Of a stretch of 64,000 nt of DNA, positions 1 through 64,000 are shown piece after piece. The DNA is taken from positions 5,084,001 to 5,148,000 of the forward strand of contig JAHQIY010000006.1 of assembly GCA_019054805.1 (NCBI GenBank), read 5' to 3'. The notes under the pieces were generated by a model. The model had not been told where the DNA came from. It searched no databases and was given only the letters and a program-made list of their open reading frames with translations. The position numbers and the translations under genes are program-made. Source of the DNA: Brachionus manjavacas. Lineage: Eukaryota; Rotifera; Eurotatoria; Ploima; Brachionidae. How positions within the stretch are numbered: the stretch's first letter is position 1; each line of letters starts with the position of its first letter.

Positions 1-90
1 ACAAACAAAATATGACTCACGTAAAATAAGAAAAATAAAAATTTCAGCTACCGAAAATTCAAAGTTTAAAATAAATCGGAAGATGTTTTT

Positions 91-507
91 TTAAGGATTT
101 TTTTTTGAATATTTTCTCATTTTTTGAATCGAATTACTTTTGAAAATAAAAATAAACTTACAGTTTAGAGAATTTATTTTTCTGTTCGAAGAAGACCTGG
201 TTGCGTATCCACTTGTCGAAGGACCAACAAATTCTTCACTATTACTTTTATTTATTGTTTCAGAATTATCTGTTTTAAAATTGCTCCCGTTTTTGAATAA
301 TTTTCCAAAGTTATTCTCTCCTTCGAAGTAGTTTACTTGTTGATGTTTTCTCCTTAATTGGAAAAAAAACAAATTAAATTTTTTGAATTTAAATTGACTA
401 GTTTTGACCATCACAGCACTTTGGCACAATTTTTTATTTCTTTTAATTCCAACAATATTTATAAACTTTTCAGAAACAAATTTAGAAAAAAAACAATTTT
501 TTGCCAC
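91..507 (-). CDS. Uncharacterised protein, 5' part (runs off window)
   Basis: I do not recognise this gene. An ATG at 507 opens a reading frame rich in Lys, Asn and Ser. The stretch from about 353 down to 169 looks like a real exon: it follows a pyrimidine-rich tract ending in AG and stops at a consensus GTAAGT donor (minus strand, near 168). It encodes a polar segment containing the motif GPSTSGYATRSSS. The part between the ATG and this exon includes a Phe/Lys-rich stretch that may be intron, so the N-terminus is uncertain. Sequence below 168 is mostly intron-like, with a possible small exon near 20-45. The gene continues beyond position 1. Coding status is moderately likely; function is unknown. 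Confidence 0.35.
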   Translation of the reverse strand: MAKNCFFSKFVSEKFINIVGIKRNKKLCQSAVMVKTSQFKFKKFNLFFFQLRRKHQQVNYFEGENNFGKLFKNGSNFKTDNSETINKSNSEEFVGPSTSGYATRSSSNRKINSLNCKFIFIFKSNSIQKMRKYSKKNP

Positions 508-1050
508 TATAATTGCATCACTATTACCAAAATAATTGCGAATTTTACTCGCTCTTAAATTAATTCCTTTTTATAGGCTTTTTTTTTTCAAATTCAAAAT
601 TCGTTTTAATTCTGTAAATAACGACGCGAAAATTTACTAGTAAAACAAATTATCTAATATAATAATCAAAATGTCTAACTGTGTAACAAAAAAAAACAAA
701 ATTTTGAACAAGCTTTTTTCTAAACAAATTATTTTAATTATCAACAAAATAATTAATTTTAAATCAAATTTGCATTTTTAGTGTCAACTTTTTTTATTAT
801 TTAGTGCTCTTTTTTTGCTTTTATCCTTGATTAAGAAGCCAAATGTCATTTAAAAAAACACCAAATAAATAAAATGATAAATAAGATTTATAGAAATATC
901 CAACTCCATTGTGTAAATGCTACCAAACAATTTCTACTTTTTTTCCTGAACTATCAAATATTAAACATGTCTAACCTCTATAATATATCAGAATCCAAAA
1001 TTTTATCTTGACTTTTGACCAACTTTGTTTCAAAGCACCATGTCTATAAG
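508..1050. other. Intergenic, contains a retroelement 3' tail
   Basis: No coding exon is visible. About 880-985 matches the 3' end of the non-LTR retrotransposon copies at 36930-37030 and 39050-39145: it carries the words ATATCCAACTCC, CCTGAACTATCAAA and TTAAACATGT in the same order and spacing. It is a 5'-truncated dead copy. The rest is AT-rich and featureless. Confidence 0.55.
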
Positions 1051-1055
1051 AAAAT

Positions 1056-2028
1056 AACGTAATCATCCGAATTGAGTGAAATGTCTTTAAAATAGAGTAC
1101 TCTTTTTTAGCGACATGTTATTCAAAATTGAGCACTGTTTAAAAAAAAAATAAAATTCAATTTTAGTGACATGTAATAAGAAAGTGAACACATTTTAAAA
1201 CTATTAACAATTGTTGGGTCTAGTAATCAGATGATAACATGTTATCATTTGGCACCATACCGGTTATGTTAACATCCTGATAACTAAATTGTTATCAGCG
1301 GCTTATGTTATCAAAAAGAGTTTATTAAAAACAAAACTAAAAAAGATGCTACCATTTCCTCAATCCTCTATGGTATCATCTTGACAATTTTGCTATCAAA
1401 TAATATATAAAAAAAAAGGTTTTTTCAAAAAAGCTGATTTGTATCTTTTTAAACGAAACAAAAGTCTAAATTAAAATTATTAATTTTGATTATTTTTTTA
1501 CGTCTGCGAAACATGTGTAAAAAAGTCTAAATAAATTTTGTACTCATCAGTTAACAATCCGTCTAACAAAATAATCATCAAGTTACAATCTAATAATAAA
1601 AATAAAATCTTTTAATTTTTGTATTTTTTAATTTTGTTTATATCATAATCAACAAATTCAATTTAAAAAAATTCCTCTAAAAAATTTTTAAATTTCTCAG
1701 AACTATTTTAAATTAAAGATCAAAAGTAAAAAATAAATTTTACCAAAAAAATAGAAATTTTATCAAAAGTTAATTTATGTTATCATAGATTGATTTTTGT
1801 TATCATTTTTGATAACACAAAGCACTGATGATAGACATAACCGGTATGGTACCACATGATAACACTATCGACTAGACCCCAATTGTTAAAGCTTATGTAA
1901 ATTTTTTTAAATTGAAAATTGAATTTACTATGTTTTTTAACTACGTTTTAGTCGGAAGTTTTTTTTTTAAATGGGTCAAATTTATTCACTTTTTAGTGAC
2001 ATGTCACTAAATTCGAATAATTACGCTA
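1056..2028. repeat. Candidate outer terminal-inverted-repeat element (host of nested MITE)
   Basis: The left end near 1056 and the reverse complement of the right end near 2028 share an imperfect repeat of about 30 bp with the consensus GTAATNATNCGAATT then AGTGANATGTC. Further copies of the word GACATGT lie inside both ends (near 1112, 1168 and 1997). No coding capacity or clear target-site duplication is visible. It looks like an old non-autonomous DNA transposon interrupted by the element at 1216-1879. Confidence 0.4.
1208..1887. mobile_element. MITE with 8-bp target-site duplication
   Basis: The body is 1216-1879 (664 bp), starting GGGTCTAGT and ending ACTAGACCC. The direct repeat CAATTGTT flanks both sides (1208-1215 and 1880-1887). 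Inside the termini the inverted match continues through ACCATACCGGTTATG. The subterminal regions are packed with GTTATC/GATAAC words in both orientations. No transposase is encoded. An 8-bp duplication fits hAT-, P- or Merlin-type elements; the family is not decided. Confidence 0.75.
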
Positions 2029-2223
2029 ATTAAAATCAACTTGCAGATTTACTGCAAAAGATCGAATTTAAGAGCCTAAAAACAGGAGCAAAAATTTATT
2101 TGAATTTTAAATTTTTTTTATGTTGCTCTTTGTAATTGTGGAATGGTCAAAAAATGATTAGTCAAAGCACCATCACCATCACCACCAGTGTATTACAAGG
2201 CTAGGTGTTATTATTGTGTCACA

Positions 2224-5200
2224 TTACCTTGATCTGTTAGAGCGCATTTTTTCGAGCTCAGCCGCTTCGAATCTCTTGCGCATCTCGATCAACTTTTCCT
2301 CGCAAAAAGACTCCAGACGAAGTGTCATGCTGTAAATGGCCGACCTTTTGTTGGTATTGAACGCCTTGGAGTTTTTGAACAGCAGCTTGCAATCTTTTTC
2401 GAACAGATCAAAGTCACTGTTGTACATGTTGTAGTTGAGTCTGCTTCTGATTATCGAAAAGTCAATTGGCTTCTTGATCAGCTGGCCATAGTCGGGATAG
2501 AGCTCTGGATCAACACTTTGTCTGAAGGGACCCGAGTCCGGGTGTCTCATGATGCGTTTGAGCAATTTTTTGGCCTCGTCCTTCCACGAATAGGCGCCGC
2601 TTGCACTGTGCTCTTGATCGGCAGCGCCCTGGTTGCTCTCTTCGGCCGCCTGGTGCCTGCTTCTCAAGTTGAACCTCAAATTGCCGGTTGCCGATTGAGG
2701 GTCGGCCCGGAGGCGCCTCGAGGTGCGTCGAGCGGCGCTCGGGCTCGCCTGGGTCTCGTTCAAATTGGAGTCCTTGCACAAACGTTTGTAGATGGGCCGC
2801 GGGTTGGAGCAGTCCGCGTCCAAAATAAACTCGACGAGGACCTGGGTGAGCAGAGTGGCCTGTTTGCAGATGTTGCTGTCCGGTTCGTTGAACTCGTGCG
2901 CGTCCTCCTCTATTTTGCGCACGTCCCACTCGATGGCCTCCACTCGGCGATAGTATCGGTTGGCCACTCTTTCTCTGATCGTGTTCAAGTCGATGGGATA
3001 GCCGATGACCATGGCGTAGTGCGGAAAGGCTATCAAATCGACGGGCAAGTTGAACGGCTCGGCAATCGACAGCTCTCGGATTATTTCGATGCCGCTCAAA
3101 ATTCTGTCGCACTGGGTGTCTCGGTCAAGGCCGTGCCACTCGTGCGCACTCGGCTCGTACAACAAACAGGCCGACGAGCGCTCGTCGTCCTCGCTGTGAG
3201 TTGGAGTGGCGGGCACTTCGTCCAAGTCCCATGGACTCAACGCGTCCTGGTCATTGCTGTCCCACACAATCGAAAAGCACTGAAATTCGCTGTGCGGATG
3301 GTGGTCGTGGAAGGGCTTGCGGGCCTCGATTCGGCCGTAGTACCACGAGTCGTCTATGAAGCTTCGGAATGTGTCGTTGGGCTGCCAGTTTTTCTGCAAC
3401 GATTTCTCGTAGTGTTGACGCAATATGACAAAGTCGGCCACGCCCGGCATGTCGTGGTACTTGAGAGTGAGCTTTTGGCCGGTCAAGTGGCCGGTGTGCG
3501 CATCGATCACGTTCAATTTGAGGCAGACTAGGCGCGGCGGCTTTATCTCGATTTGTATGCTCGTTATTTTGGCGAATTCTTTCACTTGACACTTGTTGCT
3601 AGGCAACGTGTGCTCGTCTATTTGGTAGAGCTTTTTTTGGCGCACCGCCTCCACGTACAACTCGTGGCCTTGACGAAAATAGACCACTTCGTCGCCGATT
3701 TGCGGCACGTACGGAGTTTTGCGCGGCCTCACACTGCTAAGCCACTCGGACGGCACACACTCCTGCACTGTCGTTTCGCTCGGTGTCGCCCTTTTCGAGC
3801 TAGCTTTGGCACTTTTTTTCTGACCACTGGTCAACTGACTGCACTGTGCTCTATTGGCCGATCTTTTGGCACTTTTTCGCGGCGACCTGCTCGCCACCGC
3901 CGCCTTGCTAGTGCACGGCCTGTCCACACTCTCACCATCTTCGCTCTCACTCATTTCGCTCATGTCCACCTCGTCTTCATGCTCGTCCTCACGCTCGTCG
4001 TCCTGCTCGCCGTCCAAGGCCAGCTCTAGCTCCTCTTGGTCACTGGGCAACTTTTTTATCTTGTTGGCAATTGTGCTCTTGGCGCCCGTCCTGGCCACTT
4101 GGTCGTCGGACCCGCTGGCCTGTGCGGCCATCTCGTCATCGTCCACCACTCTGAGCACTCGCTTCTTGGTCTTTCTCTTTTTTCTAGAGCGAGGCCCGTG
4201 CTCCCACTCGGAGCTGTCGGTGCGCGCCGAGCTCTCACTCGACAGCGGACTATTGTGCACGTATTCAACGCGCCTGCTGGGCCTGGCGCGTTCCTCGGCG
4301 TCACCGTGAGTGTTGTGGTCGTCGTGGTCGTTGTGGTCGTTGTGGTCGTCGTGGTCGTCCACCTGGATGAACTGCTCGTCCACAGTGTCCTCTTGGACGG
4401 CCTCGGCGTGCTCAGCGCGGCCCCTTGTGCTCTGTTTGTGGCGTCCTCGTTTGGCACAGTTGTCTTTGCTGTTCTCGTCGCGGTAAATGTACACGGAGCC
4501 TTTTTGCTTGAGCTCGATTTGCTTGAATGCGCGGTTGTAGTCGTGCTTTTCGCGGTCGAATCGCTGCCGGCGAGTTGCCTCGCTCGTGCGCCGCTCCGCA
4601 CCGTCCAACGGGTCGATCAGACTCTTGAGCCATGCGTTGCGAGCGCGCACTGTCTCCAGCAGCGGCTCGTCCGCCTCTCGGTCGCCGATTATCTCCGACA
4701 GGCCGTTCTCGTTGGTTATTATGTGCGGCACGAGCTGCGAGTCGGTGAGATTTTGGCGGCCCGGCACCAAACGCTGCAGCTGCGAGTCGTACGGGTTGCC
4801 GTCCGCGTCCACCAGAAACGGCGGCGGCATCAGGTGCGGCGGCGCTTGGGTCTGCTCGTCGAGCACGAAGCCGTTCAAGTCGCGCATCAACGGACGGTAG
4901 TCCGTGTGGAAAAATAGCTGATCGGGCACTTTTTTGTAGTTTTGGTCGAGACCGAACGAGAATATGGTGAGGTTGCCGTGCGAGTCTGTCGAGGCGAACA
5001 TGTCCGATGTGCACGACCACTTGGTGTCGAATAGGCAGCCGTGGCCCTCGTTCTCTATTCGGTTGTAGAATTTTTTTATCATTTTGCCGCTCAGGATGTT
5101 CCAAATGATCACGTTGCCGTCGTGGCCGGCGCTCAGCAGCACTCGCGGGTCTTTCGGATGAGCTTCGAGCACGAATATTTCGTTCGAGTGAGAGGTGAGC

Positions 5201-8200
5201 TCGTGGACTAGCTGGGCGTCCCTCGAGTTCCATACTTTGATCACAAAATTGTTCTGCGCAGTAATTACCAAAGAGTCGTCGCAGTTCCATGCCACCATTG
5301 TCACACTCGATTTTTTGCTCAGCAGCTCCGAAAAGTCGCTCACGTCCGATCTTAACAAAACAAAAATAATTTTTTTTTCTTTTTTCACTTGGAAAAATTA
5401 TTATCTCTTGAGAATAGATATTTTACACCATGCTTTTGCTTATTTTACTTTGTAGAAAAACCTCAATAATAAGCTCACAAGTTTTTGTCAGACTTGGAAA
5501 GTTAAACCCGAAGTTGGCTCTGGTTTTTGGTGGAAAAAAAATTTGAAAGTCAAATTTAATCTGATTTTTAAATTTAAAAAATCTACTCTTAATTCAGCGG
5601 TGGGGAAGTTTGGGGCAAAAACTGTAGCAAAATATACCAAATTAGATTGAGACCCAGTTTTGTTTCAATTATTAACAATTATTTGAAAAATTACTGTATA
5701 ACATTTTCAAACAAAATTTGTTAAAAGTAAACAAAATCAAAAAAAAAATTTATCTTTATGATTAGAGAATGAGCTATAGAAAATGAGCGTGTTTTTATAG
5801 CTAATTATTCTTTTGTGTCCTTTAGTGTCATTTTGTGTCCTTTACTTAATAAAGAATAACTATCCAACTATTCAATTAATTACATTTCTTAAATTTTTCA
5901 GCATTTTTAATTATTATTATATTTAAATTTGAAATTCTCGATACAGTTTTTTTGGTCGCATATTAAAGCGTCATTTACTTTGATTAAACGTCAATAAAAT
6001 TAATGTAAATTAAATGTATTAATTGTCATTGAAAAGATTAAATGTAACTTAAATGTATTAATTGTCAAAGTCAAAATGGTAACTTATTTCAATGAACCAT
6101 GGCTCGAATCTTACGACCCCAATAAATAATTTTATGGGGAATCGGGGGGTTATGAAGATATTCATGAGGCTTTCGATGAATAAATTGAAGCTCAAGACAA
6201 ATTAAGGAACACTTTAATTGAAACTGAGGTAGAAGAAGGTAATAATGAGACTACCCTAGCAGCAAATTCCTACAATAACGCTGTTATCCCATTTAATAAT
6301 GTGGAAGCATATAATTGGTGTTGATTAAAGCCAAGGATTATTCGAGTCCTTTCCAGCTGAAGCTTGCGACATACCTTTAGGAAAATAAAGAGGAGTAGGA
6401 CGACCAAAAAAGGAATTAAAAGCATTAGCAATGAAATAATTGAAAATATTTTCTTAATTTTTTTATGATTAAAATTTTTTTTTTTGACTCTTTACTTTAT
6501 AACATTTAATTTTATTATGTGATAACTTATTACTTAAAATGACAACTATTACTTTTAATTTACGATTCATACATTCAATTGACTAATTTTTATGTTGACT
6601 AATTAATATAAATAAATGACGATTTGATCTTTTTTTAATTGACATTTAATCAAAATAAATGACACTTTAATATAATTTCTTTTTTAAATAAAGCAAAAAA
6701 ATTAATTTTTTAAAATTTAGAGTAAGTACTTATAAATTAAAAAAACATTCTAAAATTTTCTCAATAATGCAAAGCCGGATCCGTAAGCCTGGGCTACGCC
6801 CCGGACCCCTTTTACTTATCTCAGATTTTGTTAAAATAAATCTAATTTCAAAATAAACCCATAGTCAATAAATGGTTTATTTTGATGCCAGATGGTGTAG
6901 CCAGATGTTGCATTTTTAATTTTTTTAAAAAAAGGATACCTTTTTCAATTTATACTAAATCAAAGTTATAAAAGGTCCAAGATATGCACGGTAATTTTTC
7001 AGTTATTTTACCGTGCATATCTTGGACCTTTTATAACTTTGATTTAGTATAAATTGAAAAAGGTATCCTTTTTTTAAAAAATTAAAAATGCAACATCTGG
7101 CTACACCTTTTCTCCCAAAATACAATCTTCAATTTCTATTTTAAATCAGTCATATCAATAATCAAATTGAATTTTGTAGATATCATATTTTTTGTCTTTG
7201 ATTCATGAAAATTTTTTTATAGATTAAAAAAGTGTAACATGATGTGTTACAATTTTTTTAGAATTATTATTTTATCTTAGGGGGGGTCTTAGCTCGAACA
7301 CTCATCGTCCCACATTCCTTCTCGCCAAACGCACAACCAGTCATCATAGCGATTCAAGTTGTTTTGGATTGCTCGCAGGGTGCTTCCCTGCTTTGACTTA
7401 ATTTATTATTATTTTTATTATTATCTTTAATTTAAATTTTTACAAAAAAATTTTTTTACAAAAAAATTATAATGAATTTCGCCACCTTAACATTAGATTT
7501 GCATTTATTTTTATCAATAGCACAGGTTGTAGCTTCTCTTCTTTTAACGGAATAGGGAGGAAAAAATATGATTTAAATTCTGAAAAAGCAAATAAAGAAA
7601 AAATCCATAGTGGTTTAAGTTAGAATAATGTTTGATGCAAATTTTTAACTTGTAGTGGAGCAATTTTCATTTAGAATAAAATTTGAACAACTGAAGCATT
7701 AATTCTTCATTTGAACGAATTTCCTTGTCAATAAATCTAATATTTTTTTTACTTTTCTAGAGTTTTTGAGCCATCTATGAGAATGTTTTTTAGTTGATGG
7801 GCTTCGAAGCTCCAAATTTTGGCCGTGCCATCTTTGCTTCCGCTCAAGAATCTTGCTGATGTATTGGCAAATTGAATGCTGTCGACCCAGTTGGTGTGTG
7901 ATTCAATCTCGCAGATTTTATTCGGTTCTCCGTTCTCAAAAGAATAGACTCTTATTGCGTAGTCATTGCTTCCGGCTGCAAGAAAAAGACCTCCTTTTGT
8001 AAAATATTTTTTTTAAATTATAAAAAATTATTTTTTCCTTTAATTTTACCTGGACTAAATGAAAGACAAAGCATTTGGCTTCCGGGTCTCGATTTTTCAA
8101 TAAATCTTTTCGGCTTGGGACTAAGTAATTTTTAAATTTTGTTAATAAAAAAAGGGGAAATAAAAATAAATTTATTTCTACTTGAACTCCAATGTCTCAG

Positions 8201-10473
8201 AATTCCAATTCCAAAAGCACATTACTCCATCGCTGCCCGACGAAGCAAGCCAACGCGTAGATCCACAACAATAAGGTGAAAACTAGCAATAAAAAGTATT
8301 TAATTTGTTGTTGATTAAAAATGAAAGTGAATAAAATTAATGAAAAAAATTAAAAACAATTTGTCAATAATTCATCAAAAATACAAAAAATTCAACAAAA
8401 TCAATAACGATACTGATGATACATTTATTTTAGAGAATGGTAATAATTGATTAAAAAATTTTTTTATTATATTATTTATAAAACTTTTTCTTTTTGGCTT
8501 TGTCTTTGTTCTATTCAATTAGATAATTTTATTACAAAAAAATAAAGAACTGTTCTAATAAAATGAAAAGTGATTATTATTAGCGTTCATTTTTAATTAT
8601 ATTGAAAAAAAAGAAATAAAAATTGAGTTGATGATTAACAAAATTTAAAGGTAAAATTATTAATCATATCAACATAGTCAACATCCAGGAATTCATACAT
8701 TAAAAAAATGATAAATTAAATATGAATTAAAATGAAATAAGTTTGAAAATATCTTCTTTTTTAACCATTATATAATATTACCTAACCATTAGTTTGATGA
8801 CTTAATTTATAGTATATGATATATTTCTGCATCTAATTCTGTTAATTTAAATATTTAGATTAAAGAAGAATGAGATTTTTTTCAACATTAAGTTAAGAAA
8901 GATTAAAATACAACAGATTTGACAAATTATTTAATAAATTATTTTTATGTTAAAATTTTATTAAAAATTAAAATCAATTTACTTCAATAGAGGTGACCAT
9001 GGATGTGTGAGACTGTAATATTGATTTGCATTCGGTGGTTTTAAGGCTCCAGATTCTTAGAGTTTTGTCACAACTACCCGAAGCTAAAAGTGTATTCTCA
9101 AAATTTATATCTATATCACTAATTTCTTTTTCATGCCCCCTAAATGTGGCTAATAAACGACCATCATAAGCACTCCAGGCTTTTATCAGATTGTCATCTG
9201 CACCAGTTAAAATGTAGCGACCAGTACGATCAAAGCAAATACAATAGACAGCGGACAAGTGTCCGAAAATTCGCTTTTGCATCATTACGGACCGATAATG
9301 GTCTGGTTGAATGAAGCCTGTTGACAATTCTCTTCCGTCTATTTGACGCTTAAACAAATTCATTATTAAATTGACCCCGCTATTCTTTGATTTGGTTGAA
9401 TGGTTAGAATAGTTTTTGTTTGGGAAGTATTTGAGGTAAAAATCTCTTGGCATTGCGTCAAGATTTGAATTTTTGTTCAAGTTTGCTTCTTGTTTTTTTT
9501 TTTGTTTTTGAACATCTTAAAAAAATATATATTTATATAATGAATTGAAAAAAGATAATTTTGAGTTCAAATTTAGTAAAAATAAATTTTGATTTTAAAT
9601 TAAATTAATTAATAAAACAAATAAATACAATTTTTTTTTACAAGTAAAAGTTAAGTTTATTTTGCTTATTTTTTTTGGTTTTCAGATTGATTGTTTTCGG
9701 AATCAAAAATAAAAAGTGGCCAATTTTTTTTTAAAAAAGCTCAATTATTTTAAAATGATTCTCTTTGATCTTTGAACAATTTAATTTAAAAAAATAAAAT
9801 TACATTGACCAAAAAATAATTTAAAACATCAAAAAATTTAGATATTATATATCTAATCTAAATTCAATTTTGAAAGATACGCCCACAAAAATGTGAAAGC
9901 ATTCAAAAGTTTAAAAATTCACATTTAGAGAGAATTTTTTTGATTTTTTCTTTTTGATCAAAAAATTCCAACTCACCTTGTAAGATAGAAAATTGACCGA
10001 TGCCAAGCAGCGAGTTCAAACCAGTGAAGTTAATGTCCAGCTGATTCTCTACCAAATTTCGAATTTGATTACACATTTGGAGTAGGAAATTTGCGGGTAC
10101 ATGTGATAATGAGGTAGACTAATTAATTTAAAATTTTAAATTAGCTGTTTTGTTTGTGTATAGTTTACCATCTCATGGAAAGAGCGCTCATGTCTAGCTC
10201 CTGTCCAGTCAATCCGAGGTGGCAGAACCTTAAAAAATCAAATTATTAAATTCTTGGAGTTATTCAGCCCATGAAAATCATTTACTTTGAATTGTTCTAG
10301 TTGTTCGATCAGCAAGTCCGACGTTTCTCTGAATGGTGAGTTCCTCAGAAAATTGGCAATCAAAAAGTATAGTTCTAATCAATTGACCCATTAGTATTTT
10401 ATTTATTGAATTTAAATTTAAAAAGTGACCAACCTGGTAGAACGCTTTCGTTAGCCAGATGTAAATCGGGCAT
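2224..10473 (-). CDS. BRWD: BRWD/PHIP-family WD40-double-bromodomain chromatin protein
   Basis: Nine exons read 10473-10434, 10374-10286, 10228-10169, 10118-9977, 9515-8983, 8282-8182, 8120-8050, 7993-7753 and 5350-2224. They sum to 4404 nt (1467 aa). The start [13 protein letters not shown] leads into the family motif [12 protein letters not shown]40 repeats begin near residue 190 ([17 protein letters not shown]) and run to about 560, followed by the family signature [22 protein letters not shown]. An acidic Ser/Arg-rich linker has a His-Asp-Asn repeat. A cryptic-Tudor region ([16 protein letters not shown]) precedes two bromodomains near 1170-1250 and 1350-1450. Known relatives (PHIP, BRWD1/3) are nuclear readers of methylated and acetylated histone H3, and DCAF-type substrate receptors of CUL4-DDB1. 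The last exon is intronless over 3.1 kb and far more GC-rich than the other eight. Family assignment is very secure. Confidence 0.95.
5960..6673. mobile_element. TIR element with decayed internal ORF
   Basis: The left end (ATATTAAAGCGTCATTTA) and the inverted right end (ATATTAAAGTGTCATTTA) match over about 36 bp, and continue with GATTAAA.GTCAAT. TA dinucleotides flank a TTAAAG..CTTTAA core, compatible with a TA target site. Between them a plus-strand frame begins [16 protein letters not shown] near 6075. It is broken by several stops and ends in a [12 protein letters not shown] segment resembling an AT-hook. Subrepeats of TAAATGTCA crowd both ends. It is probably a degenerate DNA transposon or transduced gene fragment. 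Confidence 0.55.
6894..7107. repeat. 214-bp near-perfect palindrome (hairpin)
   Basis: Two arms of about 100 bp, starting GGTGTAGCCAGATGTTGC and ending with its exact inverse, surround a short spacer. The arms differ by about one base in an A/T run. The sequence lies in the BRWD intron, so a transcript would fold into a roughly 100-bp stem. It could be a fold-back transposon or a small-RNA hairpin precursor. Confidence 0.85.
7275..7385 (-). pseudogene. Possible retroelement coding remnant
   Basis: This is a GC-richer patch within the AT-rich intron. On the minus strand one frame reads [18 protein letters not shown] before a stop, with no splice context. It resembles the connection region after the reverse-transcriptase palm of non-LTR elements, where a helix with LN.Y..W is common. 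The match is short and by eye only. Confidence 0.25.
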
Positions 10474-13400
10474 CTTGTCCTTTTGGTCAATCAAAGTGAT
10501 CAATTAATTGAATTGTTGTTCTTTCAAATTAAGCTCGATTAAAACCCCGGCGAGGTTTTTGGTTTAAGTAAAAATTCACTTGAATTTTCTTTTCTCGACC
10601 TTTCTATCTAATACAACTAGTCTGTTTAGATTTACTCAAGTAAGGGTTTTGGTTAGCGATGAATTCACCTAAATATGAAAATAATTTTTATTCAGTCTTA
10701 TGAAAGAAATTTATTTTTATATGAGCAAAGTTAAATCATAATAATAATTTATTTTCCAATAATGAAGTAATAGTAGTAAGTAGAGTTATTGAGGAATATT
10801 AAAAAAATAAACGCAAGTCTAAGTCGAATAGACATTCGACTGGCCTTTGTTTGGTCAGCTTAGATGTTTATACATTTGAATATTTTACCTTTCTTATTAA
10901 TATTTTTCTAATTTACATTTTAAATTTTCACAGGAGTAATTTTATTTGCAAAAAAAGCTTGCATAATTCAGCCGGGTTAAAACATGTCTTAGTAGGTTTT
11001 TAGCATACGAATTAATTGAGCTTTGTGAAATGAAAATAATTTAAAAGGCGACTAAAATTTTGTCTTGAAGTTTTGGTTTAGGAAAAAAAAATTCTGAACA
11101 AATTATGATCACTTCATGATTTTGCAAATAAGATTTCAAAACATCTTTGAATTAGAGTTTTTAACAATAAAAAATTTTGATATAAAATATTCAAAATATT
11201 TTCCTTAAGTGTTTTTTTTAATATTAGAAGAAAATCTGAAATAAAATTCAGACAATTTAAAAAAAAATATGTTCAAAAATTTAATCTCATAAAAAACAAT
11301 CAGATAAAATAATCGTTTAAAAAATCTCCTATTGTTTAAATTATTTAAAAACTTATTGACAATATGAAAATTAATAAGCGAAGCTTAAAATTTGAGACTT
11401 TTGCTATGAAATAAAGACTGAAGAAATTTTTTTTTTAAATTTTAATTTTTACCTTAATTATATATTTTAATTGAGAACTTAAACTGTTAATAAAATATTC
11501 TGAACATTATACCATCTTTTGTTTAATCTGAAAAGAACTTAAACAATTCATTCTAAAATTCGAAATTTAAAATTCTAATCTAGTTGAATCGAAAATAATT
11601 ATTTTAGAATTTAGATAAAGCGCAATTTCGTAAATATCAAAATATTTATTTTATATTTAATTCTTTTTAATTGTTTTGGCAAATTGAAGCTCAATGATAA
11701 ATATAAAATCAGCTTTATTATACTTTAGTTATTAGATAAACGTATATATCTATTTTAAATAAAAAATTACTAAACTTCGTTAAACAAAGCTTTTTTTATT
11801 CAAAAAATAATCTTTGTGTTCGATTATTTGCAAAAAAAAGGTCTAGAATCAAATTCCAAAATTTTCAAACAGTAACAGTTAAACTTTAAATTTAGATAAA
11901 AAAAGACTTTTGGAATAAAAATAGATAAATTTTTAAATTTTATAAAAAGATTACACATTTCAAGCTTATTGTCAGATATAATCTTCTTAAAAAATTTAAA
12001 AATTTTTCTATCATAAATTTATCGTTTTACTACAGAAGTTCATTTTTAAAATGGTTGAAATGACTAAAAAGAATTTCTTGAAAACTTAAGAAAATTTTTT
12101 TTTTAAATCAAAAATAAACTCTTAAATTTTTTCTTAGTAAAAAATAATTTCTTTAATGACTTAAAACAACCATTGTTTTAGAAAATCATAAAGCTTAGTT
12201 GGAAACTTTCTCTTTAAGAGTACAAATTTAAAAAAGAAAGCTTCCTAAATTTTTATTCATCATTTAAAAAGTGCAATAGGAAAATCACTTTTTATTAAAC
12301 TTTTTTTTCAAATTTATAACTTTTAAATATGAATAATATTTGAAATAATATTTAATCATAAAATATTTTATTTAAATAAAATTCATCAATAATAAAATTT
12401 ATCTTCAATTTTTTCATCGATTCAAGATCAAGATAAAGTCTGAAATTTGGTTTGTTTAAACTCATGAGCTAATAGATTGCAAATTTATTGTTTTTTTGTT
12501 GAAATCAATTAATTATAAACTAGCCAACTTGTGTTTTTAAATAAATAAAGGTCTATAAATGGTGTTTCATTATTTTTAGACTATTAAAACTAAAAATTAA
12601 TATCACTTAATTATTGTCCGATTGATAATTAAGATTGATTTTTCCGCAACACGAAAAAATCTACACGATTAAAAAAGTGGTCTAGATTTTTTCCAAATCT
12701 AGACCACTTTTTTCCACTGATTTGAATTTTTTAATCGGTCTTTAAACCGATTTGGTTTATGAATCGGATTTTCTTTGAATTCGGTCTAATGAAAAATCGG
12801 TTTCAGACTTTTTTTTTGTACTAATCTGCCAGCCGTAATTACAACTGATTAAAAACTCTTTAAAAATTGTTTTGTTTTATTATGGTCATTTCTCATTTGG
12901 TTGATTTATTTTTCGAAAGAAACAATAAAAAGTATGCAAAATGTTATCATTTTTCCATACTTATAAACCATTTAAATTCAAATAATTTAATTACTCTAAT
13001 GACGTAGTAGACTTTTTAGAAAAGTAATTTTTTGTTAAATTGCTAAAGGAGATGAAATTAAAAAAGTAGAACTGAAATAATCTAGTATCTTAAAATATTT
13101 ATCAATTATATCGATGATTTATTTATTTAAATTTGAAGTAGTAATTTTAATTTAATTCAAATAAAGCGGAAATATTGATTTCTTTGGTTTTATTAATCGA
13201 TGACCAATATTAATTTTTATCACTGTAAGACCTTTTTTCTTTTCTAGTAAAATTACAAGCGAATTTGAACTTCTAAGACGTCAAATATTTTTTAACTTAT
13301 AATAAATTATTTTAACAATTATTTAAAACAATTGTCAATTAGTATCAACATTTAAAAATTTTGTTTTAAAATAAATATGCTTAGTGAACTTTAGAAATTT

Positions 13401-13913
13401 TAAAACTAATTTTTTAAATTTGAAACTTAAAGTAAAGATGCTAGATTTCGTTTTTTTTTATTTATGTAACTTTCAAATAAACAGTTAATAGAAACAAAAA
13501 TAAAAAACAAAAAATGAAATCCTCAATTATGTTTAAATATAATCAGGGTAAAGGAAAACAAAGTTTATCCGTAATCATAATTTACAAATAAAGAACAACA
13601 CAACAACAGAAAATGAACAGAAAACAAAATGAATAAAATGGTTTATTTAAATTTTCTTAAAAAGAAAATAAAAATATTTACATATTAATAGAGTTAGATG
13701 ATTTGGACAATCAATCAAAATAGTTACAATGTATTTAAAAAAAAATAAATAAAAATAATAAATTTTCGAGTATCTCCTAAATTTTAAAATAACAAAATAA
13801 ATGAGAAATTGTTGACAATCTTGATAATTGACAAAATTTCTTTTTTTTTGGTCTTAAAAATAATTTTTTACATGTAATAAAAATTTTTTAAATGCTCAAC
13901 AATCCCTTGACTA
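10474..13913. other. 3.4-kb intergenic region
   Basis: I see no convincing exon on either strand. The region is AT-rich with many A/T runs. A perfect 19-bp hairpin lies at 12671-12713, followed by several copies of ATCGGT/ACCGAT (12735-12800). The BRWD promoter should lie just above 10473 and the 3' UTR of the receptor gene just below 13914. Confidence 0.6.
12671..12713. repeat. Perfect 19-bp inverted repeat
   Basis: Arms AAAAAAGTGGTCTAGATTT (12671-12689) and the inverse (12695-12713) are separated by 5 bases. A cluster of inverted ATCGGT/ACCGAT words follows. It may be the core of a small MITE or a chance-conserved stem; no function is assigned. Confidence 0.7.
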
Positions 13914-16900
13914 TTAATAAACTTTTCCACCATGAATTAATGGTTTTTGTTCCATTTGCTCCACTTCATTAGTTAATTCATTCGCATCATATGTTGTTTT
14001 TGAACTATCATCTGAAATTGACTGGGAACTGGTTATCGAGCACATTGGTATCAATGACTCAAATTCGGCATCGTTTATTTCCAAATATCCGGCTGACATG
14101 TCATCATCATAATGGTTATTTCTTTCAAAATACAATACATTTGACCTATCGTTTTTGATCAGACACCTAGATTTCTTATCAAATCGTTTAATGCATATAT
14201 CTCGAGCCATTTTATGAATGTGACTAAAATTTTCGTTTCTTGATGCTGAATAACTAAAGAGACAATTTTTATCTGGACCCAAAAGAAACGAAATTAAAAG
14301 TTTATTTTGTTCAGGAAGCTTCAGATATTTGTGGTTTAAAGCTTCTTGGTAGCTTACTGATTTAACTAAGGATAGCGAATTTGAAAAGTTGGAAAATTTT
14401 GTATTAGTCTCGGTAACAGTTCGTTTGCTTTCTGTACTTGAGTTACTATTTATTAAACTACTTTTCTCACTGTTGACTTCTTCTAAATTAAATGGCTGAA
14501 CTTGTTGATTAAATGTAACATAAATGGTTTTGGCTTCATATTGTGGAAAGCAATGAAACTTATTGTACTCGTCGTGAAACTTATTTTGGCCTATAATGAA
14601 CGGACTTCGAAGATTTTTAATTTCATCCTTTGTACCACAAACGTAAACTATTTTATCAGCATTTTCAATTGCTTCAGATCTTGTTTTGATATCTGTTGAA
14701 TAGTTGATAATTTGAATCGAAAAGTTCTTGAATCGTTTCTTATTATAAAAAAAAAATCATTTTCAAATTTTTAAAAAAAATTTTTTTAAGCTAAATTAAA
14801 AAAAAAATTAGATTCTTTATTAATTTAAAAACCTGCGCTAAAAAATTAATCAATTATTTTAAATAGATTAAACTAAATTGACTTCTTAATTTGGTTTAAT
14901 CTATTAATTTGTTAATTGAATTCGTAATTTTAAAGAAAAAAATGCAAAAATTTAAAATTTTTTTAATTTTTTTCCATCATAGAATGGACAATTCAGACAC
15001 AGAGCTATTTTCATCATGAAAACTCATCTTTTTTTTTTTTTGATATTTTTAATAGCTATGATGTCATAAAATAATTATATGTAGATATTTAAAAACAAAA
15101 TTTATTAATTAAATTTAAACGAGCTTTCAAAGTGAGGGTAAAAACTCATTATATGTTGTTCTCCACATCATAGCCTTTTTTTGGCTATTATTATTAATTG
15201 GTATATTTAAGATAATAAATATATTCAACTTAAAAGAGTTATAAGAACTCTTTAACCAAAATTTTATCCATATCAATGATTTAGTTTTTAACGAAATAAA
15301 ACTTGTGATCATCTAAAAATTCAACAATTTGATGCGAGCATTTGAAACGAGAAACTTTGTTGACAAATGACATAAATGATATTTAAAAGACTTTGTGAAA
15401 TTCATTTCAAAATGATAAAAAGAACAGAAAAAAATGTAAAAATATTGAATTATTTTTTTCTGACAGTTTAAAATTAGTTCCATTAAGTTTCATCAAATAA
15501 TATGGTCTGCTAAACTCTGCAAAATTAGTTGAAATCAGATTTCAATATATTCGAGCGTGGTGCATTTTGCAGAGATTTTGCACATCATTAACAGACTTTG
15601 ACAGCTGATGCAACTTAGAATGTTGCACAATGCTGCATTCACGGGACCAATTTTAAATTTTTAGAAAATTTTTTATCATTTTGTTCTGTTCTTTAGTACT
15701 GAACTTCTCAAAACCTACTATTTGACTTACAAAATATTATATCATATAATATAAAATTAATTAGTTTACAAAAGTTTAGTTTTAAAAATTGATGTTTTTT
15801 TTCAATTAATAAATTAGCATTAATGCAAAACTAGATGAAATTTTTGTTAAGAACATTCTGAACTTCAATAAGTTTTAAAATTTTTTTTTAGTTTAAGCTA
15901 ACTCTAAATAATCTAAGTAATTTCTAAATAGCATATTTTTTACATCTCTTTTTGTCGTCATCAAATAATAGTAATTTTTTCATATTTTTTTTTTACTAAT
16001 TAAATAGTAATTTGAGTTAAAAAATATTCTAAAATTGTAAATATTTATATTTGGTTTAATAGTTACATTAAAAAGCAAATAAAAGAATCATGAACAGAAT
16101 ATGCTCTTACCTTCAAAAGATTGGTATATTTTAAAACAAATTCATTGAGTTTTTCTTGTTGCTCTTTGCTCAAAAATATCGATAAATAAAAAACAATTTT
16201 TTTGTTTGATGCTTAATTATAAAAATTATTTAATTTAAAATTAGAAAAATAATTAACTTACTAAAGGCATAATTAAGAATGCTCTGAAAACTAATAAAAT
16301 AAATCATAATAAAAATAAAAATAATGATCAAAAAGGAAATAATTATGAAAACTGAATATCTGTTTCCGATTACATCCACAAAATCAATGCCATCACAAAA
16401 CTCGATTAAATCCATCTGATCAGAGTAATCAAAAGGTAACATCATCAAAGACAGATTAAAATCGTTCGGAAGCAGTCCGGCAAGTGTTTCAGTCTTGAAA
16501 AATATCTCATTTAAATCAAAATTGGAATTGTTTATGATATTAGTTAGCACGGTGCTTTCTCTGGGACACTTAAAATTATTGAAATTTATTTTCTTGTCTA
16601 GCTGTTCAATTCTAATCTGCGGCTTAATTCGGTGACAATATTCTCGAGTGTACTTGTTTTTCGGCTCAATCGAATTCGAGTCTGAAACCATTTTTGATTG
16701 AAGATCAAATTTGATCAATAGCCGATTACATTTGACACATGTTATTTCATTATTGACGGCTGACTCATCAATGCACTGATCAACGCCAGGACAAAACTTG
16801 CTCCTCTGCTTCACCTGCAGTTCCAAAAAATACTTTCCTTTTTTTAAATGCTTTATTTCCACTAGTTGCTTAGAACTAATCGGATCAATAAATGCAACTG

Positions 16901-18888
16901 GTCTAACATCCAATTTGAACAGGAATTTTTTACCATAGGCTTTTTTGTGAATTTCTTTATCAATATAGCTGTATTCGTATAAATTGAATCTGTAGTGTGT
17001 ACTGTTCAACACGTTCGATTCAGCCACCCGGCGATAGTCATTAAAAAGAATTTTTAATTTAAAAAAACCTTTGGCTTCGCCATAATTGAAATCGATGCAC
17101 AGTCTTGGCAAAAAGTCTCGATTGCTTAGCACACTGGATGACTCTTCAAGACTTCTAGCTTTTCTTACTGATGACAAATCTTGATTTTGAAAATTAAATG
17201 CTTAAATTAAACGAAAAATTAAATGTTTTAATTTTTTTTTTCTAAAACTAACCCATTTTATTATTGTCAAAGTTGAACAAATTAAAAGGATAATCCGAAC
17301 AATGTTTGCTCTTTTTGATCTTTACAGAATAATCATGATTCAAGGGAACATAATTGATCACTTGATTTTTGTTCTCTTGTTTTGGAATTTTATAGCATTC
17401 TATGCATTCATTTTTACATTTACAATATTTTTTGCTTTCGGTCGACTCATTAAAGCAAACATTTTTCCTTGTTGGCTCATTTAAAATGCCAACATAGTTC
17501 ATTCTTTCACCAGATTTTATAAACTTGGCAACTATTCCATTGGCGAACATTTGAGACCGCTTTGAAACCAAATTGGGCGCAAAGTATAAACTATTCGGAT
17601 CTAAATCAGTGTAGTATTCAACATTTTCAAAGTAAATGCTCTTTTTGCCCGAATTACGGGCTTCTTTGACAATCTTTAACTGATAAGATTCTAATGAAAA
17701 TATGTCCGAATCACCCAAAATGTTTTCGAATTCGTCTGACATAGCTTGAAGAATAATGTAGTAGTTATCTTTATCGTCGGAAAATGGACTATATCTGAGG
17801 ATACACGTCTGCTGCATCAGATGTCCTTTGCACATGTCTTTAGAGAAATTCATTGACAAGAAAATCATTTTTTTTAAACAAATATACCTGGCACGATTTT
17901 AAAACTTTCAGCCAATTTATCACTTTTTATTCCTATTTCCAAAGGTGACGACTGACTGCTGCCCACTGCGCACAAATGACCGTGCCTGTAACCTATCGAG
18001 GTCTTGTCATTACATGTAGTCAGTGCACGGACAACTATTTTTCCAAAATAGAACGTATACCAGCTGTTTGCGTGGCTTAAAAATGAAGGATCTTTGATTC
18101 TAAATTTGAACCTCTTAAATAAATAAAAATTTTGCTTATTCAAAAATTCAATGATCAATCTATTTCATGAAATTTAGTAAAATATTTTATCAACAATTGA
18201 AATAAATTTTTCCTGATTTTAAATAAAATTTAAATTTTTTTTTTAAATTTTGACATCATCAGTCAATTAGATAATTAAATTGTTGACTTTTTTTATTAAG
18301 ATTTTTTGTCTTAAAAACAAAATTTATACTTCTTTTATGAATTTAAAAAAAAAATAAAAAATAATGTAGAAGACAAGCTCACTTTGAAATTATTGACTGG
18401 ATCGATGTGGTCATTGATTATTTGAACACAACTATACGTTTGCTCATCAAAGTAAAATTTAAGCTCGTACCCTTTGATTTTTTGCAGTCCTTGAAATAAA
18501 TTGTTAACTCAAGTTTTCATTTTTATCTAATATATATTTTACCTGGTATGTTTATCGAGTTAAACTCGACTTCAATCAAAAATGATAAAGTCTTTTCATA
18601 ATTTGAGTATAATAGCGTGTTAGCCTTGAACTGATATTCTTTGTCTAGTTTAGTCTGGGCTTCGTTCTCACCGGAAATAATAGGCAATGATATGTGATTT
18701 TCGGTGAGTTCAGCGGCACAAATACCGTCTCCGCCGATAAATGTGGCGAATGGTTGAATGTTTAAATTTGTCCTGACTTCATAAAAGTGAATTTTTTGGT
18801 ATAAAAATATAACATTTGCTTCTGTTCTTGTGCAAGCCAGGATGAGAATGATCAGGAAGACTAGGTAAATATTGAACCAACGTTTCAT
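13914..18888 (-). CDS. Single-pass receptor with SEFIR/TIR-like cytoplasmic domain (IL-17-receptor-like)
   Basis: Seven exons (18888-18543, 18489-18383, 18113-17888, 17837-17253, 17179-16262, 16211-16111, 14738-13914) sum to 3108 nt (1035 aa). All phases agree. The N-terminus has a signal peptide (MKRWFNIYLVFLIILILAC). An ectodomain of about 680 residues has scattered Cys, then one membrane helix (YSVFIIISFLIIIFIFIMIYF). The cytoplasmic part opens with KIVFYLSIFLSKEQQ, continues with FSIQIINYSTDI and then ADKIVYVCG. This order resembles the first strand, second strand and ADKVIVVCS strand of SEFIR domains in IL-17 receptors and Act1. The remaining tail is Ser-rich. In the family, SEFIR domains recruit Act1-type adaptors at the plasma membrane. 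The gene model is firm; the SEFIR call rests on strand pattern only, and a divergent TIR domain is the alternative. Confidence 0.6.
14739..16110. other. 1.4-kb intron inside the SEFIR-coding region
   Basis: The intron splits the cytoplasmic domain between its first helix and second strand. No extra exon is evident. Weakly inverted sequences occur near 15410-15490 and 15640-15695 (GATAAAAA..GAACAG and TTTAAAATT.GTCC words), perhaps the ends of a degraded element. Confidence 0.5.
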
Positions 18889-21800
18889 TTTATAAAGCTT
18901 TGCAGTGAGTTTTTCTCTTTTTTTTCAATTAAATGATTTTTTCTTCAATATATAAACATTTTTTGTTTAGACTTTATTTTCATAATTCTAAAATTAATAA
19001 AACCTTTTTAAAAAATTTTAGACGAAAAATGGAAAACTGATCAAATCAATTAAACTAGCAATAAACAAAAAAATTGGAAAAAAAATCGTTAAATCTTATT
19101 AAAAGATGGGAAATAATATTATTTAATAAAAAAAAATTTATAAAATATTTCAAAAAGAAACTAACATTGAAATAGAATAAAAAAGCATAATTTTAATTCA
19201 TAATTATTGAATTTCTTACTTTTTCCCCGCTTGCTCTTTGTTGCACACCCGATCTTTTTTCTTATGAATCCAATTCACAATCTTATTCGGTTGTAAGAAA
19301 TTCAATTTTTCGTTAAAGTAAATGGAACTATTCCTTCCCCTTTTTCTAACTCGAGGTTTAATTCAATTTTAAATTAATATTTGAATTTACCTTGGGTTTT
19401 TTTTAAGTAAAAAAAGAGTTTGAAACAATTTGATTAAAGATAATTTATTTATAAATAGTTCAACTCGACATTTAATGTGAGTTTATCAACTAAAAGGTGT
19501 TGGAGCAAAGTCTGAACAAAAAATAGTGAATCCGCTTATCAGATAAAGTAAGCGAAAGCTTTGTACGAAAGAAAACAGTTTGAAACACATATTGAAATCA
19601 AGCATTGAATCTCACAGTCATTTTATAGAATTTAATGTTTCGTTGAAAAATAAGAAAACTCTACAGTGAAAGAATATGCGTCAATTGAATTTATTCTTAG
19701 TCTTTAGTTTAGTACTAGTAAGCAAAATATTGTTCAAAATTTACAACAAAAAAAACTAGAGACATGCAAATTTTTGAATTAATTCTCTAAACTTATATAT
19801 TTAATAAAGTGTTTATTTTTAAGAATTTAACAAAAAAAAATCAATTTACTGATAACCTTTTCGCAAATCGGAAGTAAAGAAAAGTTAACGAAAATAAATC
19901 AAGATTAATGATGTTAAATGAATGTCTTCGAATTAAAAAAATAAAATTGAAAATTATTTATTAAATATTTGGTTACCAAGACTATCATGTTACTATCAGA
20001 ATGCTCTTAAATGGCAAAAAATAATTTAAATAATAATTTATCAAAATTATTTAAAAATAAATAACAATTGATTTTGTTTGATAAATAATTACAAACACCA
20101 ACATCTTCGATTAATCATTTGCTTGAAGGCGTATCTTAATTTAATTTTTACCTACGATTTTTTTTAATTAAAAAAAGACTTATGGCACTGTGAAATAAAA
20201 ACTTGAAAGTGTAAACATAAAATAAAAATTTTTCTATTGAAAATTTCAATTTGTTTCACTTCTAATCGAGTGCCCTGTCACCGGTAAATTTTAAAAAATT
20301 TACCTGTCTTTTCAAAAAAAAATCTTTAGAAAAACTATGAAATGTATTTATATAAAAAATTTAGATGTCACTAAAAACTGCAATTATACTGACTGCTGAT
20401 CCCTCTATTATAAAAATAAGAACCTGTCTCGTTCTTTTATTACGCTTTAAGGGTAGACGGGACAACAGCAAAAAAAGCAAAAAAAAATTATTTAAATTTT
20501 ACACATATGATGACAATTTAATTTCAGAATATTAAAATTGAATTAAAATATGGTTTTGATTTATTGAAAAATGAATAAACGCTTAAATCATCATTTTCAA
20601 ATACCCACAGCACAATTTTAATGATTTTGTTTAGCATAAATTTCTTCAAAGTGCTAAAAAAGCGTTCTAATATCTTATATACTTTAAAATTTGACTCTAA
20701 GGTCTAATGAGATTTAAATTAATTTATTAGAAAATTTATCAATATTTGTCTTTATTTTAGTTTTGGAAGGTAAGGTTGAAAATCTCTCGAATTATCTAAG
20801 TTAGCACAAAAAAAACTTAGCAATCAAAATTAAAATCTATTTTATTTTACGATTTTTTTTATTTATTTAAAAAATTTAAATAGAATATTGAATAAGAGTG
20901 AATCATATGACAAAGCTTAGAAATAAAAGAAACAAAAAAAGCAATAGATTTTTGGAACAATAAAAATTGATTTTTATTTCATCTAAAATCCGGTAGATGC
21001 TAATCTCTTAAGCGATTTTTTCATTTTATTTTAATTGAATTTTATCCTTTTCATTTTAAACAAGCACTTGTGAAAATTTTTAAAATTTCAACTTGTCTAA
21101 TTCATTTCAATGCAAAAAAATAATTTTCATTTTAAAAAAACACACACACACATATTCATTATGATGTTGATTAATGCAAATGTTGTCTGATTTGGACAGC
21201 ATACGCTTCAAAAATTCAAAAGAATCCCAGAAGTTGTCTAATATGCTAATTAAACCAGAGTTAAAGGAGTATGTTCAAAAAGTAAAAACACTTCTGCCTA
21301 TTATTAAGACTTAGAAGTTTTAAAAAAGATTTGAACGCTTATTTAATCAAAACCAATTTAACTTAAAGCCTAATTATAAACAATTCTTTTTCTTTTGTAT
21401 GCTAAGATTCTCAAGAAACTTTTGAGTTCATGATAATTTCGGCAAAAAAAAATGGAAAATTTTTTAACTAAGATAAACAAAGGTTACAAATGTTTGAATT
21501 ATCCTGGAGAAAAAATGGAATTCGTTAAATTAAATTTTTATAATTTATTTGAACAAATCATGCTTTTTAAATACGAAATTTTGTCATAAATATCAATATT
21601 TAATTCAACTGATCTTTCAATATTAAATTAAAAGCATTATTGTCTGTGTTTCTTAAATATTTTGAAATATTCCAATTTTGAAAGGGAGGAAATTAAATTA
21701 TATCAATGGTCGATATTTAGCCGAAAAATCGATTCAATTAAGTGATTGTACCTTTTTGACGACTGACTTGATGTAATTAAAATTATTGAGCTCTAATCGG

Positions 21801-22301
21801 ATAAAAGATGATTGATTTCTAGAGCTAAACCTCACTCCAGACAATCTTCGACATACTATTTGAGAGAAAACTCTTTTCTTGATCCAAAATAATTCAGACT
21901 AACCTTGGAAAAAATGGATTTAAATATGAAAAGGAAATATGAAATTTTTTTAAACAAACGAAATAATGACTAATGAAAAAAATTTTCAATGAAAATTAAT
22001 GCATAACAGAATTAAATTATTCTTGAGAAAAACATTTTTTGAAAATTAGAACTGAACAATTCCGGCAGAAAAACGACTCTCACCCAAATGTACAACAATA
22101 GACGACAAAAATTAATTTTAGTATCTAATTAGATTTAAAAAAAAATTGGATAAAAAATAAAATAAAAAAAAAATTAGTTTTGCAATGAGAAAAATTTGAT
22201 TAACATAAAAAAAATTTCCATTCTTTTTTTTTAAGTTAAAATAAATTTCTCAATTCACTTTTTGTTAAAATTATAATAAATTTTTGTAAAACAAAATTAA
22301 A
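18889..22301. other. 3.4-kb divergent intergenic region
   Basis: It separates the minus-strand receptor from plus-strand BUD31, so both promoters should be here. One stretch with coding character lies at 19216-19345 (separate entry). A tentative three-exon mini-gene for a secreted peptide can be traced on the plus strand (19676-19717, 20271-20283, 20365-20399; see findings). A short CA run is at 21141-21151. The rest is featureless AT-rich sequence. Confidence 0.5.
19216..19345 (-). CDS. Orphan exon of an unidentified minus-strand gene
   Basis: An open frame of about 43 codons follows an acceptor-like CTCGAGTTAG. It encodes a basic segment starting KRGRNSSIYFNEKLNFLQP and ending RVCNKEQAGKK. 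Base composition is clearly richer than the surroundings. The frame meets TAA inside a perfect donor-like GTAAGA, so it could be a terminal or an internal exon. I found no convincing partner exons upstream or downstream. The RG..FLP pattern faintly recalls the C-terminus of FGF-type growth factors, but this is not enough for a call. Confidence 0.3.
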
Positions 22302-22733
22302 ATGCCTTTGAGAAACAAGAGAAAACAGCCGCCAGATGGTTGGGAGCTGATTGAGCCTACGTTAGATGAACTGGAGCAGAAGATGCGAGAAGCCGAATCG
22401 GCGCCTCACGAAGGTAAACGCAGAACTGAAGTACTTTGGCCTATATTTCAAATACATCATCAGCGATCTAGATACATTTACGAGCTCTACCACAAACGAA
22501 AAGCCATTACCAAGGAATTGTATGACTATTGCATAAATGAAAAGATAGCCGATGCCAACTTGATAGCAAAATGGAAAAAACAAGGATATGAAAATCTGTG
22601 CTGTCTGAGATGCATTCAAACACGAGATACCAACTTTGGAACAAATTGCATCTGCAGAGTTCCCAAAGCAAAGATGGAAGAAGGTAAAATAATCGAGTGC
22701 GTACATTGTGGATGCCACGGATGCTCTGGTTGA
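22302..22733 (+). CDS. BUD31: BUD31 / G10 spliceosomal protein
   Basis: A single uninterrupted exon encodes 143 aa, against 144 in vertebrate BUD31. The N-terminus ([19 protein letters not shown]), the central EGKRR.E.LWPIF.IHHQ.SRYI and the zinc-binding C-terminus are all intact. That C-terminus reads [19 protein letters not shown], then [14 protein letters not shown]31 is a nuclear component of the NTC-related part of the activated spliceosome, where its zinc cluster helps organise the catalytic RNA core. The start codon lies in AAAATGCC and a polyadenylation signal AATAAA follows near 22820. Identification is essentially certain. Confidence 0.97.
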
Positions 22734-25719
22734 ATTTTTTGTCTTTTTTTAGGCTAAAAAATTTAATTTATTAAAATGACGTAAGCTAAAGACTTCTCTT
22801 GTTAAATTTGTATATGAATAAAAAAATAAATTTATTTGTTTTCTTTTAGGAAGTTATTTAAATAAAACCTTTCAGAATAATGTCTTATTTAACGCCCAAT
22901 TAGCGGCAAATTATAAAGCAGAAATATCTAAAAAAAAATACTGATTTAAGTAAATCTAAAACACCAGTGCAAAAAAGAGGAAGATTTAAATTTTACATAA
23001 TTAAACTTCTATTAGACAAACATTCAGTGAAGTCTGATTTTAGGATGTGATTCACTTTAAGATATCCTAGCTTGTTCAAGATTATAATATTTTTCATTAA
23101 AAAAAATAAATAAACTGGAAAAAGCAACGATATCTTTAAAACATACATTGGTATATTTTTAATAAAAAAACTTGTGTTCCAATCCAAAAATCTTAAATTA
23201 AGGTTAATAAAGTAAGAAGCAAAGGCAATATTTATTGTGAAAATTGCTATGACTAATACTAGTTAATTTTATACAAAATTGCTAATGTTTTTTAAAAAAA
23301 AGGTGATTAATGAACCTTGATATTATTTTATTAGTTATTTAACAAGAACAAAAATTAGTAATAAAAAAACTTTAGCTTTACTAATTTTATATTTAAATAA
23401 TTGTGGTCTATTCAGGGAGAATTTAACTAATCTAGCATTTTTGGTTCACGTTCTAGACAAATTTATGTTATCTAGCGCTAAAAACTTGAAAAAACAAATA
23501 AAATTAAAATGAATTAAGAAGCCAAATTTGGCAATCGAAATCCAGGTATTTAAAATTTTCTTTAATATTTTTGAATTTTAATCTAATAAATTAAGTCTAA
23601 AAAGAAGGATTGCTTATAAAATCAATTTTGAAAGTGGAAATGTTGATGGTATAATAATAAGAGGCTTTGTGAATTTTCATACAAAACTTCTATTAGGAAA
23701 AGAAATAAATTCTGTGAGTTTTGTTCTAATCATCAAAATTTATGCCAATTTATTGCGTTTTATTTTAAATATTTTTAAAAAGGGTGCAATTTTACACACT
23801 TCCGAAGTAGGTGAAACAAATGTTTCATCTACAGAACAAGTTTTTGATTATTAGGAAAAAATTGGAATGTTTTTTTCTTTGTGTATTAGAAGTTTTGTAC
23901 GAATTTCTCAATGCCATAACAAAAGAGTCAGACTGATCAAAATACCTAGAAATCTTTTCAACATTTGTTGCTCACTGATGATGGCTGCAAAAATTATAGA
24001 TGATAGATGCACTTTCTATTGTGCATGTTAAAACCAGGCATGGTATTGAACAACTTTTCGATCCCAAGCGAAGCACTACAGCTTTCACATTTGAAGGGTT
24101 TGAAGGCCAACGCAACTGATGTTAATGAAAACGTTGTATGTAGTAGGTGAAGATTTAGTTGATTTTCTTGTAGATGATTTGGGTGTTGGGTATTAGGTAT
24201 GTGGATACTTGTCGATTTGTTATTGCGAAGTTCGACTGGTTTATTTGATTTAATACGTCTCTTTGGTGTTTTTTGCGCCATTCACCCATAGCCTTGGTTT
24301 CTTTGATGCGGATTTTTCAAACAGCTCAACACCATTAATGATACTAGTCCGGCAGGAGTTTGATTTCGTTTAGTTTTCGAGTTATCTTTACAACATACTT
24401 TAAATTTTAAACATACTAATGCTGATAATCATAAATATTTTGTTTAGCATTTTCTTATTATTGTGATTATCTTTGTGATTTTTTTTTAAGAAAATAAAAA
24501 TTTAAGTGTTTGAAAAGTTACAAATTTCAAATAAAATGTTTAAAAAATTTTGAATTTTTTTCAACAAAAGTCAACAGAGCTTCAAAATCAAAATTTGTAC
24601 AGATAACTTTTATTGATCGTTTAGCGAAGTTTAGTGAGCTTTTTTTAACTACCACGCTTTTAGCAAATATTTACAATAATTAATTTCTAAATTAGGATTT
24701 AGTTTAATTAACTTTTGAGACTTTAAATTATCTACTGTTGAAATGAGATATTTTTTTTGCATTTTTTTGAACTACTCGACTATTTAAAAATTTTGATGCG
24801 AATCGCTTACATTTAATTTTTAACAATTTGATAAATATATGTAATGAAAGTTTATTATTTGTTTAAGATCAGGTTTTTTTTTTAAAAGCGGAAAAATTTT
24901 TGAATAAGTTAAAACAACTAACCCATAAGTATATTTAAAATTTAATAATAAAATTGCATTCGAATCCAGCTAATTATAAATTTTCATCAATTTCGATAAG
25001 AATCATTTTTATTTTATTTAAATTTATATATTTTTTATTAATTAAAAAAAAATTAACTTTCACTCAATTCTATTAAAAAAATTTAGTCATTTAAATGCAA
25101 ATTATTAAAATAAAAATAAAGTTCTTTTTCAAATTTTTTTATTTAAAATTTCGATATTCTTAAAATAATAACGTGTTCATCACATCTGCTTTAAAATTAA
25201 ACTCTTATAATTATATAACAAAGTAATTTTTAAGATAAATAGAAATTAAGAACAAATTTTAAAATCTATGACATTTTATTGATAGCTTTTTCAGCAATAA
25301 AATATTATAAGCCTTTAATTTGATGACTCTCTGATTCCATAAGCAATCGAACAAATCAATCTTAACTAAATTTCTGCGGTTGATTTTAAAAAGCTCCAAA
25401 AATAGAATTAAGCATGCATATTTGATATGATTTTTTAATTGATGTCACAAAAAATACAAAATTACAAAATTAAAATCAACAAACCATATTTCTTGTCAAA
25501 AAAAAAGGAAAAGAGAAAAAATACTAATTTATTTGACTAAATAATTATTTGTAGCTTGGCATAAAAATTTACGCAAATTAAATCCCACCTTGGAGTTGCC
25601 TTGCTATTTTTTAAAAATTAAATTTTTCCGGTTTGACAATGTTCATCCACGAAATGATTAACAAATACTGAATTTAAAGCAAAATTGACTTGGCAACAAG
25701 TTTGAGACACTGCCAAATT
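22734..25719. other. 3-kb intergenic region with decayed coding-like fragments
   Basis: No complete gene is seen. Near 23625-23710 the plus strand reads FESGNVDGIIIRGFVNFHTK. At 23994-24281 a minus-strand frame ends with a possible zinc-knuckle spacing (KPFKCESCSAS then H..RKC). Both are isolated, short and lack splice context, so they look like transposon debris rather than genes. The remainder is AT-rich. Confidence 0.4.
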
Positions 25720-28700
25720 TCATGAAACAACATTATTTGTTTCCGGGTAGACTTTATTCTTAATCATGAAATATAGTCCATAAATTGAATTTAAAAGTCG
25801 CGTTATTGAATAACTGGAGTTAGTATCAAAAGAAGTCAAGTGATCGAAATGATCAGTTTTTAAACGCTCATAGTCCACAATATAAAATAAGAGAAAATAT
25901 GCCAATAAAAAGATAACAATGGTGCGTGGATACAACAGGAATATGAATTTTATTGAAGCGATCATGTTCGTGAAAGCCAGCAGTATTATAGTGAGTAATG
26001 TTAGTAAAATATCCAACAGCTTGTAAAAAAGTTGGTAGTAATTGGTCGGCGCAGTTTCTATATTGGGAATTTTTTGAGTTTTATCAATGATTTCCATTTT
26101 ATTTTTCATATAGCTAACGTCTTCTTTGGTTTCCTTGATGTCTCGGTGACAATGATTTAAACTGTAGTTGTAAGATTGTAATGAGCGGTCAAATAAAGAT
26201 TTTAACTCGTCTAATTTTTGGTCGTTTGTTTTGTACAAACCGAACATGGTCTTGCTAGTATGTTCAGATATTTGGGATGAAGTATTTTGTAGTTCTTTGA
26301 GCAGCAATTGGTAATTTTCGTTGTTTTTTTCCTTAAAAAATTAGAAAGTTTTTTTATTTTCTAATTTTATTTTAAGATTACTCTTATGCTGTTCAAATCT
26401 GACTGAATTTTTTCTTGCTGCTCCATTATTTGCTGAAGAATAACCATGCAAAGCTTAAAAACAATTGTCGATAATTTTTGAAAAATTCTCCCACATTTGA
26501 AAAGAAATCAAAGAAAGAATTTAGATAATTAACGTATAAATGAATTCAAAAAAATATGCTACGATTTTTTAATTTATTAAAAAATGATTTTCGTCTAAAA
26601 GTTATCTGTGAAATTCAACACCCTTACAGGCACCCTTTTTTTTGATATATGATCATTGGTTTTAAATCATTAGATGATATCGAATATCATTAATTTGTCT
26701 TTTGATAATTACATTTTTTATTAAAATAATGATTGACTGATAAATGCTTTACCCTTGGAGGTAAATCAACATTCAGGATGAATTTTTACACCTTTATGGC
26801 ATTAACTTTAGAAATAATTTTATCACATTAAATTTTCAATCGAACGGAAATATTTTAGTGCGATGGTTTGTTCAGTAATTATTAATTTAAATAAAGAATT
26901 CTATCAATTGTAAAATAGCCAAGTTTAAAGCAATAAAGCTGGAGCAGTTTTGTGGAATCATTATAAATTTTTTTCTAAAGGTGCTTCCAATGGTGATTGA
27001 TGTGTGTAAGCCTAAAACAAATTTCTTTTATCTACTTGCTGGGAAAACTGTGTATTTTTCTAAAACCGGAGGTCTAAAACAGTTGTTGAGGCTGAAATTA
27101 GGTTTTATTAGATTATTTTTGTCAAAACTCTTTTAAAAGCATCTTCAGAACAAAATTTTTATGTTTTCGCAAAATTTCTCCTATCCCATCTTAACTACAC
27201 TCTACTTAAAAAATAAAAAAATGCTTGATTGATTTAAAAAAATTTTTATAAATTAATTTTTTGTTGAAAATTACTCAACTTTGATGTTAAGCTTAATTAA
27301 AATTATTTTTGATACAGTATTGACATGATACTCTTTTTAATGTTTTTTTTTAAATTAAATTTAGAGTAAAAAATGAGACAAAAAAGTTAAATTCTTTAGT
27401 TTTTAAAATTTTTTAATATAACGGCAGTTGTATGTTTGGAATCATTAACTTGGTAAATTTAATAATTTGTTTTTTTCTACTTTTTAGCCGTAAGAAATTC
27501 AAAAAAAAATAATGAGCAACTTTTTACAATAATAAGAAAATTTTCTTGATTTTAAGTAAAAACCCGTCGATTATCATGTCATAACTGTGTTTTAATTATC
27601 AAATATATTATCTCTATTAAGATTAAAATTTTCAGACAAAATTATACTTGATTTTTAAATTAACAGTGAACAAAATAATCTTAATTATTTTTTTATGATT
27701 ATTAAAAACGCAATTTTTGCTCTCGATTTTCGATCTTTAAAAAAAATCGATTCTTCTTAGTAATAACTATTAGTTGATTTCATTTTTTTCGTAAAGCCAT
27801 GCAAAAATGAATTAGCTGAAAGAAATTAAATTATTTTAAATTAGTTCTAAATTCTTGAAGAGCTTCACTTTTCCAGACTTAACAATTTGCTTAGGTAATC
27901 GTAAAAAAATTCAAACTCTCAAGTAAAGATTTTAAAGATTGGATTTTAAAATATACCTGATTTGAGCTGTTATCTTCATTTATTTGATAGTTGTCATTAT
28001 TGGGGCCATTATTAAACTTAATATTTGACACGTTTGAGTCAAGATTTAGATAAAAGAGTGGATTTTTTTCATCATTTTGTAAAATATTTTGCTTAGATTG
28101 GTCATCATTTAAATTTTGTTTGAACTGGACCCCATTATTTATTAGAAATGAATCACATCGAGTACTTAGTTTTAAAATGTTGGTACTTTGAACATTAGTT
28201 TGATTTGCTGAATTTCCTAGATTAGAAGAATTTTGAAAATCTGAACTGCTGCCTAAATTATTTATTGCATTTGAGGTATCGCTGACCGAATCTGATTTTA
28301 ACTCGGAGTCAGTTTGTTTCGATGCTTCCTGCTCTTTTTTGCTCTCATAGACCAACTTTTGTCGTCTCTTTTCGTATGTTTTGAGCTTTTTGTGAAGTAA
28401 AAACTTCCGCTTGTCGTACTCGGTCGACTCGCTTTGCTGCGGAGTTGAAAAACTTTGGTTCACATTGCTGGCAGTGCTGTCATTATTGTGCGATTTATCA
28501 GCCTCGTCATCGTAGAAATTTTTCAAGTGAGCATTCATTTGTTTTGACCACTCTCCTAGTCAAATCAAAAAAATAAATAAAAAATAAAGAAAGATAACTA
28601 CTTTGAATTTTTTTTTCTAAAGTATTTATTTCATTAATGCATTTTATTATTTTCTGGTCTATAATTTCGATTTCGGTTCTGGTTGATTTTTTGTTTGAAG

Positions 28701-28743
28701 CACTGTCCGACGAGTTATCACTCGTTGTTGTATTATTATTCAT
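25720..28743 (-). CDS. TMCC-like coiled-coil protein with C-terminal membrane hairpin
   Basis: Four exons (28743-28602, 28555-27957, 26453-26382, 26331-25720) sum to 1425 nt (474 aa) with consistent phases. A Ser/Asn-rich N-terminus precedes a first basic helix (IIDQKIIKCINEINTLEKKI). A second basic helix (KRKFLLHKKLKTYEKRRQKL) recalls the QKKLENYQRKL segment of TMCC1-3. A low-complexity linker and a long coiled coil follow (QQIMEQQEKIQSDLNSI, through about residue 370). Near residues 375-425 two hydrophobic segments, LLTLLTIILLAFTNMIASI and IVIFLLAYFLLFYIV, have the TMCC hairpin layout. TMCC proteins sit in the endoplasmic reticulum membrane. Assignment is by architecture plus short similarity; another coiled-coil tail-anchored family is possible. 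Confidence 0.6.
26454..27956. other. 1.5-kb intron of the TMCC-like gene
   Basis: Phase-0 intron with donor GTATAT and acceptor TTTTTAAG on the minus strand. No additional exon or repeat structure stands out. Confidence 0.5.
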
Positions 28744-30962
28744 ATCTAGAAATAGAATTTAAATTAAATTTAGATTTAATCAATATCCGGAATTTTAATC
28801 TTGAATTTTTTTTTTTGAAGAGAGAAAAATAATACCAAGTTGAGTAGAATAAGAAACGAAGAAGCTATAAAGAATGATTAAAGCATAAATTATTCAAGTC
28901 TTGGGTTTCGTTCATATTATTATAATAACTAACTACAATTGCAAATGAAACAGAAATTTCAACTTGAAATTAGCTTTCAAAATTTATCTATAGTTGATAA
29001 AACTAGAATAGTCCCCAAATGCTTATCTTATCGATTTGTCTATTCGGCAAATTTTCGCCCAAATTTTGACACTGTCTTAGTTTTTCTTATCTCAATAAAA
29101 AAAAAACTTGTTTTCAAATTAAATTTGTTTTTCTCGAAAATAAAACAGATTTTTATTATTTTCAAGCTGATGGAATTTCGCTGCTTGATGTCATGACACA
29201 GAGGTAGGGGAATAGTTTATTTTTTGAAGCCTATCTCGTAATAAATATGGTTAAAATTAACAATATCCGACAAAAAAAAAGTGTTGAAAAAAATTTTATT
29301 TCTATTTTATTAAAATTTAATTAGCGTTTTTACCTAAAGAATGTGCGTGTATTCAAATTTTTTTCAAGTCAATATTATTATAATATCAGAAATCAGCATA
29401 TTTGATACAGTCAATGCTTTCACTTTTTAAAAAGAAGTGTGCATTTTATCAGAAAAAAGGGAAAATATTAAATAATTAAATTAAATAGAGTGAATCAGAA
29501 AAAAATATGATTGAAGCCAATTTAAAAAAAAAAATTAATCTTGTATCAATTGTTGTCTCAGTATAAAGGAAATATTCGAATTAATATTTGAACTAAAGTA
29601 ATATTTCAATTAAATGAAACCTGGATTTTTCAAAGTCTTAAATTGAGAATATTGATTTTTAAATATGCTTTTAATTATTACTATATAATTTGAAAATTGG
29701 TATCTAAATTGACTCTCTGGAATGAATCTATGCAGTATTTCTTAATCCAAAACTTAATCCTGACTATTCACGCATGATTTATAAAATAAATAAAAAAAAA
29801 CGATTTAAAAATAATTAAATATTAAAAAGAGATAGGAGTAATAGTAGAAGTAGTAGTAGAAGAAGAAGTGTGAGCTGTAACACGTAAATCTGTGGGTGCC
29901 AGCTTGTGGTTTTGGTTATTGCCACATACTCCTCAAGTTCATCAATTCAACTTCTCCAAATCTCCAAGGCCTTATGTCTTTAAATTCTGGATTTAAACTG
30001 GTTAGCCGTATATGTCTTTGCAATCTTCGAGATAAACATATTCCAGATGATGGTAAAATTATCCATTATGGGTACATTTACACATTGCTCCCTTACTATC
30101 TGACTGTTGTGTCTTCTATTTATTTTTTCTGCTGACCCTGAATTCCTAAAACTCTAATTCCACCTTTTCTTCTAGATAATCAAAAAATCTGGTTAAAATT
30201 TTAATTTTAAAATAAAAAATGCATAACTTAAATGTTTAAGAAAAAAAATCTATTTTAGTGTTGGATTAAATAAAATTCAAAACTTTTAGTTTATAATTTA
30301 ACATTAAAAAAGGGTAAATCAAACTAGTTCAGGATTTTTTTTATACTTAAATTTAATGAAGATAAAAGACCTTCGGACTTAATATAAACTTGGCTTTCGA
30401 GTAAGTTTAATCTAAAAAATGATTGTTTTAATAAATTAACACAAAATGATCAAGTATCAACTGACTGCATAATCTAATCATTTGATTTGAGTATCTAATA
30501 ATTTATAAAAAAAAATTTCTGTTGAAATGTAACTAAATTTAGTCTGAAAAATTTCGGTATCTAAATACCCATCAGCCAGCAGCCGGTTCATATTGACCAA
30601 GTTCTATTAGCGTTAAAGCTGACATTTTAATTCAGAATTAAACAAATGAAATATGGCAGAATTATCCTGATTTTATTAGAAATATAATTTAAAAAAATAA
30701 AAAATTTTTAATGCCAACTTTTCGACTTTATTGAACAATTAGGAAATTTAGTTTTGCAGTTAAATTAAATTACTGGATGCTTTGAAAAAGTACAATGAAT
30801 CAAACAATAATTTATATAATATTTTACAACAAAATAACTAATCTCTCTTATTAAGTCTTAGGATCATTTTTGTATATTTAGCCTAAAAGTATCATATACA
30901 AAAAGTCTGCTAGATAATCCTTAACATATATTTTCTAATATTACTTAATAATACGATATTAA
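28744..30962. other. 2.2-kb divergent intergenic region
   Basis: It separates the minus-strand TMCC-like gene from plus-strand tafazzin. A short trinucleotide-like GTA/GAA microsatellite lies at about 29835-29872. Immediately after it, 29885-30180 is compositionally richer and open on the plus strand (MPACGFGYCHILLKF..), but it matches nothing I know and has no splice context. Confidence 0.45.
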
Positions 30963-31956
30963 ATGAACGATTGGACTGTATCAACTAGGTTTTCAAAAAA
31001 ATGGCGATTAGCATCTAGTATTGTTTCGTTAATTGTAGGCTACACTAGTCGCTTATTTGCAAGTAAGACACTACATAATCCAAGAATGGAAAAAATAATT
31101 TTTTAGTATTGTTAAGAGCATTTAAATAAAACAAAAATAATAAACATTGAGAGCTTTAACAAAGCTCTGCATGATCGGCCAAAGGGAAAACCTCTGATAA
31201 CTGTTTGTAATCACGATTCATGCTGCGATGATCCCGTTTTGTTTGGTAATGTTTGGGTTCTACAAAATTTTTTACCTCGTTAATAAATTTTTGTTACAGG
31301 AGCTATTCTCCCTCTTTCCACATTTCTTACCCCTGAAAGACCAACTCTTAGATGGACCCTAGCTGCCAAAGAAATCTGCTTTAGCCGGCCTACGCATTCA
31401 CTTCTTTTCCGCCTCGGTAAGGTTTTGCCGATCGTAAGAGGTGAAGGCGTCTACCAGCCAATTATGAATCAAATAATTGACGACTTGAACAAGGGCGACT
31501 GGCTGCACATTTTTCCAGAAGGCAAAGTCAATGAAAAAAAAGAGTACATTAGATTGAAATGGGGTATCGGTCGACTGATCGCAGACGCCAAAATTACACC
31601 AATTGTTTTACCTTTTTATCATTTTGGTAAAAAAATTTTCCAATTTTATAAAACTTATCTTAAATTTTTCATTAGGTTTGGATGATATATTACCAAATAA
31701 ACAACCGTATAGACCTCAGATTGGCCAAAAGGCAACTGTTGTTTTTGGAGAGCCAATTTATTTTGATGATATGGTCAAAAATCTCAAAGAAAAACAGCTG
31801 TCAGCTGTAATTGTTTAAATAAGCAATTTTTTTTTTTTATTTTTTTTTTAGATAGAAATACGGAAGCAAATAACTAACAAGATAGAAGAGGATTTTTACA
31901 AACTCAAAGAGTTCGCTAAAAAATTTCACCTTGAACATGTCAAGCAGAACAAATAA
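30963..31956 (+). CDS. TAFAZZIN: Tafazzin, cardiolipin transacylase
   Basis: Five exons (30963-31062, 31117-31245, 31300-31626, 31676-31806, 31852-31956) sum to 792 nt, giving 263 aa against 262 for the common human isoform. The acyltransferase HX4D motif is intact in NHDSCCDDP. Later blocks also match: LRWTLAAKEICF, GKVLPIVRGEGVYQ, GDWLHIFPEGKVN, KWGIGRLIADA and IGQKATVVFGEP. The enzyme remodels cardiolipin acyl chains on the mitochondrial inner and outer membrane surfaces facing the intermembrane space. A hydrophobic stretch near residues 18-32 fits membrane association. The second exon starts at AGCATTTAAAT, because the earlier AG would bring in a stop. Identification is very secure. Confidence 0.95.
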
Positions 31957-33655
31957 TAATTAACAAGATTTTAATTAATCATAATTTTTTATAAAATTTA
32001 GTCTTTGTTTACTTGGAAACCAGCAAAGAACCATTTTTAATGAGAAAATTATTATTACCAAAATTTTTTCATTTAAGCTTCCAAGTGGTTTTTGTTTTAT
32101 AATAAATATTGTGTTTAAATTTAATTTCTATCATTCAACTAAATATTTAAGATCAAATTTAAAAATGGATCGAGCGGCTATTTGATTAACAAAATAAAAC
32201 AATACGTAGAAAGTCTTAAAAATAATTAAAAATATGTGAATAAACTCATTTCAATTTGAATATATTTTTTTTAAACCAGGAAAATTATTAGTTATACCAT
32301 TTAAATGTTAGCAAACATTATTTTCATTGCAATCAACTAAAAGATTTACATTTTTCTCCTTTTTAAGTTGCCATTTGTAATTTAACTAGTTCAAGGGTAG
32401 TTGATATCTTGAAGTGACCAAGCTAGTCTAGTAAATAGACAACTTTTGAAAATAACTATTTCTAATTTTTTTATCAATATTTCTTTTTCATATTTTGATT
32501 TAGTACAGATTATTTTAGAAAATTTTTATCGAAAATTCATTATTATATCATAAAATGGAAGTTGTGTGAATTTTTCGATTTTTTACAGAATTAAATTATT
32601 TAACATAATTAAAAAATCAAGACGTTTAATTAAGCAAATTTTTATATGAACAAAATTTAAACCTGCTTATTTAATATTAGTCTTTTTGATTGTTATGAAT
32701 TTATTTACTGAAAAATTATGAAAAGTAGAAATTTATTTAAAAAAAAATAAAACAAAGTTTTTTAAGTCAAATTAGTTTAGCTTATTTAATCATAGTCTAG
32801 TAAACATGTTTTAGCTTTTGATGTTTTTTAAGTTGTTTATCAAGTAAAATTTTATCTATTTGTTAATTGATTCTAGAATTGATCGAGATTTATTAAAAAA
32901 AGTTTCAAAACCAAGTGAAATTAAACAAATAATTTTAAATTCTATAGTAATATGATTCAAAACTATTATGTCTAAATTTTTTTCGGCTAAATATTGGAAG
33001 GTCAAAAAATTAGGGATCCGAGTGATTTATTTAGTAAAAATTAATCAAAAAGAATGTCCAAAAAATATATTTAACCTAATTTTAAGAAAATTTTTTAATA
33101 ATGTTTTTTGAAGTTACTTTTATAAAGATCAAAAATTAACATTTGACATTTTTTCTTTTACCAAAATAACCCAAACTAGCTTGAAGTAACAATCAAAGAT
33201 AGGAACACCACTTTTTTAATGCTTGATAATCTGAAAAAAATTCAAAATCTTGGAATATTTTTTAAAGAACATCTAAAAATTTGATCTGGCTTGCCATTTT
33301 TTTTCAAATATTATTCAATTTTTATATGAAAAGAATATATTGATATTGCCATATGAGAATGAATTTTAAACGATGTGCTTACACCAAAAACTAAAGTGTA
33401 TCAGCATTATTTTCTATAAAAAAATTATGCATCAAAATATAGAAAATTTAACATTGCTTTTTCGTTCTTCTGTATTCGATTTTTAAAAGCATTTTTGAAA
33501 TTTAAAAAAAAACATTGTTTTAATAAAGTTTTGTTTTGATTTAGATAAGAGAAAAATTGTGCCTAGCGATCAAAAATTAGACACTTGAATGAATTTTATC
33601 CAAAAAACAATAATTAGCAAGCTTAAATATAAAAATTTTAAAAACACTATTTACA
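31957..33655. other. 1.7-kb intergenic region
   Basis: AT-rich sequence between two plus-strand genes. I see no exon, RNA gene or structured repeat in it. Confidence 0.5.
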
Positions 33656-35509
33656 ATGACCAAAAATGATTATAATCCAGACGAGGAGAGAAAATTCATT
33701 GAGCTATCTCAAAAATCGAGTATTTATTATTGACCTCAGAAAAAAAAAATCCTAAAATTCTTAAAAATAGGCCCTGAAGTCCAACTTAGAAACAGCGATA
33801 TTCAGGTTAAATTTTCAGACGACATCTCAGAGAAAAAAAATCCAGATTTTATTTACCAAGAGGGAGGCTGGGGATGGATTGTGGTTATTTGTTCAGGTTT
33901 TTGCTTAGGAATTTTAATTGGAATGATAAACAACTATTCTTTACTCTTGAATGAAATGGAACGAGTCTATAACCAGACCGAAAATCACGTAGTCTACACT
34001 GGTAAAAATTTTTTTAAATGTTTTGAAAAATTTATAAAGTTTTTCCAAAGCATGGATCGGCAGTCTGTCCACAGGAGTTCAATACATATTTTGTTCTTTC
34101 GGAAGCATAGCAACTGATTTTTTTGGTCCTCGAAAACCGGGAATTTTGGGCGGGCTAATTTCCGGAATTTCGTTGGCTCTGTGTATTTTTGTTGAAGAGC
34201 TTAGATTCTATTTTTTGACATATGGAATTTTATACGGCATCGGCCAAGCATTTCTATTAACTTCGACGCTTGCCATTCTACCACATTATTTTAATAAAGT
34301 AATTCATAATTTTCTTCTTTGTCTTGTAAGTTTTTAATTAATTTTAAGCGTATTTCTCTGGCGAATGGAATAATGAATTCAATTGGAGCAATTGTGGTTG
34401 TGCTTTTACCAATTTTTACCTCGAAATTACTTGATAACTACGGCCTAAAGGCTACATTCTTGTTTCTAAGCATTTTAAATTTCATCACCATGTTTATGGC
34501 CATGACTTATAGGCCAATGATACCGGTGATTAATCATGAAAAAAGAATTCACAAACTTAAAAGCAGTTTTGGTCTTGAAGTAATCGAAAAGCCAAAATTT
34601 ATTATTTTTTGTATAGCTTCATTCTTTGGAATGCTGGGTTATCTGATTCCCATTGTTAATATTGTAACACTTTTAGGCTTGCTGTTTAATTTTATTAAGA
34701 AAAATTAATTCAAGGACCATCATTCGATTAAGGTGTTTCCAAGTGACAAACCGTTTTATATAAATGTGGTTTTTGGCGCTGCTTCAGGCGTTGCCGCAAT
34801 AGTGTTCGGGAAAATTGGGGATCATACGGTATTTTATTTAATTAAATATCAGTTAATATGAATCGAATTCTGTAAAGAGAAAACGATGATAAAATGTTAA
34901 TTTAAGTTAAAAAAATTAATTTCTGAAAAAAAAATTCTAATTAAACTTTTAGAAATTCCATAGGGTTCATTACCATACACTGGTGTTTTTAGTTTACGGA
35001 ATTGTTCAGATAACAATTCCAATGGCAAGGTGTTTTAATGAGTTGTTGATTCAATTGGCGATTCTCGGTCTAATGGATGGTGTTTTGCTATGCTTCATTG
35101 TTCCCATTTCTTGCGATCTTGCTGAATCATCCAAATTGGCAAACCATGCTGCTGGTAATTTTTTAAAAATTAAATCCACTTTAATTTAATAAATCGATTT
35201 TTTTTCATACAAAATTAGGCTATTATCACTTTTTTATCAGCTTGCCATCAATCGCAGGTCCAGTTATTGCCGGAAAAATTTACTCAGTATTCAACTTTTA
35301 TGACTATGCCTTCTATTTTGGAGCAGCAACTAGCTTTGTAGGAGCAGCAATATTGATAATTTTCATCACATATTTTGAATGTATAGAAGAAAAAGTATTT
35401 TTTTAATTAACTTGAATTAATTTTTGATTAATTTTTTTCTTAATTTTAGAAAAAAAGTTTTTTGATTGAAAAATCGATTGTGTTAGGCAATACACAAATT
35501 CTTAATTAA
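33656..35509 (+). CDS. SLC16 / monocarboxylate-transporter-like protein
   Basis: Eight exons (33656-33719, 33771-34001, 34051-34298, 34349-34663, 34715-34828, 34953-35154, 35219-35394, 35450-35509) give 1410 nt (469 aa). The TM1 signature of SLC16 is present as EGGWGWIVVICSGF, against the usual DGGWGW. It is followed by SLSTGVQYIFCSFGSIATDFFGPRKPGILGG split over the TM2-TM3 region. A charged middle loop (MTYRPMIPVINHEKR) separates two six-helix halves typical of the major facilitator fold. Substrate cannot be predicted: family members move monocarboxylates, thyroid hormones, creatine or carnitine-like solutes across the plasma membrane. The acidic residue of the family motif is Glu instead of Asp. 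The short last exon is inferred from an in-frame GT..AG pair. Confidence 0.88.
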
Positions 35510-37035
35510 CATGCTTTTAAAAAAACAGTTTTTATTTTTAGTTAAATTACCTTTACTTTAAAATGACTTTTCCATAATTAATTTTAAATCAGCAACTTTT
35601 AATTAAATTATTGATTAATTTTGAATAAAAATGATTTTAAAGCCAAATATTCAATTGATGTAAGAGAAGCTTAATTTTTTTCTTAATAAAATTCAAATTA
35701 TCTTAAAAGTTTAAATAGAAAATAAGTAATGAAATTATTCTTATTTTAAATATGTCAACTATTTAAACCATTTAACATGAATTTGGAACAAGCTCAACCT
35801 TTCAGTAACTAATGATAAAACACCAAGATATAATAGATTAAGGGCAGAATATTAAGAAATTCTAGATATCTTTTTAATACCACTCTCACTCTCAGATAGA
35901 GTTATGGATTTTAAAGTTCTGATAGACTATGACATGTTAAGTGATCACTTTCCTATTCAAGCGTTTATTTCTATTGAGCATGCTAATTGTTCGAACTGTG
36001 ATTTTATTTTAAAAAAGGGGACTCTATCAAAATTTACTAAAGTCTTCATGTCAGCATAATAGTTATATGGAAAATATTGACTAGCTAAAGGAACACATTT
36101 CAAAAAGGATCATGCATGCTGCTCAAAAAAGTTAACCCATCCGCTCTCAAAATTTTTTTTAAATCTAGCTTACCAAAAAATATTATAGCGTTAATTAAGG
36201 AACGAAGAAAAATTAGAAGACTTTTCCAAAAATCTAGATGACCTTGTTTTAAGCTTTTAATAAGCTTACATCTGAGCTATGTCTCAGTCCAAAAGAATTT
36301 TGGAACCAAAACTGGCTCGAGTTCATAAATAAATCCACTGTCAACTAGACCTTTTTGTAGGAAAAAATATAAGTTAAGATCAAAAAAACTTACAAGACAA
36401 ATCCCTTGACTATTTAAAGGTGGAAGGAAATATAATTCAGATACAGAAAAAGGAAAAATTTTTGGCGTTCTTTTAGCAACAAGTTTTAGTCTCCATTCTG
36501 ATTTTTACTCTTTAACATGAGTTTGAAACTAAGTCAAGTCCCAAAATCTTGGAAAATAGCAAATATAACTATGTTACCTAAGAAATCTTCTTCCACTCAA
36601 GATTCTAAAGATTTTGATAGAGTTTGCCCTGATGGACCAATTAACAACCTAATTAGAATTAATCTACCTCTTTATAATAATTCATTAGATACGATCGTTT
36701 CTCCATTTAAGATTTTTTAGAATTAATCTAAATGGTAGATGAATTAAAAGAGCGAAGTTCGATCTATTTTGATGCTGAAATATGACACCCCCTCCAATAT
36801 TATTCACCAAGAAGATTTCAATAAACTTAAACAACAGTCTCAAATTGACTTTTTGAATTGAGTGAGGGATTAATCACGAAAGGATTTAATCATTCTTGAT
36901 TAATTGGTCGTGGAAGAATATAGAGAAGATTTTGAATCAAGATTTATCGAATATCCAACTCCTTTGTGTAATAATAATAAATAATTCTTCTTTTTTTCCT
37001 GAACTATCAAGCATTTAAACATGTTTAATCTCTAG
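35510..37035 (+). mobile_element. Decayed non-LTR retrotransposon, copy 1 (APE endonuclease type)
   Basis: The first 300 bases are plain intergenic sequence. From about 35890 a broken plus-strand frame shows the end of an APE-type endonuclease (VLIDYDMLSDHFPIQ, with the SDH motif). A linker follows (ALIKERRKIRRLFQKSR, near 36190-36235). The start of the reverse transcriptase reads VPKSWKIANITMLPKK (36537-36584). After that the palm is missing and the sequence jumps to the element's 3' tail (FESRFIEYPTPLC, then CCTGAACTATCAAGC and TTAAACATG). Stops and frameshifts are frequent, so the copy is dead. The jump suggests an internal deletion. Confidence 0.8.
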
Positions 37036-37129
37036 CTATTTCAACTTAACATTTTTATTTTTTTTTTATTTATCTTATTCAACTCTTTTTTTAACTTTAT
37101 TTATTTTTGTGTACTTTTATCCTGAAGGA

Positions 37130-39145
37130 GCATTAGCTCGGTACAGATTTACAATTAAATTAATAAAGTTTGGACTAGGACAAAATCATGGCAAAGAGCA
37201 AATATGGTGCTTAAGAAAGCTTTATCAACTCAGAACCCTTCTAATTATTAAATAAAAGAGCCAGACTAACTTATGAACAAAATTTAGTGGAAAAAGCAAA
37301 GAAGAATCCAAAATTATTATACAAATTTCTAAATGATCAAAAAGTAGTCAGAGAATCAATCAAAGCATTAAAGAAGTCAAACAATGAATTAACGCAAGAA
37401 CCGAAAGAGATATCAAATCTACTAAATAAATGTTTTCAAAATGTTTTTGCTATTGAACAAGATGGGAAGCTTCCACCTTTTGTAGTTGAACTTAATGAAA
37501 AATATTCAGAATATATTGACATTCAACCAAATGATATTAGTTATGAAGTGGTTTATAATAAATTACAAGACCTAAATAAAATAAATCATGTGGTGTAGAC
37601 AAGCTTCCTTTAATTAAAACTTTTACTGTTCCTTTAACTAAAAATTTCAGAAAGTCTTTATTTAATAGTTAGCTTCCGTTACAATTCACATCAGCAAATA
37701 TTACTCAATTGTTTAAAAAAGTTGTATCAATTGTTTAAATAAATCAACGGCCAGCTAAATTATCAGATAAATTATCGTCCTGTGTCTTTAACTTCATTTC
37801 CGTGCAAAATTATGGAAAGCATAATAAGAACCAAAATGGAAGATTATCTTTATTAGAATAATATTATATCTAAAGAACAGCATGGATTGTCAAGAAAAAG
37901 TCATGTACATCTAATCTTCTGGAAACTCTAGATTTAATCTCAATTAGTCTAGACAAAATTATTCCTGTTGATGTAATTCTGCTAGATTTTGCGAAAGCAT
38001 TTGATACTGTTCCGCACAGACGACTAATAGCTAAATTGAAAGTGCATGGCTTTGATGATCTGACACTTAAATGAAAAGAAGCTTTCCTGAAAAATAGAAG
38101 ACAACTAGTTGTTCAAGGTGAAATTTTGTCGGATTGGGTTGAAATTTTTAGCGGCGTACCACAAGAGTCAGTGATTGGTCCACTTTTGTTCGTTTTGTAT
38201 ATCAATGATCTACCAAAAGGAATAGAGAATGTTGTCAAAATGTATGCAGATGATACTAAAATATTCTCGCAAACGGTATCAGAAATAAGCGCAGTGAAAC
38301 TACAATCATGTTTAGATTTAATTTTCAAGTGGACTCAAGATTGGCTTCTTCTCTTCAACACATCAAAATGTGTGGTTATGCATTACGGTCATAAAAACAA
38401 AGAATTCACTTATTTTATTAATGGCAAACAGTTATCAACGTCAGAAACCGAAAAAGATCATTGAGTTATCTTCAATACAAATCTTAAATGGAAAAATCAA
38501 GTGATAGAGGCTACAAACAAACCAAATTAAATGTTGGGTCGCATCAGGAAATCATTCGCTTGTTTTGATTGTAAGTTATTTAGATCATTGTATTTGGCTT
38601 TTGTTAGTCCTCTTTTGGAATTTGCTGTGCCTGTATGGTCTCCATTTCTTAAGTCGGACTGTGAGAATCTTGAGCGGGTTCAACTCAGAGCTACGAAATA
38701 TGTTTCTTCAATTAGAAACATATTCCAACAACAACGAATAACATTCCAAATCCGGTGGAAAGAAGAAAAATAGGTGATCTAATTCAATTATACAAGTTCA
38801 TGCATGGAATAGAATTGGTTGATAAAAGCAACAATTTTAATGTCACCAAAATCCAAGGAAGAGGTCACTGCTTCAAATACCTTTTTTGGAATTTGCTGTG
38901 CCTGTATGGTCTCCATTTCTTAAGTCGGACTGTGAGAATCTTGAGAGGATTCAACGCAAAGCTACAAAATTTGTTTCTTCAATTAGAAACAAACCGTATG
39001 AAACAAACCATTAGTTGTCAAATTGGTGATAGAATAAAGAGAAGATTTTCAATAAAGATTTATCGAATATCCAACTCCTTTGTGAAATTGCTACTTAACA
39101 ATTTCTTCTTTTCTTGAATTATCAAACATTTAAACATGTGTAAGC
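37130..39145 (+). mobile_element. Decayed non-LTR retrotransposon, copy 2 (reverse transcriptase palm present)
   Basis: A fragment near 37160-37250 again shows the start of the RT domain (WTRTKSWQRANMV). Next comes a long frame (37287-37598) ending in LQDLNKIN. The palm follows in frames broken by stops: VILLDFAKAFDTVPHR (motif A), SGVPQ.SVIGPLLFVLYIND (motif B), and MYADDTKIF (motif C with the catalytic YADD). The thumb region is LGRIRKSFACFDCK. The C-terminal region is duplicated (see 38610-38990), and the tail ends like copy 1. Several in-frame stops show it is inactive. The RT order and APE association indicate a jockey/CR1-like clade. Confidence 0.88.
38610..38990 (+). repeat. Internal ~105-bp direct duplication in the retroelement
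   Basis: The segment at about 38613-38722 recurs at 38886-38990 with few differences. Both encode LEFAVPVWSPFLKSDCENLE or a close variant, followed by RVQLRATKYVSSIRN or RIQRKATKFVSSIRN. The second copy reads on into the 3' end, so it is probably the end of another insertion joined to the first. Confidence 0.85.
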
Positions 39146-39313
39146 TGTCACTCTTTTATTTTTAATCTTATTATTTTAATCTGAAGGAGTTTTATCATCA
39201 TAGATAAACACATAAATAAGAAAAAAAAAATTTATTTTCCAAAGAGATATTTATAACAAAAAGTACAGTTATTCAAAAATTTTAAATTTTAATAAAAATA
39301 TTCAAGATTGAAG

Positions 39314-40573
39314 CTATTTGTTAAGATTTATTGTTGTTAAACGTGGAAATGCGGCTCTAAAATCTTTGCTTATCACCAACTTATTATGCTTGTGCGATAT
39401 GTAGCCCTTAATTTTTCCTTCGAAAATCAAATTGCTCAAAATACACTGACAAATGTCATTGTCCATGTCGTCTTCATTCAAAAATTTAAGTACATTCACA
39501 AAATCTTCAATTGGTATCTGTGCAGTATTAAGCAATTTGGCCAATTTTTTAAACAAATTTCTGTATGTTGTCATTTTAAGTTTTTCCAGAAACAAATAAA
39601 CTCCACTTTCTATGAAAAAATCCTCATATTCAATCATGTCATTGTTAAATTTCTGAATATTTCCCTGTTTGACAGCGTTGACTATTTCGGCAAAAGGTTT
39701 CAGATCATATTTTAAGAGCAAATCTTGATTGGGCATGTATCCTCGGAGCATATTTACAGGTATTAAATAAACCAAAATAATTTTTTTGTTCCTTATATAT
39801 TTGCTTGGACAATTGCGGAACGCAAACTCAAAGTAATCAGCTGCGGTATTGTAGTCATTTTCAAACATTGCCTGTCTGCCCACGTAGAACTTGTAGACAA
39901 TTTGATGCGCTATTGGAAACGAGTCCTTCATGCCACTATTTTCAATAACTCGTTTCAAAGGATTGCACAAATTGATCTTGTTTATTTTAAAATAAATCTT
40001 GAACAATTGATTTATAATGTGCATCATGCCCCAACGCTTCGAAAATTGTGATTCCGACCTGGTGTCTGTGCACAGATTTCTGAAGCAAACCATCAATGAT
40101 TCTGCGGTTTTTTCTGCATATTGATCCTGGTTGGATCCTTCGGCATTTGCCTCTTTCTCCTGTTCGCTCTCGAAGTCTTGTCTATGGCGGGAATCGCAAG
40201 TGTACGCTAGAAGTCGTAGATCGACACTCATCTGAAACAAAATGGGCAACTGCCAGTTCTCATCTCTGGCGTCTTTGATCAATTCAATCAAGCTCTTGAA
40301 AGATTTGCTCATCAATTCAAAAGAGTTGATATAATCCTGATTGCTGAGACTGTTTCGAGCTAGAACATAATTGCTGACTACCTCGGTCCAGCTGTAAATT
40401 CTATTCGGAGAATTGGTGAACTTGTCTCTCAAGTATTCTTTTGAGTTATCCTCGAAATAAATTTGACGATATTTGTCATTTTTTAGATTGAGCAACTTTG
40501 CCAAAGAAATGGCATCGTTTTTAATCAAGTTTTGTATGATTTCGTCTATGAATTTATTTGGATGAATGTTCAT
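39314..40573 (-). CDS. PCID2: PCID2, PCI-domain subunit of TREX-2
   Basis: A single exon of 419 aa, against 399 in human PCID2. Diagnostic blocks are intact: ENWQLPILFQMSVDLRLLA, KRWGMMHIINQLFKIYFKIN (split here for length), YKFYVGRQAMFENDYNTAA, LEKLKMTTYRNLFKK and the winged-helix end GKIKGYISHKHNKLVISK. The last two lie in the C-terminal PCI module. PCID2 (yeast Thp1) partners GANP/Sac3 and DSS1 in nuclear-pore-associated mRNA export and genome stability. The insertion relative to human is an acidic Glu/Gln-rich loop near residues 130-155. The ATG at 40573 is only 80 bases below the FAM78 stop codon, on the same strand, with a strong acceptor-like CAG between them. Identification is very secure. 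Confidence 0.95.
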   Translation of the reverse strand: MNIHPNKFIDEIIQNLIKNDAISLAKLLNLKNDKYRQIYFEDNSKEYLRDKFTNSPNRIYSWTEVVSNYVLARNSLSNQDYINSFELMSKSFKSLIELIKDARDENWQLPILFQMSVDLRLLAYTCDSRHRQDFESEQEKEANAEGSNQDQYAEKTAESLMVCFRNLCTDTRSESQFSKRWGMMHIINQLFKIYFKINKINLCNPLKRVIENSGMKDSFPIAHQIVYKFYVGRQAMFENDYNTAADYFEFAFRNCPSKYIRNKKIILVYLIPVNMLRGYMPNQDLLLKYDLKPFAEIVNAVKQGNIQKFNNDMIEYEDFFIESGVYLFLEKLKMTTYRNLFKKLAKLLNTAQIPIEDFVNVLKFLNEDDMDNDICQCILSNLIFEGKIKGYISHKHNKLVISKDFRAAFPRLTTINLNK

Positions 40574-40653
40574 ATTTGAAAATTTATTTACAAAAAATTA
40601 ATAAAATTAAATAAGAAAATAAAAGCAGCTGATAAAAAAAGAATAAAGTAATG
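40574..40653 (-). promoter_or_regulatory. 80-bp FAM78-PCID2 spacer with possible trans-splice acceptor
   Basis: On the minus strand the FAM78 stop is followed within about 25 bases by a pyrimidine-rich run ending TTTTTTTATCAG (CAG at 40631-40629). The PCID2 ATG follows 55 bases later. This fits an SL trans-splicing site of a polycistronic unit, but an ordinary cis intron in the PCID2 leader would look the same. Confidence 0.35.
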
Positions 40654-41587
40654 CTATTTTTGGAGCCAACCTTTATTGAAACATTTAGGTGAAACAACAA
40701 CAACTGGTGTTCCCAACGAGGGTCGCCAGATCAAAATTTGAGCACTATTTGCGTTTGATGGATACAAAGCGCAATCCGGAATCTTAAAATTGTTCTTGAG
40801 GGCATAAGGCTGCCTGGGAACTGGACTGCTGACAAGCTTTGCTCTGCTTCCTTGTTCTTTGGATGGATCGACCTGAATTTCTAGTTTCATTCTCCATTTA
40901 AATGTTTTCAGTACAACAAACGTTCCATTCAAAACATCCATTGCCACTAGCCATGTGTAAAACTTTTGATCTCGTTTTATATTTGTTAGCTTAGGCGTTT
41001 TATCCGAACTAGTCGGTATGTCCCATGTGACATGCGGATAAAAATTGTCATTCATACTCACATGGTGCATGGTAAAATTTTGTTGCGGACCTTTGATAAG
41101 TACAACCTCTGTTTTACTTCCGTACCATGGAAAGTTTTTACCATCTGAGTCGCTAATCATCGGTTTCAGACCGGTGGCCAACTCGGGAAATTCCCAACTT
41201 GAACTGGCAAAATCTAAAGTTAAAATTTTGCTCTTATTTGTAAATTCAAAATTACCATCCAAGATTGCCGTACGAATTCCGGAACTGCATGTAAGTGCAA
41301 GCTTGAATCCAGCCGATTTTCCAAATTTCGTCTCGGTTAATCGGGGGGAATTTGATTCGGGCCGATGCCCTAAGAGAGGAAAAATTCTAGAAAATTTTTT
41401 TTATTAATAATTGCTTAATCAATTACTTGAAATGAGGAGTTCGATATTTAAGGACTGATGACGATCTCTCATCAATTTGTGTTGGCTTATTTTCTATTCG
41501 GACTTCTAGTTTGTCAATTTTGATGCGAGTAATAACATTTGAATTGGTGCTGATGGAGTTTCGATTTTTGTTATTTAAGTTTCCCAT
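40654..41587 (-). CDS. FAM78: FAM78 family protein
   Basis: Three exons (41587-41427, 41369-41256, 41203-40654) sum to 825 nt (274 aa). The N-terminus MGNLNN carries a Gly-2 typical of N-myristoylation, like MGCIQS in human FAM78A. Family blocks follow: PTQIDERSSSVLKYRTPHF, WKIGWIQACTYMQF, SSWEFPELATG, ISDSDGKNFPWYG, SMNDNFYPHVTW, KLTNIKRDQKFYTWLVA and WRPSLGTPVVVVSPK. The 52-bp second intron is translatable, so an unspliced reading gives a false upstream start. FAM78 proteins are conserved in animals but have no established biochemical activity. The gene sits immediately upstream of PCID2 on the same strand. Family membership is very secure. Confidence 0.93.
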
Positions 41588-43487
41588 TAGTTAAAATTAT
41601 TTTAGTCAAAAAGATTAATCAGCTCATTTGTGCTTAACATTAAAAGATTTTTGCTTTACACTAAAAAGCTTTTGCACCCAAAAATTATGGAAATAATTTT
41701 TTTCTAGTATTTTAGAATTATTTCTATTGACAACTGTTTGAAAAAAGCAAGATCCAATGCATATTTTTTTTAATTTATAATTTTTTAAAACTCCTTTTTT
41801 TATTCCACGAATGCTCAAGTCGCCTAACCAATGCATCTTTGGATTTAATTAGTTAAGCTATTCTTTTGAATACCTTGTTCACTTTTTACTTTCAAAAAAT
41901 ATATTTGTTAAAATTAGCACACAAAATTTTTTAGCTTCAAGCACACAAAGTTTAACAATTTTTTTATTTTTCCTGACCAAACAATTCACACAACACATGA
42001 ATAAAGAAAAATTGCAAAATATTAAGATCCTGTTTTTAAAAAACGTGTGGCATGTGATCATTGAAAATTTTTTCTCAAGGAAATATAAAATTACCGCATT
42101 ATAAGAATTTTTTTCTAAATTTTGCATTGTTTAAAAAAAATTAATCAAAAACATTATGTAAAAAAATTTAAATTAAAAGTTTTTAGAATAATTTTGAAAT
42201 CTTAATTATTTTTTTCAATTTAAAGATTAAAATTATTTCAACTGTCGTAAATGATTTGGTTGAAAAAAAACTATTAATTATGGATAAAAATATTTATCAG
42301 CCTGAAAAATAATCTGATTTTATATTAACGGTTAATATAAAATTAGATATTTTATTTTTCCATTCAATGAAATACTAAATAAGGTGAGAAAAAAATTTTG
42401 CTGAAAATTATTTTTAAATGATTATGATTATTTCATCATTTTGTCACTATTTTTTTTAATTTTTGTTACTCGAGGATTTTAATCATAAAACATTGGATTT
42501 TAAATTTAAATCTTTATTCGTTTCGAAATTTTTGGATTTTGAATTTATAAATTTTTTTGTAAGCACATTTTAATAAATTAACTCAAAATTTTTCACAATA
42601 AAAAATTCCTAAAATTTGAAATATCTGTTGATAATTAATTTAGTATTTAAAAATTTTAAACCATTCTACACAATTAAATATTGTGAATATTAGTTGATAT
42701 GAAGCAATGAAAATTAGAATTAGGATTAGTTAATTTCATAATTTAAATAAGGTTGGTACAGAATAAAAGCAGTAATATTAGAATTATTTATTGCTGCAGC
42801 ATCTTAGTGTCATAACTTCATAAACCCATAGCTGCTACGGGTCTGAGCATGCCTTTAAGAAACATTGCAAATTATTTACAGAAGCTTATCATCTTATCTT
42901 AACATCATCTGCACTTAACAAGGCTTCGGCTTTATGGTCAAGAACTCGAGTCACGGAGCATAGAGGCGTTCATATCTACAATGCATGCGTAAAACCTGCA
43001 GTGACATATAATGTATATATATGGGTCTATAGGCTCCCACAGAGACAGAAGTCAATAAGCTGGACCATCTGACAAAAGTCTAGCGGTTAGTCGGCATCCA
43101 TTATCCTAACAAAATCAGCAACGAAAGAAAGCCATGCTCTTCTATCTCAACACCAACACCAAACCTTCCCAAACAGACCACGTACCAACTTGCCAAAAGT
43201 CATTAATTCAACGAACTCAAATCCATCAAAGAGAAAGCAACGAAGAAACAAGGCAGTAAGAAAGTCACCATCGCATCTCTACCAGCCAAGTTATGCAATT
43301 AAAGTTTGGATTGATTAAATTTTCAAAATCAATTTTAGGCTTTTTAAATAAATTTTTTTTATTTTTGTTCTAAATTAAAAATGCCTGAGATTATTAATTT
43401 TTTCTTGATTTCTAATGTGATTGATAATTTTTTTAATTAACTTTTTTTTTAATAATTTTAATATTTTTAAATTTAAATTTAAAATTT
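41588..43487. other. 1.9-kb intergenic region with a retroelement remnant
   Basis: Mostly AT-rich sequence without exons. The exception is 42790-43330, listed separately. Confidence 0.5.
42790..43310 (+). mobile_element. Non-LTR retrotransposon 3' ORF remnant (second family)
   Basis: A compositionally distinct GC-richer block. On the plus strand, broken frames read THRGVHIYNACVKPAVTYN near 42960-43020, then TETEVNKLDHL. Further on come LVGIHYPNKISN and a Lys/Thr/Pro-rich end. The pattern of a VKP.VTYN.Y.W.. motif followed by a basic zinc-knuckle-poor tail is characteristic of the region after the RT palm in many non-LTR elements. Its words differ from the copies at 35.8-39.1 kb, so it is a separate family. 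Stops and frameshifts show decay. Confidence 0.5.
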
Positions 43488-44365
43488 TTAAAAATCTACA
43501 TTGGTATTTGGTAAAAATCCTTTACATTTTGACGATCCACAGTAACATTTTATCAGATTTTTGCTAGTTTTATCTTGAGTATCTTTGTTTTCAACAATTC
43601 CAACCGTTCCATTATAATCATAGCTTAGTTCTTCACCGGCAAAGATATCTCTCTGACTGAACAATGCAGCATGAGGTACTATATTTTCTATTCTAACTGG
43701 CAAAATGAACAAATTTGCCTCACAACTATGATTAATATATCTTCCCAGATTGCTGTAATTTCTTGCATCTATAACAGTATTTGCCATAGATTTTTTATTT
43801 GAATAAAATTCTTTTAAAAACATTATATAATTTGGTTCAAATTGATTACTTCTAATTTCAATTAGATGTTTGGCTTCATCTAAAGAAATAATTTCACCCA
43901 TGTATTCAATAACAAAACTTCCCATCGGAATAAAATCTCTGGTTTTCAGGCCTTTTCCTTTAAATCTATTTTCACATGTGAATACCTCAAAGTTAAAATA
44001 AGGTCCGTTTTGAACGACCCGGTTTGCGCATAGATCACCGCTGCATTCACATTCCGAATGACATTCGTTAATGGGAAACAAATTTAAATTCCAATTTTCA
44101 TCCAAATAATCAACATTTAGGCGATTTTTACCATCAAAGTTGCTTTTATTTTTATTCACACAAATGCAGATTTTATTATTCTGGGACTCTCCGCGAGCGA
44201 AACACGAAAAGCATTCACATCCTTCATAACATGAATTCCAAATGGCCAAATCTATACCCTTTCCAGGTATGTTATCAAAAACTTCCTAAGTAGTTTATTT
44301 TTACTTTAACAAAATATTCTAAAATTTAAATTTTTTACTATAAATGGTATGCTTTTAGATTCCAT
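43488..44365 (-). CDS. SETMAR-like histone-lysine methyltransferase (SET domain only)
   Basis: Two exons (44365-44339 and 44285-43488) give 825 nt (274 aa). The opening MESKSIPFI..EVFDNIPGKGIDL corresponds to the PFQYTPDHVVGPGADID start of SETMAR. The pre-SET Cys cluster is present (GCECFSCF, ICICV, ECHSECECSGDLCANRVVQ). SET motifs are intact: KGLKTRDFIPMGSFVIEYMG, GRYINHSCEANL, and ELSYDYNG. The post-SET zinc motif CYCGSSKCKGFL is also there, so the enzyme should be active. Human SETMAR methylates H3K36 and other lysines, but its mariner transposase fusion is primate-specific. Here the protein ends after post-SET, the ancestral arrangement. It is divergently transcribed from the DUSP gene 196 bases away. 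SUV39-clade membership is secure; exact substrate is not. Confidence 0.9.
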
Positions 44366-44561
44366 GAAAGTTCTTTTAGTGTTATTAAATTTAATTTAAA
44401 TAATAGAATTATTTTAGCATAATTTGATGCTTATTTTTAACAATTAATCACCAAAATATTTCAAGTCATTTATGTACTAGGCTTGGAATTTTATTAATAT
44501 TCTCACAACTTAAATAATAACAGAATTTTTGATAGAAAGATTTTAGCATTTGGCTGATCAA
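44366..44561. promoter_or_regulatory. 196-bp shared divergent promoter region
   Basis: The start codons of the SETMAR-like gene (minus) and the DUSP gene (plus) are separated by only 196 AT-rich bases. Both promoters must overlap here unless a 5' leader is spliced. No motif was recognised. Confidence 0.5.
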
Positions 44562-45602
44562 ATGGGTAATGGCATGAACAGAATATTGCCCGGACTGTAC
44601 ATTGGTAGCATCCGGGACAGTACGGATGTGAAAAAAATCGAAGAGAATAATATTACTCACATTCTCTCAATTCACAATGAAGCAAAGCCTGGGAAAATAG
44701 AAGTAAATTAAAGAAGCTTGACTTAATCTAAAAATTCAAAGTTATCCTTTTAAGTTTTGTCAACTTTTTTATTTATTAGGGAAGCTTAAATATTTTCCTT
44801 TAAAAATAATAATTTAAAAATAATATTTAATTGATTTAATACTAAGAGATATCGTTTGTTTTTTTTTTAAAGAATGTCAAATATTTATGCCTTGAAGCGA
44901 GTGATTTGGCGTCTGAAGATCTGGGACGCTTTTTCGCTCAGTCAATTGATTTTGTTCATTCAGCTCGCATTAATAATGGAAATGTTTTAGTTCATTGGTA
45001 TGACATGTAACAACATTTTTAATATAATTTTTAGAAATTTTTAAAATATAGCCTTGCTGGAGTATCAAGAAGCGCAACTATAGTGATATCATATGTCATG
45101 GTAGTGACTAGTTTGCCTTGGTACGATTCAATGAATGCAGTCAGGGCAGCCAGAAGCCAAGTAAATCCAAATTTTGGCTTTCAGCGTCAACTTCAAAATT
45201 TTGAATTCACCAACATAAAAACAGTTAATTTATTTTATTTTTTCCATTTTTTTATTTTCTTAAGTATTATTTTAGACAAGAGAAAATTTGTACCTAAAAT
45301 ATGGTGAATATAATAATAAGGATGATCTAGAATTATGCAAAGCTTTACTCGAAAAGTATCATAAAGATCAAAATGATTTAGAGAAAAATTCGAATAATCA
45401 GCAACAAATTAACCGTACTTTAAAAACATATCCTTTGGCATTTAACTCTTATAATTTGGATAAAGTCAAAATTAAGAACAATATTCAAAAAACAAAAGAG
45501 ATGAGACGAAATGCAACCAAAAAGGTGGAAGAAAAAAAAGATGAAAAAAAAGCCCAAGAAGAAAAAGAAAAAGTATTCAAGAAGATTTTCGATCAAAACT
45601 GA
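44562..45602 (+). CDS. DUSP22/DUSP15-like dual-specificity phosphatase
   Basis: Four exons (44562-44702, 44873-44997, 45052-45223, 45276-45602) sum to 765 nt (254 aa). The N-terminus MGNGMNRILPGLYIGS is almost identical to DUSP22/15 and carries the myristoylation Gly. The active site HCLAGVSRSAT contains the HCX5R loop, split by an intron after the Cys codon's second base. The general acid region is LEASDLASEDL, where the Asp may be shifted. The family block ARSQVNPNFGFQRQL follows. The C-terminal tail from about residue 155 is a Lys/Glu-rich coiled-coil-like extension unlike the vertebrate tails. DUSP22 dephosphorylates kinases in JNK and receptor signalling at membranes. The third intron uses a GTTAAT donor. 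Confidence 0.92.
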
Positions 45603-46033
45603 CAATTTGATTTAAAATGCATCCATGTTTTAATTTTTTTCTATTTAGAATAAGAATTTTTTTGGCTTATAATTTCTGTACAAAATTTCAAATCGATTCG
45701 AAATTATTTTTAATGTGATATTTTTATGGTTAATTTTTATTAATTTTATTTCATTCAAATAGTACATATTAGAATTCTGAATAAATATTTTGTGGAAAAA
45801 AATCTAAAGTCTCTTTTTGGTTTAAAATTTCAAATTTGATTAATTTAGACAAAAAAATTAACAACTAATATTGATTAAAATTAAAATAGTATAAATCAAG
45901 GTATTTTGTTAAGATAAAAAAGACTTAAACTAAAAATTATTTTTTATTTAAACATTTAATTGCATTTTTTTAATTAAAATAAAATATTGGCACTTTTTTT
46001 AACGGCTAATGATTTGACAACACCTAGATTTAA
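45603..46033. other. 430-bp intergenic spacer
   Basis: Spacer between two plus-strand genes. AATAAA polyadenylation words occur near 45779. Nothing else is recognisable. Confidence 0.5.
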
Positions 46034-49000
46034 ATGTCTGCATCAAATTCAGATGAAACTAATCTTGATCTTTTAAGCATTTATAAAAAACATTTTACAA
46101 AATTGAACAAAGTTTCGAACTTGTCACAACCCGATAAAGTAAAAGCCTCTATCTGCTATATTCAAAATTTATATCGAAATTCGGAAATCGATCCGTGTGA
46201 TGAAGAATTTAAAGAATTAGTCAACAAATGCAAACAAGCCATAGAAACCGACTGCAAGTCTCTGTATTTTCACTTATTCTATTTGGCAAAATTTATCAAA
46301 AACTTTTCAAAAAAAAAGACGGAACTGAACAAATCACTTGATTTATCAGACAAAGAAAACACAAATAAGGATCAAAGTATTGACAATGCAGAAAATAGTC
46401 TAGCCAAATTAATAGATGGAACTGAAGAAAATTTTTTAAATGGAATACAAACAGAGGGCTCTGCCACTGATTTGGAACCTGAAATAAGTGAAAGTTCGGA
46501 AAAAAAGATTTTATCTTTTACGAGTCTTAAAAGTAAACGTGTCACTCAAATAGAATCTACCACTATGGATTCAAACTCTGATATTCAAAACACTAAAAAA
46601 TCAACTAGTTCAGAGAAATTTTCGGATGATCTTTCGACTAATGGTACCGAAGATTTATGCGAAAAAACGACCACTGTAAATAAAGATGAAAATTTGGAAA
46701 AGACCAAAAATGCTTGTGAAATTGGTTCGATTTCTAATGATGATTCAGAATTGAAGAATTTATCCAAAGAAGAACTGAAGATACTGGAAAATATAAAAAA
46801 ACTAGATACATTTTGTCTGGTAAAGATTTAATAATTCAAATTTTTCCTTTTAATCAGACACATTTTCGAAGGAATTAAATGAAAAAATTAAAGAAAACGA
46901 AAATAGAGAAGTGGCTTTAGATGATTTGGATAGTGGAAGATCAATTTTTATTTATGAAGCAAAGCTAAAACAGAAATTTGTTAAGGCGTATTCAAAGTTA
47001 ATTTGGTATTGTAAAAAATATCCACATCTTGTGTCAAATGAGCACAAAGTTGTCAAGGGAAAAAATGTTATTTTTTCCAAAAAAATTAAATTTGATTGTA
47101 AGTTGGATTTTATGTTTGTTTCAATTCTAAAAATACTTAGAAAATTCAAATATAGATAGTAGCATTGAATAAGAAAATAATTCAAAATTAATTTTGAATT
47201 ATATCATTAAATAGCATGAGATTTTTAAACTGATAAAATGGGGCAATTAAGATAAAAATCCTTATTCACATAATTAATAAATTCAGTTTAGAAGAAAAAA
47301 TTAAAAAAAATTTTCCTTGTTGTGAATTAAAATGTCTTTTTAGCTTTTTTGAATGATCATTGTTGTTTTTAAACATTTTCAAAACTTAAAAAAAAAAATC
47401 TTTCCATTTAACAAAAGCAAGGAAGAGATGTCCAACAGTGTTAGATTTTTTAATATGTTATTCAGCATTCGAATTTATACAAAATTAACTAATTTAATTT
47501 TTTTACCTGATGCGTTTTCACCCTCCAAGCCATTAAAGACAAAATGTCTCTTTTCCTATGATTTTTGATTGATTTAACAGTTAATATCGAAATGAAAATT
47601 AAATTTTCTAATTCTTCATTTTATTTTGAACAAAGAGTTATATAATCGATACAAATTATTTTAGTTTCTAATTTATTTTAATCTATATCTAATAAAAATA
47701 AAAAAAAATATCTAATAAAATTTCATAGTAGCTAATAAAATAATATTTGTCTCAAATAAAAAATAAAATATCACACTCAAGTAAAAAAAAAATAATAAAA
47801 ATGTGAGAAAAAAATTAAACGGCTCTATTAAAGAGCTTAATTTATTTGTTTATTTGTTTTTCGAAATTTTTCTTCGTTTGCTTGGATTCTCAACGGTTTG
47901 TTCATTAACTTCATTGTGATTTTTAGGTGGTCTTCCTTTTGGTTTTTTATTAGTATTCACATTTGACAATGGAATAATAACAATTCTAGAAGTGCCAGGA
48001 GGTGTATTCGATTCTTCTTCATGTGAATTTGAGACTTGGTTGGATTGATTGACCGTGGTATTTGAACTTGATGAATCGATGAGTTCGATATTTTCTTGAG
48101 TTACCATTTGTCCTGAAATGGTTGTGGTTACAGTCTTCAACAAAAATAATTGTACCCGAATCTGTTTCAGGTTTTTCAATGACAATATTTTTGGACAATT
48201 CTTGCATTTGAAGAACTGTTTATCACTGTTAGTTCCCTTACCTAATTTTAGGTTTTTTTTCCCCAAAATGTATCCTCAAACAAAATATCTTTATCTTGGA
48301 TTATCTTTAATGCTTCTTGATAAGAAGCATAGCATTGAAACTCATCGTAAACTTTTGATTTGCCCCGCTTAGGTTTTAGATCGACTTCGATGCTGTCTAT
48401 TTCGTCGTCAGTATCCAAACCTGGCTGATTTTGTGTAGCAGGTCGAAGAATTGAAGTTGAAGAAGATTCTGAATCACTCATTTTAATATTTTGTAATGTT
48501 TTTTCAAAAATTTTAGTTTTAGTGTGACAAATTTATATAAAAAATCGATCATATTAATTGATTAATTTATCAAAATTACATATGTTGATTTGATACTCAA
48601 TGTATTAAATTAGATACTTATCAATATTGATTAAATAAATTAGGTGCCAATAAAATAAAATAGATATTATCAAAATTAGATACTAAATTAATTAAAATTA
48701 GGTACTAAATAATTATTATTAGATACTGAATTAAATAGTAGCCGTTATATAATATGACCAGTGGGCCACAAAATTGACTAGTACCAAAAGAATTAATATT
48801 AATAAATTTTTTCTTTTATTATATCTATGAAATTTGAATTATTTATTTAAGCTACGCACTTTGAAGAGATCAATAACTATATCACAGAATGTCTGAACAA
48901 AAATAGAGAATTTCCGGATTTTTGTGAAGTTTTGGAATGGGTAAAAAAAGCAAGCAGTGTTCACCATCTTGATTTGGAGTAAAAAAAAAAATTCGAATCT

Positions 49001-49760
49001 TTAAATATTTATTAAGTATTTTTTGAATAAAAGGGAAAAAAAAATATTCGAAATTGCCCAAGCATCTTTTGAACAAATATGTAAAATTTTAAAATCGAGA
49101 AGAATCGCAGATGAACGTCAAATACATCAATCCAGAATTGAGAGTATTCAAACAGTTCAAGAAAAAACAGATAATTCAATTCCTGAATTGGACCCAGCAG
49201 AAAATAACCAAGATCTACAAACTATTTTGGAAAATAATCAAAAAATTTTTGAAAAAAAATATAAAGAAGTTAATTTAGGGAAAAACTAAATTTAAAATAA
49301 TTAAAAGCTTTCTTTTAATAAGCTTGTTAACACTTATGTTCAAAAACAAGAAGAAAATCAGGATATAGAAGACGACGAAGCTGAGGCGGACGAAGAGAGT
49401 GACGATGACGAAACAAAATCTGAAACACACACTGAAGAAAACACTGATCCAAATAACTTATCAATGATCAGCGAAGATTATAGACTAGATTCAATAAATG
49501 ATGAATCTTCATCAAGTGACAGCGAGGATCAAATTTATGGAACACCGCCAGAAAATGCAAACGTACAAAAGCGTCTAATTGAGCAAAGTCCTGATAAACA
49601 GGTTAAGCGAATAAAACTGGAAACAAATGCAAATTCAAATAAAATGAGTGATTCAAATGAAAATCTTGATTTAGATGATAAGCCGAAAAAAATTTTGCCA
49701 AAAATAGTAGAATGCAGTTCAGCAATTGTCCAACCAGAGGAATGTATTGTTCTTGATTGA
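46034..49760 (+). CDS. DAXX: DAXX-like histone H3.3 chaperone
   Basis: Five exons (46034-46819, 46872-47097, 48852-48978, 49034-49268, 49323-49760) give 1812 nt (603 aa). The N-terminal helical bundle is followed by a Ser/Thr/Glu-rich linker. The histone-binding domain includes VALDDLDSGRSIFIYEAKLK, FEEINNYITECLNKN, EFPDFCEVLEWVKKASSVHH, IFEIAQASFEQICKILKSRR and PELDPAENNQDLQTILENN. Each aligns in order with human DAXX (ELDDPDSAYLQEARLK.., PDTFPDYGDVLRAVEKAAA.., QMAQDAFRDVGIRLQERR, PALSDPVLARRLRENR). An acidic stretch (IEDDEAEADEESDDDE) follows, and the extreme C-terminus EECIVLD matches the terminal SUMO-interacting motif. DAXX with ATRX deposits H3.3 at heterochromatin. The second intron (47098-48851) contains an opposite-strand gene. 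The exon 2 acceptor is chosen by phase and is the least certain point. Confidence 0.88.
47650..48745. mobile_element. Possible DNA transposon around the FLYWCH-like ORF
   Basis: The right flank (48600-48745) carries five or six copies of a TTAG(A/G)TACT word in an A/T background. The left flank (47660-47745) carries inverted TATCTAAT words and a matching TAGTAGCTAATAAAA. Inverted subterminal arrays around a FLYWCH-like ORF are typical of Mutator-like elements. The termini and target-site duplication could not be fixed by eye. Confidence 0.35.
47850..48481 (-). pseudogene. FLYWCH/WRKY-like zinc-finger gene or pseudogene nested in DAXX intron
   Basis: An ATG at 48481 opens an acidic start (MSDSESSSTSIL). 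A domain-like block follows: FQCYASYQEALKII, then DTFWG, then in another frame DKQFFKCKNC, then in a third frame SGTIIFVEDCNHNH. The order W..., FFKC.NC..., HNH resembles the FLYWCH/MULE-type zinc fold, which needs C-C and H-H ligands. The C-terminus has an AT-hook-like KPKGRPPKNH and ends ISKNK. One frame shift falls at an A8 run (about 48256-48263) and a second near 48200. A GTAAGG..TTTCAG pair near 48241-48118 could instead be an intron, but it would remove the zinc ligands. It may be a decaying gene, a transposon ORF, or carry base-calling errors. Confidence 0.5.
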
Positions 49761-49937
49761 ATAAATTTTTTAACAATTTTTTTTTATCCTAAAGACACTT
49801 CTAATAAACTTTTATAAATGTAATTAACAAAATTTAAAATTAATCAAGCCCCTGTTGGTGCCAGGAGTAGTTTCAAGTTTATTTTATCTGAACAAATAAA
49901 AATTAATTTTTATAAGTAATGAAAAAAAATTACATCA

Positions 49938-50507
49938 ATGCTAAAGATCGTATTTGGTATCATAGTTTTCCTATTTTTCATGATGATACCTTTCAATCAC
50001 TTGTTGATCTCATTTTTTGATTATTTGGCACTTTCAATTGATTATTTAGCTTACATAGCTGATATCGTCGAAACTTGGCTCAAGTTGTTTATCGAACTTT
50101 TTGTTGTCTTTGTTAAATTAATTGTTTTTCAATATCAAAATATTTTTAAAATCCTGGATGAAGAAAGTAATTCAAAATGGAATTTGGAATTTATTTATTT
50201 AAATCAAATAATAGAAAAATGGCAACTCGTATTTTTTCTAATTTTGTTAAGTTTTCTCATTTTCTTAATACTTTACTTGAAATGTAAAATAAAAAGACTT
50301 GAAAAATCTAATTCAATGCTCAAACAGTCCTGTTCAAATCAGAATTGTGTAGTTTGTCTTCAAGAGAAAAGCTCCGTTTTGTTGATGCCCTGCAAACACT
50401 TGTGCTGTTGCAAAAAATGCTTTGATTTAATGAGAAAAAAGGAAAGAAATGTTAAATGCCCTCTATGTAGGGATCAGATTCAATATGAATTAAAAATTTT
50501 TGTCTAA
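49938..50507 (+). CDS. Multi-pass membrane RING-HC protein (RNF26-like)
   Basis: A single exon encodes 189 aa. Three hydrophobic stretches are visible: IVFGIIVFLFFMMIPF (residues 4-19), a long Phe/Leu-rich region to about residue 67, and LVFFLILLSFLIFLILYL (about 96-113). A short basic linker and a C3HC4 RING-HC at the C-terminus follow: CVVCLQEKSSVLLMPCKHLC, then CCKKC, then CPLCRDQ. The last residues ELKIFV resemble the NVYL end of RNF26, where they complete the E3 domain. RNF26 is an ER-membrane ubiquitin ligase that organises endosomes. This protein is about half its length, with fewer membrane spans, so it is a relative at best. It lies 177 bases after DAXX on the same strand. Confidence 0.75.
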   Translation: MLKIVFGIIVFLFFMMIPFNHLLISFFDYLALSIDYLAYIADIVETWLKLFIELFVVFVKLIVFQYQNIFKILDEESNSKWNLEFIYLNQIIEKWQLVFFLILLSFLIFLILYLKCKIKRLEKSNSMLKQSCSNQNCVVCLQEKSSVLLMPCKHLCCCKKCFDLMRKKERNVKCPLCRDQIQYELKIFV

Positions 50508-53254
50508 ATAATAAATTTAAATTAATAATTATTTAAAAATTTTTGTTAAAAAATAATAATGTTATTTTGTAAATATGGTAAAATAAAAAATTAAATTTCA
50601 AATTTTTTAAAAGTTACTTCAAAAATTTTTTTCTCAAATAAAGACTAGTAAATGATATTTTACTAAAAATTAGTAATTATAAAATCTTTTTTTCGGTTTT
50701 AAATTTTGAATGTTTGAAAAAAATAAATTGCTTAAATTTCTATTTTGTTCTTTGATTGAAAAAAAAAACCTTTTTTCACTAAACTATGTAAGCAATCATG
50801 TGGCCAAAATTGGATTCAAAATTCGTTACCATAGATTAATTTAGATTATCCTTTTGAGTTGAATCTTGATAAATAAAATAAATTTAATATTTAAAAATAC
50901 AAAAAATTTTCTAAAAATAATTAAATTTTAAATTCGGTTATTGGAAATTTAATTTTTATAAAATAACAAAATTTTCAGGCTTGTAGAATCGAAGCTTTAA
51001 AACATGTAGTAGATTCCAGGTTAAAATACTTCATCAATAAGAATTCCAAATTCTGAATAAAGGGAAAAAATTAAATTTTTTAGAATAAAAATTTATCAAG
51101 CTCCATAATAAAAAGCTTTTTTTACAAATTATTTTTTTTGCCATGTTCTAGAGTAATGTATGACCCATAAACCCAAAACTTTCTTGTCCTCAATGGTAAA
51201 GAAACTTCGAATGCTAAATCAATACATAATTTTTTAGAGAATTTTATCATAACTAAAATGAGCTATATTTTATTTTCTTTGAAGGTCTTTTGTAAGAAGA
51301 CTCTCAATCACTGGATTGATGTGATCATTTCATTTGATAACTTTGTCTAGCAAATATGCGACCATATATGTTTGGAAAAATTTTAAAATTAATTGAATAA
51401 GTAAAAATTAATTTTTTTGGAAGATATCCAAAAAACAGTCAAAAACAAAAAGCTGTAGAGAAAATGAGGAACCTAAATGAACTTAAACTGAACAAATATT
51501 GTGCATTAATTTAAAACTTTTGCATTTAGCTTTCGAATCAGATTTGTATTAAAGTCACATCTCAACTCAAGGCCAAGTCCGGACTTGAATTATTCTATAT
51601 TTTTTTCTTTAAATAAAGCTCCAAAAATTAAAAATTTTTCAAAAACATCTTTTAAAATTTTGTTTTAATTTTCAAAATGCCTCTTAATTAAAAGCGATTT
51701 AATTAGTGGGCAAATATCTAGTCAATAAATAAACTCGATCAAAAGATATTTAAAATGAGGAATTTTCTAACTTTCAATTTTTTTTACAAAAACCGTAAGT
51801 TTTTGAGGTTTTTTCAACATAACTTATGCAAAAATTTTAAGAAAAAATAATTAATAGCTTGTTTTAACCAAGATAGAATTCTCTAAAAAATGATGCATCT
51901 AGATAGATAGTATTATAGATAGTATTTAAAATTAAATAATCAATTAGAACCAAGTCCTGCCCAGGAACGAAATTTCACAAGGATATAAATGATTCTTTTA
52001 TTTATTTATTAATTTTTTTTTTATAATCCAAATCTACTTATCTATTTTTCTTTATTATAATATTTTTAATCGCTGAATTTAATGCAATTGTAATTAGATG
52101 AAATAACTAATTAAAACGAAATCAATAAAATCGAGATGGCCTTAACTTATAAACGATAACCCTATGGGTTGAATTATCGAAATAAAGGCTGCTACATATT
52201 TAAATTTTTTTTTTTTAATTTGTCATCAATTAAACATGGCCAGTAGGCTTTTTATGAAATTATAAATATAAAAAGAACTATAAACCAAGTCCGGTCAGGG
52301 TATTGGTCAATTCTGAGGGTTGGACATCTCATTTTACCTACCCCATTTTTACAATAAAATAAACGCAAAATATCAATAATTAAATAATTTGGCTTTATTT
52401 AATTAAAAGATAAAAAAGAAGCTGAAAAATTAACTTTTCAAAAAAAGACGGCTTATAAGATAATGATTAGAAAATTTTTTGGTGAAATTCGATAAAAAAA
52501 CAACATTACTAATAAAGATCTTTATTAATAAGATGATTAATAATTTCTGATTTTTTATCATTTATTTTTCTGTGTTATTTTTGTCCCAAATTTCACAAGA
52601 ACTTTCATGAATGGAAAAATAAAAAGGAAAAGAAAAATATAGGATTTAAAAATTTTTTAAAGATTGTTGAATTTAATTTTTCGGCATCTAATTCACATGA
52701 AAATTTTTGAGTAATTCATTTTTTTTGTTTTCAGGACAGTATTATTGATTTCTCGGAAAAGAATTTAAATTTTTTTAAACGAAAAATTAATATTTGTCTT
52801 TTTAAAATAAGAATATTTATATTTGCTCAATTTTAAATATTTTGATTCATTTTTTTCATTTAATGGAATATTTAAAAATAGTTCTTTTTCTACCCACAGT
52901 TTTTTGAGTATGTCTAAAAAAAAGTGTTCCTAAATAAGCTTTAACTACAGAGTGTTTTTTTTGCTGATTTTCAACACAATTGTTGTGCTTTATTAAAAAT
53001 AAATAAAAAATCAGTGAAAAAAGCTATTGAATTGAATAATTAAGCATTTGTAAGCAATAATTAATTAAAAAATTAAAAAATTAAAAATATGCATTTAAAA
53101 TTTTGTAAACAATTCTTTTTAATTTTGAATTTTTTTTACCTTTAAAAATAAAGAAACAATTTAATAATAAAGCAAGCTAAATGATTGATTTTAAGCCGAA
53201 AAAAACTGTAAATAATAAAGCTTTTTGTTGTGCTAAATGTCCGAAGCTTCATAG
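50508..53254. other. 2.7-kb intergenic region
   Basis: Convergent 3' flank of the RING gene and the Ser-rich gene. No exon is seen. Three copies of a loosely shared word CCAAGTCC(G/T) occur near 51574, 51951 and 52286, each beside a short GC-richer patch, perhaps remnants of one repeat family. The rest is AT-rich. Confidence 0.45.
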
Positions 53255-54547
53255 CTATTCCTCTTCATCCTCCGATTTTCGAACTATTTGAATTGGCTTA
53301 GGTTTTTTTGGTGCATTGCTTGAAACTTTGCTTGGTGTTTTATTTTGTGAGCTGGGAGATTTGGAACTATTCATAAATTCAGACCTATTCGTTTTCGGTG
53401 ACTCGAGAGAGGAGGAAGAATGAAGAGATTTTTCCAATTCTGCCTCGTTCTGGTCTGCTTCAATAAATGACTTTTCCGAGCTGGACTCGGCTTTTAAGCT
53501 ATATTTAGAGACAGATTTTGAATCAATTGAGGAGGAAGATTTCGAAATAAAACCATCAGACAAGTGGGAAGCTTGTCCACAGAATCTCTCTTGCTTTTCG
53601 AAATCGAAATAAGTCGCAATTTCTGATTCTTTTTCAGATTTAGACGAACTTGAAGAAACTGTAGATTTTGAAGATAAAGATGAACCTATAAAGTATTCAA
53701 AGTTGTTTAGAATATTCAAAAAATTTTTAAAATATAAAATATTCTGGTACTAATATTAAGATAATTTTGCTTTTTAATCTAGCATTTAATTAAAATATTA
53801 TTACTTTCATAGTCAGTGTTACTCAAATCGCTTAAAATTTTTCCTTGTTGATCTTTTTCATTTTCAGACTTCAAACTGGTTGATTCGGACGAATAACTTT
53901 CAGTTGAATTAGATGAATTATTATCACTTGTTTGTTTATTACTTGAATCATTTGCTGTAAAAAATGTTCTAAATAAAAAAATTTATTAAAATTAAGTAAA
54001 TTAATTAAAAAAAAACAAATATTAGAACGCCAATTTTTTAATCTAAAAAAATTTAATAATTAAGTTTTTTTGATTAAAAAATTGGCGTTCTAATATTTGT
54101 TTTTTTAAAATTAATTTGTTAAATATACCAAATTTTATTTAACTTAAAGCCAATTTACGCAATTTAATATTAATTTTAAACTGCTAAACAAAACTTAATA
54201 GTAAAAAGCATATTGTGCATGTACCTTTTAACAAATATTTTAATAAAGTATAATAATTAATTTAATTGTTTTGTTTTTTTTTCTAATTAGTTCTTTTGTT
54301 TAAAGATTAACTTATATTCTTCTCGTTTTTTATATTTTAGAATGTAAGTGTATTTTCAAAATCAAATTTTATCATTATATTAAAATTTGTAAATTATAGG
54401 AAGTAATTTTAATTTAAATTTATCTCTGTAGTAGTAATAATATGATTTTTTTCACAAGAATTTTCAAAAAAAATAATTAAAATAATTGAAAATTGAATAA
54501 AGGTTTAATCAAAAAAACTTAACTTACCCAATATCGGATCCTACCAT
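53255..54547 (-). CDS. Ser/Lys/Glu-rich low-complexity protein
   Basis: Not recognised. Three exons (54547-54528, 53941-53805, 53685-53255) join in phase to 588 nt (195 aa). The protein starts MVGSDIG and is almost wholly disordered: serine runs (STVSSSSSKSEKESE), one less biased patch (ATYFDFEKQERFCGQASHL) and a basic-proline end (APKKPKPIQIVRKSEDEEE). The second-exon acceptor was moved 15 bases inward of an obvious CAG because that choice keeps the frame open. A nuclear or cytoskeletal disordered protein is plausible, but nothing in the sequence decides it. The first intron holds a long palindrome (54001-54114). Confidence 0.5.
54001..54114. repeat. Palindrome with ~43-bp arms
   Basis: The left arm (54001-54043) contains AAATATTAGAACGCCAATTT. 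The right arm (54072-54114) is its inverse, with small differences confined to an A/T run. The spacer is 28 bases. It lies in the first intron of the Ser-rich gene, so it would form a stem in that transcript. Confidence 0.85.
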
Positions 54548-54979
54548 AATTGGTAAGCTATGGTTATTTTTAGCAATTAAAAATTGTCAATTTCGTAAGC
54601 TTCAAATCACTAATTATTCCTTAACTTTTTTTGTACTTTTAAGTTTGCTAAAATATTAGTGAACTAATATTTGTGATATTTTATTCTATATTATCTATTA
54701 TTTTTTTTGAAATGATAATTTCTCTTAATTAATTTTTTGATCATTAATTAAAATAAGAATTAGTAAATTGTTCAGTCGTGTGAATGTGATTCCTTTAACA
54801 AACCTTTCACCAGGAAAAGGAATAAAAACGGAAACGATTTAACATATTTTGAAGAACTTTCGGTTTTTGTTTCTTTTTGTTTATAGAAGTTATAAGGTAG
54901 CAATTACACATCATCGGAGTTGGGTATTCTACATACGTTAATTTTTGAGCGAAAATATGTCGTAGAAGGGCGTACTAAG

Positions 54980-55075
54980 TTCTGTTCCATTGATAGTTAA
55001 ACTGATTGGTGAATACAAAGCGGATTTTGAATCAAGAGATGTCGAATACCCGATTCCATTGTTGTATAAAGTTAA
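54980..55075 (+). mobile_element. Fragment of retrotransposon C-terminus
   Basis: One plus-strand frame reads GEYKADFESRDVEYPIPLLY, which aligns with REDFESRFIEYPTPLC at the end of the retroelement copy near 36930. It is a short 5'-truncated remnant of the same or a sister family. Confidence 0.45.
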
Positions 55076-55274
55076 ATACAAGGCAAAATTCTTAGTAGCT
55101 TAAAAGTCAAAAGAGAAATATATGGAAGAAAATTAAAATAGATAAAAATGACTGGAACAATTAATTTTTGGCCGATTAAAATCGATACCACAAAATTTTG
55201 AATGAAATAGCCCAAATCCATAATATTAAAATAAATTCCCCAATTATTAAGTTGATACATAAAAAATTAATCAA

Positions 55275-55963
55275 CACTAAAAATTAAATAGAAAACTATT
55301 TTTAACTTATTGACATTTTTTATTAAAAAATGATAACAAATTTAAGAAAAAGTAACTAAATTATGAGAAGAGGGTGTTATATATTAAGTTAATATTCTAT
55401 CATACCGTATGATAGAATAGTATCGATAGAATACCGTATAATGGCATTAAGAAAGATAATATTCGATCGAGTTATATGCTGAGAATCATGCCAGCCATAT
55501 TTTTCTTTAAGATGTTTGCGTCATTGAAGTTATTAGCTTCAGTTTTAAATTTAAATAATTTAAAAATCGAAAAGTAAAAATTTTTGGCATGTTTGATTAT
55601 TGAATCTTTTTTATATAACATTCAAGAGTGGAACAATAATCAAAAGCAAAATAAATGAGTATATTTTTCTGAAGTCTTCTATAAGTTAGTTTTTAAAAAT
55701 TAAGAAAATAAGACATTTTAACACTGAACCTTTGGGTGAAGCAGATTTAGATTTTACGTCTGATTTTACACTAAGAGCTTTGCTGTCTTTTGAGTGAATT
55801 AATTTCACAATGTAAATTTACTTTATGTTTCGTTTATTTTGATTAAAACAAATTGGAGCATTATTTTAAAACAAAATTTAGGTACAATTTCTTAAATTTG
55901 TTATCATTTTTTAATAAAAAGTGTCAATAAGTTAAAAATAGTGGATTTCTATTTAATTTAGTG
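55275..55963. mobile_element. MITE with ~75-bp terminal inverted repeats
   Basis: The left end starts CACTAAAAATTAAATAG and the right end is CTATTTAATTTAGTG. The inverted match continues through TATTTTTAACTTATTGACA and ATGATAACAAATTTAAG with few mismatches. The interior of about 540 bp has no ORF and contains a short palindrome near 55400. No clear target-site duplication is visible. Confidence 0.8.
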
Positions 55964-56138
55964 CTACCGTAAACTCGTGTTCACGACTCTAAGAGTAAAG
56001 CCCAAATCCAACCTTTTTTCTTTAAGAGTTAATTACATAGTTTCTATGTTACAACATTTAAAATTTAATTTGCAAGAAAATATCCTGAATATGGGATATT
56101 TTCTAAAAATAAAGCCCAAATTTAACTTTTACTCTAAC

Positions 56139-56257
56139 AAAAAAATTGTCTTTGCTCTCAAAAAAAAATGAAAAAATAAACTTTTTTTCTATTTTTAATT
56201 AACTCTACAATTTTTAAAATTTTCATTTTTTTTTTTGAGAGCAAAGACAATTTTTTT
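56139..56257. repeat. Inverted repeat hairpin, ~36-bp arms
   Basis: The left arm carries AATTGTCTTTGCTCTC and the right arm its inverse GAGAGCAAAGACAATT, each extended by A/T runs. The loop is about 45 bases. Confidence 0.8.
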
Positions 56258-56520
56258 ATAAAAATAAATAAGATTTAAGTTGATTGATAAAATAAATTAT
56301 AGATACAATAAAGGTTTAAAGATTCGAAAGATTGAATTTGTCATTTTTTATGGAAAAAATGGACTAACACATCAACGAATGTTTTCACCGCATCAAAGAA
56401 TCTTAAAAGCGCATCGCAAAAATTAATTTTTCAAAAAGTTAATATTTTGGTCAATTTTTACTAAATTTCTAAATTTCATTTATTTATAAAATTTCAAGTC
56501 TAAATACAGGAGACTAAAAA

Positions 56521-57715
56521 TTACCTTTTATTCTTGGTAGGTTGATAAGCACTTTTTGTTTGTTTTGGATGCAAATAGCCACAATTAACAAAACTTGGAA
56601 CAGGCCTTTGTGATCTAATGTATTCTTGGTACATTAGAAAATTTTCACCATCATGCATTCTAAATTTATCACGGGACAACTTGTCTTTATTCAAATTTTT
56701 TTTATTATTTAAAAAAAAGCAACTAAAATACCAATTTCCTTTTGTCTATCCAATAAACTTATGTATTGAGTTTTTTTTGATTTTTTGAGCGGTGTTACAC
56801 TGTAAACATCACATAAATTGCTTAGAAAAAGTTTTTGTCCTTTTTTGAGCTCGGGATGATTAATGTTGTAAGAGCTTAAAAATTCATATGGTGGTTTTTT
56901 GACATGAGTTTTATCTTGTAAGCCGACTTTCCGGGTGCTCATCTCATAAAAATATTTTATTAATTGCTCTTTTTCCTTATCTTTTAAGTCCTTATTTTTT
57001 CTTGTATCACCAGTACCGCTTCGTCCTCTGGTCCAACTATAGGCCGATTTAGACAAGCTCTTACTTTTAAAAGTATTTGTTGATTCTTCTTTAAACTCAG
57101 GCTTATATGTGCAGCCAATAGCTAAAATAAAGTAAAATAAAATATTTTTTTTAGATTTTATATAGCTCACCTGAGAAATGTCGACTAGGATCTATAGTGC
57201 GTCTGCTTGCCGACTGATCTCTAAATTTTTAAAAATAAAATTCAAAGCTGCATCTCCTGTGATACCTACCTTGAGGAATTGGAGTTTTTTTCGCTTTGGG
57301 CCTTCATTTCAATCTCTTTCTCAACCCAGTCATAAAATTCGTCTTTAACGAATGGTTCTCGTTTGGCTTTTGTTTTGCCACGCAAATGAGACTTGAATTT
57401 TTTAAATATTTAATAAAAAAAATTTATTTTAGTAGTATTTTTTTTATTACCCATGTTATTTTTTTGTTCAACAGAATAAGTTTGGTATCCGAGTTGGTGA
57501 CATCATAGTAACCAGCCGATGGAGAATCGTACGGCCATGTATTCTCGGTCGAATAGCTTTCTCTTTAAACAAAATTATTTTTTATTTGGTCAAAAATTGA
57601 GCAAAAATACCAACCTTGCATATTTTTCTAAAATCACTTCTTTGGGCGCATTGACATCTATTGGCATGTAGTTGGTCGTGCGACCGGGCACTGTAAAAAT
57701 TATATTTGTGCTCAT
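56521..57715 (-). CDS. Unrecognised conserved-looking protein, 312 aa
   Basis: Six exons (57715-57615, 57562-57451, 57391-57270, 57220-57171, 57121-56732, 56684-56521) sum to 939 nt in phase, giving 312 aa. The start is MSTNIIFTVPGRTTNYMP. There is an aromatic/Pro patch (TENTWPYDSPSAGYYDV), a region with DEFYDWVEKEIEMKAQ, a basic repeat-like stretch with YSWTRGRSGTGD, and the end VPSFVNCGYLHPKQTKSAY. No transmembrane segment or catalytic motif is seen. The short Tyr/Pro/Trp-containing segments spread through a basic, largely helix-poor chain recall axonemal microtubule-inner proteins, but I cannot name a family. The gene model is good; the function is unknown. Confidence 0.65.
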
Positions 57716-59342
57716 TTTATTGATTTCTAAATACAAAATGTTGGAGCTAAATTTTCTACCTTTAATAAATACTGCAGCTAACAATAAAGAGAAACAAATA
57801 TCAGCAAAAAAATCAAACATTAGACTTCTTGTTGAATTTTAAGTTTGCATATTACCAAGGTAACTAGGATCGAAATTATATATTTATCAATAAGTATTGT
57901 AGAAATTTAAAATTCAATTATTATCTAAGAGCCTGGGCGACTTAAGAAATGTCAATTTTAAGTTTTAAATAATTTCAATTTAACATCACTCCAGTCAACA
58001 ACTTTCCAAAGTGAAATAAAAGCCTTGTTCTAAATGGCATTAAAATTTTTTTCCAAATAAATTTCAAACAAGAAAAGTTTTCTCAAGTGCCTTCTTTGTG
58101 CGGATAATTTTTACTATTTGTTTTTTTCTGATACAATTTCTATTTACCTTAATTTAATGTGATGTGTGCATGTTGGAATATTTGCCGCAAGTTATTATAA
58201 AAAAAGTTAAATAACTCGTTTTGAAATAATTTGTTTAAATCAGCTTTAAATTTTAGCTACCTTTAAGAAATATAAACAAAAATTTGAAATTTGTTCAACT
58301 GATTTTTGGAAAATTTAATTATTAACTCAATGTTTATTTGAGTTTAATAGTATATCGTGTTTAATTTAATCTTCAGTTTAATTCATTAAAGCAGAAATTT
58401 TTAATTTAAATAATTACATAATTCGTTTTTCTATTTTGCTCCACTCTTTTCCAACTAAAGCTGGTTGTCGGCGCGTAAATCTAAAAAAATTTTTAATATG
58501 CCTAGTATTTAACTTTTATTGATTCGATTTAAAAAGAAAAAAATAAAATTGTGTTCATATATTTTATATATTCTTTTGTTCTTAATATAAGCTTAAGATT
58601 TTTTATGAACTAGTAAAAAATAAATTTTAAAAATTAATGCTAAGCTTTTTTCTTTAAAAATAAATCTTAAAAATAAACATTTAATCAGTCAAAAATTCCA
58701 ATTTTATTTTGGCAGAATTTCTATTTTAAAATTTTCTATTGAAAAATTAATAAAAAAATTCTATTTGTCATCTAATGTAAATATTTAGCTTTTTTCATTA
58801 ATTGAAATTTAAAATGTATTTTCTTGAAGGCGGATATTAAAGACATTTATTTTTTCAAATTTTTTTTTTTATTTAAATATTTTTTAAAAAGGATAAGTTA
58901 GTAATCGAGCATTTTATTATTAAAATTTTATTTTTAGTCATTAATTTTTTTCTTTGAATTTGAAAAGAAAACTTTTCGAGTCTTTTAGTGTTAAATGAGG
59001 AATGCTGATTTAAAGTTAATTTAATTTCGCTAAAGATGTTTGCCAAGTTTGGTTTCGAAATGATTCTGAATCTAAAAAATAAAAATTTTAGTAATAAAAA
59101 TTTGCAAAATATAAAAGAAAAATTAATCAAATTTTTTCTCTTTGTAATGTTTTAATATATGCCTAAATTAAAATTACCCACATGTATCTGATATTGCAAC
59201 TTTTTGGCAATAATATACTTTTGATAATATAATGATAAAATTTACAAGAAAATTTTGATCAATTGAGAAATTTTTACTTATAAATTAATTTAAACAAAAA
59301 ATTTGATTTAATTTCACTTAGAAAATATTCAAATAGAGAAAA
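57716..59342. other. 1.6-kb divergent intergenic region with two coding-like fragments
   Basis: On the minus strand, about 58870-59075 follows an acceptor-like TTTTTTAG and is open (ISKPNLANIFSEIKLTLNQH). About 58432-58482 also follows TTTTTTAG and reads TRRQPALVGKEWSKIEKR before a stop. Together they could be exons of a small minus-strand gene squeezed against EIF3G, but a start exon and matching phases were not found. Confidence 0.3.
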
Positions 59343-60460
59343 ATGCCAATTGTCGAACAGAGGTAAGAATTTTTAATGTAAAATTAGATAAAACTCATCA
59401 ATTTCAACTTAAGTGGACTTAATTGGGCCCGAGAAATTGACGAAAAAGATACCGGTTTGTAGCTTTTTAAGCTTTACCATTATTATAAATTAAAAATAAT
59501 TTTTCCACAGAAATTGAGGTCAATGAAGAAGGTTACAAAAAGGTTATTGAATATAAAATTGAAAATGAAAAAAAATACAAAGTAATAAATTTGAAATCGT
59601 TTTAAAAAATATTACTTTTAAATAATTAAATGATTTAGATAACAAATATATTTAGAGTCGAAAAAGTGAGACTGCCAAAATCGGTCGCCGACAGAAAAGT
59701 AAAACTATCAATCAACTTTATGAATTTATATCATTTTAAAATAGGAATGGAAAAAATTCGGAGATTCAGAAAGTGATGCACCGGGTCTTAATCCTGCAAC
59801 AACAATAATTACTGATGAAGTTTTGATGCAATTTTTGACCAAAAAAGAAGTAATTTAACTCGATTTTTTTATTTTCATTAAAATTTTCTTCTAAAGGAAG
59901 TAGAAAAAACCGAAACACCAGCTCCAGCTTCAGTTTCAGCTATCAAATGTAGATTGTGCAAAGGTGATCACTGGAGTGCTAAATGTCCTCACAAAGATAT
60001 TTTGGAAGCAAAATTAGCAGCCGAGGCTAATCAAAAAGGTATTTATCATTTTTATATTTTGAAAATTTTATGTCAATATTTTTCTAAATTTTTTAAATTC
60101 TTAGAAGCCGCTGCTTCTGCTTCTTCAGGAGCTTATGTTCCACCATCGAGACGCCCGGGTGCTAATGCAGTCACTACTGCGGGAAAAAAGGTTGACTTCG
60201 GAAAGACTCTTAATAAAGATGACTTTAGTGTCAGAGTCAGTAATTTGCCTGAAGAGGCTACCGAAACCGATTTGCAAGAACTTTTCAAGCCATTCGGAAA
60301 AGTCACTCGTGTATTTTTGGCCAAGGACAAAACTAAACAAGTTTCAAGAGGATTCGCCTTTGTAACATTTTCAAATAAAGATGAAGCTCAACGAGCCATT
60401 TGGGGCGTAAATGATTACGGTTATAACCATCTCATTTTGAAAGTTGAGTGGTCAAAATAA
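59343..60460 (+). CDS. EIF3G: Translation initiation factor eIF3 subunit G
   Basis: Seven exons (59343-59362, 59414-59454, 59511-59581, 59639-59698, 59745-59849, 59897-60038, 60105-60460) sum to 795 nt (264 aa). The start is MPIVEQR, then WAREIDEKD. The CCHC zinc knuckle CRLCKGDHWSAKCPHKD is the diagnostic eIF3g motif. The SGAYVPPSRR linker leads into a C-terminal RRM, with RNP2 VRVSNLPEEATETDLQELF and RNP1 SRGFAFVTFSNKDEA, ending LKVEWSK. The protein is about 55 residues shorter than the human one, mainly in the linkers. eIF3G binds eIF3I/B and helps mRNA scanning and reinitiation in the cytoplasm. The first exon has only 20 coding bases. Identification is very secure. Confidence 0.96.
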
Positions 60461-62399
60461 TTTGGTTTTGGATGTATTTTTATCAATCTTATCAATTAAG
60501 TCTATCCAAAAATATTTTTAAAATAAAAAATCAGTTAAATCAATCAAAATTTTTATTAAAAAAATATTTAAAATTATCAGTTTAAATCAGAGTTGTTCAA
60601 AAGTCATAAAATCAAAGTCAAGTTTAGATTTAAAAAAAAAGAAGTCATTTGAATTGCTTTCGAAATTTTACTTGCATATTTGAAGTTGAGAATAATTTTA
60701 ATTTAAGGTATAAATCCTTAAAATTGTAATTTTCAAATACATTAAATTTTATTTTGAATTTATGATGATCTACAACTTTTTAGGCTTGATTTTTTTCAAT
60801 CTTGTTTTTTAAATCTCAAAAAAAAAAAGATCACTGCACAACTAGCACAACGTACCTATAAGGTCTAAAATATTACTTGATAATTTTCGATTATTTACAA
60901 TTGTTATTCAATAGTGAAGAAACATCAACAAAATTTCATGATTTTTCTTTTTATTAAGTCAAGTCTTGAATTTAGTTTTTTTCGTTTTCGTTCGATCAAA
61001 AATTCAGTTGACCACTTCAAGTAATGACTTAATTAAAGAATAAAATTGAGACTAAAACAATTAATAGAATAAAAAAATTTACTAGAAGATATTTTAGATT
61101 AAAAGGTATAAAGATAAAGATATGTTGAAACCAACCTAACTTTCCAATTTGTTATTTTAAATAAACTATGAAATTTTTAATAATTTACTTTCATAAAAAC
61201 CAATTTATTATCTTCAAGATAATCTATCTCTATCGAACTAAAAATCACTTCTGTGAGGATTTTTCTCAGCTAGTAACACTATTAATTAAGAAGGAACCCT
61301 CGATGCAATTAATTATCTTTTTATAATTGTACAAAAGTGTAATTAGTTAAGAATAATGCTTAAAAAAGTGATTATTAGTTAAGATCGATTATCTAAAAGC
61401 TATGAGTTAAAATTAAAGGGAAATAGACAAGCTTTCTAAGAATATAAAAAAGCCCTAAGTTTGTATAATTAATTAAGTAACATGAAAAACTAAACTTTTG
61501 CAAGAAAAATTGAAATAACATTTTTCTTATTTTTTTTCAATATTCAATTTTTAAATATTTGACGACTAATCCTTATTCGACTTTATCATTGAGAAAGCTA
61601 AAAATTTCTAAATAATTTAACATATTTTTTGTCATATTTTACTGAAATTTAAAAAAATATTTTCAAAAAATATTTAGTCGTTCTTCTTCTATCTTTCTTG
61701 GCATCATTTTTTTTCCAAATTTTGATAACTGGAAAAAAACTCACCGGTATCTTATCAAAATAAAAACACCTACCGTTTTCATCAAATAAAAGAAAGTTCG
61801 GCCTTTAAAGTGTTTTTTCTTTTAAAATTTTTTATAAACGAGACACATTTTTTAGAAACTCAAATACTAGCAAGTTTCTACTATTTATGGTTACTTCTAT
61901 TTGATAAAGTATGGTAATTTAAGTGTCTCATTCTGTTCTTTGAAGATTTTTAAAGAATATTCTAAAAAGAAATTGAGTTATAAACATAAATCGAAAGTCA
62001 AAAACCAAAATAAAATGCAGTTTTCAGGTCTAAAATGATTTTTTTTCTTTCGGACCACTATGCAAGAGTAAACAACGTTTCTCAATATTTTTGAATACAA
62101 CAAATAATATGATAAGCAAATAATTTCGTTATTAATTTTCTTTGAACCCATAATATGATGTCTAGAATAAAAAATTGAACAAAATACCTTTTATTATATT
62201 AAGATAACTGAATTTACTTTAATGAAATATACAATGAAAATAAATTTAAAAAAAAGTTAATTAAGTAATGTCTATCTATATCAAAAATGCTTATTTAACA
62301 TAATTCAAAAATTTGATGCTATGCTCATGTGATTTGACCGAAAAGTAAGATGATAAAATTTAAAAAAAAACAACAAAACTTTTTTAATTTTTTTAAGAT
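60461..62399. other. 1.9-kb intergenic region
   Basis: AT-rich sequence between two plus-strand genes. I see no exon, RNA gene or repeat with clear structure. Confidence 0.5.
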
Positions 62400-64000
62400 A
62401 TGGAAGAGGTAGACAAAATACTAATTCAATCATTGCGTTCAAATGGATGGTAAATAATATATTTATTTTCAATTAATTGCTGATTTTTTTGTAAAGTGAC
62501 ATTAAACAAGAAATAACCAGTATAGCTCAATTTGACCAGGAAATTTTAATTGAATCAGTTGCTATCTTACTAAATCTAATTCAGCAAGCAACTTTAGCCA
62601 ATGCTGAAAAACTGCTTACTAAACTTCCGCCAAACACTGCTGTCAAATTTAGACTATGCACCAAATACGCAAACATATGTCTGTCATTGGGCTATAAGAA
62701 TGAGCTTGGATATCAAACACTTTTATATCCTAATGAAACTGAATCGAGAAAGCTCCTAATGTTCTTGGTAGAGAAGCTAAATAAAGAAAATTTATCATCT
62801 CATGACGAAGCACAGAATCAAAATGTTAAATCCAACAAGAACCTAAATTTTTTAATTGCCGAAAAAACCAAAAAGTTACTAAATAAATTTTGGATTCCGC
62901 CTTATCTGAAACTTAATGGTCTTAGGCGCGAAGATAATTGTTTTACCAAGGAAGTAATATTTTTCAAAAAATTTTTATTAAAATTTATTTCAAAATTGCA
63001 AAGGGAATACGATTTGAATCAAAATTTAATGCTCTTTCATTGATTACATCCGATTTTACATCTAACTCTAAAATAAAAAAATTGGAAAGGGATTTTTGCC
63101 AAAAATATTTGAATTACGTAACAGAACAAGCAATTAAGTCAAATTTATTGAACTCATTGATTCAGCAAAATACTTTGAACAGAATTAGTGAAAACACATT
63201 GATAAAGTTTTTTACATAAATTTTATTTTTTATTTAAATATTTGAAAATTGTTTTAGTGTTGAACAGAATAAAGAGATTCCTAAATCTGCGAAAGACAGA
63301 GCAATCGATGAATTGAAAAAATCAGTAAGAACTATTTTAGAACAAACAACTGAAGGATCAAAACAAGAAGGCTTAATTAATGAATCAGATTTGACTGAAA
63401 TCGAAGCACAGTCAAGCATAAATGTGAAAAATCTTTTTGCCAAAGTGTCACGTTTTCAACATTCCGAAAAGCTTCAATTTTCTGAAAATGAGACTGAGAA
63501 GAATATTTCAATTTCAAATGCTCCCGAACAAGTTTATTTATTTTATTTTTAATTAAATTTTTAATTTATAAATTTCGTTTTAGAAAAAAGAACAAGAGAT
63601 TACTTGCTTGAAGGAAAAGTTAGAACTTTTAAATAAAGAATTTGAGTCTTTTAAGAACGATATTGATTCAATCAAACAAAATAAAATAGAAGCTGCTGAG
63701 ACTAAAAATAAGGATCAAAATATTCAAAATAAGAGTATTGAAGACAAAATAGCATTAAAAAAGAAAACTGTTAATCTAATATGTGATGCACCGATGAATA
63801 TACTTAAGTTAAAGGTAAATTTTTTTTTAATTTTTTGGAGTTTTCTAGTCATTTACTGAAAGGAAGAAATTAATTTACATGAGAAAAAAATGACAAAATT
63901 AAGAAACGAATGGAATAGTCACAAGGAAGCTTTAGATGTCAGGAAAAAGACCCTTGAAAATGAAATTTTAGGTCAAAAGGAAAAAATGAATCAGACAATT
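62400..64000 (+). CDS. CCDC22: CCDC22, commander/CCC-complex subunit (3' end outside window)
   Basis: Six exons are visible (62400-62449, 62497-62953, 63004-63206, 63258-63531, 63584-63814, 63863 onward); the gene continues past 64000. The start MEEVDKILIQSLRSNG matches MEEADRILIHSLRQAG of human CCDC22. Next come the NN-type calponin-homology-like region (LGYKNELGYQTLLYPNE against LGYPLELGYQNFLYPSE), FWIPPYLK, and the conserved RFQHSEKLQFSENE (human RFTHSEKFTFHLE). Then the coiled coil begins with QEITCLKEKLELLNKEFE. CCDC22 pairs with CCDC93 and COMMD proteins to recycle membrane cargo from endosomes. Two introns use weak GTTTTT and GTTTAT donors, chosen because they are the only ones that keep frame. 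Confidence 0.93.

Follow-up and report, generated by a model that had tools for sequence, protein, structure and literature searches.

The window (the whole 64,000-nucleotide stretch of the Brachionus manjavacas genome analyzed here) carries on its minus strand, from 18888 to 13914, the gene for a single-pass receptor of type I. The receptor belongs to a family of three that probably serve as this animal’s divergent IL-17 receptors. Among animals, IL-17 signalling is an ancient cytokine system, present from cnidarians on (PMC8353272). Among the papers listed, we found no earlier report on SEFIR domains or interleukin-17 in rotifers, judging by titles and the starts of abstracts, and the word rotifer is absent from the main text of PMC8353272, PMC4517768, and PMC5457136.

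Gene structure and receptor architecture

The window gene is a seven-exon cell-surface receptor gene. Re-splicing at its introns, all of which are GT-AG, yielded 1035 codons with no internal stop or frame error, in agreement with the initial annotation. Exon 1 (18543..18888) carries the start codon, a signal-peptide-like stretch (aa 1–24, 18888-18817), and the start of the ectodomain. Exon 2 (18383..18489) is preceded by a phase 1 intron and followed by a phase 0 intron, both as in a sister gene, L012, and together with exon 3 (17888..18113) it holds a block at aa 121–186. Exon 4 (17253..17837) encodes aa 227–421 and exon 5 (16262..17179) encodes the ectodomain next to the membrane and the membrane helix (aa ~695–719, 16287..16361). 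Exon 6 (16111..16211) contains strand A and helix A of a SEFIR-like domain, both elements placed by eye, and exon 7 (13914..14738) contains the remainder of that domain, a Ser-rich tail, and the stop codon. Hydropathy, used here without a dedicated prediction program, indicates a signal-like N-terminal stretch and one strong segment at ~695–719, the architecture of a type I single-pass protein with a large ectodomain. Some 670 residues would lie outside and ~315 inside, so that the signal peptide, single membrane helix, and ~680-residue ectodomain described initially stand with a slight change in length.

A family of three genes

A six-frame search of the genome recovered two full-length sister genes elsewhere, L012 and L013, at E-values of 1e-8 and 8.5e-5 over the intracellular exon. 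Used as a query, L012 recovered the window ectodomain (E 3.6e-7). The window ectodomain alone matched only itself at E up to 1, and L013 as a query returned nothing but itself up to E 10. Our count of three genes leaves out the weak genome matches L006, L024, and L025. A further weak match, L005/L014, was rejected as a relative; it sits in an IQ-motif protein, presumably ASPM-like. L012 has counterparts of all six introns of the window gene, at corresponding positions and in the same phases, and 12 cysteines are invariant among the paralogues.

The separation of exons 6 and 7 by an intron of 1372 bases (14739..16110, phase 0) could suggest that the model fuses an ectodomain gene with a separate intracellular gene. 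However, the equivalent intron occupies the same aligned column in phase 0 in all three genes and is only 54 bases long in L012 and 49 in L013. Because a single exon of L013 spans ectodomain, membrane helix, and the first SEFIR-like strand, with the rest following 49 bases on, the join between ectodomain and intracellular region is not a modelling artefact, and fusion of two genes is extremely improbable.

Elements of the SEFIR-like domain

The peptides previously assigned to SEFIR strands were all found, in the order given. Strand A (aa 732–738, 16200-16180) was placed by eye in exon 6, and strands B (FSIQIINY, aa 767–774, 14700..14723) and D (KTIYVTFN, aa 831–838, 14508..14531) by eye on the paralogue alignment. 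Strand C (IENADKIVYVCGT, aa 785–797, 14631..14669) is the top hhalign segment against SEFIR profiles, and the last helix (LKLPEQNKLLISFLLGPDK, aa 900–918, 14268..14324) is the second segment against the vertebrate and combined profiles. A Ser-rich insert (aa 839–899, 14325..14507), much shorter in L013, runs from strand D to the last helix.

SEFIR domains differ from TIR domains by an insertion that separates strand C from helix C (PMC4014126). In the window protein, strand C is followed after ~17 residues by a block (FHDEYNKFH, aa 815–823, 14553..14579) that is equated with helix C by position alone. Residues F815, D817, and E818 of this block are invariant in all three paralogues, and the block and strand C are the two best conserved parts of the family. 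The second half of the domain, which had been described as lacking clear landmarks, in fact has conserved counterparts in the sister genes at IG..F.DE (810–818) and LP (902–903).

Profile comparisons with SEFIR and TIR domains

The intracellular domain is probably a SEFIR, as initially proposed, and the support from profile comparison is specific yet modest. Against a profile of six vertebrate SEFIRs (three of them checked by Pfam only) and a combined vertebrate and bacterial profile, the top two segments of the family profile were collinear, one falling on strand C and the other on the last helix. The collinear pair scored 35.1 with the vertebrate profile, 33.4 with the combined profile, and 26.9 with the bacterial profile, itself a narrow set; non-zero shuffle means were 19.2 (sd 2.6), 18.6 (2.2), and 19.8 (2.5), respectively. 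These scores were matched by 0/200, 0/200, and 1/200 column shuffles, an easy null, and by none of 65 control windows with any of the three profiles, 64 of these windows being mutually overlapping pieces of ectodomain. Unrelated targets behaved differently, with shuffles performing as well in 145/200 cases for an IL-17 ligand, 80/200 for the family’s own ectodomain region D1, and 70/200 for the IL17RA/RB ectodomain. Since hhalign probabilities against SEFIR were 0.7–5.5 percent, with single-comparison P-values of 0.007–0.083, the case for a SEFIR rests on register and controls.

With the bacterial profile the first segment matched strand C and the second fell off the equivalent place, and in all three SEFIR comparisons a third segment set family strand B on SEFIR strand A, out of register. 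The single-best run against the vertebrate profile ranked the last helix first and the multi-segment run ranked strand C first, and global hhalign mode gave trivial end matches only. When a Gumbel distribution was fitted to the pair score, the resulting P of 0.07–0.21 looked less favourable than the shuffle counts, but these fits are distorted because shuffles without a collinear pair were set to zero (19, 14, and 14 of 200 for the vertebrate, combined, and bacterial profiles). For the best single segment, the fitted values were 0.0003, 0.003, and 0.005 for SEFIR and 0.2 for TIR.

A TIR domain in place of a SEFIR is conceivable in that both form one superfamily (PMC4014126); the strand order A-B-C is compatible with either, and two bacterial SEFIRs that were checked also match Pfam TIR_2. 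Scores against the genome’s own TIR sequences, a thin target of four fragments, were nevertheless at chance level, the best single segment being equalled in 37/200 shuffles and the pair (24.3 against a shuffle mean of 21.0, sd 2.8) in 24/200. Pfam TIR is absent from all three paralogues as well, and we consider a TIR identity very improbable.

Standard searches did not recognize the domain. The window protein matched no Pfam family at E up to 10, hence not PF08357, the other two paralogues gave neither SEFIR (PF08357) nor TIR, and PDB sequence searches with single sequences or profiles returned no SEFIR chain. The intracellular part on its own, run against Pfam, and profiles built from the three sequences likewise yielded nothing relevant. 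Weak PDB matches (among others N-WASP 0.034, dipeptidase 0.078, and UPF0106 1) tell no single consistent story and were set aside, as were the inconsistent Pfam matches W02B3_4_N (0.021) and OAD_gamma (0.83), each in one family member. An AlphaFold2 model of 165 residues of exon 7, excluding strand A, had a mean pLDDT of 31.6 and was uninformative on fold. That no part of the three proteins is confidently recognized by Pfam or PDB sequence search would suit a receptor family particular to this lineage, whose alpha/beta intracellular domain is unrelated and resembles SEFIR by chance. Such an origin is rather unlikely given that, with the vertebrate and combined profiles, two segments in the correct order and place exceed all controls run; strand C, the first segment, matches the bacterial profile too. 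What stands of the proposed SEFIR is a register match with the vertebrate and combined profiles that exceeds these controls and that TIR and unrelated profiles do not reproduce; the profile check against SEFIR and TIR gave nothing in Pfam and an hhalign signal that is SEFIR-specific but sub-threshold.

Ectodomain

The initial annotation had found no feature of the ectodomain that could be matched to IL-17 receptors. This holds insofar as kinship is not statistically significant, although some stretches of the ectodomain do allow comparison with IL-17 receptors. The block at aa 121–186 (GYELKF..SCVQI..RFKFRIKDPSF..YTFYF) resembles by eye the fnIII domain 1 of IL-17 receptors, and a TC(I/L)..R(Y/F) block in exon 4 is a candidate equivalent of domain 2; the same exon encodes a cysteine motif, CxCxxxCxxC (aa 365–374, 17424-17395). 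The best hhalign segments sit in D1 and D2, where comparison by eye expected them, without reaching significance. D1 against IL-17R domain 1 was equalled or bettered by 13/200 shuffles, the D2 region against IL17RA/RB domain 2 by 4/200, and the whole ectodomain against IL17RA/RB by 6/100, while wrong-domain controls gave 100/200 and 14/200, the latter about the level of D1. Pfam detected no fnIII-like IL17R D1 or D2 in the family.

IL-17 ligands and the lack of recognized receptors

The same genome contains 12 IL-17 ligand loci above the Pfam cut-off (PF06083), and the cysteine-rich IL-17 core is present in all eight of the 12 that were read. No SEFIR and no IL17R domain 1 exceeded the Pfam cut-offs in the genome. 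Two PF08357 fragments, L061 and L062 (E 0.42 and 0.95), were rejected as receptors; the frames around them are not receptor-like and the matches look like chance. Judged by the Pfam cut-offs, which a dozen ligand loci but no receptor exceed, the IL-17 pathway of this animal would seem broken.

We infer that the 12 IL-17s may be the cognate ligands of the receptor family. A SEFIR-like receptor without IL-17 binding, either modulating another pathway like IL17RD/Sef or binding an unrelated ligand, would be in keeping with the lack of significant ectodomain kinship and with the long ectodomain and its CxCxxxCxxC motif. We regard this as unlikely, because the genome has 12 ligand loci and no other receptor above Pfam cut-offs, and the three-member family is the sole candidate found.

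If the family does comprise IL-17 receptors, its fold, ligand, adaptor, and output might be envisaged as follows. Secreted IL-17 dimers would engage two receptor chains at their ectodomains, drawing the intracellular domains together; the SEFIR-like fold could then recruit an Act1-type SEFIR adaptor through like-with-like contact, and this recruitment would start NF-kB or MALT1-type signalling. We see an even chance that the whole IL-17 receptor set of this lineage has drifted past recognition by sequence models, so that at least 12 ligand loci are served by three duplicated receptors whose ectodomain has grown and is rich in cysteines and whose SEFIR domain has been rebuilt, in which case standard surveys would report IL-17 ligands without receptors. 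Pfam SEFIR is a common means of looking for such receptors, as in surveys of sea urchin (PF08357; PMC5457136) and mussel (PF08357 together with BLAST). Should the three genes be the receptors, some lineages escape surveys of this kind, and the family would be an extreme case for asking which receptor parts must persist while ligands multiply.

Comparison with known receptors

The family shares with IL-17 receptors (IL17RA, IL17RB, IL17RC, IL17RD, and invertebrate IL17Rs) a signal-like N-terminus, a long ectodomain, one membrane helix, probable SEFIR-like segments in order inside, and a small number of receptor genes set against numerous IL-17 genes. It differs in lacking a Pfam match to PF08357 or fnIII D1/D2, in the length of its ectodomain (~670 residues), and, in the window copy, in the ~60 residues of Ser-rich insert ahead of the last helix. 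A transmembrane SEFIR protein of Trichoplax is of similar type, and its extracellular part has no significant fibronectin match (PMC6321704), but its SEFIR is annotated and HHpred-similar to IL-17 receptors, whereas ours emerges from sub-threshold profile comparison with controls. The sea urchin SEFIR is described by its authors under PF08357, which recognizes none here (PMC5457136). The two sea urchin receptors, SpIL17R1 and SpIL17R2, have 535 and 662 extracellular residues, a single membrane region, and one intracellular SEFIR, and 35 IL17 genes accompany these two receptors (PMC5457136), a combination of large ectodomains, few receptors, and many ligands like that of the rotifer.

Gene model and receptor architecture

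The window gene encodes a single-pass receptor on the minus strand in seven exons (18888-18543, 18489-18383, 18113-17888, 17837-17253, 17179-16262, 16211-16111 and 14738-13914), which splice into 1035 codons and a stop across introns that are all GT-AG. The protein begins with a signal-like N-terminus and has a single strong membrane segment by hydropathy at about residues 695-719, so that the ectodomain comprises about 670 residues and the intracellular part about 315. This agrees with the initial annotation, whose seven-exon model with one membrane helix was recovered and whose quoted peptides were found where it had placed them.

A three-gene family

The window gene is one of three related genes in the assembly it comes from (G000; 61 contigs totalling 114.17 Mb). 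A six-frame search with the intracellular part as query found two significant places besides the window gene, at C6:4144653-4144886 (E 1e-8) and C2:4994231-4994557 (E 8.5e-5), both starting within three residues of the start of window exon 7, along with two weak places (E 0.6 and 0.9). The sister genes are L012 (844 residues, with an undefined start) and L013 (764 residues); their spliced models, with splice sites picked by eye using the window gene as guide, are free of internal stops and align with the window protein along their length. Identities to the window protein are 149/541 and 127/514 aligned letters in the ectodomain and 59/164 and 41/131 in the intracellular domain. As a query, L012 recovered the window gene at E 3.8e-10 for the intracellular part and at E 3.6e-7, 0.0017 and 0.003 for the ectodomain, and gave two additional places no better than E 0.06. 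Searches of the same genome with the window ectodomain alone (E up to 1) and with L013 (E up to 10) found nothing beyond the query genes themselves.

Gene structure is shared as well. All six window introns have counterparts in L012, of identical phase and displaced by no more than two alignment columns; L013 also has introns 2 (one column off) and 6, and a phase-1 intron of L013 lies six columns away from window intron 1. The last intron occupies the same column in phase 0 in the window gene, L012 and L013, with lengths of 1372, 54 and 49 bases, respectively. The initial annotation had worried that the upper exons and the lower ones could belong to separate genes, a concern that is answered because a single exon of L013 codes for the ectodomain, the membrane helix and the first intracellular strand. 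Twelve cysteines are invariant across the three proteins, eleven in the ectodomain and one in intracellular strand C.

The two E 0.06 places (C31:197182-197496 and 208242-208556) lie on opposite strands about 11 kb apart with identical weak L012 matches, and are perhaps an inverted duplication. Beyond the L013 receptor, frames at L013:8755-9449 resemble retrotransposon reverse transcriptase by their letters.

Likeness of the intracellular domain to SEFIR

Even at an E limit of 10, Pfam assigned the window protein no family; it found neither SEFIR nor TIR in the two paralogues, and no SEFIR chain was among the matches of PDB sequence searches. A three-sequence family profile was therefore compared with SEFIR profiles by hhalign. 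Profile members with confirmed letters were human IL17RA (4nux), human IL17RB (9ot1) and mouse IL17RB (3vbc); human IL17RC, IL17RD and Act1 were added as sequences checked by Pfam only, which confirmed them as PF08357. The bacterial SEFIR set contributed 18 of its 19 proteins to later comparisons, and the two checked were both PF08357 and also TIR_2.

Absolute scores were weak, with hhalign probabilities of 0.7-5.5 percent and P values of 0.007-0.083 for single comparisons. With the vertebrate profile and with the combined one, the best two segments aligned IENADKIVYVCGT to strand C, and the whole or most of LKLPEQNKLLISFLLGPDK to the last helix, in correct order and position. The bacterial profile again gave strand C first, with the second segment off the equivalent place, and the third segment was out of register in all three comparisons, aligning strand B of the family to strand A of SEFIR. 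The collinear summed score was equalled by 0/200 column shuffles for the vertebrate profile, 0/200 for the combined and 1/200 for the bacterial, and for each by none of 65 control windows (64 overlapping windows of the ectodomain, 32 in each orientation, plus the reversed domain). At the level of sequence profiles this likeness is specific to SEFIR, because control targets scored at chance: the genome's own TIR fragments (24/200 shuffles as good), IL-17 ligands (145/200), family ectodomain region D1 (80/200) and the IL17RA/RB ectodomain (70/200).

The probable SEFIR domain proposed in the initial annotation is partly supported, by SEFIR-specific segments that exceed shuffles and controls for the vertebrate and combined profiles, and not by a PF08357 match or by hhalign probability. 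Since PF08357 was searched for and not recognized, we do not file the window gene as a proven SEFIR member; it looks like one, probably works like one, and would be expected to adopt a SEFIR-like fold. AlphaFold2, run on 165 residues of exon 7 lacking strand A and relatives, gave a mean pLDDT of 31.6, which is uninformative both ways. The IG..F.DE block (810-818), among the most conserved parts of the family, sits where SEFIR domains carry helix C, an equivalence by position only. Helix C is reported to be critical for IL-17RB-Act1 contact (PMC4014126).

Ectodomain, ligands and genomic setting

Residues 121-186 look by eye like the first fnIII-like domain of IL17RA. The best hhalign segment of this region fell where expected in domain 1 (13/200 shuffles as good) and that of exon 4 at the expected domain 2 cysteines (4/200), but neither likeness is significant because wrong-domain controls gave 100/200 (first region against domain 2) and 14/200 (exon 4 against domain 1). 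For the whole ectodomain against IL-17 receptors, 6/100 shuffles scored as well, and kinship between them may be taken as a lead only.

IL-17 ligands are present in the genome, with 12 loci over the Pfam cut-off. All eight of those read carry the IL-17 core (CPW/CPR/CPY/CHS, followed by C-x-C-x-x-C, C-x-P and C-x-C), and most begin, judged by eye, with a hydrophobic stretch. Four of the 12 share a stretch of about 12 kb on contig C5 (2664545-2676866), in both orientations. Four TIR exons also exceeded the cut-off. Neither SEFIR over the Pfam cut-off nor IL17R domain 1 was found, an absence that is unproven because the searches ran exon by exon and the models were silent in all 14 control genomes.

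The presence of three putative receptor genes beside 12 ligand loci recalls the sea urchin, where few long-ectodomain receptors face many ligands: 35 IL-17 ligands and two receptors with long extracellular regions are reported there, and Act1 was not found (PMC5457136). Nematode IL-17 co-receptors are reported to signal via an Act1-like adaptor, IRAK and MALT1 (PMC7190641). The most economical reading is that the three genes are divergent IL-17 receptors of Brachionus manjavacas, which would bind IL-17 and signal through an adaptor. What the analysis establishes is the architecture, the gene family and the presence of the ligands; the fold, the bound ligand and the adaptor are inferred.

Other features of the window and assembly

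A 248-residue open frame at 40657-41400 (minus) matches no Pfam family at an E threshold of 0.001. At 2224-5397 (minus) lies a BRWD/PHIP-type gene with WD repeats, a BRWD ancillary domain and bromodomains, around which GC is about 47-52 percent, whereas most of the window has 21-35 percent. Elsewhere in the assembly, the sole COX1 match over cut-off is an intronless 661-residue gene (L063) on contig C21 (1221242 bases), within a run of four open frames at 32-36 percent GC that by reading we take to be CyoA/B/C-like. Judged from 4.3 kb of its length, this contig of 1.22 Mb appears to be bacterial and may represent a symbiont within the animal assembly.
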